This document shows positions 1 to 64,000 of a DNA stretch of 64,000 bases, one piece after another (the stretch's first letter is position 1; each line of letters begins with the position of its first letter). The notes under the pieces were generated by a model. The model had not been told where the DNA came from. It made no database searches and was given only the letters and a program-made list of their open reading frames with translations. The position numbers were made by a program, and so were the translations under genes. The stretch spans positions 121,489 to 185,488 of the forward strand of contig CAMLRL010000001.1 of NCBI GenBank assembly GCA_946482465.1, read 5' to 3'. The stretch is from an uncultured Lactobacillus sp. (GTDB lineage: Bacteria; Bacillota; Bacilli; Lactobacillales; Lactobacillaceae).

Positions 1-2672
1 TGCTCCAAACGCTTTAAAGACTTATTCTTCTCATCTGTATAACTATCATCCGTATATAGATATGGGTCATCTGTTTCAGGTTTCCAAGTTTCAGGTTTCC
101 AAACCGTTTCTTTTCCCTTTGGATCTGTTATGACTGCCTGAACATGAGCCTTAGTACCACCAGGCAGAAGCAGACCAAATATTCCATCACTAGTTACTCC
201 ATCTTCTTTTTCTTTGTAATGTAATACCTGACCACTGATTGTACTCGTACCTTTAGCTGAATCATATGTTACATGAACCGTATTAGGATCTATATCCAAG
301 AAACCACTTGGGTTGGCTGGTTTAAAAGCGATATTGTTGTATCCAGGATTAGTTGGATCAGAGAAAGCAAATTTAATAACTTGTTTGAAAATATCATCAT
401 ACGATGTGCCAGCTCCCTCATTAGCTTTAGCCCATGCATCTAGCATACCTGCAACTTTATCGTATTTTTGTAATATTGCTTGGACCTGTTTATTATTGTC
501 TAATAAAGCTTTCTCTTTATTAGTGAATTTTCTCGTTCCATTCAGAAGTTCTAGATAAGGAACATTCATTTCAACTGAATTTTTACCTGTATTTTCAACT
601 TGCAAAACGTGGAAAGGAGGTAACACAAGTTTCATATCAGGATGTAATTCATCAGGAGTTAAAACCTGACGAACATTAGTAATAGTGATATTGCTTTGAC
701 CAACAATACTAGTCCCATCTGCATGATTTAAATGACAATCCAAGATTAATGATGTAGGGTTATTAACAATTAAGTTTCCCGGTGCATCTACTAAAATAAT
801 ATCTTCTGTACCAGCACCTGTTTTGGCGCCAACAGTTTTATCATCAGTTAATTTAATATTGAACGCACCGTTTTCAACATCTGCGTTACCTTTAATATAA
901 ACAAGCGTACCTGAATAATTACCCATATCATTCCCAACAACATTTAATTGAGAATTGGGATTAATAGTAAAAGAACCTCCATCATAAATTAGGTATCTAT
1001 TATTACCACTATAATTAGCTATATCACCATTGGTTTTGACATTAACTATACCTTGATAATCCTTACCATTTGAATCAGTGCCACTATTAATATTGAACGA
1101 AGAAGAATTACTGTCATTGATGTAAATACCAGTAGCCTGCTTATTATCATAAACACCAGTGTATGCAGAATTACCTGAGTTATCAATGCCAACATTGATA
1201 TTCAATGTTCCTTTAACATCAACTGTATTACTACTACCTCTCATAACAACTGCGAAAATTGTACCAGTATTTTCAGCATTATTTGTTGAAGTGTATTTAC
1301 TCTTATCATAATTGCCAGCAGGATTAAGTGTTACATTTGCTTTTGGCTCCACAGTAACCGCATTATTTGAACCAGCCATTTCTATGACATTTCCACCAAA
1401 TGTTGTTCCTGTAAAAGTACAACCACTTTCAAAATCAATACTGTTATTAGAGCCAGTGAATTCAAAAAGTTGTTGTCTATTGTCTGCATAAGCGCTGTTT
1501 GTTCCATCATGTCTTACATATGGAACGTAGATTGTTTCCGCAATAACATTGCCTTTTATGTGGATTCTTGCACCAGATGTACTATGAACCAATTGTGTTC
1601 CGTGATATTCAACATTCTTAAATGTTACATCACAACCTTTTCTATAGTTGTCAGTTCTGATAACACCATAATCATCACCACTATACAAATTCAAATTTTC
1701 ATAAGTCAAATCCAATGCTTCACTACTAGAAGCTCTTACACACGGATCATATCCATTGAAATCTATTTTTCTACGTTCATTTCCATATGATTTTACCAAG
1801 AGCTTTCTGCCGTATATATATTTATATGAACTATTACTAGATCCATTGTCAGCGTAAATGTCTTGCATAATATCAATCTCAGATATACGTTTAGTCTCAT
1901 CAGGCTGATTTACATTTTTAAAGCATTCATCATTTTTAAAAGCATTGAGAAACTGATTCCAATTATATGCGTGTGCTACGCCATTTACCACAGTTGCATA
2001 GTCACCGGTTTTATCGTCGTTAGCTGTATCATTAGCCAATTTCTTAGCTTCATTAGCTTTTGAATCTTGAGTAGTATCAGTATCTTTACCTGAATTAGTA
2101 GTGTCACCAGTTACATCAGTTGGCAACTTAGTATTGTCAGAGTTGTGATCATCCGAACCAGTTATGTCAGTTGGAGTCTTATCAGTAGTGGTATCTTGAT
2201 TGCCTTCATCTGAGCCAGTTGCAGGAGTAGTTGCACTATTGCCAGTTGAATCAGAAGTTTCCTGTTTGTCCTTATCAGTTTTATCTTTAGCAGTAGTATC
2301 AGTCTTGTCCTTAGAACTGGTATCTTTTACTTCATCAGTCTTTGAGCTTTTTAAGAATGAACTCAAACCTGAAAAAGTTGACAAGTCCGTTTCATTCTTC
2401 TTTTTAGACGCAGCAGCGTCTGCCTTGGTTTTATCCTTAGTACCTGTTTCCTTAGTTCCAGTATTAGAGTTATCCCTGTTCGACTCCTCTGTGACATTTT
2501 GTGATGGATCTATAGTATCAGCTTTTACGCTTTGGCTATTCAGACCAAAGAAAGTAAAACCCAGCAAAACAGAAGCAGCACCAATACTCAATTTACGAAT
2601 TGAGAAGTGGTCCTGCTTGTCCTGCATCTCCATCTTCCTTAATCTTTCATTATAATTATTTTTTCCTAGCAT
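1..2672 (-). CDS. Large cell-surface adhesin, YSIRK-type signal peptide and pectate-lyase-like repeat region (C-terminus beyond window edge)
   Basis: Minus-strand ORF open to the window edge, so absent from the ORF track. Starts MLGKNNYNERLRKMEMQDKQDHFSIRKLSIGAASVLLGFTFFGLNSQSVKAD, then a Thr/Ser/Asp-rich linker (~2050-2500), then Asn/Gly-rich beta-helix-like repeats (e.g. GSNNAVTVEPKANVTLNPAG). Confidence 0.85.
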   Translation of the reverse strand, partial: MLGKNNYNERLRKMEMQDKQDHFSIRKLSIGAASVLLGFTFFGLNSQSVKADTIDPSQNVTEESNRDNSNTGTKETGTKDKTKADAAASKKKNETDLSTFSGLSSFLKSSKTDEVKDTSSKDKTDTTAKDKTDKDKQETSDSTGNSATTPATGSDEGNQDTTTDKTPTDITGSDDHNSDNTKLPTDVTGDTTNSGKDTDTTQDSKANEAKKLANDTANDDKTGDYATVVNGVAHAYNWNQFLNAFKNDECFKNVNQPDETKRISEIDIMQDIYADNGSSNSSYKYIYGRKLLVKSYGNERRKIDFNGYDPCVRASSSEALDLTYENLNLYSGDDYGVIRTDNYRKGCDVTFKNVEYHGTQLVHSTSGARIHIKGNVIAETIYVPYVRHDGTNSAYADNRQQLFEFTGSNNSIDFESGCTFTGTTFGGNVIEMAGSNNAVTVEPKANVTLNPAGNYDKSKYTSTNNAENTGTIFAVVMRGSSNTVDVKGTLNINVGIDNSGNSAYTGVYDNKQATGIYINDSNSSSFNINSGTDSNGKDYQGIVNVKTNGDIANYSGNNRYLIYDGGSFTINPNSQLNVVGNDMGNYSGTLVYIKGNADVENGAFNIKLTDDKTVGAKTGAGTEDIILVDAPGNLIVNNPTSLILDCHLNHADGTSIVGQSNITITNVRQVLTPDELHPDMKLVLPPFHVLQVENTGKNSVEMNVPYLELLNGTRKFTNKEKALLDNNKQVQAILQKYDKVAGMLDAWAKANEGAGTSYDDIFKQVIKFAFSDPTNPGYNNIAFKPANPSGFLDIDPNTVHVTYDSAKGTSTISGQVLHYKEKEDGVTSDGIFGLLLPGGTKAHVQAVITDPKGKETVWKPETWKPETDDPYLYTDDSYTDEKNKSLKRLE

Positions 2673-3313
2673 ATTTATCCTTCCTAAAAAAGTATGTATG
2701 TTTAGTATGTTCGAATACTATTCTAGAATAGTCAAATATTAATGTCAATATAATATCTATAACTAATGTTGTATTTATAAATAACTACACAATTTAAATT
2801 GATAAATTTTAAAAAAGAAAAAACGATATATTTGCTAAATATTTTATTAAGCTCTTAATTTTTATGCTAAAAATAACATAATAAAGAGCATTAAAATTGA
2901 CTTTTAAATATTTATCCTGAATATTTTTCAGCTAAAAATAATATAATAATTTTTAAAACTATTTGTATTATGATTACTAAAAACATTAAATTATGCTTTA
3001 TTTTTAAAACTTTTTAGTGATATTAGTAGGGGTTTCGAAAGAATAAAAATTAAGTAGATTTCATAACAAACCAAAAAATTTAAAATAAATCTATACTTTC
3101 ATACTCAAACTTATTCATAAAAATTTAATAACTTGTTTTATTTTTATCTTTAAGAAAACTAATAATAAAAAACGCGCTTCATAACGATTTTTTGAAAATC
3201 TATTTTGCTATTAAAAAATAAATACAAACTATAAAATAATAAATTAGTACCATAATTGTATGAGAAAAAATTATTTTCACTCATAAGGAATTTGGATATT
3301 TGAAATCTCTATC

Positions 3314-3345
3314 TTGACAAATGAAGTCATGCTTAGTAGTATAAT
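3314..3345 (+). promoter_or_regulatory. Promoter for the structured RNA (TTGACA, then TAGTATAAT)
   Basis: TTGACA at 3314-3319; TAGTAT at 3337-3342 (17-nt spacer), immediately upstream of the RNA closing stem. Confidence 0.55.
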
Positions 3346-3348
3346 AAT

Positions 3349-3545
3349 TGATCTGAGTTGATCGACTAGCTTAATTGTATAAGGTTGACCGGTCAAACAT
3401 AAGACATGCGAGATAGTAAATAACTTTCGAATCGGAATACTATCTTTTGCGATAGGATCCATATTCGTTGCGCTACTTCTCATTTTTTGAACACTGCGGG
3501 TTCAACAAGCATTGTTTTGCTATGTTTCGACGACTCGGATTTCTT
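3349..3545 (+). ncRNA. ssrS: Candidate 6S RNA
   Basis: ~197-nt intergenic segment. The 5' end ATCTGAGTTGATCG (3351-3364) pairs with the 3' end CGACGACTCGGAT (3528-3540), with wobbles and a one-base bulge. Internal pairing is compatible (TTGACC with GGTTCAA; TAGC with GCTA). Promoter upstream, terminator hairpin downstream, no convincing ORF. Confidence 0.6.
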
Positions 3546-3557
3546 GAGAATTTTAGG

Positions 3558-3583
3558 AAACGGTCTGTTGACCGTTTTTTTTA
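3558..3583 (+). terminator. Rho-independent terminator after the ncRNA
   Basis: AAACGGTC-TGTT-GACCGTTT followed by a T-run. Confidence 0.7.
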
Positions 3584-3594
3584 TTGGAGTTTTT

Positions 3595-3876
3595 ATGATT
3601 ATCAAAGTTGCTATCATAATTTATTTAGCTGTGTTGCTTTTAACTGCGTATTATCTCTGGCATAATCGCAAGACTCACTTTCTAATATATAACAGCAAGA
3701 ATATTGCTAATTTCAGTTCAATTATGACTGGAACTGCTATCCTACTGGTTATCGAAAGTCTGATAGGAATTTTTCTGGCTTTCCAGTCTAACGAATATCT
3801 TAACCTCATTACCTTGGCACTTAGTACAGTTACTATTTTAATTTTTAGCCTTTTACTTAATCAAAAGGATGATTAA
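3595..3876 (+). CDS. Small three-TM membrane protein (conserved hypothetical)
   Basis: MIIKVAIIIYLAVLLLTAYYLWHNRK...LLLNQKDD, start after GGAG. The longer track ORF (3487) starts inside the ncRNA. Confidence 0.65.
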   Translation: MIIKVAIIIYLAVLLLTAYYLWHNRKTHFLIYNSKNIANFSSIMTGTAILLVIESLIGIFLAFQSNEYLNLITLALSTVTILIFSLLLNQKDD

Positions 3877-3920
3877 TTGGACTAAAATTTGGTAAAATAG
3901 TGGTGAGAGAGGTGTTTTTA

Positions 3921-4376
3921 ATGATGAAACAATATCACCGTATTCAAGTTGCAGTTGATGGCTCAAAAGAAGCCGATTTAGCTTTCAAAAAAGCTATCGC
4001 TGCTGCTAAGCGAAACGAAGCTGCTTTGGAAATTTTACATGTCATTGATACTAGATCTTTTCAAAACGTGTCTAGTTTTGATTCCGAGATGGTAGAACAA
4101 GTGTCTAATGATGCTAAAGAAAAACTGCAGAACTACTACAATAAAGCTACAGAAGCTGGGGTTAAGGAAGTTCATTACTCAATTGAATTTGGCTCTCCCA
4201 AAGCAATTATTGCCCATCAGTTTCCGCAAAAGCACCAAATTGATTTAATTGTGTTAGGCGCAACGGGACTTAATGCCGTTGAACGAATATTGATCGGCAG
4301 TGTAACTGAATATGTAACCAGAACAGCAGATTGTGACGTTTTGGTTTGCCGTTCAAATGAAAATCTAACTAAGTAA
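3921..4376 (+). CDS. Universal stress protein (UspA family)
   Basis: MMKQYHRIQVAVDGSKEADLAF...IVLGATGLNAVERILIGSVTEYVTRTADCDVLVCR; classic Usp motif. Confidence 0.92.
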   Translation: MMKQYHRIQVAVDGSKEADLAFKKAIAAAKRNEAALEILHVIDTRSFQNVSSFDSEMVEQVSNDAKEKLQNYYNKATEAGVKEVHYSIEFGSPKAIIAHQFPQKHQIDLIVLGATGLNAVERILIGSVTEYVTRTADCDVLVCRSNENLTK

Positions 4377-4409
4377 AAAAGAGCATTTCATCTCTGAAAT
4401 GCTCTTTTT
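4376..4409. terminator. Bidirectional terminator between uspA and rodA
   Basis: AAAAGAGCATTTCA-TCTC-TGAAATGCTCTTTTT. Confidence 0.85.
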
Positions 4410-4426
4410 GTGTGTTATTAAAATTT

Positions 4427-5620
4427 TTAAAAGTCTCCTGCCCTACTAAACATGTAGTCTTTATTATGAAACTTCATAGACAAAATCATCCCTATACCAA
4501 TCATATTACCAATTAAGGCTGATCCACCCTGGGAAATAAACGGTAATGGAATACCGGTCAATGGCAAAAGGTCAATACTCATACCGATATTTTCAAAAAC
4601 ATGGAAAAGGATCATCATAATTACGCCTGTCGACACATAAGAATAAAATGCATTCTTAGTATCAAATGTTATCCGGACCATTTGGACTATCAAGTATAAA
4701 TAAAGCAAAATAACTGCTACACTACCGACAAAACCAAATGATTCACCTATTACCGAGTAAACCATATCTGAGCCACGAACTGGTACGTAAACACTTAGAT
4801 TTCCAAAGCCATTACCAAAAATCTGCCCTGATCCAATCGCTTGCATACTCTGCCACAATTGATAGGCTGCTTTAGACGTGTCCGTAGATGGATTCAGCCA
4901 TGACATGATACGAGCAAATTGGTACGGTTGAAAAGAATGACTTAGAATAACTTGACCGCCTGGTGTAGTGACCATAAAAATCACTATTGCACCCATAATT
5001 GCAACTATGATAAACATTGGTGTTATTATCTTCCAAGATATTCCTGAAACAATAATTACCCCACCAACTATAGCGAAAAAGACAAGCATCGTGCCGAAAT
5101 CATTTTGCAATTTTAAAAGTACGGCAATTGGTAGCAACCAAGCAAGCATTTTCCCAATTAAAATCCAATCGTTTTTAATGGTATGAGCAAACTTATCATT
5201 ATGTTCTCGGACAACCCGCGCCAACATCAAGATAAACGCCGGTTTCATGACCTCTGACGGCTGAAAAGAAATTGGTCCTAGCTTAAACCAGCTTTTGGCG
5301 CCGGCATCTGCAGCTATACTGCGATTGTAAAAGAACAAAACCGCAATCAAAAGTACTATTCCTAATCCGTATACATAAGGTGCAATCCGGTAGAGCTGTT
5401 CAGCATCAAATTGAATGACAAAAATCACGATGGCAAATGAAATAATATACCAGAGAGCCTGCATTGCCACAGCCCTTACTGGGCTGCCCATGTGACTGGG
5501 GTCATCAATTGCCGCAAAATAAATGGAATATAGGCCCACTGCTGCTAAAAGCAGCACAGGGAAAACAATATTCCACGCGATGCGATCAAAAAGATTGGTT
5601 TTATTTTGTACTTTGACCAT
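4427..5620 (-). CDS. rodA: Rod shape-determining protein RodA (SEDS family)
   Basis: SEDS family multi-TM protein with FQPSE(V/L)MKP and LPFISQGGSAL motifs. Confidence 0.93.
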   Translation of the reverse strand: MVKVQNKTNLFDRIAWNIVFPVLLLAAVGLYSIYFAAIDDPSHMGSPVRAVAMQALWYIISFAIVIFVIQFDAEQLYRIAPYVYGLGIVLLIAVLFFYNRSIAADAGAKSWFKLGPISFQPSEVMKPAFILMLARVVREHNDKFAHTIKNDWILIGKMLAWLLPIAVLLKLQNDFGTMLVFFAIVGGVIIVSGISWKIITPMFIIVAIMGAIVIFMVTTPGGQVILSHSFQPYQFARIMSWLNPSTDTSKAAYQLWQSMQAIGSGQIFGNGFGNLSVYVPVRGSDMVYSVIGESFGFVGSVAVILLYLYLIVQMVRITFDTKNAFYSYVSTGVIMMILFHVFENIGMSIDLLPLTGIPLPFISQGGSALIGNMIGIGMILSMKFHNKDYMFSRAGDF

Positions 5621-5636
5621 TAACTATCACAACCTA

Positions 5637-5864
5637 TTATTTTTCATGTAAAGCAAAGTATGAGAGCAAGTCATTAATAATGCTTTCTAAACTTTTAGCA
5701 TACAAGATACTATTGGTTTTGCCTGTCGTAGCACGGTATCGTCCGCTTAACTTTTCAATTACACCAATAGATTTTTTCTGGGGAATAACTACTTCCCATG
5801 TTGGGTTTTCCTTGCCCTTGACTTCGTTAATTTCAACATTAATATTTTCAGGTTTTTTTGACAT
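5637..5864 (-). CDS. DUF2969 family protein
   Basis: 75 aa, typical rodA/yidD neighbour in Lactobacillaceae. Confidence 0.75.
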   Translation of the reverse strand: MSKKPENINVEINEVKGKENPTWEVVIPQKKSIGVIEKLSGRYRATTGKTNSILYAKSLESIINDLLSYFALHEK

Positions 5865-5872
5865 AAATTCTC

Positions 5873-6166
5873 CTACTTCATATTTGGATGAAATTTCTTT
5901 GCAATAATTTCATCTTCATATCTTTCTGGATGAGGATTACGAAATATAGTAAATTTATCTGGTACCGGATCAACACCGCCACGCACAAAAGGATTGCACC
6001 GTAAAATCCGAGCAATACCCATAATTAGTCCTAAAATAGGACCAAATTTAGTTAAAGCGTCGACCATATAGGTCGAGCAAGTCGGATAATATCGGCACGA
6101 TTTTGGCAAAGCCGGAGAAATAAATTTCTGGTAGATTTTAACTAAATAAATTAAAATTTTTCGCAA
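5873..6166 (-). CDS. yidD: Membrane protein insertion efficiency factor YidD
   Basis: [31 protein letters not shown]...[13 protein letters not shown]. Confidence 0.95.
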
Positions 6167-6182
6167 ACCGGGCCTCCAAAAA

Positions 6183-7172
6183 CTAGTGGCGCTGATGTTT
6201 TTCGATATTCTTGAGCAAAATTCCAGTTCCCAGCGCTACGGCTTCAAGTGGATGATCAGCCGTTAACACAGGCACCTTGAGGTAATAAGAAATCAGCTTA
6301 TCAATATTCTTAAGCAATGCTCCACCACCAGTCAGCATGATTCCTCTATCGATGATATCAGCGGAAAGCTCAGGCGGAGTTTTTTCCAAAACTTCTTTGG
6401 TAGCTGCAATAATAGTCATTAAGCCATCGTGCAGTGCCTCTTGAATTTCAGGAGCAGACACCGTTGCTTGTTTAGGCAAACCATCAACTACATCACGACC
6501 ACGTACTGTGATAGTTTCGTTTTTATCTGGTTCAAAAGCACTACCAATTTCAATTTTAATTTGTTCAGCTGTGCGAGAACCTATCAGTAAATTATGTTTG
6601 TTCTTAATGTAAGAAACAACTGCCTGATTCATATGATCACCGGCATAGCGCAGTGATTGACTCGTAACTATCTCACCCATTGATAAAACAGCAATATCGG
6701 TAGTACCACCACCAATATCGATTACAATGTTTCCTTGAGGTTTGAAAATATCAAGGCCCGCACCAACAGCAGCAACTTTAGGCTCAAAATCAAGGTAGAC
6801 TTTGCCTCCACCAGACTTTTCAGCAGCCTGAATAATTGCTTTCTGTTCAATTGATGTTACTCCTGTAGGAGCACAAATTAAAATATTTGGCTTGGACATG
6901 AAGCCTTTAACGTTTAATTTTTCAATAAAGTAGGACAGCATTGCCTCTGTGATATCAAAATCTGCTATCACGCCATTTTTTAAAGGACGAATTACTCTGA
7001 TGTTACCAGGGGTCCGCCCTACCATCTTATAAGCTTCTGTTCCAACAGCTACCACTTTATTTGTACTTGTATTAACAGCAACAACTGAAGGCTCATTTAA
7101 AACAATTCCCTTACCGGAAACGTTAATAAGCACATTAGCTGTTCCTAAATCTATTCCTATATCTCGTGCCAC
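6183..7172 (-). CDS. mreB: Rod shape-determining protein MreB/Mbl
   Basis: [32 protein letters not shown]; actin-like ATPase motifs. Confidence 0.93.
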
Positions 7173-7253
7173 AATAATCCTCCATCATATTCAATGTATA
7201 TTTTACCATAAAGATTTTAAGTTTGTGGGCGACTTTACCCGCTTTACCAAGTC

Positions 7254-7484
7254 TTAAAAGAAATTGCTCAGTTGCATAGAAGTGTCAATTAAGGTAATGA
7301 AGAAATTACCCACTAGAAAACCTAAGGCAATAGCCGCAAAAATTAGAAACAGCTGGGCTTCAAATACTTTATTCTTACGAATTATGTTTTCAATACGTAC
7401 GCTTTTCATGATTTGAAACGACAAGCCAATCGTAATTAAATAAATTATTATACTAATTAAGGCATGAACGCCAAGTTGAAACAT
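7254..7484 (-). CDS. DUF1146 family small membrane protein
   Basis: Two-TM protein MFQLGVHALISIIIYLITIGLSFQIMKSVRIE... between atpC and mreB; the N-terminal extension in the track ORF overlaps the atp terminator. Confidence 0.75.
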   Translation of the reverse strand: MFQLGVHALISIIIYLITIGLSFQIMKSVRIENIIRKNKVFEAQLFLIFAAIALGFLVGNFFITLIDTSMQLSNFF

Positions 7485-7512
7485 ATTTTTTCTCACTTTT
7501 CTTAAGTCACAA

Positions 7513-7550
7513 TAAAAGCGGACACACAAAGTAGTGCATCCGCTTAAAAC
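7513..7550 (-). terminator. atp operon terminator
   Basis: AAGCGGA...TCCGCTT inverted repeat just after the atpC stop. Confidence 0.7.
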
Positions 7551-7557
7551 TTTAATT

Positions 7558-7995
7558 CTATTTGTCTGAGTTGTAAACACTTATTCTGTTTATTGCCCTT
7601 CTTAATGCAACTTGTGCCCTTTCAAGAGACTTCTGGTCATGCTCTGCTTGAGCCTTCTTCAAGGCATTTTGAGCACGTTCCCTAGCAGCCTTAGCTCGAG
7701 ACACATCAATATTACCGGCACGTTCTGCGCTATCAGCAATGATTGTAGCTACATTATTGGAAAATTCAAAGTAACCGCCACTGACTGCAATATGGTTAAC
7801 CACATTGTTCATTTCACGGCTTCTCTTAACCTTAATTTCACCAATTGCAAGTGGAGTCAAAATCGGCAAGTGATTATACATGACCGAGCGTTGACCATCT
7901 ATTGCTCGCATTTCGACAATGCTGGAATGGTGGGAAAAAATCAGACCATCAGGAGTTACAATATTTACCATAAAAAGTTTTTCTGGATCTGCCAT
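7558..7995 (-). CDS. atpC: F0F1 ATP synthase epsilon subunit
   Basis: Position and family sequence. Confidence 0.95.
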
Positions 7996-8006
7996 TTGAC
8001 ATCACC

Positions 8007-9464
<1,458 letters not shown>

Positions 9465-9468
9465 TTAA

Positions 9469-10431
9469 TTATTTCAAAGCATTAGCACCACTGACAATTT
9501 CAGTAATTTCAGTAGTGATTTCTGCTTGTCTTGCACGGTTTAATTTAGTAGTTAAACTCGAAACCAAATCGTCAACGTTATCCGTAGCACTCTGCATCGC
9601 AGTCATTGAGCTAGCGTGTTCAGCAGTCTTGGCATCCAGAATTGCGCCGTAAATAGTTGAACGGGCATATTGAGGAATTAATGTAGTTAAGACAGCATTA
9701 ACGTTTGGCTCGATATCGTATTCTAAATCTTTATGTGCTTCAGCTTCTTTGACACCAATATCAATATCGACAATTGGCAACATTTTTTCAACCCGAAATG
9801 CAGATGACAAAGAGTTAATATGGTGAGTATAACAAACATATAACTCATCATATACGCCATTCAAATACATTTTGATCGCAGTTGAAACAATTGGTAAAAC
9901 TTCATCAAAGGTCGGCACGTCACTAATATTGTCATTTTCATAGACAACATTCAGATTATTTTTCTTGAAAAAGTCAGCCCCAACAGACCCTACAGCCAGA
10001 ACTTTGATATCTTTATGTTCAGCGCGAGAGTCTTCAAATAATCCCATCATGTTTTTAATGACAGCACTATTATAGGAACCAACTAAACCACGGTCACCAG
10101 TGATGACTAAATAACCTGTGGAATTAACCTTTTTACGTGCTTGAACCATATCGGAAACAATACCTAAGCCGAAAACATTTTCGTAATCGATTTTGCTAAT
10201 GCTCTCATTGTCGATTGCCACATTTGCCTTATGCAAGTGGTTTACAACCTCGGCACTCATTAAACGCGATAAAGTTTGCCGCACATGATCATTATAAATC
10301 GTGTAGCCTTTATCCCGTTTTTCCGTTTGGTTCAACTTTGACGCGGAAACCATTCTCATGGCTTCAGTGATTTTACCAGTTTGCTTAACTGAAGCAATTT
10401 TTCTCTTCAACGCAAGTAAAGATGCAGGCAT
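9469..10431 (-). CDS. atpG: F0F1 ATP synthase gamma subunit
   Basis: [32 protein letters not shown]. Confidence 0.98.
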
Positions 10432-10442
10432 AAAGCTACCTC

Positions 10443-12516
<2,074 letters not shown>

Positions 12517-12517
<1 letters not shown>

Positions 12518-13029
12518 TATTTATTCAGCCCCTTAATGAATTGATCGACTAAATCTTTTTGGTCATCAGCAGATAAATTCTTCGCAATTACTTTTTCCGC
12601 AATCGTCACAGAAATATCTGCAACTTGTGCACGAGCTTCATCTAACGCATCAGCTTTTGCTTGTGCAGCATCGGCTTTTGCCTTTTCATGAATTGAAGCA
12701 GCATTATTATTAGCCTCTGCCACAATCTGCGTACTTGTTTTTTCCGCATTTGCTTTTGCGTCAGTAAGTATTTGCGTTGCTTCTTGTCTTGAATTCTTCA
12801 AGGCAGCTTCACGCTCATTAGCCAAAACTTCGGCCTTTTTGCGATTGTCTGCAGCTGAATCAAGATCATTGATTACCTTTTGGCGTCTTTTTTCCATCAT
12901 GTCGGAAACAGGTCCCCACGCATAATGTTTAACCAAAATAAGTAAAATTGCAAAAACAATTAAATACCAGATAGTATTACCCAGATAAATATGACCTGCC
13001 GAGGCTGCAAATAAAATTTGAAATGTCAT
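12517..13029 (-). CDS. atpF: F0F1 ATP synthase subunit B
   Basis: N-terminal TM plus long Ala-rich coiled coil. Confidence 0.96.
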
Positions 13030-13074
13030 TTACTGCCCTTCTCTCTTTTATCTAAATTGTTTTAAATAAAAAAA

Positions 13075-13299
13075 TTAAACGAAGAGAATCAGGAAAGCAA
13101 CAACAATCGCCAAAATAGGAACGGCTTCAATCAGACCAACACCAATGAACATTGTTGATCTTAAGTTACCGGCGCTTTCTGGTTGACGAGCCATGCTCTC
13201 AACTGTCTTAGTAATAACTTTACCGTTACCCCAAGAAGCTGCTAAAGCAGCAATACCAGCTACGATAGCTGCTGAGATATATTTAAAAGCTTGTGACAT
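13075..13299 (-). CDS. atpE: F0F1 ATP synthase subunit C
   Basis: Two-TM proteolipid, 74 aa. Confidence 0.96.
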
Positions 13300-13317
13300 A
13301 TTTAAACCTCCAATAAA

Positions 13318-14031
13318 TTATTCTTTTGTAACTTTTTTCCCAACATAAACCATGGATAAAGTTACGAAAACATATGCCTGGATAGAGCCAATGAAGACAG
13401 AGAATCCTTGCCAGATCATAGCTAACGGTGCTGCTAAAACCAAAGTGGTAACACCAAAGCTGGGAGCAAAGCTATTTCCTATTAAAGTTAATAACACTTC
13501 ACCAGCGTAAATATTACCATATAAACGCAAAGACAATGTCAAGAAGTTAGTGATCTCCTCAATCATATTGATTGGAAACAGGAAACTAACAGGTTCGGCA
13601 TAATTGCGCCAATAGCCACCAGTACCGAATTTTTGCATTCCGAAAGTGAATGAAAGAAGCAAGGTCATCATTGCAAATGACATTGTTGTCACTGGGTCTG
13701 CCGTAGGTGATTTAACAATCATAGTGTCGCCTACTTTAACTTCCAAGAAAAGTCCCAGTTGGTTCATAAACCAAATATAGATAAACAGAACAAAAGCATA
13801 AAGTGAAAGGTGCCTTCTGGCATCAGGATCACTGACATTGTCTTTAACAATACCATCAGTAAAATCAATCAGATATTCTAACACATTTTGCTTTTTATTT
13901 GGCTTCATTTCAACTTTGCGCGAAAGCCAAATGCAAACGAACAAAACCACAGCTGCCATCAATGTTGAGCCTATAATTCCTGTTAAATCAAATTTAAGAC
14001 CCAGGAATTTAAACACAAATGATCTCTCCAA
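13318..14031 (-). CDS. atpB: F0F1 ATP synthase subunit A
   Basis: SLRLYGNIYAGEVLL motif. Confidence 0.97.
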   Translation of the reverse strand: MERSFVFKFLGLKFDLTGIIGSTLMAAVVLFVCIWLSRKVEMKPNKKQNVLEYLIDFTDGIVKDNVSDPDARRHLSLYAFVLFIYIWFMNQLGLFLEVKVGDTMIVKSPTADPVTTMSFAMMTLLLSFTFGMQKFGTGGYWRNYAEPVSFLFPINMIEEITNFLTLSLRLYGNIYAGEVLLTLIGNSFAPSFGVTTLVLAAPLAMIWQGFSVFIGSIQAYVFVTLSMVYVGKKVTKE

Positions 14032-14148
14032 TACTTCGTGACCTCCCTTCTCGTGCCCAAATTATCGAACACTCATACAATATTAACACCATTCAATAAT
14101 TTTGTGAAAAATGAAAGCGAATTATACGATTATTTTACGCAAAAAAAT

Positions 14149-14778
14149 TTATTTAGTGCCAAATAACCGGTCGCCGGCATCACCTAGACCGGGAGTAATG
14201 TAGCCATTTGGTAATAATTTGTCATCTTCTGCTGCTGTATAAATATCAACGTCAGGATTTTCTTTTTGTATAGCCTTAACTCCCTCAGGTGCGGCAACCA
14301 AAACTGCAAGCTTAATATCTTTTACTCCACGCTTTTTCAAAGCACCAATTGCCATATTTGCAGAGCCACCGGTTGCAAGCATTGGGTCAACCACCAAGCA
14401 TTCACGTTCTGCAACATCCTTAGGCATCTTGCAGAAATATTCGTGCGGCTTAAGAGTTTCCTCATCCCGATACATGCCAATTACTCCTACTTTAGCTGAT
14501 GGAATCATTTCCATTACACCGTTAAGCATACCAATACCTGCACGCAAAATTGGCACAATAGTCAGCTTTTTACCGGCAATTTCTTTTTGAGTAGTCTTGC
14601 CAATTGGTGTTTCAATTTCAACATCTTTTAGTGGCAAATCTCTGGTAATCTCGTAAGTCATCAGCCCACCGATTTCACCAACAATGCGTCTAAACTCGTT
14701 GGAACTTGTTTCCTTACGCCTAATAATTGTTAACTTATGTTGAATTAACGGATGATTCAAAACCGTAAATTTGCCCAT
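14149..14778 (-). CDS. upp: Uracil phosphoribosyltransferase
   Basis: [29 protein letters not shown]. Confidence 0.97.
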
Positions 14779-14822
14779 CTTTTTCCTCCTATAAACATAA
14801 TTACGTTTACGAGTATTTTAAT

Positions 14823-14855
14823 AAAAAAAGCAAAGGGTTTAAAGTCCTTTGCTAT
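14823..14855 (-). terminator. Terminator of tdk-prfA-prmC-sua5 operon
   Basis: Minus strand AGCAAAGG-ACTTTAAAC-CCTTTGCT plus T-run. Confidence 0.75.
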
Positions 14856-14862
14856 CAAATTT

Positions 14863-15867
14863 TTATTTTGGCATATAGTGATGACCAGCAGCGGCTTTAT
14901 TCAGTCTATTCATGTAGGCCAAAGTATCTTCACTGCCAGAAAAACCCTGCACAAATATTTGTTTAATATTAGGTTTATCATCAAAGTAACGTAATCCTCC
15001 AAAAAGATTATGATCAGCATCTGCCAAATTTTTACCCAAATTAAATTTATTAGCAGCTGGCAACTCAATCTCATTGAGAATTTTACCTAATGCCATTACC
15101 CCTGTTTCATTAGTCAAATTAAGGTGAGCAAAATCCTTGGGATCATCAACAACGACAACTGGGGCACTAGGAGCATAATGACGGTACTTCATACCGGGAG
15201 CCTTAGGTACATCTTTATCGGCAACTTTGCCCGTATTAATCAAAACTTTTTCTCCTAAAGCTGCACTTAATTCTTCAGGCGTAATAGCACCGGGACGTAA
15301 AACAATAGGAGTTGCCACTGATAAGTCAATAATAGTCGATTCTAATCCCACCTCTGTTGGCCCGCCGTTAATAATAGCAGCAATTTTACCTTTCAAGTCG
15401 TGATATACGTGTTCGGCAGTAGTGGGACTTGGTTTAGTCGAAGTGTTTGCTGAAGGACCGACTATTGGGTAGCCTAATTTACTGATTAGTTCATGCGTTA
15501 ATTCATCATTAGGGCACCGAAAAGCTACCGTATCAAGTCCACCGGTCACAGCTTTAGGCAAGCTATGAGGCTTAACGTATAGTAATAGAGTCAATGGACC
15601 GGGCCAAAATTTTTTGATTAATTTTTGCGCACGTTCTGGAACTTCCTTAGCATATTCAGCCATCATAGTGGCATCAGAAACAGTGACGATTAACGGATTA
15701 TCACTGGGACGACCTTTTGCTGCATAAACACTTTTAACAGCTTGCTCATTAGTAGCAATTGCACCCAAGCCATAAACTGTTTCAGTGGGAAAAGCGACTA
15801 AATCTCCTTGAGCGAGTAATTTTACTGCATCATCAATTTGATTCTGTGAAAAAATTTTAGTTTCCAT
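14863..15867 (-). CDS. L-threonylcarbamoyladenylate synthase (Sua5/YwlC/YrdC)
   Basis: FPTETVYGLGA...KGRPSDNPLIV, with C-terminal Sua5 domain. Confidence 0.95.
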   Translation of the reverse strand: METKIFSQNQIDDAVKLLAQGDLVAFPTETVYGLGAIATNEQAVKSVYAAKGRPSDNPLIVTVSDATMMAEYAKEVPERAQKLIKKFWPGPLTLLLYVKPHSLPKAVTGGLDTVAFRCPNDELTHELISKLGYPIVGPSANTSTKPSPTTAEHVYHDLKGKIAAIINGGPTEVGLESTIIDLSVATPIVLRPGAITPEELSAALGEKVLINTGKVADKDVPKAPGMKYRHYAPSAPVVVVDDPKDFAHLNLTNETGVMALGKILNEIELPAANKFNLGKNLADADHNLFGGLRYFDDKPNIKQIFVQGFSGSEDTLAYMNRLNKAAAGHHYMPK

Positions 15868-16715
15868 TATTTATTCCACTTCCCTTTTACCATCCGCGGC
15901 TTGCCAGACAAATCATTTTTAAACTCAATTGTAAAATCAGGTAATTCTTGAGCAAAAAGCTCTGCCAGCTGATCTTTCTCACTAAAGCCAAACTCCAAGA
16001 AAAATTCGCCGCCAGAATTGAGGTGCTCGCGCACTTGTTTAACAAATTTCTGGTAAAATTCGATCCCATTCTGACCGCCAAAAAGTGCCTCTTGCGGTTC
16101 GTTTTGCAAAACATTTTGATCCATAATATCTTTTTCCGATTCCTTAATATAAGGAGGATTAGAAATGATTTTATCGAATTTTTCCAGACCAATTAAAATA
16201 TTTGCTTTGCGTACTGTCACATCAACTTTATGAATTAAGAAATTTTCCTCACTCGTTCTTAAAGCGGCATCAGTAACATCTGAAGCATATAGATTAAGCT
16301 TTGTAATATTCTTTTTGGCTGCTTCTTTAGCTAAAGCCACCGTAATGCAGCCTGAGCCAGTACCCAAATCAAGCACCTTATCACCAGTAGTTAAATCTGC
16401 TAAGGCCCATTCTACTAATTCTTCGGTTTCAAAGCGCGGAATTAAAACTCCCCGTTGAACCAAAATTTTATAACCTAAAAACCACGAGTAGCCCAAAATA
16501 TATTGGGGTGAAATTCCTTTAGCCAGCTTTTTGACGTCTTTTTGCGCTTGCTTAACCTGATCTGGAGTAACCTGCAGATCTTGTTTCAATTGAAACTCGC
16601 TTGGATTTAACTCCAGCCTTTCAGCCAGTAAAAAGTCAATATCCTCAGGTCTTGCTTCTGGTGCAGTTTCAGCTGCCCATATCCGCAGACTTTTTAAAGT
16701 GTCAATTTTAGACAT
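15867..16715 (-). CDS. prmC: Peptide chain release factor N5-glutamine methyltransferase
   Basis: [22 protein letters not shown]. Confidence 0.95.
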
Positions 16716-17796
16716 TTTGTTCAGCCAGCTCCTCCAATTGCTTAGTTTGATTATATAAAATTAAAGCATCAATAATTTCGTCAAGCTCGCCGTTCATTAT
16801 GCGGTCAAGCTTATTCAGAGTCAAACCGATACGGTGATCGGTAACACGGTTTTGCGGATAGTTATAAGTTCTAATCCGTTCTGAACGGTCACCCGTTCCG
16901 ACAGCATTTTTACGTTTAGCATCATATTGATCACGGTTTTGACTTTCATAATAATCATAAACACGTGATTTCAAAATTTGCATCGCTTTTTCACGGTTTT
17001 GTTGTTGACTACGTTGGTCTTGCATTGCGACAACGATACCAGTTGGCAGGTGCGTCATGCGGACCGCACTGGAAGTTTTGTTAATGTGCTGCCCACCGGC
17101 ACCACTTGAGCGGTAGACGTCAACCCGAATATCTTTTGGATCTAAATCAAGGTCTACCTGTTCGTATTCAGGCATAACCGCTACAGTTGCTGTTGAAGTA
17201 TGTACACGACCTTGTGATTCGGTCACAGGAACTCTTTGCACACGGTGAGCACCGTTTTCATATTTAAGCTTAGAATAAACCTTATCGCCCGTAATCATGA
17301 TTGCGATCCGCTTATAACCACCAACTTCTGTCGGTTCGCTATCAACTACAGAAACCTGCCAGTTTTGTCTTTCCGCATATTTTTCATACATTCTGAGCAA
17401 ATCACCGGCAAATAAAGAAGCTTCATCCCCACCTGCTGCTCCTCTAATTTCCATAATAATGTCTTTATCATCATTAGGGTCTTTAGGCAGCATTAAGATC
17501 TTAATCTCATCTTCAAGTTGGGCGATTTCATCTTCCAAATCATTATTTTCTTCTTTGGCCATTTCTACCAAATCGGAGTCGCTTTCGCTTGCAATAATAT
17601 CTTTATTATCCGCAATTTCTTTTTTATCAGCCTTAAACTTGCGGTATTTTTGAACCACATCTCTCAGATCTGCTTCTTCTTTTGATACCTCCATATACCT
17701 TTTGGTATCATTGATAACCTCTGGATCGGCCATCATCTCTTGCAGTTCATCATAATGAGCAACAAGACCTTCAAGCTGCGCCATAATTTTATCCAT
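16708..17796 (-). CDS. prfA: Peptide chain release factor 1
   Basis: GGQ motif in [13 protein letters not shown]. Confidence 0.97.
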
Positions 17797-17813
17797 GTTC
17801 TATTAATCCCTCT

Positions 17814-18413
17814 CTATCTTGATTGACTTGGGTGAAAATAATGAAAACGACAAACTGGGTAGTAGCTTTCATCCCCACCTATTTGTACCTGTTCTCCTTC
17901 ATAAACCGGCTTGCCATTATGTATCCGTTGATTCATTGTAGCCTTTCTACCACAGTAGTGGCAAATTGTTTTTATTTCTTTAATCTTATCAGCAAAAATC
18001 AACAGGTTCTTCGTTCCCTCAAATAAATTATTTTGGAAGTCATTTTTTAAGCCAAAAGTCATTACCGGAATACCTAAATCATCAACTATTTTGGCACATT
18101 CCACTACGTGATGCCGTTCTAAAAATTGTGCTTCATCAACAAACACGCAGGCAATTTCACCATCTCCGCGCGCTTTTTCCTGCTCGTTTACTTCCTTAAT
18201 ATAAGCAAAAATATCAAAGTCGTGATCTATAGGAACTGCGTTTCTGTGCAACCCAATCCTTGACGCCACAGTACCAACTCCACTGCGATTATCAATACCG
18301 CTTGTTAATAAAACAATTTTCCGACCTTGAGCCTCATAATTATGAGCGTCTTTCAGTATTTCCAAAGTTTTGCCACTGCTCATAGTGCCATACTCAAAAA
18401 ATAGTTGTGCCAT
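17814..18413 (-). CDS. tdk: Thymidine kinase
   Basis: [22 protein letters not shown]; zinc-ribbon Cys pattern. Confidence 0.96.
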
Positions 18414-18559
18414 TCTTGCTCCTTTGTTTCATTTAAATTCACCTAACTCATCTAGTATAATGTAAAAATAAAATAAGTGCAGTTAAATAGTCGCTAAAAA
18501 CTCGTTTTCAGTTCGTGGCTATGCTATAGTTGTTAATGATTTTAAAGCGAGGGAAGAAT

Positions 18560-19912
18560 ATGAGTTTTAAATCTGGAATTGCTAAAGTTGCCGGCAAATC
18601 GAGTTATTGGTTTTTACATAATGTACTTAAAGGCGGAACCAGTTTCCCCGGCAAGTTAGCTATGGATATTGATCCTGCAATTTTGAAAACATTAGCTGAA
18701 GGCTACGAAACGGTTATTGTTACCGGAACAAATGGTAAAACAATGACAACGGCATTAATCGTAGCAGCACTGCGGGAAAAATACGGCGACGTTTTGACCA
18801 ATCCGTCCGGCTCTAATATGCAGCAGGGAATCATTACCGCCTTTTTGGCACACAAGAAGAAAAAGGCCAAGAGGCCAATAGCAGTACTGGAAGTTGATGA
18901 AGCTAACGTCAAAATGGTAACGGAACTGGTTCATCCCAGCGTTTTTGTTTTAACCAATATTTTTCGCGATCAAATGGATCGCTACGGTGAAATCTATACC
19001 ACTTACGAAAAAATTGTTGCTGGAATTAAATTAGCACCTGAAGCAACCATCATTGCAAATGGTGATGCCAGTATCTTTTCTTCCGTTGATTTGCCTAATC
19101 CTAAAATCTATTACGGCTTTAAACTGCCAGATGATAATCCACAAAATGATCTGAAGGCTCCCGTTAATACTGACGGTATCTTATGTCCTCAATGCGATCA
19201 TATTTTGCACTATCACGAACGCATTTACGCTAACTTGGGTGATTTTTTCTGCCCCAACTGTCAATACCACAGACCGGAGCTAACATATTCTGTTAACAAG
19301 ATTATTGAACAAACGCCGAATAAACTTGAGTTTCAGATGGGTAGCAAAAACTACATTATAAACATTGGTGGTACTTATAACATCTATAATGCTTTGGCAG
19401 CTTATTCTGTGGCACGTCACTTTGGCTTAAGCGAAGATGAAATTGCGCAAGCTTTTGCCAGAAATAAACGTATTTTTGGTAGACAAGAGTTAATTAAATA
19501 TGAAGGAAAAGAAATTGATCTGATCTTGGTTAAAAATCCGGTGGGATTAGACGAAGTACTGCACATGCTTAGCACTGAAAAAGATGACTATTCCCTAGTT
19601 GCTCTGCTTAATGCTAATCACGCTGACGGCATCGACACTTCTTGGATATGGGACGGTCAATTTGAAGACCTCAACCATAAGCAAATTAAAAAAATTCTGG
19701 TTGGTGGACAGCGCTGGCATGACATGGGCTTTCGTCTTGAAGTCGCCGGCTTTGACCCCGGTAAAATGGTTACCTGCACAGATAATGAGGAAGTAATCGC
19801 CAATATTGCCAATTTGCCAACTAAAAAAGTTTATATTTTATCTACCTATACTGCTATGCTTTCTTTACGTAAAACTATGGCTGAAAAGAAAATCGTTAAG
19901 GCAGGCATGTAA
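18560..19912 (+). CDS. murT: Lipid II isoglutaminyl synthase subunit MurT (Mur ligase family)
   Basis: VTGTNGKTMTTALI; zinc-ribbon CPQCDHILHYHERIYANLGDFFCPNCQYHRPE; C-terminal DUF1727-like region. Confidence 0.92.
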   Translation: MSFKSGIAKVAGKSSYWFLHNVLKGGTSFPGKLAMDIDPAILKTLAEGYETVIVTGTNGKTMTTALIVAALREKYGDVLTNPSGSNMQQGIITAFLAHKKKKAKRPIAVLEVDEANVKMVTELVHPSVFVLTNIFRDQMDRYGEIYTTYEKIVAGIKLAPEATIIANGDASIFSSVDLPNPKIYYGFKLPDDNPQNDLKAPVNTDGILCPQCDHILHYHERIYANLGDFFCPNCQYHRPELTYSVNKIIEQTPNKLEFQMGSKNYIINIGGTYNIYNALAAYSVARHFGLSEDEIAQAFARNKRIFGRQELIKYEGKEIDLILVKNPVGLDEVLHMLSTEKDDYSLVALLNANHADGIDTSWIWDGQFEDLNHKQIKKILVGGQRWHDMGFRLEVAGFDPGKMVTCTDNEEVIANIANLPTKKVYILSTYTAMLSLRKTMAEKKIVKAGM

Positions 19913-19926
19913 TTATTTAAGTAAAA

Positions 19927-19970
19927 ATATCCGCAAAACGCTGGTTGTATGTTTTGCGGGTATTTTTTAT
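19927..19970 (+). terminator. murT terminator
   Basis: ATCCGCAAAAC...GTTTTGCGGGT plus T-run. Confidence 0.85.
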
Positions 19971-20005
19971 TTTTAAACTTAATTAGAACACTTGAATGGT
20001 TAAAA

Positions 20006-20386
20006 CTAATTATCCCTACCTATATTTAAGTCAATGCCTTTTTGGTGCAAATTAGCCAAACAAGCTTTTAAATAGGCAGCATCATGCTCTGGGTAGATGG
20101 GGTATGTCCAAGGAATAGCAGCTAAATTTTCGTATCTAGCACAATACTGTCCGCGATAATATGGATCAAACCATTTAATATCCGGATGATAGTGGCGCCT
20201 TGCCATTTCAGCTAAAACTAATAAATGAAATTGATAAAGTTTATAGGGCGAATATTGAAAAACATAGTTAACAGTGGCATGAGGTTTACCCCAGCCACGC
20301 CCGCGTAAAGCGGCAATTTCGCGGTGTTGCCCTAATAATTGTTGCCGGGGCAATTGCCAGATTAGTTCTTGGTGCCATAATCTCAT
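20006..20386 (-). CDS. Pyrimidine dimer DNA glycosylase/endonuclease V-like protein
   Basis: MRLWHQELIWQLPRQQLLGQHREIAALRGRGWGK...; resembles Pyr_excise / TIGR02328. Confidence 0.7.
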   Translation of the reverse strand: MRLWHQELIWQLPRQQLLGQHREIAALRGRGWGKPHATVNYVFQYSPYKLYQFHLLVLAEMARRHYHPDIKWFDPYYRGQYCARYENLAAIPWTYPIYPEHDAAYLKACLANLHQKGIDLNIGRDN

Positions 20387-20763
20387 GATTGTGCTTGAGC
20401 CTCCAGCATTAACCGTGAATTTAATAAGTAGGTAACTTGATATTTGTTGGTTAGATCGCTTAAAAACGGACCTAATTCATCATCTTGCGGCGTCAATTTT
20501 TGCAACAAGAGTAAATAAGTTTGTTTTTCTTGGGGTGTACAAATTTTCTTAAAATAACCCCAGACATGTTGATAGGCATTGGTTAATGTTTTAGTAGTGG
20601 GCGCTTGACTGGCTGCTTGTGCTAGCAATTGCTCAAATTCAGTTTCTTTTTGTTCTGACCACATATTATCCTTAGCTAACAATCGAATCTGCTCATAACA
20701 TGCTTGAGAGTGAGCCATTACCCAATATTTGTTATAAGCCCAGTCTTCCTGCCATTTAATCAT
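20383..20763 (-). CDS. YbgA-family (DUF1722) protein
   Basis: WAYNKYWVMAHSQACYEQIRLL...AYQHVWGYFKK resembles the DUF1722 pattern; overlaps the downstream gene by 4 nt. Confidence 0.7.
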   Translation of the reverse strand: MIKWQEDWAYNKYWVMAHSQACYEQIRLLAKDNMWSEQKETEFEQLLAQAASQAPTTKTLTNAYQHVWGYFKKICTPQEKQTYLLLLQKLTPQDDELGPFLSDLTNKYQVTYLLNSRLMLEAQAQS

Positions 20764-20983
20764 TTACCTAACTCCATTTTTGTAATCTTATTATAAAAAG
20801 TGCATATTTAGTTATCATTTTATTAACGAAAATTCTAACTGACTGCATTTTAGGCCAAATATGAACTTGGTACAAATGATTAAGTCTAACAGGGTGATTT
20901 GCAAATTTAACTAAGATTTTTGCTATAACTAAATGCCTTTAATATTCCACCCCTTTTGAGTTAGCGTATGAAAATATAGACAC

Positions 20984-21021
20984 AATAATACCCCCAAAGC
21001 TTTTTAATTCGGGGGTATTAT
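20984..21021. terminator. Terminator of the galactitol-type PTS operon
   Basis: AATAATACCCCC-AAAGCTTTTTAATTC-GGGGGTATTA. Confidence 0.8.
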
Positions 21022-21030
21022 AAAACCAAA

Positions 21031-21780
21031 TTATCTGACCGTTCTGTTACCATCAAGCAAAATTGTTTGACCCTGAATATACGAATTTTCAGGACTAGCT
21101 AAGAAGTATGCCAGATTGGCAACGTCCGAAACAGTCCCAATTCTTCTAACCGCAATTTGTTTTAGTAAAGGCGCCAAACTTTCCTTAGTAGGATAATGCA
21201 CGCTTAACAAGCCGGAGTCAATTACCCGTGGTGCAATAGCATTAACGGTTACCCCTTTTGGTCCCAGTTCCTTAGCAAGACCGCGCATCAGTCCTTCTCC
21301 GCCGGCTTTTGAAGCAGGATAAGCTACGCCGCCGCCAGTTCCACTAAGAGCTGAACCAGAGCTGATAAATACAATACTGCCCTTGTTCTCCAGAAATTCT
21401 TGATAAAAGGCTTTAACAGTGTAAAAGTAACCACTTAAGTTGATATTAAGCACTTTTTGCCATTCTGCCGGTGTTATTTCGGATACTTTATCAGCGTAGG
21501 CAATACCTGCATCAAGTACAAGGACGTCAATTCTATCAAATTCAGCCATTACTTGGTCATGAACGTTTTGTAAATCCTGATAGTTAGAAACGTCCGTTTT
21601 AATAAAAAGAGATTTTTGATATTTATTTGTTATCTCTGCCGCAGTTTGCTTTCCCTTTTCACTGTCATAATCAACAATGACCGTATTCGCACCGTTTGCG
21701 GCAAACTTTTCTGCTATTCCTTTACCAATACCGTTAGCGCCGCCTGTTACCAGTACAACCTGTCCGTCAAACTTTTTCAT
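21031..21780 (-). CDS. SDR-family oxidoreductase (probable polyol-phosphate dehydrogenase)
   Basis: VTGGANGIGKG, YPASKAG; last gene of the PTS operon. Start MKKFDG after RBS. Confidence 0.85.
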   Translation of the reverse strand: MKKFDGQVVLVTGGANGIGKGIAEKFAANGANTVIVDYDSEKGKQTAAEITNKYQKSLFIKTDVSNYQDLQNVHDQVMAEFDRIDVLVLDAGIAYADKVSEITPAEWQKVLNINLSGYFYTVKAFYQEFLENKGSIVFISSGSALSGTGGGVAYPASKAGGEGLMRGLAKELGPKGVTVNAIAPRVIDSGLLSVHYPTKESLAPLLKQIAVRRIGTVSDVANLAYFLASPENSYIQGQTILLDGNRTVR

Positions 21781-21797
21781 ATTATCTATCCTTTCTC

Positions 21798-22370
21798 TCA
21801 CTCAAAATCCGCGTGTCTTTGATACATTGACGCTGAAGTTTCACCGGTCTGATCCATTAAATTCATTACTATGCCGTCAAAAGTTAAAAATGATAGTTGT
21901 TCAAATACCGAGCCCATTGGTTGCGTAAAACCAGTAGTTTTATCTTGCGCTGTCTTGGTTTTTCCCGGAATAATCATTGTATAATTTGCAAGTTTCGCAA
22001 TAGTAGATTCCTTAGTAGTAGAAAACAAGATGATTTTTACTTTGGCAGCTGCAGCTTTTTGCGCTAAGGCCTTTAAACTAGTAGTTTCTCCGGAGCCGGA
22101 ACAGATAATTAATAAATCTCCCGGCTGTGAATGGGGTGAACTGATTTCTCCGACGATGCTAACTGCAAATCCTAAATGCAACAACCTATTGCCAAAGCCC
22201 CGCACAGCCAAGCCAGAACGGCCAGCACCTGCTAAAAATATATGATTAGCATGCAATATTTCAGTCACAACTAAAGCAATATCAGCTGTATCTTCTTGTT
22301 CCGCATAATGTGTCAACTGGTTTAAAATTTTTAATGTGTAATTTTGCAATTTCTTTTCTCTTTTCATCAC
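21798..22370 (-). CDS. SIS-domain 6-phospho-3-hexuloisomerase-like
   Basis: IFLAGAGRSGLAVRGFGNRLLHLGF...CSGSGETTSL. Confidence 0.88.
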   Translation of the reverse strand: MMKREKKLQNYTLKILNQLTHYAEQEDTADIALVVTEILHANHIFLAGAGRSGLAVRGFGNRLLHLGFAVSIVGEISSPHSQPGDLLIICSGSGETTSLKALAQKAAAAKVKIILFSTTKESTIAKLANYTMIIPGKTKTAQDKTTGFTQPMGSVFEQLSFLTFDGIVMNLMDQTGETSASMYQRHADFE

Positions 22371-23017
22371 TATTTGACTGCATTTCTGAGCTTAAGCAGT
22401 TGCTGTTTCACTTGGTTACCATTAAATAAATAACCACCTACTACCAACATATCTGCTCCTGCAGCAGCACACTGTGCGGCATATTCATCATTTATTCCAC
22501 CGTCCACTTCAATCTTGATGTCGCATCCCTTGACCATTTCCCGTACGTTTTTAATCTTGTCAACGGTTTGCGGAATAAATCTTTGCCCAGGCTGACCAGG
22601 ATTAATCGACATGACCAATACATAGTCAATTTCATCTAAGAGGTATTTCAAGACTGTTTCCGGCGTTCCGGGACTTAAAGCAACACCAGCTTTGCAGCCG
22701 GCTTTTTTAATTTGCTGTAAAACAAAATGGATGTGCGGTGTTGATTCATAATGAACGCAGATCATTTCCGCACCTGTAGCAATAGCATCATCTAAATGTG
22801 CCAACGGCTGGGCAAGCATCATATGAATATCAAATTTCATGTTGCTGTATTCTTTCAGCGCCTGAACCTGATTAGGACCAAAAGCAATGTTAGAAACAAA
22901 ATTGCCATCCATCATGTCTACGTGCAAAGTCCTAACGTTTTCACTTTCTAAAATGTCAATTTCCTTTTGCAGATTAAGAATATCTGCGCCAAAAATTGAC
23001 GGTAATATTTCACTCAT
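22370..23017 (-). CDS. Ribulose-phosphate 3-epimerase family protein
   Basis: LHVDMMDGNFV; VLVMSINPGQPGQRF; KIEVDGGI. Confidence 0.9.
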   Translation of the reverse strand: MSEILPSIFGADILNLQKEIDILESENVRTLHVDMMDGNFVSNIAFGPNQVQALKEYSNMKFDIHMMLAQPLAHLDDAIATGAEMICVHYESTPHIHFVLQQIKKAGCKAGVALSPGTPETVLKYLLDEIDYVLVMSINPGQPGQRFIPQTVDKIKNVREMVKGCDIKIEVDGGINDEYAAQCAAAGADMLVVGGYLFNGNQVKQQLLKLRNAVK

Positions 23018-23042
23018 ATTTTGGATAACCCCATATATCTTT

Positions 23043-24293
23043 TTAAAAAATAGTACTTAACCAGTAAATTAGTGCATTCCACGGTTCCGACAGTGTCAAG
23101 TCAGACGACAATCCACTGACATGGACGCCGCCCGTTTGAATCATTTTGGTTGCGCCGGGGGCAACATAAGCTTCCAAATACAGGGTTACGCTACAGAAAA
23201 TCACACCAATCAAAATAGTTCTAAACAAGTTGCCTTTAGTCATTAAAGTGCCCGCAACCGAAATATAAATAATTGACATTAAAAGGCCCACTGGGAACAA
23301 TCTAATATTTGGCAAAAACAAAGCACAGAGAATCACCAGCGGAATAGTGATGACAGTGGCAGTTTCAGTGGCTGGATCGCCTAAGCCTAAAGCAATATCC
23401 ATCCCAATGTTCAAATTAGCCTTTTTACCCATTTGTTTCGTCATTGTTGAACGTGCCGCTTTGCCAACTGGAGAAATACCTTCCATTAACACTCCCACCA
23501 TTTTTGGCATCAAAACCATAACGCTGGCTATTCCAATCGCCATAGTAACTGTATGAGCCAAATTTTGGCGGGTTAAAAGTGCAAGTAAAATACCGACTAT
23601 GGTGCCGATAACGGAAGATTCGCCAAAAACACCTAATTTTTTGTTTACTTTCTCTAAACTCAGATCAACCTTATTTAGCCCAGGAATAAAATCAATTAAT
23701 TTATTGATTAGCCAAGCAAAAGGCATGACCCAGGCAGTATAGATAATCGTAGTGCAGGTGGTGCCATCTAAACCGAAGTAATTTTGCCATTTTGGTGCTA
23801 ATTTATCACCAATGAAAAGCGCAATAACTGACATGCCCACCGTCACCAGCAAACCAATCCAAAAATTATTGAATAAAACATAAGCTAATGAACCTGGTAT
23901 TAAGAAGTGCATGTAATTCCAAATATCGACGTTCATTGTTTTTGTTAAACCGGTTCGCACCAAAACAATATTGATAATTATTCCTAATAGGATTGCCAAG
24001 CCGGCAAAAGGTGCTACCCACGAAGCAGCACCGACCGCTGGCCAACCAATATCAGTAATCGTGTAGCCGGTACCTAACTTAGAATAATAGTCCACAGCAG
24101 GTTTTAATGAAGCAGTTAACAGATTAACAACTAAAGTAAGTCCCATAAATCCAATGCCGACAGTTAGACCAGACTTAATTGCATCCCCGATTTTCATTCT
24201 AAAAATCAAGCCCAAGATGAAAATGATAATTGGCAATAGAGCTGTGGCGCCAATATTAATAATGGTCTTAAAAATTTGTCCTAGAATTTCCAT
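23043..24293 (-). CDS. PTS galactitol-type transporter subunit IIC
   Basis: Multi-TM GatC-like, next to IIB and IIA. Confidence 0.9.
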   Translation of the reverse strand: MEILGQIFKTIINIGATALLPIIIFILGLIFRMKIGDAIKSGLTVGIGFMGLTLVVNLLTASLKPAVDYYSKLGTGYTITDIGWPAVGAASWVAPFAGLAILLGIIINIVLVRTGLTKTMNVDIWNYMHFLIPGSLAYVLFNNFWIGLLVTVGMSVIALFIGDKLAPKWQNYFGLDGTTCTTIIYTAWVMPFAWLINKLIDFIPGLNKVDLSLEKVNKKLGVFGESSVIGTIVGILLALLTRQNLAHTVTMAIGIASVMVLMPKMVGVLMEGISPVGKAARSTMTKQMGKKANLNIGMDIALGLGDPATETATVITIPLVILCALFLPNIRLFPVGLLMSIIYISVAGTLMTKGNLFRTILIGVIFCSVTLYLEAYVAPGATKMIQTGGVHVSGLSSDLTLSEPWNALIYWLSTIF

Positions 24294-24297
24294 AATT

Positions 24298-24606
24298 TCA
24301 CTCCCTGTCTTTTGTTAAAGAAAGCAATTTTTCGCCTACTTTTTGCCTTAGTTCTGCAGTATTAATCCCAGTAATAAAGCCGGTGACGCTCATTAAGGGT
24401 GTATCAATTTTGCCGCGGTAATTATTGGTGGTAAAAACAATGTCATAGTTTTGACTCATACTGGGCATTTCTGTCATGCTGCATTTGGAAATAGCATAAT
24501 TAGTAATCCCATATTCTCGGCAAACATCTTCAATATCGTCTGCAGCAATAGTTGAAGTCGCTACCCCACTGCCACAAGCAACTAAAATATTTAATTTTTC
24601 AGTCAT
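24298..24606 (-). CDS. PTS galactitol-type subunit IIB
   Basis: LNILVACGSGVATSTIAADDI phospho-Cys motif. Confidence 0.9.
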   Translation of the reverse strand: MTEKLNILVACGSGVATSTIAADDIEDVCREYGITNYAISKCSMTEMPSMSQNYDIVFTTNNYRGKIDTPLMSVTGFITGINTAELRQKVGEKLLSLTKDRE

Positions 24607-25087
24607 CAGAATTTTCCTTTCTCTTCTTTTCTGCAACACGAATTACTGTTTCCACTTCGTCTTTATTTGTGCAATTTTTGATTTGCTGCACAAACGAATC
24701 GGTCTGCAGTAATTTCATAATTTCTTTAAGTAAATCAAGGTGATCACTACCATTAGTGAGACCCAGCGTAAATAGTGTGTCTACGGGTAATTTGATTGTC
24801 GCATCATCCATGCGTCTCATAGTAATTGGTTTAGTCAATGTAATAACAGCTACAAAGGGCTTGTTGATGAACTGGGGATCGCCATGCGGAATTGCTACAG
24901 TATGGTTTTGCAGCTGCAGCCCCGTAGGATAGTTATCCTCTCTGTGATTAATAAAATCTAAAAAGCCTTTTTTGACATAACCCTCATTCAAAAGCTTGTC
25001 TGCCACTTTTGAAAAGAGTTCTGCCCTACTTTGAGCTTGGCAATTCAAAAAAATCGTATCTTTTTTAACATAATCGGTTAATTGCAA
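24599..25087 (-). CDS. PTS subunit IIA (fructose/mannitol family domain)
   Basis: GLQLQNHTVAIPHGDPQFI active-site His motif. Confidence 0.9.
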   Translation of the reverse strand: MQLTDYVKKDTIFLNCQAQSRAELFSKVADKLLNEGYVKKGFLDFINHREDNYPTGLQLQNHTVAIPHGDPQFINKPFVAVITLTKPITMRRMDDATIKLPVDTLFTLGLTNGSDHLDLLKEIMKLLQTDSFVQQIKNCTNKDEVETVIRVAEKKRKENSDD

Positions 25088-25105
25088 AATTTATTTGCTC
25101 CTTTC

Positions 25106-27139
25106 TTAAGCGGTAAGAAACTTTTGGACTAATTTTTCTACTTCCTTGGTATTCGCAGATTGAGACAGCGTGTGAATAAAGGTCGTATCTTCTGCCATAT
25201 TCTTAACTTGATAAAGTAAAGGTAAATGATCTGTCTTATTCGGTGTAGTCAACAGAGCGACAACATTGACCTTGGCTGACCCGTATTTGACGGGATTTGC
25301 GGAAACTAATAGTGTCAGTCCTAATTGTTGGGGATAAACGTCTGGATCCAAATGTAACAGTGGTATCTGCCTATTTAACAAAATGTAGTCGGGTTGATCA
25401 CGGTACTCTTTTTTCAAAGCTAGGAAGAAAGCGTCACTCACAATTTTGCTTTTAATCATTGGCTCCGAAATTTTTGCTATTAACCTCGTCCAAGAATATT
25501 GCTGGTGGGTAAAAATGACCTTAATATAAGGTTTGCTCTTTGACTGTTCTTGTGATATCTCGTCAAATAAATTACTTTCCGGTATTAGCAGCTTAGTCAA
25601 ACCGTCTTCAAGACCTTTTTTATCCTTTATTTCAGCAAAGTCAGCAACTACCTTCATGATTTGGGGAATATCAATATTAGAGAAGTTTAAGTTCAACAAT
25701 TTTTTAAAAACATCATTTCTTAGTTTGGTAATACTGTGCTCATTTAAAATTTCATTGATAACAAAAACTGTTTTTTCTGACTTAAGCGGCACCGTGGAAA
25801 AAACCACATCATAAGGCAAAACAAAATTTTTATATTCACGCACAGAGCATGCTGGATAAAATGATAACTCAGGAAAAGCCACCCGCAGATTATTTTCCAG
25901 TATTTTTGAAGTTGAAACTCCGTTAGGACAAACCGGTATTGCCCGACCTATTTTTCTTTTGCGGTCATTAACCTTATTTTCTAGGAGGTGACCGCCAATA
26001 AAAATAGTCACAAAAGCAGTTTCGTCAGGCGAAATTTGAGTACCAAAAAAATTATTTAAAGGTGTCATTGACTGCGCCACAATCTCATACAGGCTGTGAT
26101 ATTTAGCGATAATTTCCTTAAACATAGGATTGTTATCTGGCAGTTTATATTTAATGCGGTAATAAGCTGGTCTAAAATGATCAATCAGTTTTTTTAACAG
26201 ATCCTTTTTATTCGGCAGCACAATAAATGACTTTAATTCAAATTCATTCAAAAATTCCCACAATGCGTTAATCAATCTTGTTTGCACGGAAGCAGATATT
26301 TTTTGCTGCTGCTTAACATTTGCCCCTAAAATAAAAAGAGCAACAAAACTTTTTTCCTGAAGTGAAAATTTATTAAAAAAAGTTTGTTCGAGGGCTTGAT
26401 ATTCTGCTGTTTGCTTAATTTCTTCATCGTTAGCCAGTTCATTAGTGATCAAATTTTTATTTTGCTTGATCCGATTAGTGATTGCTGTTAAAAACAAAAT
26501 TAGCAGAAAGAAGTCATCATCAGTATATTTTTTCCCGAGCTGTTCTTCTATTTTCAACAAGCTGTTTTCAATTGCAGGGTAGTTATCATTGATGTCTGGC
26601 AGCAGCTGGAGACAGGTATCAAAACCAAGCGCCGTATAAATCTTTAAAATACCTTTATACAGCAGCATGCGTTTACCCCATTCGTGTCCTACTAGCCGAT
26701 AGCCGTTTTTACGGGAAAAAGTGATCTTTAGACCTAAGTCCGCAATTTGGGTACGGGTTCTCTTAAGATCGGCTAAAACAGTGTTCTTGCTAACGTGAAA
26801 TTCAAAAACAAAATCGTTTAGAAAGAGTGGACTGGTTCTGCTCAAGATCAGTGTTAGTAGAAGCCACACTCTTTCGTCAGGTAAAAAAGTACGTAAATTA
26901 TTTTTTTCTTTGTGATTAGCAAAATAATTAACCAGTTCTCTCTTGGCAAAATAAGTTTTGTTTTTTAAGACAATTAATGGTAACTTCTGCAATTTAAGAT
27001 AACTGTTGATGTTGGCAATAGCATAATTAACCTGCCTATCCGTCAAATCGAACTGTTCCTTAAGCTCTTTTTTAGTAACTGTGCCCTCTTTCGCTATTCT
27101 TAAAAGAATATCTTTATTCTGGCTGCTCAATTCATTCAC
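25106..27139 (-). CDS. BglG/MtlR-type transcriptional regulator with PRD, EIIB-like and EIIA-like domains
   Basis: 677 aa; N-terminal HTH, central PRDs, VCPNGVSTSKILENNLR (EIIB-Gat-like), C-terminal EIIA-like region. Confidence 0.87.
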   Translation of the reverse strand: MNELSSQNKDILLRIAKEGTVTKKELKEQFDLTDRQVNYAIANINSYLKLQKLPLIVLKNKTYFAKRELVNYFANHKEKNNLRTFLPDERVWLLLTLILSRTSPLFLNDFVFEFHVSKNTVLADLKRTRTQIADLGLKITFSRKNGYRLVGHEWGKRMLLYKGILKIYTALGFDTCLQLLPDINDNYPAIENSLLKIEEQLGKKYTDDDFFLLILFLTAITNRIKQNKNLITNELANDEEIKQTAEYQALEQTFFNKFSLQEKSFVALFILGANVKQQQKISASVQTRLINALWEFLNEFELKSFIVLPNKKDLLKKLIDHFRPAYYRIKYKLPDNNPMFKEIIAKYHSLYEIVAQSMTPLNNFFGTQISPDETAFVTIFIGGHLLENKVNDRKRKIGRAIPVCPNGVSTSKILENNLRVAFPELSFYPACSVREYKNFVLPYDVVFSTVPLKSEKTVFVINEILNEHSITKLRNDVFKKLLNLNFSNIDIPQIMKVVADFAEIKDKKGLEDGLTKLLIPESNLFDEISQEQSKSKPYIKVIFTHQQYSWTRLIAKISEPMIKSKIVSDAFFLALKKEYRDQPDYILLNRQIPLLHLDPDVYPQQLGLTLLVSANPVKYGSAKVNVVALLTTPNKTDHLPLLYQVKNMAEDTTFIHTLSQSANTKEVEKLVQKFLTA

Positions 27140-27159
27140 CTCCTTCCGCTCAATTCGAT

Positions 27160-27173
27160 TATAAGCGCTTACA
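27160..27173. promoter_or_regulatory. cre (CcpA-binding) site candidate upstream of the PTS operon
   Basis: TATAAGCGCTTACA matches TGWAANCGNTNWCA at 13/14 positions, 21 nt upstream of the regulator start. Confidence 0.6.
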
Positions 27174-27275
27174 CATACTGCTAAATCAATAATTCAGTCC
27201 AATTTATGTCATGCTCATTAGTGAATTTGTGTTTTACGGTTAACTCTAAATATTTTTGTTTATCATTTTGTTTGA

Positions 27276-27320
27276 ACTAAAAAGTGCCAGACTGCTTAAA
27301 CAGCCTGACACTTTTTAGTT
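27276..27320. terminator. Terminator-like hairpin
   Basis: CTAAAAAGTGCCAG...CTGACACTTTTTAG. Confidence 0.7.
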
Positions 27321-27822
27321 ATTTCTTCAGCTTGGTTAAACCAAACTTTTTTCCAAATTCTTCTTCCAGAGCAGCTTTTAGATACGATCTGGCCTGCCTA
27401 TCTCATCAGAAAGCAAAACTACTATCTTTAATTAGAGAAATACTGCAGCGATAAAAATATTCTGCTTTTTAATTAAAATCAGCTCCAATTTTTACAGATT
27501 ATAACTTTTATTTATCTTTTCATTAGATTTTATCTTAAATTATTTAAAAGGCACTAATAGCTAAACTCCCCTTCATTACTGCTGTTAGACCTATTATAGC
27601 CGAGAATTTAATCGTCCCAAATTTACCAAAATGATCTTTTGACTTATTTACCTTAATAAGGTTCTAGGATAAAATTAAACTATACCGGATTAGAAATTGA
27701 TGATGAAATGTGGCTTTGAATTCAAAAATATTTCATTAATGCTATGAGCAAAGATTAATTTCTGTTTTGTCCACCACGTCAGTGACATTAAACCTACGGC
27801 AATAGCACTTCAGGAGGAAGTA

Positions 27823-28445
27823 ATGAAAAAGTTCAAGAAGATTTTGACAGTGGCAGCAACTGGTATGATTGCCTTATCATTAGTTGGCTGTTCTGATAAT
27901 AGTAGTAAATCTGGCAGCAGTAAGCCAAAAGCAGCCAGAAAGTAAAGAAAACTAATACTCAAAAAACTTCTTTTAGAAAATCATACGACAAAATTAAAGT
28001 TGGTGATGTCATGCAACAAGGTAACGGTGGCAGCACCATTAAAGATGTTAAAGGCATTTTGGGTCAGCCTGAGTCGGTTTCATCCACTGCAGTTAAAGGT
28101 TTTAAGGTGAAATCATATTCTTGGACCAAATATGACACTACTATTTTGGTGCAATTCAGTCATAAAAAGGCTATCACTAAGACAGTTTCGGGTTTTAAAT
28201 GGACTCGCAGCAGCAATAAGCTATCACTTAAAGCATTTAATAGTTTGAAAGACGGCAGCTCTTATAGTACTGTCGTTAATGCTTATGGTGAACCTGACGG
28301 ACTGAGTGAAAATGTAGTTTTGGGTAAGAAAAATGTCACCGCAGTTTACTTCACTGGAATTAAAGCTAAGAATGCTGGTGCAAGTGCCAGTTTTTCATTT
28401 ACTGACGATAAGCTGGTATCTAAAACGCAAACTAATTTAAAATAA
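27823..28445 (+). pseudogene. Frameshifted small lipoprotein (DUF3862/BLIP-like)
   Basis: MKKFKKILTVAATGMIALSLVGCSDNSSKSGSSKPKAARK* runs into a stop. The coding frame resumes in another frame as ...SQKVKKTNTQKTSFRKSYDKIKVGDVMQQGNGGSTIKDVKGILGQPESV. Confidence 0.75.
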
Positions 28446-28456
28446 ACAAAAAAGAT

Positions 28457-28483
28457 AGATGAGCAAAACTCATCTAGTTTTTT
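28457..28483 (+). terminator. Terminator after the lipoprotein
   Basis: AGATGAG-CAAAA-CTCATCT-AGTTTTTT. Confidence 0.8.
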
Positions 28484-28691
28484 ATTGGGTAATCTATGCA
28501 AATTTAATTGTTTGGTCTCAAGAGTCTTAATTGAGAGTAAGAAAATACGGTTCATAATTTTCTGCTCAATTGGACATTAATTAAAAATTTAATTGACAAA
28601 ACTAATTTTATTAATTACTTTACTATATGTAAACAATTATTCTAAATATTCATAAAAAAATGATATTTATTAATGTATAATTATTTTTGAG

Positions 28692-29705
28692 GTGAGGAAA
28701 ATGGATGAAAAGGCGGAAGAAAATACAGAAAAAAATGCGTGGAGATTTGTTGACCTAGTATTTACAGGTAAATATCATACAGACCAACAGTACGATAACT
28801 TAGTGAAGCTTGTTAAATTTCTTATAGATAATTATGAAACGGCTTTACCATACATTGATTTAGATATTAAAAGCCTCATTTATGATGCTTTTAATGGGTC
28901 TAATTCAGATTTAAAGAAAAGACTAAATACGTGCTATGAATCATTATACTTTAAACGTAATGAAGATGATTTGCCTTATTATCTTATAGAGTTAAAAAAA
29001 CTTATTTCTGCTGATGAAAATGATGCTGATAAAAAGGATACTGATATAAAGGATGCTGATAAAAAGGATACTAATATAAAGTTTACTGATGAAGATAGAG
29101 AGCTTATTAAAAAACTTTATGAACAAGTTGGTTATTTATTCAAAAAATATTATACATATATAAATAGAAATAGTTCTACGAGGCAAATTGATGACTTGGA
29201 TCTAAGAATCAAAAATGCTAGCAAAGAAACAGAAATCAAAATTAAAAAAGAGATTTACCCACAATTCATTACAATTCTTGGTATCTTCACTGCTATTACT
29301 TTTGCCATTTTTGGTGGGATGAACTTACTTAGCAACTTATTCAAAAATATGAGGAATACACATGCTTCATTAGGTCAAGCTCTAATTCTTGCTTCCATTT
29401 TTGGCTTTACCTTGTGGGGACTTATTGAAATACTGTTTCTTTGGATTTCAAAAATCAATCTAATAAAAGATGATAAAAAAGAAGATTGTTCAGGTTCAGA
29501 AAGGCCTTGCACAAACGATAAGTGTTTAAACAAGAATTGTTCAAATATAGAATGTTCAAATGAAATTTGCTTAAATAAAGATTGTTCAAATGCCATAGAT
29601 AAAGAAGAAATTAAAATAGTTAAACATAAAAAAATTTTTTATTGGTTTGCACTTAGTTTCTTAACAGTAATACTAATTTTGGGATTTGTGTTATTTTTCA
29701 ATTAG
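28692..29705 (+). CDS. Membrane protein of unknown function (N-terminal soluble domain, C-terminal TM helices)
   Basis: 337 aa with repeats DADKKDT(D/N)IK and (C)NDKCLNKNCSNIECSNEICLNKDCSN. The TM module closely matches the ORF at 39063. Confidence 0.7.
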   Translation: MRKMDEKAEENTEKNAWRFVDLVFTGKYHTDQQYDNLVKLVKFLIDNYETALPYIDLDIKSLIYDAFNGSNSDLKKRLNTCYESLYFKRNEDDLPYYLIELKKLISADENDADKKDTDIKDADKKDTNIKFTDEDRELIKKLYEQVGYLFKKYYTYINRNSSTRQIDDLDLRIKNASKETEIKIKKEIYPQFITILGIFTAITFAIFGGMNLLSNLFKNMRNTHASLGQALILASIFGFTLWGLIEILFLWISKINLIKDDKKEDCSGSERPCTNDKCLNKNCSNIECSNEICLNKDCSNAIDKEEIKIVKHKKIFYWFALSFLTVILILGFVLFFN

Positions 29706-29984
29706 AAAAATAGTATGCATAGCAGTTAAAGATGTATTGGTTTAGACAAAACTTAATATTATAATAGTACACTAAATTATAAACAGATTTTCTGGCTTTT
29801 ATTGTAACTGATTTTTATTAAATATAAGTCTACTAACCATAAATTTATAAATTGTGAAGCTTTTAAACAGCACAAGGAGCTAATGTTATAAAATTTTGAG
29901 CAATCATTTACAAAATTATTAGTGTTGATTGAAATATTAAATAAACTCAAACTATATAAAGTGATATATTTATTCAAGGAGGAA

Positions 29985-30260
29985 TAATGATAAAATCGCT
30001 TTGGATATGGTCTCAACAATCTTATTCAGTACATTTACAGTCACTGAAAGTACTGCAAAACTAGAACAGATTAGAAAATTGTATATATAAAATATTACGG
30101 AGAAATAGACTGAACATTCTTTTTGAAAAGTTAAGGAAATTAAAAATTAGCTGATATCAGAAATTTTAATAATAAATTAGATTTGCAAAAGCAAAGTCTA
30201 ACTTCAAATAAGACTCCAACAAATATTTCAAATAATGTAAGTCCTTTCGGTTCTAAATAG
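29985..30260 (+). pseudogene. Decayed gene fragments preceding the ORF at 30288
   Basis: Coding-like pieces in different frames after GGAGG: NDKIALDMVSTILFSTFTVTESTAKLEQIRKLYI*, then DIRNFNNKLDLQKQSLTSNKTPTNISNNVSPFGSK*. Confidence 0.4.
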
Positions 30261-30287
30261 TATGCTATTAATGATTTTAAACAATAC

Positions 30288-30809
30288 ATGAAAAATAAAA
30301 ATTTGAATTTTACATCAAAGGTGGTAATTACAATGAATAATATAATACCAAAAGAAGAGTATGAAATTAATAATATTAATATATATACATTGTTAGATAA
30401 TAATAAAACTGACTCAATACCTATTAAAATTGGAGAAGTATTGTACCCCGATTATAAATATAAGATGTGTTTTGATATATCTATTTCTGCAAAAGAAAAA
30501 AACAAGCTAATGAATTTACCACATGATGAAAACTGTAGAATTGGTAAATTTCAGTTAAGACTTAAATTAAATATTAATGACAAGAACATAAAGGCCGACA
30601 AAAAATATTTTTTTATTAATAGTGACCAATTAAATCCTAGAGTTCGCCCTTTAAGTGTGCCTGATGTACGATCACCAGAGTCAAAACAAAAGGATAAAGA
30701 ATCAAATTTTATAACTACACATACTTTAACATTTAGCGTAAAAAGTAAAGCACGGTTATCAGATATAGATGATTTTAATTATAATTTATATTTAGTTCCG
30801 AATGTATAA
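30288..30809 (+). CDS. Hypothetical protein (173 aa)
   Basis: Uninterrupted ORF with normal composition; no family recognised. Confidence 0.5.
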   Translation: MKNKNLNFTSKVVITMNNIIPKEEYEINNINIYTLLDNNKTDSIPIKIGEVLYPDYKYKMCFDISISAKEKNKLMNLPHDENCRIGKFQLRLKLNINDKNIKADKKYFFINSDQLNPRVRPLSVPDVRSPESKQKDKESNFITTHTLTFSVKSKARLSDIDDFNYNLYLVPNV

Positions 30810-31290
30810 ATGACAAAAATTTTAAAAATTAGACTAGAAATTAATTTTCAAAAACATATAAGTGCTATTTTAATATCAAATGTCGTGAATAAAACGGATT
30901 ATTAAGAATATACCTATTAGATAACATTGTAAGTTATTACTAACTAGAATTAATTTGTTTGGCTGTGATTGCAAAATACGCCAGAATGAAAACATATGAT
31001 TTAAGACTAAAATACGGACTCAACAGTTTATAGCTAAACAAGAACACATACGTAATATATAGTAATACAGTTTGGGTAATATAATTAAATAAAAATCTCA
31101 CCAACCACATTTCGTGTCATACACATGTAGCTGTTCTGCATTATCAAAATGTTGATGAAATGACTATTTTAAAAAGATTAGGTCACAAAATTTATCTATG
31201 AATTTAAGTCTTTACACCTATTAGAATAACGAAAATAAAAGAAAAAATGATAAATGTACTGAACCCAAAAACTTTGGCAAAAAGTTAATA

Positions 31291-32640
31291 TCATTTCTTT
31301 AAGGCTTGAGTCCTATATTCTTTCGAGGTCAGACCTTTTGGTTTCTCTTTAATTCTTTCTTCGTTATAGTAGCGAATATATGCTACAATTGCTCTAGTTA
31401 TTTTTTGCAGATTATAATACTTATATTCTTGACCATAAAACATTTCCATTTTAGCAAACCAAAATATTTTTCCATTAAATAAACCGTCGTCCATTGGATT
31501 TTCTTTGTGTGATATGCTTTAAGTAATACCATGTAATTTTAATGCACCATGATAAATTAAACTTTTGCATTACACTTTATAGAAGTCACAAGCATTTAAA
31601 GACTTATGCTAAGCGAATGCTTTATCCAACATTGATACTATCAGTTAGTTCCATATTAGGATGCCGTGAAATTGAGTAGAAAACGATGACGTCAGCGTAG
31701 CCATCCAAAATGGGTAGCAAATAAAGTTATTTTCCATTAAGATCAAATTCAGTAAAATTATCGATTTAGCATTTCATATTTGATCTTCAGGCAAAGAAGC
31801 TGCGTTTATTTAAGTTAGGTGCAATCTTGCCCACTGTACCCCAATAACTAGAATTCTAACGCCGATTTCGTTTATTAGCTTTTAGGCCCAGCTTGCTCAT
31901 AATCCTTCTAACCACTTCAACACTAGCTTGCTAACCTTCTTTAATTAGTTCCAAGACAATCCGCCTTACCCATAACGCTTTTGATGATAGACATAATTTC
32001 TTTAATTCTAGCGGTTAACTTAGGCTGCTTATTTTGTTTAACAGTTTGAGAGACAGTCTAATAGTGGGTGCTACGAAGTAATAAAGGGTAAGTCTTTGTA
32101 ATTAGCAAAATTCTTTAAAAATATAAACTAAGCTAACTTTAAAAATGCGCCTTGGTTCAGTAGTTGCCTGAATTATTTCTCGGGTGGTATTTGCTCCAAG
32201 GCGTTTAATTTTTTATGTAGTCATTGATGGTACGCAACTGCAAGTTTTCTTCTTTTAGCTGTTAGTTTTTTTACAGTTGCTGGCGCGATAATTCTTTTTC
32301 TTGTTCATGAACAAGTCTTCCTTTGTGTTTGATAATGACCTCGTATCCTTTTTTTTGTATTCGCGTAGTGAATTGTTTAAAATGACTGGGCTTCTTAAGA
32401 TAAAATCTACTGATACGTAAACAATAGATTTAGTGCCAAAGAGCTCCTGCTTAATTACATTTTCCTTGAATTTTTGGATATAAGTTTGATGAGGACGATC
32501 TAAAATAGTTGGGCCATAACAATCAATTAGTTTAATTGCATAATCTAAAAATATGCAGTTTTGATTTTTCTTCTAGCAATAGTTAATACCGGATTTATCT
32601 TAATTTTCCATTCTTGGTAAAGTACAATTTTTTCTGTTTA
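31291..32640 (-). pseudogene. Degenerate IS3-family (IS150-like) insertion sequence
   Basis: ORF 31291-31494 resembles the C-terminus of an IS3 orfB transposase (MEMFYGQEYKYYNLQKITRAIVAYIRYYNEERIKEKPKGLTSKEYRTQ). Further upstream: VVRRIMSKLGLKANKRNRR and SSYWGTVGKIAPNLNKRSFFA, broken by stops. Confidence 0.8.
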
Positions 32641-32655
32641 GATAAGTTTAGTCAT

Positions 32656-32690
32656 AAAAAGCCAGAAAAGTTGTTCAACTTTTCTGGCTC
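32656..32690. terminator. Terminator downstream of int
   Basis: AGCCAGAAAAGTTG-TTC-AACTTTTCTGGCT. Confidence 0.85.
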
Positions 32691-32731
32691 AATACAAAAA
32701 TAGAAAAAGAAAAATGAAACTCATTTAACTA

Positions 32732-32750
32732 TTTTATTGGGATATCCGGG
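32732..32750. repeat. attL core (19 bp)
   Basis: TTTTATTGGGATATCCGGG, identical to 40185-40203. Confidence 0.85.
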
Positions 32751-32833
32751 ATAGCACTGTACGTGTTGAAATGCTTGTTAAATCAACACTTTCAGCACTC
32801 ATTTTAAAAATTTGCACCGAATTTTGCACCTGA

Positions 32834-33974
32834 TTATCCATTCATGTAATTGTCTAGTTTTTCAACAGCCTTATTCTGATGATACTTTGATACGTGAGTG
32901 TAAATATCCATCGTAGTTTTAATGGACTTATGTCCTAGCCTAGCTTGTACGTCTTTCATAGAAACACCTGCTTCAAACAACAGTGAGGCGTTGGTATGCC
33001 TAAAACCGTGAATAGTAATGCGTCTAAGACCTGCTTTTTTGCAAATAGCTTTGTTCCAGTTGACAATAGCGCCCTCACTCAATGGCTTATTCCCTACCCC
33101 ACGGTTAAATATGACCTGATTACTAGTAATACTAATAACTACTGCTTGTTTACGTTGCTCTTGCTGCCACTGCTTTAGTATATTTGCCGTACTCTTATCA
33201 ATTGCTATTTTACGATAGCTACTACTGGTTTTTGGTGTTTGCACAATAACTTTATTATTTAGTCCTTTGGTGAGGGTACGTTTAACACTCAATACATTCT
33301 CTCTAAAATCAATATCAGACCATTTAAGCGCTAATGCTTCTCCTCGGCGCAATCCTGTATAAGCTAACAATCTAAACAAGGTAAACGCCTTTTGATTGTA
33401 TTTCTCAGCATAGATCAGGAACTTCTTTAGCTCCTCTTTAGTATAAAAGTTAGTAAACTCCTTGTGGACGTTCTTAACTTTGGGACGAACTACATTCTTC
33501 ATAGGATTTTTATTGATTATCTCTAACTTAATAGCATAATCAATTACATCACTGGTATAGAAGATATACTTCTTATAAGTTCCAGGTGCATCCCTAAACC
33601 ACTGGTTTACTGCCTTTTGACACTGAATTACTGTTAGCTTGTCCAAGTAGATATTACCTAACACCTTAACCACATGATCGTTAATAATACGTTTGGTGGT
33701 GGCAAAGGTGCTTTCTTTTACAGTGGGTCGATAAACCTCTAGCCACATTTCTATCACTTCAGAAAGCTTAAGACGCCGTTCATTAAATGGCTCATATTCT
33801 CCTGTCTCAATGGCTAACTCTGCTTTTAGATACGCTTCACGTGCTTCTTTTAGGCTCTTTAAGCTGCTTTTTCTAATTAAGATAGATTTTACCTGTACTG
33901 CTATCTTTACCAACATAGATACTGAATTTATAGCGTTTCTTACCTGTTTTAGTTTCATATTCAATAATGTTCAT
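32834..33974 (-). pseudogene. int: Tyrosine recombinase/integrase with N-terminal frameshift
   Basis: Catalytic domain intact (TGLRRGEALAL, HGFRHTNASLL, LGHKSIKTTMDIYTHV). The N-terminal arm-binding domain MNIIEYETKTGKKRYKFSIYVGKDSSTGK lies in a different frame, starting at 33974. Confidence 0.8.
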
Positions 33975-34002
33975 AGTTTAGTTACCTCTTTTAGCTTTAA
34001 AA

Positions 34003-34032
34003 GGCAATGGTGGACTAATCAAAGTATCCTAA
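34003..34032 (+). repeat. 30-bp direct repeat copy 1
   Basis: GGCAATGGTGGACTAATCAAAGTATCCTAA; 28/30 identical to 36290-36319. Confidence 0.8.
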
Positions 34033-34071
34033 TCTATGTTTAATATATGTTCAATAATAAAATAGGAGTTA

Positions 34072-35124
34072 TCAATAAAAATTATCTTCGTCTTGGTATA
34101 GATAATCAGGATCTTCATAACCAACATCTAGATAGTTATCTTCTACATCAATTTCTCTGTCTTTTAGCTCATCAACATATTTGTCTATAATAGCAGTATT
34201 TTCTTTATTTTCCTTTTTATAATCACTAAATAATTCTAAATATTCCTTATCCTGAGAATTGGTTAATAAGAAGTTTTTAAGCTTTTTGTCTTTCAACAAT
34301 CTATCATATAATTCATCAATTATACTTGAAAATTCAATAATTTCGTATTTGTCCGGTTCATATATAGAATATATTGTTTCTTTAACATAATTTGCAAATT
34401 GTTTATTATAATTTTTTTCTTCAAAAGTATCTTTTTTAAAAGTATTTACTTGTTTCTGTAATTTCTTTAATAGATCCACATATTGATTAATTGCTAATCT
34501 AGCAGAAGATAAATCAAGATATTTTATTTTATCGATTGCCTCTTTATGTAAATCTTTTTCTTTATCAAAATTCTCCATATAAAATTTGCCTAAAGACGTA
34601 AGATTATGGGGTGACTCAGGATAAAGTATTTTATTTTTAATTATCTCATGTAAATTAAAAATAATTTTATATTTATCGCCTTTGTTAATATTTTTAAATT
34701 TTTCACTATTAAGTATTTGTTTGAAATGTGTTAACCAATAGTCCTTAACTTTTTGTGTTAATAAAAATGTTTTATCATCCCTTTTGTAAAGCTCTCTAGG
34801 TATAACATCTCTACTTGTCAACTTAATATAAATATTTACCTTATTAGAAAAATCATCATAAACTGAAAAAGCCATTTTAGGATCATAACCAGTAAAATAA
34901 AATTCATGAATTACTTTTATCATTTCAGACGTTGTGTAAGTCATTCCTTGAATATATGGAACAGATACTTTAAAAAATCTAGCTAATTTTTGCCATGTTT
35001 CTATCTTGGGTTCAGTCTTGTTATTTTCGTAATTACTATATGTGCCACGTTTTATTCCAGTTTTTTCTTCTATATCATCAAGGGTCAATTTCCTTTGATT
35101 TCTAAGTTCTTTCAATCGATTCAT
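34072..35124 (-). CDS. XRE-family repressor (cI/Stl-like, no S24 peptidase domain seen)
   Basis: MNRLKELRNQRKLTLDDIEEKTGIKRGTYSNYENNKTEPKIETWQKLARFF; divergent from the small right-arm genes; long acidic C-terminus. Confidence 0.85.
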   Translation of the reverse strand: MNRLKELRNQRKLTLDDIEEKTGIKRGTYSNYENNKTEPKIETWQKLARFFKVSVPYIQGMTYTTSEMIKVIHEFYFTGYDPKMAFSVYDDFSNKVNIYIKLTSRDVIPRELYKRDDKTFLLTQKVKDYWLTHFKQILNSEKFKNINKGDKYKIIFNLHEIIKNKILYPESPHNLTSLGKFYMENFDKEKDLHKEAIDKIKYLDLSSARLAINQYVDLLKKLQKQVNTFKKDTFEEKNYNKQFANYVKETIYSIYEPDKYEIIEFSSIIDELYDRLLKDKKLKNFLLTNSQDKEYLELFSDYKKENKENTAIIDKYVDELKDREIDVEDNYLDVGYEDPDYLYQDEDNFY

Positions 35125-35184
35125 ATTATTTACTCCTGTTACTTAACACATTTTAACATCAATAATTTAAAAATGAATAAATAA

Positions 35185-35260
35185 ATCTAAAAATTTTAGA
35201 TATTGACATCTAATAAACTTAGATATATTATTTTATTGTTGTCATCTAAGAAATTTAGAT
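35185..35260. promoter_or_regulatory. Three 17-bp palindromic operators plus rightward promoter
   Basis: ATCTAA-N5-TTAGAT at 35185-35201, 35208-35224, 35244-35260. TTGACA (35203) -17- TATTAT (35226) overlaps the second site. Confidence 0.85.
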
Positions 35261-35279
35261 TTATTTAAAGGAGATTATA

Positions 35280-35462
35280 TTGAATACAAAATTTTTTAGT
35301 TATAAAGACGCAATGAATTATTTAGGAATCAAATCACCAATTACATTACATAGTTACATAAAACATGGCTTACTAGTTATTAAAATTTGTAATTCTAAAA
35401 AAATCAGTAAAGATTCAATAGACAAATTCATGAAAGAACATCAAAAAGTAGTTAATGACTAA
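35280..35462 (+). CDS. Small HTH/excisionase-like protein (TTG start)
   Basis: RBS AAAGGAG. FSYKDAMNYLGIKSPITLHSYIKHGLLVIKI...ISKDSIDKFMKEH resembles a HTH_17/Xis fold. Confidence 0.65.
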   Translation: MNTKFFSYKDAMNYLGIKSPITLHSYIKHGLLVIKICNSKKISKDSIDKFMKEHQKVVND

Positions 35463-35477
35463 TTATAGGAGATAAAA

Positions 35478-35729
35478 ATGAAAGCTGGAATTACAATACC
35501 AAATTATCTTGACAATAAATTTATTCAAATGGCTTCAGAAAGCAGTACTTTAAATGAATGCTTAAGTTTACTCACAGACAAAATAGATGAAATTATAAGT
35601 CCTAGTGACTTAACGTTGGATAAATTGAATAAAATATCAGCTTTGGCCAAGTTAATTGAAAGTTATGCAGATAAACATAATAACTTGGTAAACCAAACTT
35701 ATATGTTGGTTACTTGCGGAAAGGATTAA
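35478..35729 (+). CDS. Small hypothetical protein, tandem paralog A
   Basis: 83 aa, RBS upstream; C-terminal half aligns with the next ORF. Confidence 0.6.
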   Translation: MKAGITIPNYLDNKFIQMASESSTLNECLSLLTDKIDEIISPSDLTLDKLNKISALAKLIESYADKHNNLVNQTYMLVTCGKD

Positions 35730-35734
35730 CAGAA

Positions 35735-35986
35735 ATGAAAACATTTGTTAAAAATACTAAAGCATTAAATACTGGCTTAATAGCTGCATCCCTTCAAAGT
35801 GAAAACATGTTAAGAGCTGCAGAAATAATGCTTGAAAAACTACATAGTATTCAAGGTCCTGAATACATGACACTAGATGATTATGAACAGCTTTATGCGT
35901 TAACAGATTTAATGAAAGTATACGCAAAATACCAGCGGGATGAGATATCACATACACAAATGCTAATTGAGTTTAAAGAGGAGTAA
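35735..35986 (+). CDS. Small hypothetical protein, tandem paralog B
   Basis: MTLDDYEQLYALTDLMKVYAKYQRDEISHTQML aligns with LTLDKLNKISALAKLIESYADKHNNLVNQTYML of the previous ORF. Confidence 0.6.
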   Translation: MKTFVKNTKALNTGLIAASLQSENMLRAAEIMLEKLHSIQGPEYMTLDDYEQLYALTDLMKVYAKYQRDEISHTQMLIEFKEE

Positions 35987-35991
35987 AACTT

Positions 35992-36261
35992 ATGGAAGAA
36001 AAAGAGATTAAGACTGTTATTGTTAATACAATTAAAGAAACTCTTAACAAACCCAAACCTTATTTAAATCGCCGTGAAATTGCAAAATATTTTGGTGTAG
36101 CTGACTCAACTATTAGCAATTGGGCTTCTTTAGGGATGCCGGTAGCTGTTATCGATGGGCGCAAAATGTATGGCAAGGAAAGTATAACCAACTGGTTAAA
36201 GTCAAAAGAGCAAACAAAAAGCCCGTTACTAACCAACAGTAACGAGCAACAAGCAAAATAA
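35992..36261 (+). CDS. HTH DNA-binding protein
   Basis: YLNRREIAKYFGVADSTISNWASLGMPVAVIDGRKMYGKESITNWLKS. Confidence 0.75.
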   Translation: MEEKEIKTVIVNTIKETLNKPKPYLNRREIAKYFGVADSTISNWASLGMPVAVIDGRKMYGKESITNWLKSKEQTKSPLLTNSNEQQAK

Positions 36262-36289
36262 TCCATTAATAAAAATTAAAACCACAATA

Positions 36290-36319
36290 GGCAATGGTGG
36301 ATTAATCAAAGTATTCTAA
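36290..36319 (+). repeat. 30-bp direct repeat copy 2
   Basis: GGCAATGGTGGATTAATCAAAGTATTCTAA; 28/30 identical to 34003-34032. Confidence 0.8.
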
Positions 36320-36358
36320 ATGAATTATTTTCTTAATTATAGATAAAACGAGGTATTT

Positions 36359-36905
36359 ATGCTAGTAGATTATGCTATTAAATATTCTGAACATGGTTTT
36401 TCAGTAATTCCAATTGGTCAAAATAAGCGGCCATTAATTAAATTTGCTGATAAACCTCCTTTAACAACTAATCAGATTATAGAGATTTGGGCAAAGTATC
36501 CAGATGCTAATATTGCACTGAAAACAGAGAATTTTTTTGTAGTGGATGTTGATAGACACAGTACTAATATAGACGGCCTAAATTCCATTAGAGAACTCAG
36601 TCTCCTGAGTGGTTTAGAAATACTTTAGCAGAGAAAACAGCACACAATGACTTTCATTTCTTTTTTCAAAAGCCAAAAAACATTAACATACATCAAAACA
36701 TTGTTTTTTTTGCCTAGCGTTGATCTTAAAGCACATCCTAATAATTATATAGTATGGCACCTAGCAAACTAAATGGCAAGTCTTACGAGTGGCTTAATCA
36801 CTTTTCTATTAAACCTATTCCTAAAGATCTTATTGACCTAATTACGAAGAAACAAACTTTCAAGGAGAAGTTTTTCACGAATAATTATGTTAGCAGTATT
36901 AGGAA
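36359..36905 (+). pseudogene. Decayed bifunctional primase/polymerase (prim-pol) N-terminal domain
   Basis: MLVDYAIKYSEHGFSVIPIGQNKRPLIKFADKPP...VVDVDRHSTNIDGL. Continues in other frames as EWFRNTLAEKTAHNDFHFFFQKPKNINIHQN, VDLKAHPNNYIV, then APSKLNGKSYEWLNHFSIKPIPKDLIDLI. Confidence 0.8.
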
Positions 36906-37364
36906 TAAACATGTGCGTTGTTTCTAAAGGGTATGCATTCGATAATCAGGATATAAATTAATATTTCTAGTCTGTTTTGTAAACTTTAAGCTTTTAAGAA
37001 ATGCTAGAATTTGCTAGGAAAAAGTTCTGCTATGCTAATTAGGTTTGGTGACACTAAATAAGTTTGTCTATACTGGTTAAAAATAAATTGACCTTTAATA
37101 CTTAATATATAAATAATTTACTGAAATTTACAACCGTTTTAAATAGACTGATTACTTATTCACGGTGTTGAACAAGTAACAAATATATAGATTATCAATA
37201 TTCCTCTAAATTCATCTATAAAATAACATTAAGCTTAAGACTATTATAATTCACGTGTTATATTCAATCAATTAAGAATAGAAATTAGTCGTTTCATAAA
37301 AAATAATCACTTTAGAAAAATTGAATATCTAAAGTGATTGTCCCTTATATGTAACTTTTTGTGA

Positions 37365-37790
37365 TTATTTATCTTCTTTATTTTTAAATTCTTTATATTG
37401 ATCAACAAAGTTAAGAGTTGGCAATATGGTAGTCATTGGATTATCCATAGCCATAATCATAGATACTGTAGATCTCAAATAAGGGTAAAGCATAGCACTA
37501 CCATTCATCATCAAGTATTTTTGTTTATCTTTAAATTTATCTATATCTTTTCTAAACTTAAAGAAACCTGTAACTCCGATATCAACAACCTTCTTTTGCT
37601 CTTTATTAAAAATATGAGCAGTCATCAATATCTTCCCAGTATTTGATTCTTTATCAATTCCATAACTCATATTAATATCACTTTTTTTAATTTCTTTTTC
37701 TAATGAGTCAATCTCTTCCTTTGAATGATATTGGTGATATTCAATATCAGATATTCGGTAACTCATTATTTTTATAACAGGGTCAGACAT
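37365..37790 (-). CDS. SecB-like chaperone (TAC chaperone candidate)
   Basis: 141 aa; MNGSAMLYPYLRSTVSMIMAMDNPMTTILPTLNFVDQYKEF resembles the SecB/SecB-like C-terminal signature; third gene of a minus-strand operon. Confidence 0.7.
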   Translation of the reverse strand: MSDPVIKIMSYRISDIEYHQYHSKEEIDSLEKEIKKSDINMSYGIDKESNTGKILMTAHIFNKEQKKVVDIGVTGFFKFRKDIDKFKDKQKYLMMNGSAMLYPYLRSTVSMIMAMDNPMTTILPTLNFVDQYKEFKNKEDK

Positions 37791-37798
37791 TTTTATTC

Positions 37799-38041
37799 CT
37801 ATGCAGCTTTTACAAAATAGTCAGAAGACAATTGATCATTTGGATATATAACAAAATTATTTTTACTATAATTAATTGATGGTATCTCATTTTCATGAGT
37901 GGTTATTTCAGAAGTCTTTTCAAAATTAAAGTTATCTGCTGCAGTTATTAAATTTTCTGCAGCATGTAAAAGATCATCATAAGACCAAAAATCATCCATT
38001 GCTTTGAGCATTGTATCAGCATCTACACTATATTTAGCCAT
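37799..38041 (-). CDS. Small protein, candidate antitoxin with hydrophobic C-terminal tail
   Basis: GGAGGTAATT-ATG start at 38041; MAKYSVDADTMLKAMDDFWSYDDLLHAAENL...NNFVIYPNDQLSSDYFVKAA. Lies between the ART-like and SecB-like genes. Confidence 0.65.
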   Translation of the reverse strand: MAKYSVDADTMLKAMDDFWSYDDLLHAAENLITAADNFNFEKTSEITTHENEIPSINYSKNNFVIYPNDQLSSDYFVKAA

Positions 38042-38061
38042 AATTACCTCCATTTTAATAT

Positions 38062-38691
38062 TCAAAACTTTAAATCAGATTCTGGGCATTTATATATATT
38101 AAAACTACCTGTTTTAACGATACTCGGATCTTTTATAAGAACTTCTACTCCATTAAGAATACTTGATTCGTGTAAAACATCATCTTTTATATATGTGTGT
38201 GTTGGAGCTTGTACAGCTTTAATTTTTGCTAAATGTTTTTCCTTTAAAGTTAAACAGTATAACTCAATCATAGCACCATCTAAACTTTTTTGAGGACCTT
38301 GATTACTATATTTTTTAGCCAAATAATCCACAATTTTTTTCACTTTTGAACCATGTAACCATTGATTCAGTCTTTTAGAATCCTCACTAATACCATCAAG
38401 CACTAACAAATTGTCAGAAAGCACATCAGCCTCTAATTCAAACACTACAGTATGATTGTACTTTTCATCAGATAAAAATTTATTAGCAAACTTATATGCA
38501 ATTTTAGGATCATCCAAAAACGTATAAAAACCATAGCCTAAACTCCCTGGTTCTTTGCCTTTTATATCATGGTTCTTAATTTGTTTAGTTGTATATGTGT
38601 CGGGTTTAATTGCTTTTTCTTTATTTACTTTTAAATCTTTTGAACCCACAAAATCAGTACCATGATATAAACGCATTCTACAAAATCCCAT
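38062..38691 (-). CDS. ADP-ribosyltransferase-like (DUF3990-like) toxin candidate
   Basis: MRLYHGTDFVG...GSLGYGFYTFLDDPKIAYKFANKF...SLDGAMIELYCL; H-Y/F-E-type ART spacing read by eye. Confidence 0.6.
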   Translation of the reverse strand: MGFCRMRLYHGTDFVGSKDLKVNKEKAIKPDTYTTKQIKNHDIKGKEPGSLGYGFYTFLDDPKIAYKFANKFLSDEKYNHTVVFELEADVLSDNLLVLDGISEDSKRLNQWLHGSKVKKIVDYLAKKYSNQGPQKSLDGAMIELYCLTLKEKHLAKIKAVQAPTHTYIKDDVLHESSILNGVEVLIKDPSIVKTGSFNIYKCPESDLKF

Positions 38692-38822
38692 ATCTCTATG
38701 TTAATTAAAGTTATTTACCCTATGAATCCATTTTACTCTATTTAACTCTTTAAAAAAAGAAATAAATTTATTTTTATGTAATTCGCATAATTAATCAGCT
38801 TCTAAATTTGTATTGCTCTCTA

Positions 38823-38852
38823 AATATATACCGCTAATTATGCTATAGTCAA
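38823..38852 (-). promoter_or_regulatory. Promoter candidate for the TAC-like operon
   Basis: Minus strand TTGACT (38852-38847), 18-nt spacer, TATATT (38828-38823). Confidence 0.55.
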
Positions 38853-39062
38853 ATAGAGTAAAATTTATTCCCGTAACAATTATAATTACATTTATAATTT
38901 AGTCAAACTATTTTTATTAATTACTTAACTATAAGATGTCAGAATTCATTTTTAAGTTGATAAAATTGAATATTGTCAAGATTTATTTTCAGGTGGAAGA
39001 AAAAGGTCGATGATCTTAAATAACTTGTGACAATGATATTGTGGATAATGAAATTAACATAA

Positions 39063-39407
39063 ATGCAGAAATTAATAGTTAGAAAGGAACTTTATCCAGA
39101 ATTTATTGCAATTCTCGGTATCTTCACCGCTATTACTTTTGCCATTTTCGGTGGAATGAACTTACTTAGCAACTTATTCCAAAATATGAAAAGTACACAT
39201 ACTTCATTAGGTCAAGCTCTAATTCTTGCTGCAATATTTGGTTTAATTATGTGGGGTATAACTATACTATTATTTTATTGGATAAGTACGATTAAAAAAG
39301 ATCAGTCTAAAAAATTCTATAAAAATTGGGGCTTTTGGGTAAATATATTGTTCATAGTATCAATTTTATTAGTATTAATAATAGGCCTATGTTTTTTCTT
39401 TAAATAA
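39063..39407 (+). pseudogene. Truncated copy of the membrane module of the 28692 gene
   Basis: YPEFIAILGIFTAITFAIFGGMNLLSNLFQNMKSTHTSLGQALILAAIFG is near-identical to the 28692 protein. The upstream frame VDNEINI(N)AEINS* suggests a lost N-terminus. Confidence 0.6.
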
Positions 39408-39587
39408 TAAAATACTATGTAGCAATTAAAAAGGAAATCTATTAACATTTTTACCTACTTTTTAACAAATAAAACCCTAGTAAATGCTAGTATTTGCTAG
39501 GATTAATTTCTTTAGCCTAGTTGAAACGGTCGCCTAATATTAGATTAAAACCTGAAAAAGCTGTAGTACCCAGAATGGTACTGCAGC

Positions 39588-39971
39588 TTATTTTATTAAC
39601 TTAAATGACGGGTTTAGATTCATTTCCTTTTGGATTTTAGCAAAATTCTCCATAAACTCATCAATTGCTATGTGCTTTAAATCGTAATAGCGTGATTGTT
39701 TGTAACCAACATCCGTAATTACTACACGATTAGGTTTATCAAATATATACACTCCAGTTAAGATTTTTCTTGATTTTTCTGAACAAGCCTTAATTGCTTT
39801 AATAATACATGCGGTAATATTCTTAGCATACTCAATTCTCTTGTTAATTTTAATGCCTTTAAATCTATCTATGGGCCCTTTTACTAAATCAGCTTTACGT
39901 TGACCTGAACGAGCTGTAAAGACGCTGAAATCACGTTTAAGAAAAGCTCTTACGCCCTCTTTATATTTCAT
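39588..39971 (-). CDS. ArpU-like phage transcriptional regulator
   Basis: AIKACSEKSRKILTGVYIFDKPNRVVITDVGYKQSRYYDLKHIAIDEFMENF resembles the ArpU/RinA-type late regulator pattern. Confidence 0.65.
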   Translation of the reverse strand: MKYKEGVRAFLKRDFSVFTARSGQRKADLVKGPIDRFKGIKINKRIEYAKNITACIIKAIKACSEKSRKILTGVYIFDKPNRVVITDVGYKQSRYYDLKHIAIDEFMENFAKIQKEMNLNPSFKLIK

Positions 39972-40087
39972 TTTATGTTCCTCTTTTTGGTTAACACTTT
40001 ATTTTTAATTACGTTTGCAGTTCTATCCAAAATATGAAGTCTAATATGAAGTTTTTTAGCCCATTTAGGCTAATTCATAAAACCAAA

Positions 40088-40124
40088 GAAAAAAGCTAGA
40101 TGAATTATATTCATCTAGCTTTTC
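40088..40124. terminator. Perfect hairpin terminator near the element end
   Basis: AAAAAGCTAGATGAAT-TAT-ATTCATCTAGCTTTT. Confidence 0.8.
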
Positions 40125-40184
40125 TTAACGCTCTGATGGACAAATGATGGGCGTTAGCTACCACCACGATTGCCGTTGAGCTAT

Positions 40185-40203
40185 TTTTATTGGGATATCC
40201 GGG
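40185..40203. repeat. attR core (19 bp) within tRNA-Gln 3' end
   Basis: TTTTATTGGGATATCCGGG, identical to 32732-32750. Confidence 0.85.
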
Positions 40204-40261
40204 CTCGAACCGAAACATGCAGGAACCAGAAACCTGTGCCTTACCATTTGGCTATATCCCA
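40190..40261 (-). tRNA. tRNA-Gln (CTG)
   Basis: TGGGATATAGCCAAATGGTAAGGCACAGGTTTCTGGTTCCTGCATGTTTCGGTTCGAGCCCGGATATCCCA; cloverleaf with one U31-U39 mismatch. Confidence 0.85.
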
Positions 40262-40268
40262 GTGTTAA

Positions 40269-40340
40269 TCACCCGTACGAGAATTGAACTCGTAACTCCA
40301 CCTTGAGAGGGTGGCGTCTTAACCATTTGACCAGCGGGCA
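40269..40340 (-). tRNA. tRNA-Glu (CTC)
   Basis: TGCCCGCTGGTCAAATGGTTAAGACGCCACCCTCTCAAGGTGGAGTTACGAGTTCAATTCTCGTACGGGTGA; anticodon stem and T-arm good, acceptor stem with wobbles and one mismatch. Confidence 0.75.
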
Positions 40341-40577
40341 AAATCAACAGTAATTATTATGCTTGAAGCGGGGTCCGATGTCAAGTGCTTTTTACTCTAA
40401 AAGAAAGATTTTGCTAACCTCTTAGCAATTCTGATTGAATAAAGACGCTAAAGCCTGCTGTATTTAGCTTTATCCCCCTACTTCCAGTTGTTATAGAAAA
40501 ACGACCATTTACACAAATTTTGTTCACGAAATGATGCTCCCTTGCTATCTTAAATGCTAAGGAAAGGAAATTAAGCC

Positions 40578-41144
40578 ATGTTAGTAAATCAAAAAGCAAT
40601 TTCTCACTTGCGAGAATTGTTCGTGACAGTCAATACACCCCAAATTGATGAGAACAGCACTAATCTGCGTGATAATTTGGACCGCTTTTTAAATGAGCAA
40701 ATCCTTATTGGTTTTAAATCTGGACGGAAAAAGATTATTGCTTTTCACGAAATTATTTTAATTCATACACAAAACAAAGAAGTCGTCTGTGAAACTGAGC
40801 AATATGTGTACCGAATAAAGCAACGTCTTTATGAAGTTAAGCTTTTGCTGCCAAGACAACTTTTTGTGCAAATATCCAGTTCAGAAATTGTTAATTTCAG
40901 CTACATTCAAGAATTTGCACTGGCACAAAACGGAATTTATCAAGTTATTCTCAAAAACGGCAAAATAACTTACACTTCCCGCCGTTATATGCAAAAAATC
41001 AAAAAGAGTATTTATCATGAAAAATCTCAAATCTATAATTTTTCGTTCTCTTATCTCTGCACCGATCGGAGTGACTATCGGGCTAATTTTTGCACATATA
41101 TTTTGTCGAGTAAACAACTTGCCACAATTTACCCCATCTACTGA
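40578..41144 (+). CDS. LytTR-domain DNA-binding regulator (3' end probably frameshifted)
   Basis: FKSGRKKIIAFHEIILIHTQNKEVVCETEQYVYRIKQRLYEV...FVQISSSEIVNFSYIQEF...RRYMQKIKKSI. Confidence 0.8.
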   Translation: MLVNQKAISHLRELFVTVNTPQIDENSTNLRDNLDRFLNEQILIGFKSGRKKIIAFHEIILIHTQNKEVVCETEQYVYRIKQRLYEVKLLLPRQLFVQISSSEIVNFSYIQEFALAQNGIYQVILKNGKITYTSRRYMQKIKKSIYHEKSQIYNFSFSYLCTDRSDYRANFCTYILSSKQLATIYPIY

Positions 41145-41469
41145 AAATTTTGTCAGTTTATTTGCTAATCCGGTGCATGCAACTTTTGTATCCATGATTA
41201 TTTGGGCACTAATGGGTGCGATTTACGGTGGCAGCACCATAATTTTTGAGCAAGAAAGATGGAGCATTACCCGCCAAACATTTAGTCATTTTCTCATTAC
41301 CTATATCTTGGTGACGCCCCTGTCTATCCTTGCGGGAATGCCTTTTAATCTCACAATTTTTTGGGGTTACACCCTCAACTACTGCGTAGTCTACTTAATA
41401 ATCTGGCTTGCCACCATGTTCTTTTCTCGTAGAATGGTTGATCAATTAAACGAAAAAATTCCTAAATAA
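41017..41469 (+). CDS. DUF3021 membrane protein
   Basis: Four-TM protein partnered with LytTR regulators. Confidence 0.8.
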   Translation: MKNLKSIIFRSLISAPIGVTIGLIFAHIFCRVNNLPQFTPSTENFVSLFANPVHATFVSMIIWALMGAIYGGSTIIFEQERWSITRQTFSHFLITYILVTPLSILAGMPFNLTIFWGYTLNYCVVYLIIWLATMFFSRRMVDQLNEKIPK

Positions 41470-41603
41470 AAATAGTAGTAATATTTAAAAACTTGAATGC
41501 TGACTGGCTTTCAAGTTTTTTGTATCAAACTGCGTGAAAAGATAATAAATGTCATTTAGTTAGATATAATATAATTAGAAATATTAACTGAAAGACAGAT
41601 TTT

Positions 41604-42614
41604 ATGATTGACTACTCAAACACCCAAAATTTAATTGAATCAATGGTTACGGAACGCATTGTACCGGGCGTAAACTATGCTTTTTTTAAAAATGACCAAG
41701 TTTTCACTTCAACCGTCGGCTTTGCAAGTACCTATCCGACAGTTACGCAACTTAGCCCTTTTGCTATTTATGATTTAGCCAGTCTGACCAAAGTAATTAT
41801 TACTGAAAATATTTTGCTTAAATTATATCAAGATGGGCAGCTCAATTTTACTGAACCACTACACGACTTTATTCCTGAATTTAAAGATGAACGTGTCCGC
41901 CTTTTTCATCTGCTTACCCACACCAGCGGAATCCGTGGCTGGATTGAAAAGCGCGACCAATTATCCCATGACGAATTAATCAATGCCATCATTCATTTAC
42001 CTGTCACAGACGAGTTTGAACATAAAATGCGCTATGCCGATACGAATTTTATCTTGTTGGGGTTGGTTGTTAAAAAAATATTTGGGCAGCCAGTTCAAGA
42101 AGTTGGTCAAAAATTAATAATCAAGCCTTCTGGTTTGGGAAACACGACATTCAATCCCCCTAAGGACTTATGTGTGCCAACTGCTGTTTACCAAGGGAAA
42201 GTTTTGCAGGGTGAGCCGCACGATCCTAAAGCACGCCAGCTTGGCAGTGATTGCGGTTCAGCAGGACTTTTCTCCACAATGAATGACTTGGTCAAATTAA
42301 GTAAAGGTTACTTGGGCTTAGATAAACACATTCTGCCCTTCAGTCAAGAACTTGTCGCAATGTTATTCGATAATAAAAATCCGGCGGGCGTCAAGCCACG
42401 CTCATGGGGCTGGGACTTGCGCTTTGACCCTCAGTTGCATTATCCCCTAATTCTGCATACTGGCTTCACTGGTGTTCTTATGCTTCTTGACCGTGTAAAA
42501 AAGTCGGGTCTAATTCTTTTGACCAATCGGATTCACCCTACTGGTCATAATCAGGTCTTTCTAACTATGAGAGAAAGAATTATCCAGAGTTTTTTAAAAG
42601 AAAATGACCAATAA
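41604..42614 (+). CDS. Serine hydrolase (beta-lactamase/class C family)
   Basis: DLASLTKVI (SxxK), YADTN (YxN), HTGFTG. Confidence 0.9.
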   Translation: MIDYSNTQNLIESMVTERIVPGVNYAFFKNDQVFTSTVGFASTYPTVTQLSPFAIYDLASLTKVIITENILLKLYQDGQLNFTEPLHDFIPEFKDERVRLFHLLTHTSGIRGWIEKRDQLSHDELINAIIHLPVTDEFEHKMRYADTNFILLGLVVKKIFGQPVQEVGQKLIIKPSGLGNTTFNPPKDLCVPTAVYQGKVLQGEPHDPKARQLGSDCGSAGLFSTMNDLVKLSKGYLGLDKHILPFSQELVAMLFDNKNPAGVKPRSWGWDLRFDPQLHYPLILHTGFTGVLMLLDRVKKSGLILLTNRIHPTGHNQVFLTMRERIIQSFLKENDQ

Positions 42615-42768
42615 AAAGATAGTTTAATCGCATTACAGCTGAAGTTGGCACTCCTTTTCAAAATTAGCTTGTAGTATACTGGTAGAAGAAGACAGCATTT
42701 TACTCCCAGTTCGTTGATATCAGTTCTGCCAGTAAAGCAATAGTTTTTTTGTTATAAGGAGTGAAAAA

Positions 42769-43737
42769 ATGAAAAAGAATAAACGCATAATCTTTGCGAC
42801 AATTGCCGCGTTAAGTCTGGCTGCACCAATGACTGCAGTCTTTAATCTAGACAATGTTCAAACTGTTTCAGCCAATCACCAAGGAACTAAAGTTTGGTTA
42901 CAATATGGTACTTTAAAATATGCTTTAAGAGGACCATCAGGTAGAGTTTATCCTGCTGGCACAAAAGTCGTGCGTGAAATGGGGGCCGCTGATACTAAGC
43001 CTAATATTTCATTTCCAGGTAGACCATTTAATTTAACATGGATGATTGGTGGCATTCCAAATAATCAGCGTTTGCAAGACGTTGGTGGGGGGCAAATTGC
43101 CGAAGCTTATGTAAATTATGAGGACTGGCAAGAAATTGACTATCCATCAGATAATGTAGTTTTAGTTAATAATACTACTGACTATACAGACTTGAAGTCT
43201 AATGATTTTCACCCTGTAGATAGTAGCAATCCTGATGTCCCTGTTGCAAATCTTGATAAATTAAATGAAGCTTATGCTAATTATGATTCAGCTATTGACT
43301 TTTCTAAATTATCAAAAAAAGATGGGCAATATGTAGCCGATTTACGTAATCGCTATTTTGCAGCTAAGTCTATGGGTGCAACTCAAGAAAGTGTTGATGC
43401 TTTAACTAAAGAGATTAATGATGCCGTTGCTAACTACAAGAAAACTGGTCACCTCGTAAGTGGCAATTCAAACTCTGGTAACTCTAGCAATTCATCTAAT
43501 AGCAATAGTGGCTCTACCACAGTTACTCCGGCAAAGCGCAAATCTAAGTCACGTTTTGTAAAATTACGTAAAGCATCGTACCAATATACCCACAAGGGCA
43601 AGCGGGTTTCGAAGAAGAAGCTCAAGAATGGCACAATTGTCAAAATCAACGGTAAAACTTACCGTATTAAGAAGAAGACCTTCTACCGCATTGGTAAAAA
43701 CCGTTACATCCGTAAAGTGAATGTTGCTAAGAATTAA
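42769..43737 (+). CDS. Secreted SLAP-domain surface protein
   Basis: Signal peptide; Asn/Ser-rich linker; C-terminal basic SLAP-like domain KLRKASYQYTHKGKRVSKKKLKNGTIVKINGKTYRIKKKTFYRIGKNRYIR. Confidence 0.88.
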   Translation: MKKNKRIIFATIAALSLAAPMTAVFNLDNVQTVSANHQGTKVWLQYGTLKYALRGPSGRVYPAGTKVVREMGAADTKPNISFPGRPFNLTWMIGGIPNNQRLQDVGGGQIAEAYVNYEDWQEIDYPSDNVVLVNNTTDYTDLKSNDFHPVDSSNPDVPVANLDKLNEAYANYDSAIDFSKLSKKDGQYVADLRNRYFAAKSMGATQESVDALTKEINDAVANYKKTGHLVSGNSNSGNSSNSSNSNSGSTTVTPAKRKSKSRFVKLRKASYQYTHKGKRVSKKKLKNGTIVKINGKTYRIKKKTFYRIGKNRYIRKVNVAKN

Positions 43738-43748
43738 ATTAGCTAAAA

Positions 43749-43786
43749 ACAAAGCCTCGAAACTGGATAAGTTTCGGGGTTTTTAT
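43749..43786 (+). terminator. Terminator after SLAP gene
   Basis: CCTCGAAACTGGATAAGTTTCGGGG plus T-run. Confidence 0.75.
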
Positions 43787-43875
43787 TATCAAAAAAACAA
43801 AAAAGGACAATTCTTTACCCACTGAGTTAAAAATTAATCCTTAATAAAATTACGCTATTTATATTTAAAACTTGT

Positions 43876-44073
43876 TTAGCACTTTTTACGATTTGGCCAG
43901 AAATGATAGACAAGGTCAACTACTGCTTGAGCCAGCATGCCGCCTGCCATCCAGTACATCCCCATCATCATATTGCCGGTAAAGGTATAATAAGCGGTAA
44001 TAGCGTAAACGACTACCCACAAAATTTTAAAAAACAAATTATCACACATCATTTGTAAAAAAACTCCCTTCAA
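43876..44073 (-). CDS. Small membrane protein
   Basis: 65 aa, two predicted TM helices. Confidence 0.55.
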   Translation of the reverse strand: MKGVFLQMMCDNLFFKILWVVVYAITAYYTFTGNMMMGMYWMAGGMLAQAVVDLVYHFWPNRKKC

Positions 44074-44557
44074 TTCATTTCAAATTATACCTTTTTTTAG
44101 ACAAAAATTGGGGCTTTTTTTAGTTATTTAATCACTTAGAAGTCGATTTGCTAAAATTATTTACAACAAATGTTATTATATAAAAATGTTTACATTCGTA
44201 AGCGTGAATAAACTTTTTGAAAAACAATTTTTTGATGTAAGCATTTTACAGTTTTTTATTTGTTATGTAATTTAATTGCATTTGCAACTATAAAAAAGAA
44301 CTTTAAGTACAGAAATTTAAAGTTCTTTTATTATTTAAAAATTAATTGGATTACCGCAAGTACTCTTTGACGCGATTTAAATATTATTCAGAAAAGTTTT
44401 TACAAAATAACCTTTTACAATTAAAGATTACTCATCAATCTTTTTCTAAGTCACGACTTTTCCATTCCCAGCAATTACTTTCTGGTAAAAATAAAAACTA
44501 TCATTGAAGCCTTTCTTCATACCAAGCAATTATTTTACCATAATTTATTGCACCTTC

Positions 44558-45568
44558 TTATCTCGTGTTTGAACGGTATTTTGCCGGAGAAATACCAAAA
44601 TAATGCTTAAAAATTTTATAAAAATAAGACGCATTTTCATATCCTACTCTGGTAGCAATTTTTTCAATTGAAACCTTGGTATACTTTAGATATTTGGCAG
44701 CTACATTCACTCTTTGCAACTGCACTAACTTAATAAATGACAAACCGGTTTCATTTTTTAAATGATCCGACAAGTAGTTAGGATTAAAGCCAAAATGTTG
44801 TGCCATTTCTTCTAACTTGATCTCGGAATAGTTTTTTTCAATGTAAAGAAGTAACGACAATAAATTATTGTTTTTATTTTTCGAACCAGTCACTGGCGGT
44901 TGACGGTAATATGCTTTTCTTATTAATAAAGAAAACAGAGTCAACATTTCTAATTTAATGATCTGGTCCGCTTGAATTTTATCAGCATAATATTCATCAA
45001 TAATATCGTAGATTATTGCAGTAATTTTAGGGTCATGATCAATCTCAAACAAACTGTAACGGCCTTCACCGTGATCTTCATCGGATAGTAAGGAAAAAAG
45101 CAAACTAGAAATAGATATGCCATTGCCCTTAGACTGTAAAAAATCGAGCAGATTTAAGGAAAAAGCGGAGTTACGAAGTGCGATATTTAAAACTACCCCT
45201 TTCTCATCAATCTGTTCAACCTTGTGAGGGGTTTTGATACCGATAAAAATCATGTTATCTTGTTTCACCTTAATCCGCTCGTGTTCTGTTACCACCACAC
45301 AATTACCTACTAAAGGAATTTTTATTTCAACATAATTATGAATATGAAACGGAATGTATGATTTTACAGGTTGAACAGAAATTGTGATTGAGCTGCTGTT
45401 TAGTACAAAATTATCGGAATAAGTATTGAAAAATTCATAAATTGGCTCGCTGTCGATATGACCAGCAATTTTTAATTTGAAATCACCAGATCTAAAATTC
45501 TGCAAGACCATATTCCAATCTCGAAAACCATTATTCTGACGCAACATTTGGATAATTTTTTCGTGCAT
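44558..45568 (-). CDS. AraC-family transcriptional regulator
   Basis: C-terminal HTH_18: LEEMAQHFGFNPNYLSDHLKNETGLSFIKLVQLQRV...VGYENASYFYKIFKHYFGISPAKYR. Confidence 0.93.
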   Translation of the reverse strand: MHEKIIQMLRQNNGFRDWNMVLQNFRSGDFKLKIAGHIDSEPIYEFFNTYSDNFVLNSSSITISVQPVKSYIPFHIHNYVEIKIPLVGNCVVVTEHERIKVKQDNMIFIGIKTPHKVEQIDEKGVVLNIALRNSAFSLNLLDFLQSKGNGISISSLLFSLLSDEDHGEGRYSLFEIDHDPKITAIIYDIIDEYYADKIQADQIIKLEMLTLFSLLIRKAYYRQPPVTGSKNKNNNLLSLLLYIEKNYSEIKLEEMAQHFGFNPNYLSDHLKNETGLSFIKLVQLQRVNVAAKYLKYTKVSIEKIATRVGYENASYFYKIFKHYFGISPAKYRSNTR

Positions 45569-45980
45569 TTGGGCTACCTTTTTATTCGTGTTATAACTTC
45601 TGTGAAATAGACAGTTTTTTCATGTAATTTAACAATAATTTACTTTTTACATTAAGTTAAAATGAAGAACAAAGCAAGACAGTTTAAAGATTTTTTGAAA
45701 GAAAAAGATCGCAGAACTAGGTCTAAAGGCTCACAACTTAACGGGTACGCAAATTGGTTTCGCTAAAAATAAGGTGACAAGCATGTCACTTGCCCTAAAA
45801 ATCGGACAGTTGTTCTTTGTCATTAGCAAAGATAAAATTCAAAAAACTTAGCTAAATTAAATCAGAAGTACCAATTAAGTGACGTAAAGTTACGGTTTTT
45901 GTTCGCCTTCAAAAAGTTTTGGCCTGCTAGATACCTACAAGCAACTGCAACTTTCAAAATAATCAAATACTTAGTCATTA

Positions 45981-46030
45981 AAAAAGTGCCCCTAATAGTC
46001 AGATTAATGGCCAACTATTATGGAGCACTC
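45981..46030 (-). terminator. Terminator of the PTS IIC-like gene
   Basis: Imperfect minus-strand hairpin AGTGCTCCATAATAGT...ACTATTAGGGGCACT plus T-run. Confidence 0.55.
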
Positions 46031-46109
46031 CATAGCCCTGAAAGGTTTTTTCACGGGTTTTTATTTTAAATAAATTGATGTAAGTGTAATGACAGATATT
46101 TAATAAGAA

Positions 46110-47198
46110 CTATTCGCCTAAATATGCAAAGGCTACTTTTTCATCGTAAACATGGAATATTTTTTCAAAAAGAAAACGGCAGATAAGTGCAACTACTACA
46201 GGAATTACAATCCAGACCACTAGCGCCAATACAAAATTAATGCTGGCTTTTCCAGCGTCTAAAGAAGCTAGCGGCCCGACTAAACCGACAAGACCAAAAC
46301 CTGCTGAAGCTGGCGTACCGCTAACATGGAATAGGGCCACCGGAATAGCTGAAACGACAGCAGTAATTAATGTCGGCAGGAGAATAATTGGATGTCTGAA
46401 AAGATTGGGCATCATCATCTTCATTGCACCTAATGCAATAGCAATGGTCACACCCGACTTATTAGTCCGCCACGAATGCACTACCAGAACCAATGTGGTG
46501 GCAGCTACTCCCATTGCCGCCGCACCAGCTGAAATGCCATTTAATTGAATAGCCATACCAATTGCAACTGTTGAAATGGGGGAAATAATCAACACTGCAA
46601 ACATGCAAGAAATTAAGATGCACATAAAGATAGGCTGTAAATTTGTGAAAGAGTTGATGACTGTACCTAACCAAGTCGTAATCTTGCTAACATAAGGCAA
46701 AATTAGCATCCCGATCCAACCGGCTCCACCACCAATTAAAATTGGTGCGGCAACGATTTTAATCGAACCAAAATGCTGACCCACTAGTAGCAAAAGCCCC
46801 ACAGCCAGACCGGCAGTAATCATCGTATTAATCAAATCACCGGTTCCTGCAGAAACAAATACACCCTGAGCTTTTGTAGCTGGATTTACGATCTGCGGCA
46901 CGAACTTGGTCACGCCGGAGCCAACATAAGCTGCGGCTCCTACAATAGCCACGTCCAAAGGCACCATTTTAAATTGAATAGCAATCAAGGCACCAATGAG
47001 CAATGGCGTTGCACACTGGAAAATTAGCAAAGCTTGGTTTAATGATGTTGCTACTGGGTTCTGCCCAAATAATTTCAAAATTGCACTGAGTACGGCATTG
47101 GGAATTAAGCCCACTATAATTCCTGTTGCCGTCCCAGCTAGTATTTTATTAAGAAAAGTTTTTACTGTTAGTTTATTAGAATTGGTTGAATCAGCCAT
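46110..47198 (-). CDS. PTS_EIIC_2-type (PF13303-like) membrane transporter
   Basis: Gly/Ala-rich multi-TM protein, 362 aa. Confidence 0.8.
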   Translation of the reverse strand: MADSTNSNKLTVKTFLNKILAGTATGIIVGLIPNAVLSAILKLFGQNPVATSLNQALLIFQCATPLLIGALIAIQFKMVPLDVAIVGAAAYVGSGVTKFVPQIVNPATKAQGVFVSAGTGDLINTMITAGLAVGLLLLVGQHFGSIKIVAAPILIGGGAGWIGMLILPYVSKITTWLGTVINSFTNLQPIFMCILISCMFAVLIISPISTVAIGMAIQLNGISAGAAAMGVAATTLVLVVHSWRTNKSGVTIAIALGAMKMMMPNLFRHPIILLPTLITAVVSAIPVALFHVSGTPASAGFGLVGLVGPLASLDAGKASINFVLALVVWIVIPVVVALICRFLFEKIFHVYDEKVAFAYLGE

Positions 47199-47398
47199 AT
47201 TTCATACTCCTTAAAATTCAGATTTTTCTAGGTACGCTTTGTCCGCAAAATAATTGGGGACAAAATCAAAATATGGTGAAGTGAAATTCGTCGCATTATT
47301 GTTTCCTCCTTAAATTTAATTATTAAGTATTTTATCATTTTATTTAAAAAAGTACACAAAAAACTTAATATTTTCTAATTATATTTAATTTCAGCTAA

Positions 47399-47432
47399 AA
47401 AAAAGCAACCCAGATAACTAGGTTGCTGCAAT
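47399..47432 (-). terminator. Terminator of MFS gene
   Basis: AGCAACC...GGTTGCT plus T-run. Confidence 0.7.
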
Positions 47433-47451
47433 TTTTGACTTTAATTGATGT

Positions 47452-48834
47452 TCATTTTTTCTCAAGTCTAAATAAATTTAAGTAGCTGAGCAAGATAATT
47501 ACACTAACAAAAGTTAAAAACAAGAACGCTTCTTGACTACCTTGTGCTGTCAGTGCAGCATAATTGCCCGGTCTTTTTTGCCAAGAAGAAATGATGGCAG
47601 CCATGACGGTTGTCCCCATTGAGCCAGCATATTGCTGTCCAGTTTGAAAAACCGCTGTGGCATCTGTATGTAATTCTTCTGGCTGCAATTTGGACGCTTC
47701 TGCCATGGTATTATTAAAGGCCATTTGCCTGCCAATAATCATAATGCCATAAAAAACGCCGACCATTAACGTACTGATTTTCAAGCTAAAAATAGCAAAA
47801 AGCAGACAAGCCGTTAGACAAAAGATTGTTCCGGTAAGAAGTGGCAAACGTGGCCCCCTTTTATCGTAAACATGCCCAAACCAAGGGTTCAATAGACCAC
47901 TGATAATGCAGCCGGGAAGCAAAACTAGTCCCCCAATTAAAGAAGTGGCGTGATTAACAATTTGAACATAATTGGGAATTGCAAAGCTGGTACCAATATT
48001 AATAAACTGCAAAAGCAGATAAGAAATCATGGCAAAAATAAAAGGCTTATTTTTAAATATGTCTAAGTTAATCAATTTCTTTTTACTTGATCGCGACAAT
48101 TTGATAAATACGTACAGCAAAAGCGCAACCACGACCATGCTTAGCCAAAAGCCCCAATCTGTAAAACCATTGCTAATACGATTGAAACCTAAATTAAAAA
48201 TAATCATAGCGCTGGCAATCACAATATAGCTTAACCAATCAAAACTGGGATGCTTTTTTTCATGATATTGTTCAACGACAAACAAACCCAGAACCATGAT
48301 AATTACAGCAATGACAGCCACAATTTCAAATATTAAAGGCCAGCCGAAGTAATAAACCACAGTACCACCAAATGTAGGTCCTAAAGAAGGAGCTAAAATA
48401 ATTACTAGACCAGTAAGACCCATGTAAAAGCCCCATTTTTCCTGCGGCATCAATTCTACGACCATGTTAAACATTAACGGAATTGACAGACCGGCCCCCA
48501 CAGATGATATTATGCGTCCAGCAAGTAATACCCAAAAATTAGGAGCAAGCCCCGCAACTATTGAGCCCGCGATAAAAGCCACGGCGGCGGTCAAAAACAG
48601 CTGTCTAGCTGAAAAGCGGTCATTTAAATATGAACTTGACACCATTATTACAGAAATTGTTAATAAGTAACCGGTTGTAGTCCATTGCACCAGACCTAAG
48701 CTAATATGGAACTGCTTCATTAGTGTAGGAAAAGTGACGTTTAAACTGGTCTCAGTCAAAATCGACACAAATGCCATTAAAGCGCAACTGATTATAGCCA
48801 GTACCCTCTTTGGCGTTTCTCTTTTTGCTTCCAT
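47452..48834 (-). CDS. MFS multidrug transporter (DHA2-like)
   Basis: LVQWTTTGYLLTISVIMVSSSYLNDRFSARQLF; 12-14 TM. Confidence 0.88.
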   Translation of the reverse strand: MEAKRETPKRVLAIISCALMAFVSILTETSLNVTFPTLMKQFHISLGLVQWTTTGYLLTISVIMVSSSYLNDRFSARQLFLTAAVAFIAGSIVAGLAPNFWVLLAGRIISSVGAGLSIPLMFNMVVELMPQEKWGFYMGLTGLVIILAPSLGPTFGGTVVYYFGWPLIFEIVAVIAVIIMVLGLFVVEQYHEKKHPSFDWLSYIVIASAMIIFNLGFNRISNGFTDWGFWLSMVVVALLLYVFIKLSRSSKKKLINLDIFKNKPFIFAMISYLLLQFINIGTSFAIPNYVQIVNHATSLIGGLVLLPGCIISGLLNPWFGHVYDKRGPRLPLLTGTIFCLTACLLFAIFSLKISTLMVGVFYGIMIIGRQMAFNNTMAEASKLQPEELHTDATAVFQTGQQYAGSMGTTVMAAIISSWQKRPGNYAALTAQGSQEAFLFLTFVSVIILLSYLNLFRLEKK

Positions 48835-48849
48835 ATTTCTCTCCTTAAT

Positions 48850-48883
48850 AAAAAAGGGTTAAAAGCCTAAACTTTTACCCTTT
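48850..48883 (-). terminator. Terminator of pgi
   Basis: AAAGGGTTAAAAG-CCTAAA-CTTTTACCCTTT. Confidence 0.75.
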
Positions 48884-49002
48884 CCATAATTGGTATGACA
48901 TCAATAATTTAAAATGTACAGGATGAATAATACTAACTAATTTTATCAATAATAGGTTCCATATAATAATAGTATTAATTCATGAAATTAGCAATTATCT
49001 AA

Positions 49003-50352
49003 TTATTTTTCTTCTTTAAAGCGAGCTACAAGATCATCATGTAATTCTTCATAGCCGGGCTTGTTCAATAAACCAAACATGTTACGCTTATATGCCTCAA
49101 CGCCTGGTTGGCTAAACGGGTTGATACCATTAAGATAACCAGAAATTGCGATAGCTAATTCAAAGAAGTAAATTAAGTAACCCAAAGTGTGTTCAGTCTG
49201 ATCAGGAATATTGACTGTCATAACCGGAACGCCACCATCAGTATGAGCTAAAACTACGCCCTCATACGCATGTTCGTTAACGTAGTTCAAGGTCTTGCCC
49301 GACAAGAAATTCAATTGGTCCAAATTACGGTCATCAGCTGGTATTTCCACATCATTTGCAGGATTTTCAACCCTAATGACAGTTTCAAACAGATTACGCA
49401 AACCTTCTTGAATGTATTGACCCAATGAGTGAAGGTCAGTGGTGAAGTTAGCACTTGCAGGCCAAATACCCTTACCGTCTTTACCTTCGGACTCGCCCAT
49501 TAATTGCTTGCACCATTCACTGAACATTCTCAATGTTGGTTCGTAATTCTCCACAATTTCTGTAGTGTAACCCTTGCGGTAAAGTATGTTACGTAAAGCA
49601 GCATATTGATAAGGAGTAGCTTCACTTAAGTCTGTAGAGCTATAATCTGCTCTGGCATCCGCAGCACCCTTCATTAATTGGTCAATATCTGCTCCAGAAA
49701 CTGCGATTGGCAAAAGACCAACAGCTGATAAAACGCTGTAGCGGCCACCAATATCATCCGGCACAACAAATTCTTCGTAGCCCTCGGCGTCTGCTTCAGT
49801 CTTCAATGCACCTTTGGCGCGATCAGTGGTAACAAAAATTCTGGTTTTAGCTTCTGCAGCACCATATTTTTTAACTAATTTATCTTTAAAAATACGGAAA
49901 GCAACGGCTGGCTCTGTAGTAGTACCAGACTTAGAAATAACATTAACACTGAAATCCTTGTCTCCAAGCCATTCAATCAAGTCATGTAGGTACGAACCTG
50001 ACAAAGAATTACCACAAAATACCACAGTAGTATGCTTATCTTTGCCTCTGCCATAAAAAGCACCATTTAAAAATTCAATGGCAGCTTGAGCGCCTAAATA
50101 AGAGCCACCGATTCCGATACAAACTAAAACTTCAGAATCACTTTGAATCTTCTTTGCTGCCTTTTTTATTCTGGCAAACTCATCTTTATCATAATCAACT
50201 GGTAAGTTAACCCATCCTAGGAAATCGCTACCTGCACCAGTACCGTTTTTTAGTTCACTATCAGCAGCATTAACCATAGCCTGCATTTCACTTAGTTCAT
50301 TTTCGTGGACAAACGGCGTTAATTTAGTGCTATCAAATTTTATTAAACTCAT
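49003..50352 (-). CDS. pgi: Glucose-6-phosphate isomerase
   Basis: [19 protein letters not shown] signature regions. Confidence 0.98.
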
Positions 50353-50432
50353 AAAATACGCTCTCCTTACTGAATTAAATATTTATTTCACAAGAATATT
50401 TTAGCAATCTTAATTTGCAATTACCAGTGCTT

Positions 50433-51062
50433 TCAAATAGTTTTAGACTTTCTTCTAATTATCATGACAACCCAATACAAGAAGTAGCCAATTGCTGCCC
50501 CGCAGCTGTTGAAAAAGACATCATCAATATCGCTAACACCAGTTTCAAGCAAAAATTGCATTGTTTCTATAAATAACGAAAATATCAGCCCCGCAAGCAG
50601 TACCCGACCAAAAGTTTGTTTTTTCGCAAAAACAAAGGGTGATAAAAAGCCAAACGGAACGAAACACAGGACATTACCAAAGGAATTGTAGACAAAATCT
50701 AACCGACTTTGCGCATGATACATCTTCCAGGTTTCTTTTAAAAATACAAAATTGATTTCACTAAGTGGTCTGTGCAAGTTAAAAGTCAAATTCCACGGGA
50801 AATAAGTATTACGAAATGTGGTCAGCATTAATACTAAGATTAAGTAAAAAGCAAATAACCATACTGCTGCTTCTGACTTGATTGTCCGCCTACTTCTAAT
50901 AGTCATTAGCCAGATCAAACGGATTACCATGAAAAACAAAAAATAAAAAATCGTTTTGTCAAGTGCCAACATTATCAGCTTAATCAAAGCAAAATGATTA
51001 ATTTTAGTAGCGTAAAGTTGCGAAAGCAGGTTATATAGTGGTCCTAAAAATATCATTATCAT
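50433..51062 (-). CDS. VanZ-family protein
   Basis: GNVLCFVPFGFLSPF...ETMQFLLETGVSDIDDVFFNSCGAAIGY. Confidence 0.92.
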   Translation of the reverse strand: MIMIFLGPLYNLLSQLYATKINHFALIKLIMLALDKTIFYFLFFMVIRLIWLMTIRSRRTIKSEAAVWLFAFYLILVLMLTTFRNTYFPWNLTFNLHRPLSEINFVFLKETWKMYHAQSRLDFVYNSFGNVLCFVPFGFLSPFVFAKKQTFGRVLLAGLIFSLFIETMQFLLETGVSDIDDVFFNSCGAAIGYFLYWVVMIIRRKSKTI

Positions 51063-51200
51063 TCAATTCCTAAAATAGCGTTCATTTAAATTATACTCAA
51101 TCTTGGTCAATTAATTCTTAAAAAAGGACTAACAATACGAAAAAGATTGTCTAAAACCCCAGAAACTTTTAAAATAGTCAGATAAGGGAGAGTTTTTATT

Positions 51201-53393
51201 TTGAATAAAAAAAATCTGACCAATTTCATTCAGACTCGTACTGGCTTTTTTTGCCTTTTAGTTTTTTTATTTACTCTAAAATACATTTTTGCTGCGTATC
51301 ATGATTTTAATCTGGGTATTTCAGATCCATATCAACACATCATCATGTGGATTAGCCCCATTGGCAGCGCAATTTTGTTAATTAGTATTGGACTTTATTT
51401 TTCTAAACCAATAATTTCATACTGCGCTATGCTCTTACTTGACGTCGCAAATTCAGGTCTGTTATTTGCCAATATTTTGTATTACCGGCAATTCTCAGAT
51501 TTTATTACTGTAAAAACAATTAATAATGCTGGTAAAGTAGCGCCGGGATTGGGAAAGAGTGCTGTCGCTCTGCTCCAGCCGTCAGATATTTTATTATGGC
51601 TGGATTTAATTGTAATAACGGGCTTACTACTAGCGCACAAAATAAAAATTGACCAAAAGTCCTATGGCTTGCTGACACCATTTGCCGTAACTTCTGTTGG
51701 GGCCTTTGTTTTAGTCCTCAATATTTTTATGGCTGAATCATCCAGACCGCGACTTTTAGGTACTACTTTTGACCGGTCATATATCGTAAAGTATCTGGGA
51801 ATTGATACTTATACGGTTTATGACGGCATAAAAAATGAACAAACAGAACAAGTAAACAAGAATGCGAATACTGCCGATTTGAATAAAATCCTGTCTTACA
51901 CTAAAAAAAATAAATTGCCGGTAAATCCGCAATATTTTGGTAAGGCCAAGGGTAAAAACGTAATCGTGATCCATCTGGAAAGTTTCCAACAATTTTTAAT
52001 TGATCTCAAGATTAACGGTAAAGAAGTTACGCCTTTTCTTAATTCCATCTACCATGATAAACATACTTTAGGCTTTGCTAATTTCTACCATCAAGTCGGT
52101 ATTGGCCGCACCAGTGATGCCGAAAATATGCTGGAAACAGGAACTTACGGCATTTCAGATGGTTCCTTGTTCACTGCAATGGGCAGTTCCAATACTTTTC
52201 AGGCTGCACCACAAATTTTACGGCAACATGGTAAATATACTTCTGCTGTCTTTCACGGCAATGTCGGTTCTTTTTGGAACCGTGATGATGTTTACAAAAA
52301 CATGGGCTATAATTATTTCTTCGACCAGAACTATTTCAGCCATGATAAAAATGACCATATTGGTTATGGTATCAAAGACAAGGTCATGTTTGCAGAGAGT
52401 ATTAAGTACTTAGAAAGAATGCAGCAGCCCTTTTATACAAAATTTATCACCGTAACTAACCACACCCCTTTTGATATGGATGAAGAAGATCTGGATCCAA
52501 ATTTTAAAACCAGCAATACAGCGGATAAGTCCATTAATAATTATTTTGAAACTGCCCATTATCTTGATCAGGCAATTCGTGAATTTTTCACTTATTTAAA
52601 AAAATCGGGATTAATTAAAAATACCATGGTAGTAATTTATGGCGACCACTATGGCCTGACTAATTCTGAAAATGAAACTCTAGCGCCAATTGTTGGAGAA
52701 AGTTCTGACACTTGGAACAGCTATAATAACGTGCAAATGCAGCGCGTACCTTTCATGATCTATTCGCCCAATTTGAAAGGAAAAATTAAGCATGAAGTTG
52801 CAGGAGAAATTGATGTCTTACCTACTCTGCTACATCTTTTAGGAATATCTAACAAGAATTATATTCAATTTGGCAGTGATCTTTTAGCACCAAAATACCG
52901 CCCGTGGTTGGTTTTTAGAAATGGCACTATTGTTAGTCAGAAATACGTCATTATTGGCGGCAAGGGGCTTAAAGGCGTTGTTTATGACCGTAAAAGTGGT
53001 AAAGAGATTATTAATTTTACCGCGAAGGAAAAATACGAAATCACCAAATTAGCAAAAGAAGGAAAACAGTCGTTGAAATATTCCGATTTATTGAATAACC
53101 ATAATCTGCTCCGCTTCTATACTCCAAAGGGTTTCAAGCCGGTTGATCCTAGTGAATTTGACTATTTAACCAATTATATTCAAATGGAAAATCTCAGATA
53201 CCGTTTAAAAAATAGGTCTACTGCTTTAATAACCAAACAACGCAGATCAACTACCAGTCTTTACAAAACAGATGCAGCTGAGTTAAAAGGGCGAGAATAT
53301 GAGATTACAACGATTCCAGAATCTGTTTCTGGTAATCACCTAACGGAAAAAGAAAACAAGTCTAGTAAAAATCATAAAAAGTCCTATAATTAA
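51201..53393 (+). CDS. LTA synthase family protein
   Basis: N-terminal TMs; NVIVIHLESFQQF; GDHYGLTN sulfatase-like domain. Confidence 0.93.
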   Translation: MNKKNLTNFIQTRTGFFCLLVFLFTLKYIFAAYHDFNLGISDPYQHIIMWISPIGSAILLISIGLYFSKPIISYCAMLLLDVANSGLLFANILYYRQFSDFITVKTINNAGKVAPGLGKSAVALLQPSDILLWLDLIVITGLLLAHKIKIDQKSYGLLTPFAVTSVGAFVLVLNIFMAESSRPRLLGTTFDRSYIVKYLGIDTYTVYDGIKNEQTEQVNKNANTADLNKILSYTKKNKLPVNPQYFGKAKGKNVIVIHLESFQQFLIDLKINGKEVTPFLNSIYHDKHTLGFANFYHQVGIGRTSDAENMLETGTYGISDGSLFTAMGSSNTFQAAPQILRQHGKYTSAVFHGNVGSFWNRDDVYKNMGYNYFFDQNYFSHDKNDHIGYGIKDKVMFAESIKYLERMQQPFYTKFITVTNHTPFDMDEEDLDPNFKTSNTADKSINNYFETAHYLDQAIREFFTYLKKSGLIKNTMVVIYGDHYGLTNSENETLAPIVGESSDTWNSYNNVQMQRVPFMIYSPNLKGKIKHEVAGEIDVLPTLLHLLGISNKNYIQFGSDLLAPKYRPWLVFRNGTIVSQKYVIIGGKGLKGVVYDRKSGKEIINFTAKEKYEITKLAKEGKQSLKYSDLLNNHNLLRFYTPKGFKPVDPSEFDYLTNYIQMENLRYRLKNRSTALITKQRRSTTSLYKTDAAELKGREYEITTIPESVSGNHLTEKENKSSKNHKKSYN

Positions 53394-53432
53394 TAAATAT
53401 AGAATAAAATATTATTTTTTTGGAGGACTTTC

Positions 53433-54308
53433 ATGAAATACTTATTTTTAATTATTATAATTATATGTTTAGTTTTAGCATGCTGTAGAGTAGTCCCGCA
53501 AAACAATGAAGGATTAATTGAAACTTTGGGCAAATACTCAAGAACTGTTAAAGCTGGATTAGTTCTTATTATCCCAGTAATTCAAAGACTACGTAAAGTT
53601 TCTCTAGCCATGTTTCCGGCGGAAATTTCCAAATATTCTATTATTACCAAAGATAATGCAGAAATTACTACCAGCTTGACCCTAAACTACTTAGTGACTG
53701 ATTCATATAAATATTTTTACAACAATACCGACTCCGTTAAATCAATGGTTGAATTAATCAGAGGGCATTTACGGGATATTATTGGTCGGATGGACTTAAA
53801 TGATGCGTTAGGTTCCACTAGCAGCATTAACTCGCAACTATCAGAAGCAATAGGTGATCTCACAGATATTTACGGCATCCGGGTCGTCCGCGTCAATATT
53901 GATGAACTATTGCCCAGCACTGAAATACAAAAAGCAATGGACAAGCAATTAACAGCTGATAGAGAAAAAATTGCTGCTATTGAAAAAGCCGAGGGTGAAG
54001 CTAAAAATATTGAGTTAACGACTAAGGCTAAAAATGAAGCAATGATCGCGACAGCTAAAGCCAAAGCTGAGGCAGTCAAAACAGAAGCCGATGCGGAAGC
54101 CTACAGGATCAACCAATTGCAGTCAAGCCTCGCAAAAGCAAGCGACGGCTACTTTAAAAATCAAAGTCTGGATAGTTTCAATAATTTGGCAAAAGGACCC
54201 AATAACCTTATAGTAGTCGATAAGGATAATGTAACTAATCTAGGTTCGATTCCAGCTGCTGCTAAAGTCTGGCACGAAACCACTACTGACAATGAATTAG
54301 AAAAATAA
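53433..54308 (+). CDS. SPFH/band-7 (stomatin-like) protein
   Basis: VVPQNNEGLIETLGKYSRTVKAGL... with Ala/Lys/Glu-rich coiled coil. Confidence 0.92.
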   Translation: MKYLFLIIIIICLVLACCRVVPQNNEGLIETLGKYSRTVKAGLVLIIPVIQRLRKVSLAMFPAEISKYSIITKDNAEITTSLTLNYLVTDSYKYFYNNTDSVKSMVELIRGHLRDIIGRMDLNDALGSTSSINSQLSEAIGDLTDIYGIRVVRVNIDELLPSTEIQKAMDKQLTADREKIAAIEKAEGEAKNIELTTKAKNEAMIATAKAKAEAVKTEADAEAYRINQLQSSLAKASDGYFKNQSLDSFNNLAKGPNNLIVVDKDNVTNLGSIPAAAKVWHETTTDNELEK

Positions 54309-54316
54309 GTAATACA

Positions 54317-54365
54317 CAAAAGGCTAATAAATCATCCTAAACTGATGATATATTAGCCTTTTTAA
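54317..54365. terminator. Terminator
   Basis: AAAGGCTAATA...TATTAGCCTTTTT. Confidence 0.8.
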
Positions 54366-54391
54366 TTTTAAGTAAATTTTTTATAGTCGTT

Positions 54392-55843
54392 CTAATTATC
54401 TAAGTACTGTTCGTAGCCGTGATCAAATAAAATTATGGTAAATACAGCACCTTGATTTGACTTAGACTGAACGCGAATTTTGCCGCCATGCTGCTTAATT
54501 AAAGAAGAAACAATTGATAAGCCTAAACCATATTCGCCTTTACCCGAACGCGTGCGCGATGGATCCGCCTTAAAATACCTTTCAAATATATACTTAAGTT
54601 GCTCATGACTCATGCCAATACCATTATCTTTAACACTGATGATGGTGGCGTGGGCAGCCCGATAGCCAGTAATCTCAATTCTACCATCAGTAGTAAATTG
54701 AATAGCGTTTTGAATTAAATTGACCATAATTTGGGTAAAGCGATCTCTATCGGCATAAATTGGCAAATCTATAGGTGCTGAAATAATAATTTTATCATTT
54801 GCCTTAGCAGCATTATGTTTAAGCTGCATCGTAACATCGTCTAATACCTTTCTGGCATTAAACTTGGTTTTGATTAAATCAATTTGGTTATTGCGTATCT
54901 TTTCATAATCCAGATTTTCGTTAACGAGCCGAATAAGCCTTTTTGTTTCCCTGTTCATTAAAGCAATAGACTTCGGCTTGGCTTTATCTGGAATTGCATC
55001 ATATTGCAGCCCTTCCAAAATACCGTTGATTGTAGTTAATGGTGTCCGCATTTCATGCGCAGCATCAGCCATGAACTGATCCCGTCGTTTTTCTTGTGCC
55101 TTAACTTCTTGATTTGATTTCTTTAATGCGCGCACCATTTGGTTAAAGTTATCAGCAAGCTGAGTTATTTCATCATTACCACTGTAATTAGCCTGTACGT
55201 CAAAATCTCCCGCAGCAACTTTTTGAGTAGCCTGAGACAAATTTTTAATCCTATTAGTTGCATAAAACGACAAGATAAAACTTAAAATTAAGCCAACTAT
55301 TAATGCAGTCAACAACGCACTGAACAAATTTTGTTTGGCACTTCTTATTGGTCGTTCAACGGTTGACACCCGAACTCCCAGCCAAATTGCACCAATAAAT
55401 TTACCCTGATCACGCCAAGGCAAAAGCACCCCAGTACAGGTGTCTTTAGTATGACCTAATTGCGAAATTATTTCATTGTTGTTTTTGATATGCAGCTTTT
55501 TTCCACGCTTTACTTGTGCAAAGTGCTTGTCAGAAAGTTTAATCTTGTTATTTCTTTTGGGATAAATCTGTTTGCCCCGCGTATTAAAAACGCTGAAATA
55601 TACTTTATCGCTATGAAGGACAAACTGCAGTCTATGCAAAAACTTGGGGTTAAGCATTGCTGAGCCATTCTTTTCTTCACTAGCAGCCAAAGTTCCCAGA
55701 GCAGAAGCAAAATCTTCCATTCTCTGATAGTTATGGGCATAAGATTGCTTAGTGACGTTATTAATTTCTGAAAAGCCAATTATTGATACCGTAGTAAGAA
55801 TGATTAGTAAAAAACTAAGCATGTGCTGATAAATCAACTTCAT
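54392..55843 (-). CDS. Sensor histidine kinase
   Basis: HAMP; DAAHEMRTPLTTINGILEGL; HATPase_c motifs. Confidence 0.95.
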   Translation of the reverse strand: MKLIYQHMLSFLLIILTTVSIIGFSEINNVTKQSYAHNYQRMEDFASALGTLAASEEKNGSAMLNPKFLHRLQFVLHSDKVYFSVFNTRGKQIYPKRNNKIKLSDKHFAQVKRGKKLHIKNNNEIISQLGHTKDTCTGVLLPWRDQGKFIGAIWLGVRVSTVERPIRSAKQNLFSALLTALIVGLILSFILSFYATNRIKNLSQATQKVAAGDFDVQANYSGNDEITQLADNFNQMVRALKKSNQEVKAQEKRRDQFMADAAHEMRTPLTTINGILEGLQYDAIPDKAKPKSIALMNRETKRLIRLVNENLDYEKIRNNQIDLIKTKFNARKVLDDVTMQLKHNAAKANDKIIISAPIDLPIYADRDRFTQIMVNLIQNAIQFTTDGRIEITGYRAAHATIISVKDNGIGMSHEQLKYIFERYFKADPSRTRSGKGEYGLGLSIVSSLIKQHGGKIRVQSKSNQGAVFTIILFDHGYEQYLDN

Positions 55844-55852
55844 AATAAAAAC

Positions 55853-56572
55853 CTACGAATCATCAAATTTATAGCCAACGCCCCAAACAGTTTGGATAAC
55901 ATCTGCACCCACGGTTTCCAATTTTTGACGCAACTTTTTGATATGAGCATCAACTGTCCGGTCTTCACCATAATAATCATAGCCCCAGACAGCTTCTAAT
56001 AATTGTTCACGGGAAAATACCTGTTTAGGTTTTTGAGCCATAGTATATAGTAAATCGAATTCTTTTGGTGTAATGTTTTGAACGTATTTTCCGTCATATA
56101 GTACTTCACGTCTGCTCTTAGAAATTTTGGTATGAGCTGTTTCGACATCGAATTTTTCGGCTTCTTTAGTTTCTTTTGATTGTTCTTTATGATCATCAAT
56201 TCTAATTCTGCGTTGCAGCGCCTTGATACGAGCAATTAAAGCTAAAGGACTAAAAGGCTTTGATACATAATCATCTGCACCAGCATTAAATCCCTGAATC
56301 TGTTCCTCCTCACTACTGCGAGCAGTTAACATAATAATTGGAATTTGTGGTGAAATCGCACATACGTCTTTAGCAACTTGTATGCCATCTTTTTTAGGTA
56401 GATTGAGGTCTAACGTGATCAAATCATACTGGTCAGGATTTTTGGCAAACATTTTAACGGCTTGTTCCCCATCAGTAGCTACATCCATGGTCCAACCTTC
56501 TTTTTCAAAGAACATTCCCATCATTTCTGCAACTGACTGATCATCCTCGACCATTAAAATTTTGAGTTTCAT
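55853..56572 (-). CDS. OmpR-family response regulator
   Basis: Receiver plus winged-helix (ITPKEFDLLYTMAQKPKQVFSREQLLEAVWGYDYYGEDRTVDAHIKKLR). Confidence 0.96.
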   Translation of the reverse strand: MKLKILMVEDDQSVAEMMGMFFEKEGWTMDVATDGEQAVKMFAKNPDQYDLITLDLNLPKKDGIQVAKDVCAISPQIPIIMLTARSSEEEQIQGFNAGADDYVSKPFSPLALIARIKALQRRIRIDDHKEQSKETKEAEKFDVETAHTKISKSRREVLYDGKYVQNITPKEFDLLYTMAQKPKQVFSREQLLEAVWGYDYYGEDRTVDAHIKKLRQKLETVGADVIQTVWGVGYKFDDS

Positions 56573-56964
56573 TTTCGGTCCCTAAATCCTTTTGTTCTCT
56601 CCCTTTTTACTTTGTCAGGATCTATATAATCTGCCGGCAATTCATGACGGTTTTTTAAGTAGCTTTTTAAGGCTTTTTCCGTAGCCATGATTGGAAAGAT
56701 AATGAAAAGATAAAATGTCAGCAGCCAAAGTAAAAAATAACGATCCCATTTAAATAAATGTATTCCAATACCCAACAATAATTGAATTAAACCAAAAGCA
56801 ATAAAATTTAAACTTGCTCTTTTTTGAGCAAACTTGAAACTGTTTTTATTGACTTGGGCCAAGTATGAATGATACCCGTAAAATGGAATTTGTCTTTTTG
56901 CAGGCGAGATTAGCCATAGCAGTCCAATTACTAACATAATTGCACCACATGCGATATAAATCAT
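56569..56964 (-). CDS. Small SdpI-like membrane protein
   Basis: Three to four TM, 131 aa; overlaps the response regulator start. Confidence 0.6.
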   Translation of the reverse strand: MIYIACGAIMLVIGLLWLISPAKRQIPFYGYHSYLAQVNKNSFKFAQKRASLNFIAFGLIQLLLGIGIHLFKWDRYFLLWLLTFYLFIIFPIMATEKALKSYLKNRHELPADYIDPDKVKRERTKGFRDRK

Positions 56965-56987
56965 ACTTTTTCCTTTCTCTAATAGAT

Positions 56988-57959
56988 TTAATTCTCATTT
57001 CCTGGTGTTGAAATAACTATTTTCATATTACCTTCAAACTTAAAATTCTTTATTTCATTAGGAATAATCAAATTTGTTCCTAATGCTAAATCGTAAGTCT
57101 TATTTGCAAATTCGAGTTTACCCGAACCATCAATAATTGTGACTAATAAGTACGGGTGACTATTTAAGCCAGTTTGCCATTGACCATTAAGGTCTATTTG
57201 CCACAAATAAAAATGAGGTGAAGTTGGTGGCTCAACTAGAGTTTTGATAATAGCATCCTGCTCATGTTTAGTCTTGATCTTAAGTTGGGGATCAACATGA
57301 GGAACCTGAGTAACATCAATTGACTTTTGTGTATGTAATTCCCGTTTCTGACCTGTTTTTTGGTCAACTCGGTCATAATCATACAGTCTATAAGTTACAT
57401 CACTGGATTGCTGAGTTTCAATTACTAATATTCCTTTTGTAAGTGCATGAATTGTACCTGAGGGAACGTAAAAGAAGTCTCCGGCTTTGACTGGGACTTT
57501 ACGCAATAGCTTATCCCATTCTCCCTTTTTGATCATTTCTGCCAATTCACCGCGAGTTTTAGCGGTATGACCATAAATCAAATACGAACCAGGGTCAGCC
57601 TGCAGGACATACCAGCTTTCGGTCTTGCCACTGTCATTCTCTACTCTGCGGGCATAATCGTCATCAGGATGAACTTGCACAGATAGATTGTCATTAGCAT
57701 CCAAGAATTTAACCAGTAAAGGAAATTCTTTACTTTTTGGATTGCCAAAAAGCTCTGGATTTTCTTGATACACTTGCCGTAAGCTTTGTCCTTTGAATTG
57801 ACCGCTAGTGACAGTTGAAGCGTCATCCTTGTATCCAGAAATAACCCAAGCTTCACCGACTTGACCATCTGGAATATCATAATTAAAAATAGTTTTTAAT
57901 TTGCGCCCACCCCAAATCTTAGGTCTAAAGTATGGCGTTAAAAATATTGGTTCCATCAT
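56988..57959 (-). CDS. manA: Mannose-6-phosphate isomerase, class I
   Basis: FLDANDNLSVQVHPDDDYA; GTIHAL. Confidence 0.95.
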   Translation of the reverse strand: MMEPIFLTPYFRPKIWGGRKLKTIFNYDIPDGQVGEAWVISGYKDDASTVTSGQFKGQSLRQVYQENPELFGNPKSKEFPLLVKFLDANDNLSVQVHPDDDYARRVENDSGKTESWYVLQADPGSYLIYGHTAKTRGELAEMIKKGEWDKLLRKVPVKAGDFFYVPSGTIHALTKGILVIETQQSSDVTYRLYDYDRVDQKTGQKRELHTQKSIDVTQVPHVDPQLKIKTKHEQDAIIKTLVEPPTSPHFYLWQIDLNGQWQTGLNSHPYLLVTIIDGSGKLEFANKTYDLALGTNLIIPNEIKNFKFEGNMKIVISTPGNEN

Positions 57960-58118
57960 AATTCACCTCACTATTAGTGTAATCTTTTAAAGTGCAAATT
58001 TAAAACTATTTTTTCAAATATGAAAACAAAAGTTATTATTTTAAAAGTAATTTCCAATACAAAATAAAGATATTATTTAATTTGCTTTATTTTAATATGA
58101 GATTTTTAAAAAACAAGA

Positions 58119-58154
58119 AAAAAGCCCAGCAGAAAGAATTCTGCTGAGCTTTTC
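58119..58154 (-). terminator. Terminator of glp operon
   Basis: AAGCCCAGCAGAA-AGAA-TTCTGCTGAGCTTTT. Confidence 0.8.
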
Positions 58155-58187
58155 GGGGAAACAATTTACTACTCGACAATTTTATTT

Positions 58188-59933
58188 CTATTTATTTTTA
58201 CTCTTTAATCCCTCCAGTCGTGACTCTGCAATTTCATGGTCTAAGTCATTTATATATTGCTCTTTTAATGCCTTATCCCAGCCATAGTAATCAGACATAT
58301 GCTTTATTACACCATCTTTAACTTGGCTCAAGGTGTCACTCTTGAACAAGATATGGTAAGTCCGACGTAAAAGATAATCAACTGGAGTCAAAGTCATTTC
58401 TTCGTTTAATGAATAGTCCAGTGCAGCCGTTTCGCCTAAACTTAAACCATCTGCTGGCTTAATCTTTTGTGCATAGTCGTATATTTGCTCTGCTTGAGAA
58501 CCATATAGGTTAGCGATTTCAGTTGCATCTTCAGAAGCTAAACCAGCAGCAACACCATCTTTAGCAATCCGTGCCAGTTCTTCTTCTGCATGATCAGAAT
58601 CAAAGTCACCACCAGCAACTTTAATTTCAGCAGAATCTTGCAAAGTGAAGTTCTTAGAAAACTTATCATGCAATTTCTGCTGTATTTTCTTCATTGCTCC
58701 ATTAGCCATAATGCGGTAGTCTGTCAACTTACCACCAGCTAATGTGATTAAACCGTCTTCAGCTTCAGTTAGTGAACTACCACGTGATACAGCAGACGGA
58801 GCCGAAGTACTGTCAGAAACACTGGCTCCAGTAGCAGCATCAGCTGCTTCGTTTCCTTCAACCTCTACTTCAATTAAAGGACGAACTCCTGCCCAACTGG
58901 CTTCAATATCGTCAATTGTCAAATGGGCTGCAGGATACTTTTTATTAATGATATTTAACAAGTAATCTACATCGCTTTGTTCAACAGTTGGATGAGCGTA
59001 ATCACCGGTAAAGTCAGTATCTGTAGTACCAAAGTAAGTTTTACCTTCTCTTGGAATTGTGAAAATCATACGACCATCTGCCGTGCCTGAACCAAAGTAA
59101 GTTGGTTGTGGCACCGTCAGGCGTGATTGGTCTACTACAAGGTGCACACCTTTAGTTGGACGCAAGCGTGGTTTCTTGTAAACCTCTTTATCTTCTTGAC
59201 GTACTGTATCAGACCAAGGACCAGAAGTATTAATAATTACATCTGCGTGTATTTCAAATTCTTCACCGGTTAAATTGTCGTGAACGCGCACACCATTTGC
59301 TTGCATTTGGTCGTTATGTAAAATTCTGATGCACTTCAAGCGACTAACAGCCAAACAACCTAAATCATGTGCCTTTTTAACGTTTTCAACAACCAGCCTT
59401 GAGTCATTGTTTTGATAGTCTAAATAAACACCCGCACCTTGCAGATTTTCACTATTTAATTGTGGTTCACGCTTTAAAGTTTCTTCTTTATCCATCATGT
59501 AGTTAGCATATTTGATTAAAGGTGAATCTCCTTCAATGCCAGCTAGATGATCATATAAATCCATAGCCACTTTGACTGAAAACATAGTAAACGTGGTGCC
59601 GGGTTCATCATAAATTGGCAAAATCATCGGGTCTGGTTGTGTCATATGTGGCGCAATGTGCTGGATAACTGCACGTTCTTTAACAGTGTCGGAAACCACT
59701 TGAACGTCAAAAGTCTTAAGATAGCGAATACCACCATGTACTAATCTGGTAGAACGAGAAGAAGTTCCACCACCAAAATCTTGCATGTCAATCAAGCCAG
59801 TTTTCATTTTGGCTGCACTAGCTTGCAAAGCAACGCCGGCACCAGTAATGCCGCCACCAATAACCAGTAAATCTAATTTTTCATTCTTTAAACGTTCAAT
59901 TTCTTCTTGTCTCGTTTTAATTGAGAACGCCAT
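58188..59933 (-). CDS. glpO: Glycerol-3-phosphate dehydrogenase/oxidase
   Basis: LLVIGGGITGAGVALQA FAD motif; adjacent to glpK. Confidence 0.93.
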   Translation of the reverse strand: MAFSIKTRQEEIERLKNEKLDLLVIGGGITGAGVALQASAAKMKTGLIDMQDFGGGTSSRSTRLVHGGIRYLKTFDVQVVSDTVKERAVIQHIAPHMTQPDPMILPIYDEPGTTFTMFSVKVAMDLYDHLAGIEGDSPLIKYANYMMDKEETLKREPQLNSENLQGAGVYLDYQNNDSRLVVENVKKAHDLGCLAVSRLKCIRILHNDQMQANGVRVHDNLTGEEFEIHADVIINTSGPWSDTVRQEDKEVYKKPRLRPTKGVHLVVDQSRLTVPQPTYFGSGTADGRMIFTIPREGKTYFGTTDTDFTGDYAHPTVEQSDVDYLLNIINKKYPAAHLTIDDIEASWAGVRPLIEVEVEGNEAADAATGASVSDSTSAPSAVSRGSSLTEAEDGLITLAGGKLTDYRIMANGAMKKIQQKLHDKFSKNFTLQDSAEIKVAGGDFDSDHAEEELARIAKDGVAAGLASEDATEIANLYGSQAEQIYDYAQKIKPADGLSLGETAALDYSLNEEMTLTPVDYLLRRTYHILFKSDTLSQVKDGVIKHMSDYYGWDKALKEQYINDLDHEIAESRLEGLKSKNK

Positions 59934-59964
59934 GATTCAGCCTCTTTCTCTCTAATAAAATTAA

Positions 59965-61524
<1,560 letters not shown>

Positions 61525-61552
61525 TTACAACTCAATTTTACCCTCGCTTTTT

Positions 61553-61566
61553 AGTAAGCGCTAACA
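61553..61566. promoter_or_regulatory. cre site candidate upstream of glpK
   Basis: AGTAAGCGCTAACA matches the cre consensus at 13/14, 77 nt upstream of glpK. Confidence 0.6.
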
Positions 61567-61615
61567 TATAATGGTGATAACTTATTAGTTAAAGTTATAA
61601 AGAAAAGGATGATAC

Positions 61616-62491
61616 ATGATGAAATACAGCTTGTTAGCATACAAATATTTTGTTGATGTAGTTGAAACTCAAGGATTTACCCCAGCTGCCAAAAGAAATT
61701 TTGTTTCTCAAACCGCGATTAGCAACGCAATTAAAAATTTGGAAAAGCAACTTGGAGTGCAGCTAATTGACCGTTCGACTTCTCATTTTAAAGTAACTTT
61801 AGCAGGTAGCAATCTCTATCACTGCGCCATCCCTCTTTTAAATACCTATTATGAATTTGGTGAAAAAATAACCCAGTTAAATAATTCTTTTAGTATCCTA
61901 AAAATTCATTATCTGCATGGGTTTGGTTTCTGGACAGTCAAATTAGCACAATCTTTGTTAACATCTAACCCCAAATTACAATTACAATTAGATACAGAGA
62001 ATTTTGCGACAAGCTTTACAAAGTTGGATGCAGGAAATTATGACGTCCTGATTGGTTTTTCAACGGCGGTAAGCAAAATTAAAGATATTCACGTTAAAAA
62101 AATTGGAACAGCCAATTTTAGCATTTTACTTAATCAGAGTTCTTTAACTAAAAATGGCAATATAAGCAAGAAGACTTTTAAAAGGCAGCCCCTTTTTTTA
62201 CAAAAATGGACTGCTACAGATAGTAATGATGTGCAATCAAAAATTAAAATAATTCTGCGTCAAATGCACATTGACTACTCTCAAATCATTTATCTAGACA
62301 GTTTCGACGCAGCAATATCGAATGTTATTTTAAATCATGGTCTGGCAATTTATCCGCGAGAATTATCAATACCAAAAAAATATGATGATTGTCTCTGCTT
62401 TTTACCTCAACTGCCTGAACTGAAATATGACGTGGTGGCTATTTATAAAAATCCGGCTCTCGCCAATATTTTGGAACGTGCAACTGATTAG
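61616..62491 (+). CDS. LysR-family transcriptional regulator
   Basis: YFVDVVETQGFTPAAKRNFVSQTAISNAIKNLEKQLGVQLIDRS. Confidence 0.92.
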   Translation: MMKYSLLAYKYFVDVVETQGFTPAAKRNFVSQTAISNAIKNLEKQLGVQLIDRSTSHFKVTLAGSNLYHCAIPLLNTYYEFGEKITQLNNSFSILKIHYLHGFGFWTVKLAQSLLTSNPKLQLQLDTENFATSFTKLDAGNYDVLIGFSTAVSKIKDIHVKKIGTANFSILLNQSSLTKNGNISKKTFKRQPLFLQKWTATDSNDVQSKIKIILRQMHIDYSQIIYLDSFDAAISNVILNHGLAIYPRELSIPKKYDDCLCFLPQLPELKYDVVAIYKNPALANILERATD

Positions 62492-62553
62492 CAAGTTCTA
62501 ATGATGATAAATTAATTTCTGCTACCGCGTTTTGGGCAATGATTAAATATTTA

Positions 62554-63747
62554 CTATTCCAACTTGCCTAATTTGCTTAAACCGCTGAATACAGTAATCA
62601 ATATGGAACCAAACATACAGATAGCCGCAACAATAAATATTGCATGTACCTCCGCCTTAATGAGAAAACCGCTAATTAACGACATAATCGGTCCAATAAT
62701 TCTAGTTAACGAAGTTGAAATTGATGTGATTGTGCCTTTATACCGGTCTGGAGTCTCTGCTTGAATTACAGTAAAAAAGTTAGCTTGTGACCAGACACTA
62801 CCAAACGAAACTAAAGCATAACCAAAAGTAACTAGTAGATATGACTGAACATTAAGCATAACTATAAAGCCAATCATTATCAGTGAAGCGATCATCAGCA
62901 TTTGCGTACCTAATTTCAGATTTTTATTTATTTTTAAATAGACAGAGTTGCCAATAATACTGGCGACAGCGGCGACTGTGAAAAAGATACTAACGAGATT
63001 AACGGAAACCTGCATTTTTTGTTTTAATAAAAAAGTTAACATAGGCACAACCGCCTGAAAACCAACATTAGCCACAAAGAAACTGGCAATTAACCATTTA
63101 ATGTTGTGATGAGCAAATAAAAAAGAAATTCCCTTCTTAGCACTTTTAATAAACGAATTGCTCTTTTTCAATAACTTATTTTCCCTATGCAATGGCTCAT
63201 AGCCCTTAACAACATAAGTCAAATAGCCAAAGCTTAGAGCATCGAGTAAAAAACCACCGATATAATTAATTAAATTAATGACTATAGCAGCGATGCCAGG
63301 ACCAAAAGTTTTTTGTAAAGAAGAAATCAAACCAACTTGACCAGAAACAGATGATAGTTCTTCTTTTTTAACTGATTCAGCTATGAATATTTGATATCCA
63401 GTCCAAGTAACTAAATCAAATGTGCCTAGCAGAAATACTACTAATAAAAGCCAATATATAGAAAAGTTTTTTATTACTAAAAACGGGGCAATAATAATCA
63501 GAATCATTTGCATGACTAATGACAACAACATAATTTTCTTGCGGGAATAGATGTCAAAAAGCGGTCCAATCGTCAATCCAAAGAGCGCCGTTGGCAAATA
63601 TTCAACTGCCGTTAAAAGTCCCATGATAACTGATGAATGAGTTCTAGAAAGCATTAAAAGCGGAATTGCAAAGGTGCAGAATTGATCTCCTATTCCCGAA
63701 ATAGCATAGCCTAAAAGTAATTTGTTTTTTTGTGATAAATTTTTCAT
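62554..63747 (-). CDS. MFS transporter
   Basis: 12-TM pattern, 397 aa. Confidence 0.88.
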   Translation of the reverse strand: MKNLSQKNKLLLGYAISGIGDQFCTFAIPLLMLSRTHSSVIMGLLTAVEYLPTALFGLTIGPLFDIYSRKKIMLLSLVMQMILIIIAPFLVIKNFSIYWLLLVVFLLGTFDLVTWTGYQIFIAESVKKEELSSVSGQVGLISSLQKTFGPGIAAIVINLINYIGGFLLDALSFGYLTYVVKGYEPLHRENKLLKKSNSFIKSAKKGISFLFAHHNIKWLIASFFVANVGFQAVVPMLTFLLKQKMQVSVNLVSIFFTVAAVASIIGNSVYLKINKNLKLGTQMLMIASLIMIGFIVMLNVQSYLLVTFGYALVSFGSVWSQANFFTVIQAETPDRYKGTITSISTSLTRIIGPIMSLISGFLIKAEVHAIFIVAAICMFGSILITVFSGLSKLGKLE

Positions 63748-63898
63748 TGTAACTTCTTTTTTATATCTATTAATACCTAATGAAATTTATTATAGCGCAG
63801 ATAAATTGGCTTAATCGAAAATATATCAATATCACGCAAAACTTAGAATTATGCCTATATAAAATTAGTTTGGTCCTTCTATGCCGTGCGGAGACAAA

Positions 63899-63936
63899 AT
63901 AAAGCCCTATGAATGCTTTATTCATAGGGCTTTATT
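63899..63936. terminator. Perfect bidirectional terminator
   Basis: AATAAAGCCCTATGAAT-GCTTT-ATTCATAGGGCTTTATT. Confidence 0.85.
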
Positions 63937-64000
63937 GATATATTTTATGGAGGTGAGGGGCGTAAATAAAGAAAATAGATATGAATAACTAAAGTAGCTT

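Follow-up and report, generated by a model that had tools for sequence, protein, structure and literature searches.

A probable CmdTAC-like toxin-antitoxin-chaperone operon in Lactobacillus with a putative chaperone-addiction tail on its antitoxin

Does the short open reading frame (ORF) that lies between a toxin gene and a SecB-like chaperone gene in a Lactobacillus genome encode an antitoxin, and does its C-terminal tail place that antitoxin under the control of the chaperone? In the HigBAC, MqsRAC, and HicABC systems, a SecB-like chaperone gene adjoins a toxin-antitoxin (TA) pair and the antitoxin bears a C-terminal extension that is missing from its chaperone-independent relatives (PMC5105189, PMC6377645). 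Studies of chaperone addiction (ChAD) found that aromatic tail residues of Mtb HigA1 are bound by the SecB-like protein (PMC5105189, PMC6377645), and artificial grafting has been shown to convert members of other antitoxin families to chaperone control (PMC5105189). PD-T4-9, or CmdTAC, is a toxin-antitoxin-chaperone (TAC) phage defense system of E. coli ECOR22 (PMC9519451, PMC11618068). Its trigger in E. coli is a phage capsid protein; its toxin CmdT ADP-ribosylates mRNA at GA sites; its antitoxin CmdA has an N-terminal helix pair and a long unstructured C-terminal domain with an LAA end and is cleared by ClpP; and CmdT-type toxins have an H-Y-[E/D/Q] triad (PMC11618068). Here, we analyzed the ORF at 37799-38041 of a 64,000-nucleotide stretch of DNA (hereafter the window), which an initial annotation had read as an antitoxin candidate with a possible ChAD tail.

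Results

Gene layout and predicted structure of the antitoxin

The ORF runs from 38041 to 37799 on the minus strand and encodes an 80-residue, CmdA-like protein. It is the second of three genes in an operon, all on the minus strand, and lies 20 bases downstream of a toxin gene and 8 bases upstream of a SecB-like chaperone gene. Both segments of the protein cited in the initial annotation match the translation exactly. The ATG, which has a GGAGG ribosome site upstream, is a better start than an in-frame TTG that would give 88 residues. Searches of Pfam, NCBIfam, and PADLOC yielded no family match for the antitoxin, and the addition of PHROG still gave no significant family. Hence no DNA-binding domain was detected, in keeping with the earlier view that the protein is not HigA-like.

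An AlphaFold2 model built from an alignment of 13 relatives has a low overall pLDDT of 59.6. It predicts helices at residues 8-18 and 21-37, with pLDDT 71-79 in the helix blocks, and from residue 57 on the tail falls below 50. The N-terminal 40 residues are weakly related to the antitoxins of loci L004 and L085; similarity is weak even to the nearest relatives, a small search giving 28% identity and E=0.002 for L004.

The C-terminal tail comprises the last 23 codons and the stop, YSKNNFVIYPNDQLSSDYFVKAA, at 37799-37870 on the minus strand. It had been described as hydrophobic and aromatic. The aromatic-rich patches are there (INYSKNNFVIY and DYFV), but the hydrophobicity is not uniform. Both the predicted disorder and the co-occurrence of such tails with chaperone genes suggest that this is a chaperone-addiction stretch.

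Assignment of the toxin and the chaperone

The third gene product of the operon, a 141-residue CmdC-like SecB-like chaperone (37365-37790, minus strand), matched PADLOC model PD-T4-9_C at E=3.9e-15 and PHROG 21664 at E=2.5e-21; its match to Pfam SecB (E=1e-4) is under the curated cut-off. A single-sequence search of PDB sequences found no credible relative of the chaperone, and a search of viral contigs found no match. Since the PD-T4-9_C model also picks up Lactobacillaceae chaperones that belong to other TAC types, the toxin needed a separate test.

The toxin gene (38062-38691, minus strand) starts at an ATG at either 38676 (204 residues) or 38691 (209 residues). Among 401 Lactobacillaceae genomes, 18 encode relatives of its product, the source genome being one of them. 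Upon alignment of the toxin family, we found that Y51, D133, and G134 are invariant and H5 and E178 nearly so; H5, Y51, and E178 are the presumed catalytic triad. The window toxin matched neither PD-T4-9_A, at E values up to 10, nor any other PADLOC toxin model, and we therefore class the system as CmdTAC-like and do not call it CmdTAC. Four of the 18 toxin family members do match PD-T4-9_A (best E=8.8e-5), and six have weak matches to the PARP catalytic domain. Remoter relatives from the phylum match PD-T4-9_A more strongly (L072, 3.8e-9; L070, 2.7e-7). When the family profile of the window toxin was compared with the PD-T4-9_A-matching clade by hhalign, the two were joined at 99.4% probability (E=6e-22), with E178 of the window clade opposite an invariant Gln of the CmdT-matching clade. 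This correspondence fits the published H-Y-[E/D/Q] triad (PMC11618068).

The AlphaFold2 model of the toxin (pLDDT 85, pTM 0.84) is confidently predicted to have an ADP-ribosyltransferase (ART)-like fold. In a Foldseek search of the PDB, the ART proteins VPA0770, PARP-2, RES, and ParT were among the best matches at modest E values of 0.015 to 0.2, and the top match was a cyanophage ejectosome protein (3e-4). Together with the family alignment and hhalign, the model points to a CmdT-like ADP-ribosyltransferase. A Pfam KilA-N match on the toxin (0.008) was rejected as chance, being below the cut-off and missing from the rest of the family. A profile search of PDB sequences found no credible toxin relative. 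By tblastn, the window toxin had no match in phage and plasmid records; the remoter L081 toxin had some.

Upstream of the toxin gene, a promoter-like site, TTGACT-16-TATAAT (11/12 matches), occupies 38879-38906 on the minus strand; such sites are no more common in the region than in shuffled sequence, so we treat it as a candidate. Between it and the toxin start lies a 24-nt inverted repeat with 88% complementarity (38724-38870; arms 38724-38747 and 38847-38870), a candidate operator or leader structure. Within the window, its exact 14-nt core occurs only in these arms.

Tail and chaperone co-vary among relatives

For each toxin relative, the gene immediately downstream of the toxin was treated as the antitoxin, and we looked for a SecB-like gene in the 1.5 kb that follow. 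After removal of near-duplicates, 53 loci were left, 35 with a chaperone gene and 18 without. Both last antitoxin residues were apolar at 33 of the 35 loci with a chaperone versus 2 of the 18 without (Fisher p=1.4e-9), by a criterion set only after the tails had been inspected and with antitoxins at chaperone-free loci assigned by position. An [AV]A end was found at 26/35 and 0/18 loci, respectively (p=9.7e-8). For comparison, 13% of 104 long ORFs end in two apolar residues and 2% in [AV]A. Chaperone-linked antitoxins are also longer (median 96 versus 62 residues, p=2.5e-7), and their last 25 residues, compared over the first 28 loci with and the first 17 without a chaperone, show more aromatics (3.0 versus 1.5, p=0.002) and lower hydrophilicity (p=2e-5).

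This association was also seen along the toxin tree. On a tree of 49 rows, chaperone presence changed at least nine times. Of 8 independent pairs joined by supported branches, an average of 6.7 showed tail and chaperone changing in the same direction and 0.2 in opposite directions (median sign-test p=0.016). The tree partner of the window toxin itself, L003 (bootstrap 99), lacks a chaperone gene, and its 63-residue antitoxin is tailless. The first 30-40 residues are common to tailed and tailless antitoxins alike: the cores of L085 and L007 matched at E=5e-6 and those of L004 and L007 at E=3e-5, and the L108 antitoxin matched that of L024 at E=2e-6 and the tailless profile at E=6e-10.

Chaperone-free, CmdTA-like pairs occur within Lactobacillaceae at L003, L005-L009, L011, L012, L017, L018, and L020-L024. 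They share the toxin family with the window system and, where it is detectable, the N-terminal antitoxin core, but their antitoxins (49-88 residues) are without an apolar tail and no chaperone gene adjoins them. We found no description of such pairs in the open-access literature searched. In our SecB-like survey, genomes G021, G194, G209, G211, G233, G316, and G327, all with chaperone-free pairs, had no SecB-like match. One of these, G327, carries four chaperone-free CmdT-like toxin pairs (L005, L021, L023, and L024).

A few loci depart from the trend. The L103 antitoxin (98 residues) has an aromatic tail ending in -TMA and no chaperone gene nearby, possibly a three-gene system after a chaperone loss that may be recent, and the L024 antitoxin ends in -AL without a chaperone. 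Conversely, L046 (-SL) and L096 (-AS) have a chaperone and no apolar end by our criterion. The ends at L036, L046, and L050 are mostly hydrophobic with no -AA. Tail and chaperone co-vary, and relatives that have no chaperone retain the helices but not the tail; the ChAD reading made in the initial annotation is therefore well supported by these comparisons.

The degron-like C terminus

The window antitoxin ends in -DYFVKAA, and its terminal -KAA is likely a ClpXP-type degron. The source genome's own tmRNA was not found in an assembly that is 54% complete, so we compared the SsrA tags of congeners, which end in -SYAVAA or -SYALAA.

Similar ends were seen in other TAC types. In Lactobacillaceae, a separate ART-like toxin group (YH...GKGMYFWDN; L025, L028, L033, and L047) has SecB-like chaperones, and the antitoxins seen have small apolar ends (-IA, -AA, or -VA). 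Common three-gene systems with a second protein of ∼175-209 residues and a SecB-like chaperone were found at L026, L027, L029-L032, L034, L038, L039, L043-L045, L048, L049, and L051-L053; these second proteins mostly have small apolar ends as well (-VA, -AA, or -AV), consistent with a degron-like end common to TAC types.

The operon lies on a tRNA-integrated island

The operon is within a 7.45-kb integrated island of satellite-like layout (32732-40210, no strand assigned). The att-like direct repeat TTTTATTGGGATATCCGGG is present at both ends, at 32732 and 40185; the right copy lies over the 3′ end of tRNA-Gln(ctg) (40190-40261, minus strand), which forms the right border, and the left copy lies beside a tyrosine integrase gene (32834-33964) just inside the left end. 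Between them are genes for a CI-like repressor, HTH/excisionase-like proteins, a broken Prim-Pol primase, and a phage activator-like protein. The primase ORF (36359-36927) stops after an 89-residue N-terminal part, so that self-replication of the island has probably been lost. The tRNA-side flank is conserved across the genus, and an empty site, with the left flank joined to the tRNA flank, was found in none of 60 other genomes of the genus. Judged by these borders and gene content, the operon is cargo of an island in tRNA-Gln. The island also holds a 34-nt direct repeat (91%) at 33999-34032 and 36286-36319, flanking the repressor/HTH genes, and, beside the operon, a divergent small membrane protein gene at 39063-39407 (PHROG 5763).

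The order of toxin, tailed middle gene, and chaperone was found again in dozens of other genomes. In the Streptococcus satellite phage Javan245 (L095, 2983-4250), the same three genes lie behind the primase and encode a CmdT-like but unannotated toxin, an antitoxin ending in -GDAA, and a SecB-like chaperone. An E. faecium plasmid carries the three-gene set with the chaperone annotated as SecB.

Discussion

We consider it highly likely that the ORF encodes the antitoxin of a divergent CmdTAC-like TAC system that would work by a switch combining chaperone addiction and antitoxin proteolysis. What we computed directly is the operon, the chain of homology, the ART fold, the layout of helices followed by disorder, the co-variation of tail and chaperone, and the island context; binding to toxin and chaperone, degradation, the phage trigger, and the RNA target are drawn by analogy from CmdTAC (PMC11618068) and the ChAD work (PMC5105189, PMC6377645). 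By that analogy, the N-terminal helices would bind and neutralize the ADP-ribosyltransferase toxin, and perhaps aid its folding, while the disordered aromatic-rich tail would make the antitoxin dependent on the SecB-like chaperone, which would cover both the tail and the -KAA end. A phage protein that occupied the chaperone would leave the tail exposed, ClpP-type proteolysis could then remove the antitoxin, and the freed toxin would stop translation, probably through ADP-ribosylation of RNA. The three-gene system on the island is probably a phage defense.

The likeness to CmdTAC, for which ECOR22 was compared via PADLOC models and the published description alone, extends to the order of toxin, antitoxin, and SecB-like chaperone, with the window chaperone in the same family; to an ART toxin with an H-Y-[E/D/Q] triad; and to an antitoxin predicted to consist of two helices and a disordered tail, ending in -KAA where ECOR22 CmdA ends in -LAA. 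The differences are that the window toxin is too diverged for a direct CmdT model match and that the system resides in a low-GC Gram-positive host on a tRNA-integrated island. The protein is indeed not HigA-like, but the distinct antitoxin family that had been proposed is not new, as the protein fits the published description of CmdA (PMC11618068). The initial annotation did not mention the degron-like end, the relation to CmdTAC, or the location on a mobile island. HigBAC, MqsRAC, and HicABC share the adjoining chaperone gene and the C-terminal extension, but their antitoxins are classical HigA, MqsA, or HicB proteins, whereas here no DNA-binding domain was detected and the toxin is ART-like. 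ParST and RES-Xre also pair an ART-fold toxin with a neutralizing partner and are among the nearest solved folds, yet no sequence relation to the window system was shown. We know of no SecB-like chaperone in those pairs.

Several other explanations have to be weighed against this one. The tail could be a degradation tag alone, with -KAA as a ClpXP degron and the chaperone binding either the toxin or another part of the antitoxin, so that addiction would come from shielding against proteolysis rather than from an aggregation-prone stretch. In its favor, the strongest single signal lies in the last two residues ([AV]A in 26/35), the antitoxin ends look like those of SsrA tags in the genus, and it is ClpP that clears CmdA (PMC11618068). 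Yet chaperone-linked antitoxins are ∼35 residues longer and their last 25 residues hold more aromatics (3.0 versus 1.5, p=0.002) and differ in hydropathy (p=2e-5), all beyond what a tag needs, and in Mtb HigA1 it is the aromatic tail residues that the SecB-like protein binds (PMC5105189, PMC6377645); we regard a tag alone as rather unlikely. The system might instead be an independent TAC lineage, CmdTAC-like at the switch and not at the toxin, in which an ART toxin that is like CmdT in fold only acts on another target (protein, tRNA, or DNA). The missing direct PD-T4-9_A match, the Glu in the window clade where the CmdT-matching clade has Gln as third triad residue, and the use of ART folds by toxins of many targets would all agree with this, but the homology to the CmdT clade found by hhalign is at the level of sequence, the operon order is identical, and the chaperone class is the same, which makes a separate lineage unlikely.

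The broken primase of the host island, with its ORF ending after 89 residues, raises the question of whether the operon is a degenerate remnant and no longer functional. That seems quite improbable given that none of the three closely spaced TAC frames is interrupted and that their conserved residues are kept, only the island replication gene being broken. Finally, the ORF is short and without a significant database family, as would be expected were it not an antitoxin at all and its tail an unremarkable low-complexity end. The ribosome site, the gene position, and the N terminus in common with L004 and L085 speak otherwise, as does the finding of a tailed middle gene in this gene order both in other genera and on mobile elements; the comparative data already contradict this chance reading, and we hold it to be extremely improbable.

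As a CmdTAC-like system, the window operon is a divergent addition to a known kind of TAC, with an antitoxin of a known kind, and the set of CmdTAC-like systems gains a Gram-positive, mobile-island-borne relative. It is possible, and we suggest it tentatively, that CmdT-like ART systems have alternated repeatedly between a two-gene, chaperone-free, tailless form and a three-gene form with a ChAD tail, an SsrA-like degron, and a SecB-like sensor. Tail and chaperone would then be a portable phage-sensing cassette, gained and lost on one toxin family and carried by satellite-type islands to exclude phages. The extra value of the finding lies in naturally occurring pairs of related toxins, one with the chaperone-plus-tail module and one lacking it, which make it directly testable whether tail and chaperone alone turn an ordinary TA system into a chaperone-controlled phage sensor.
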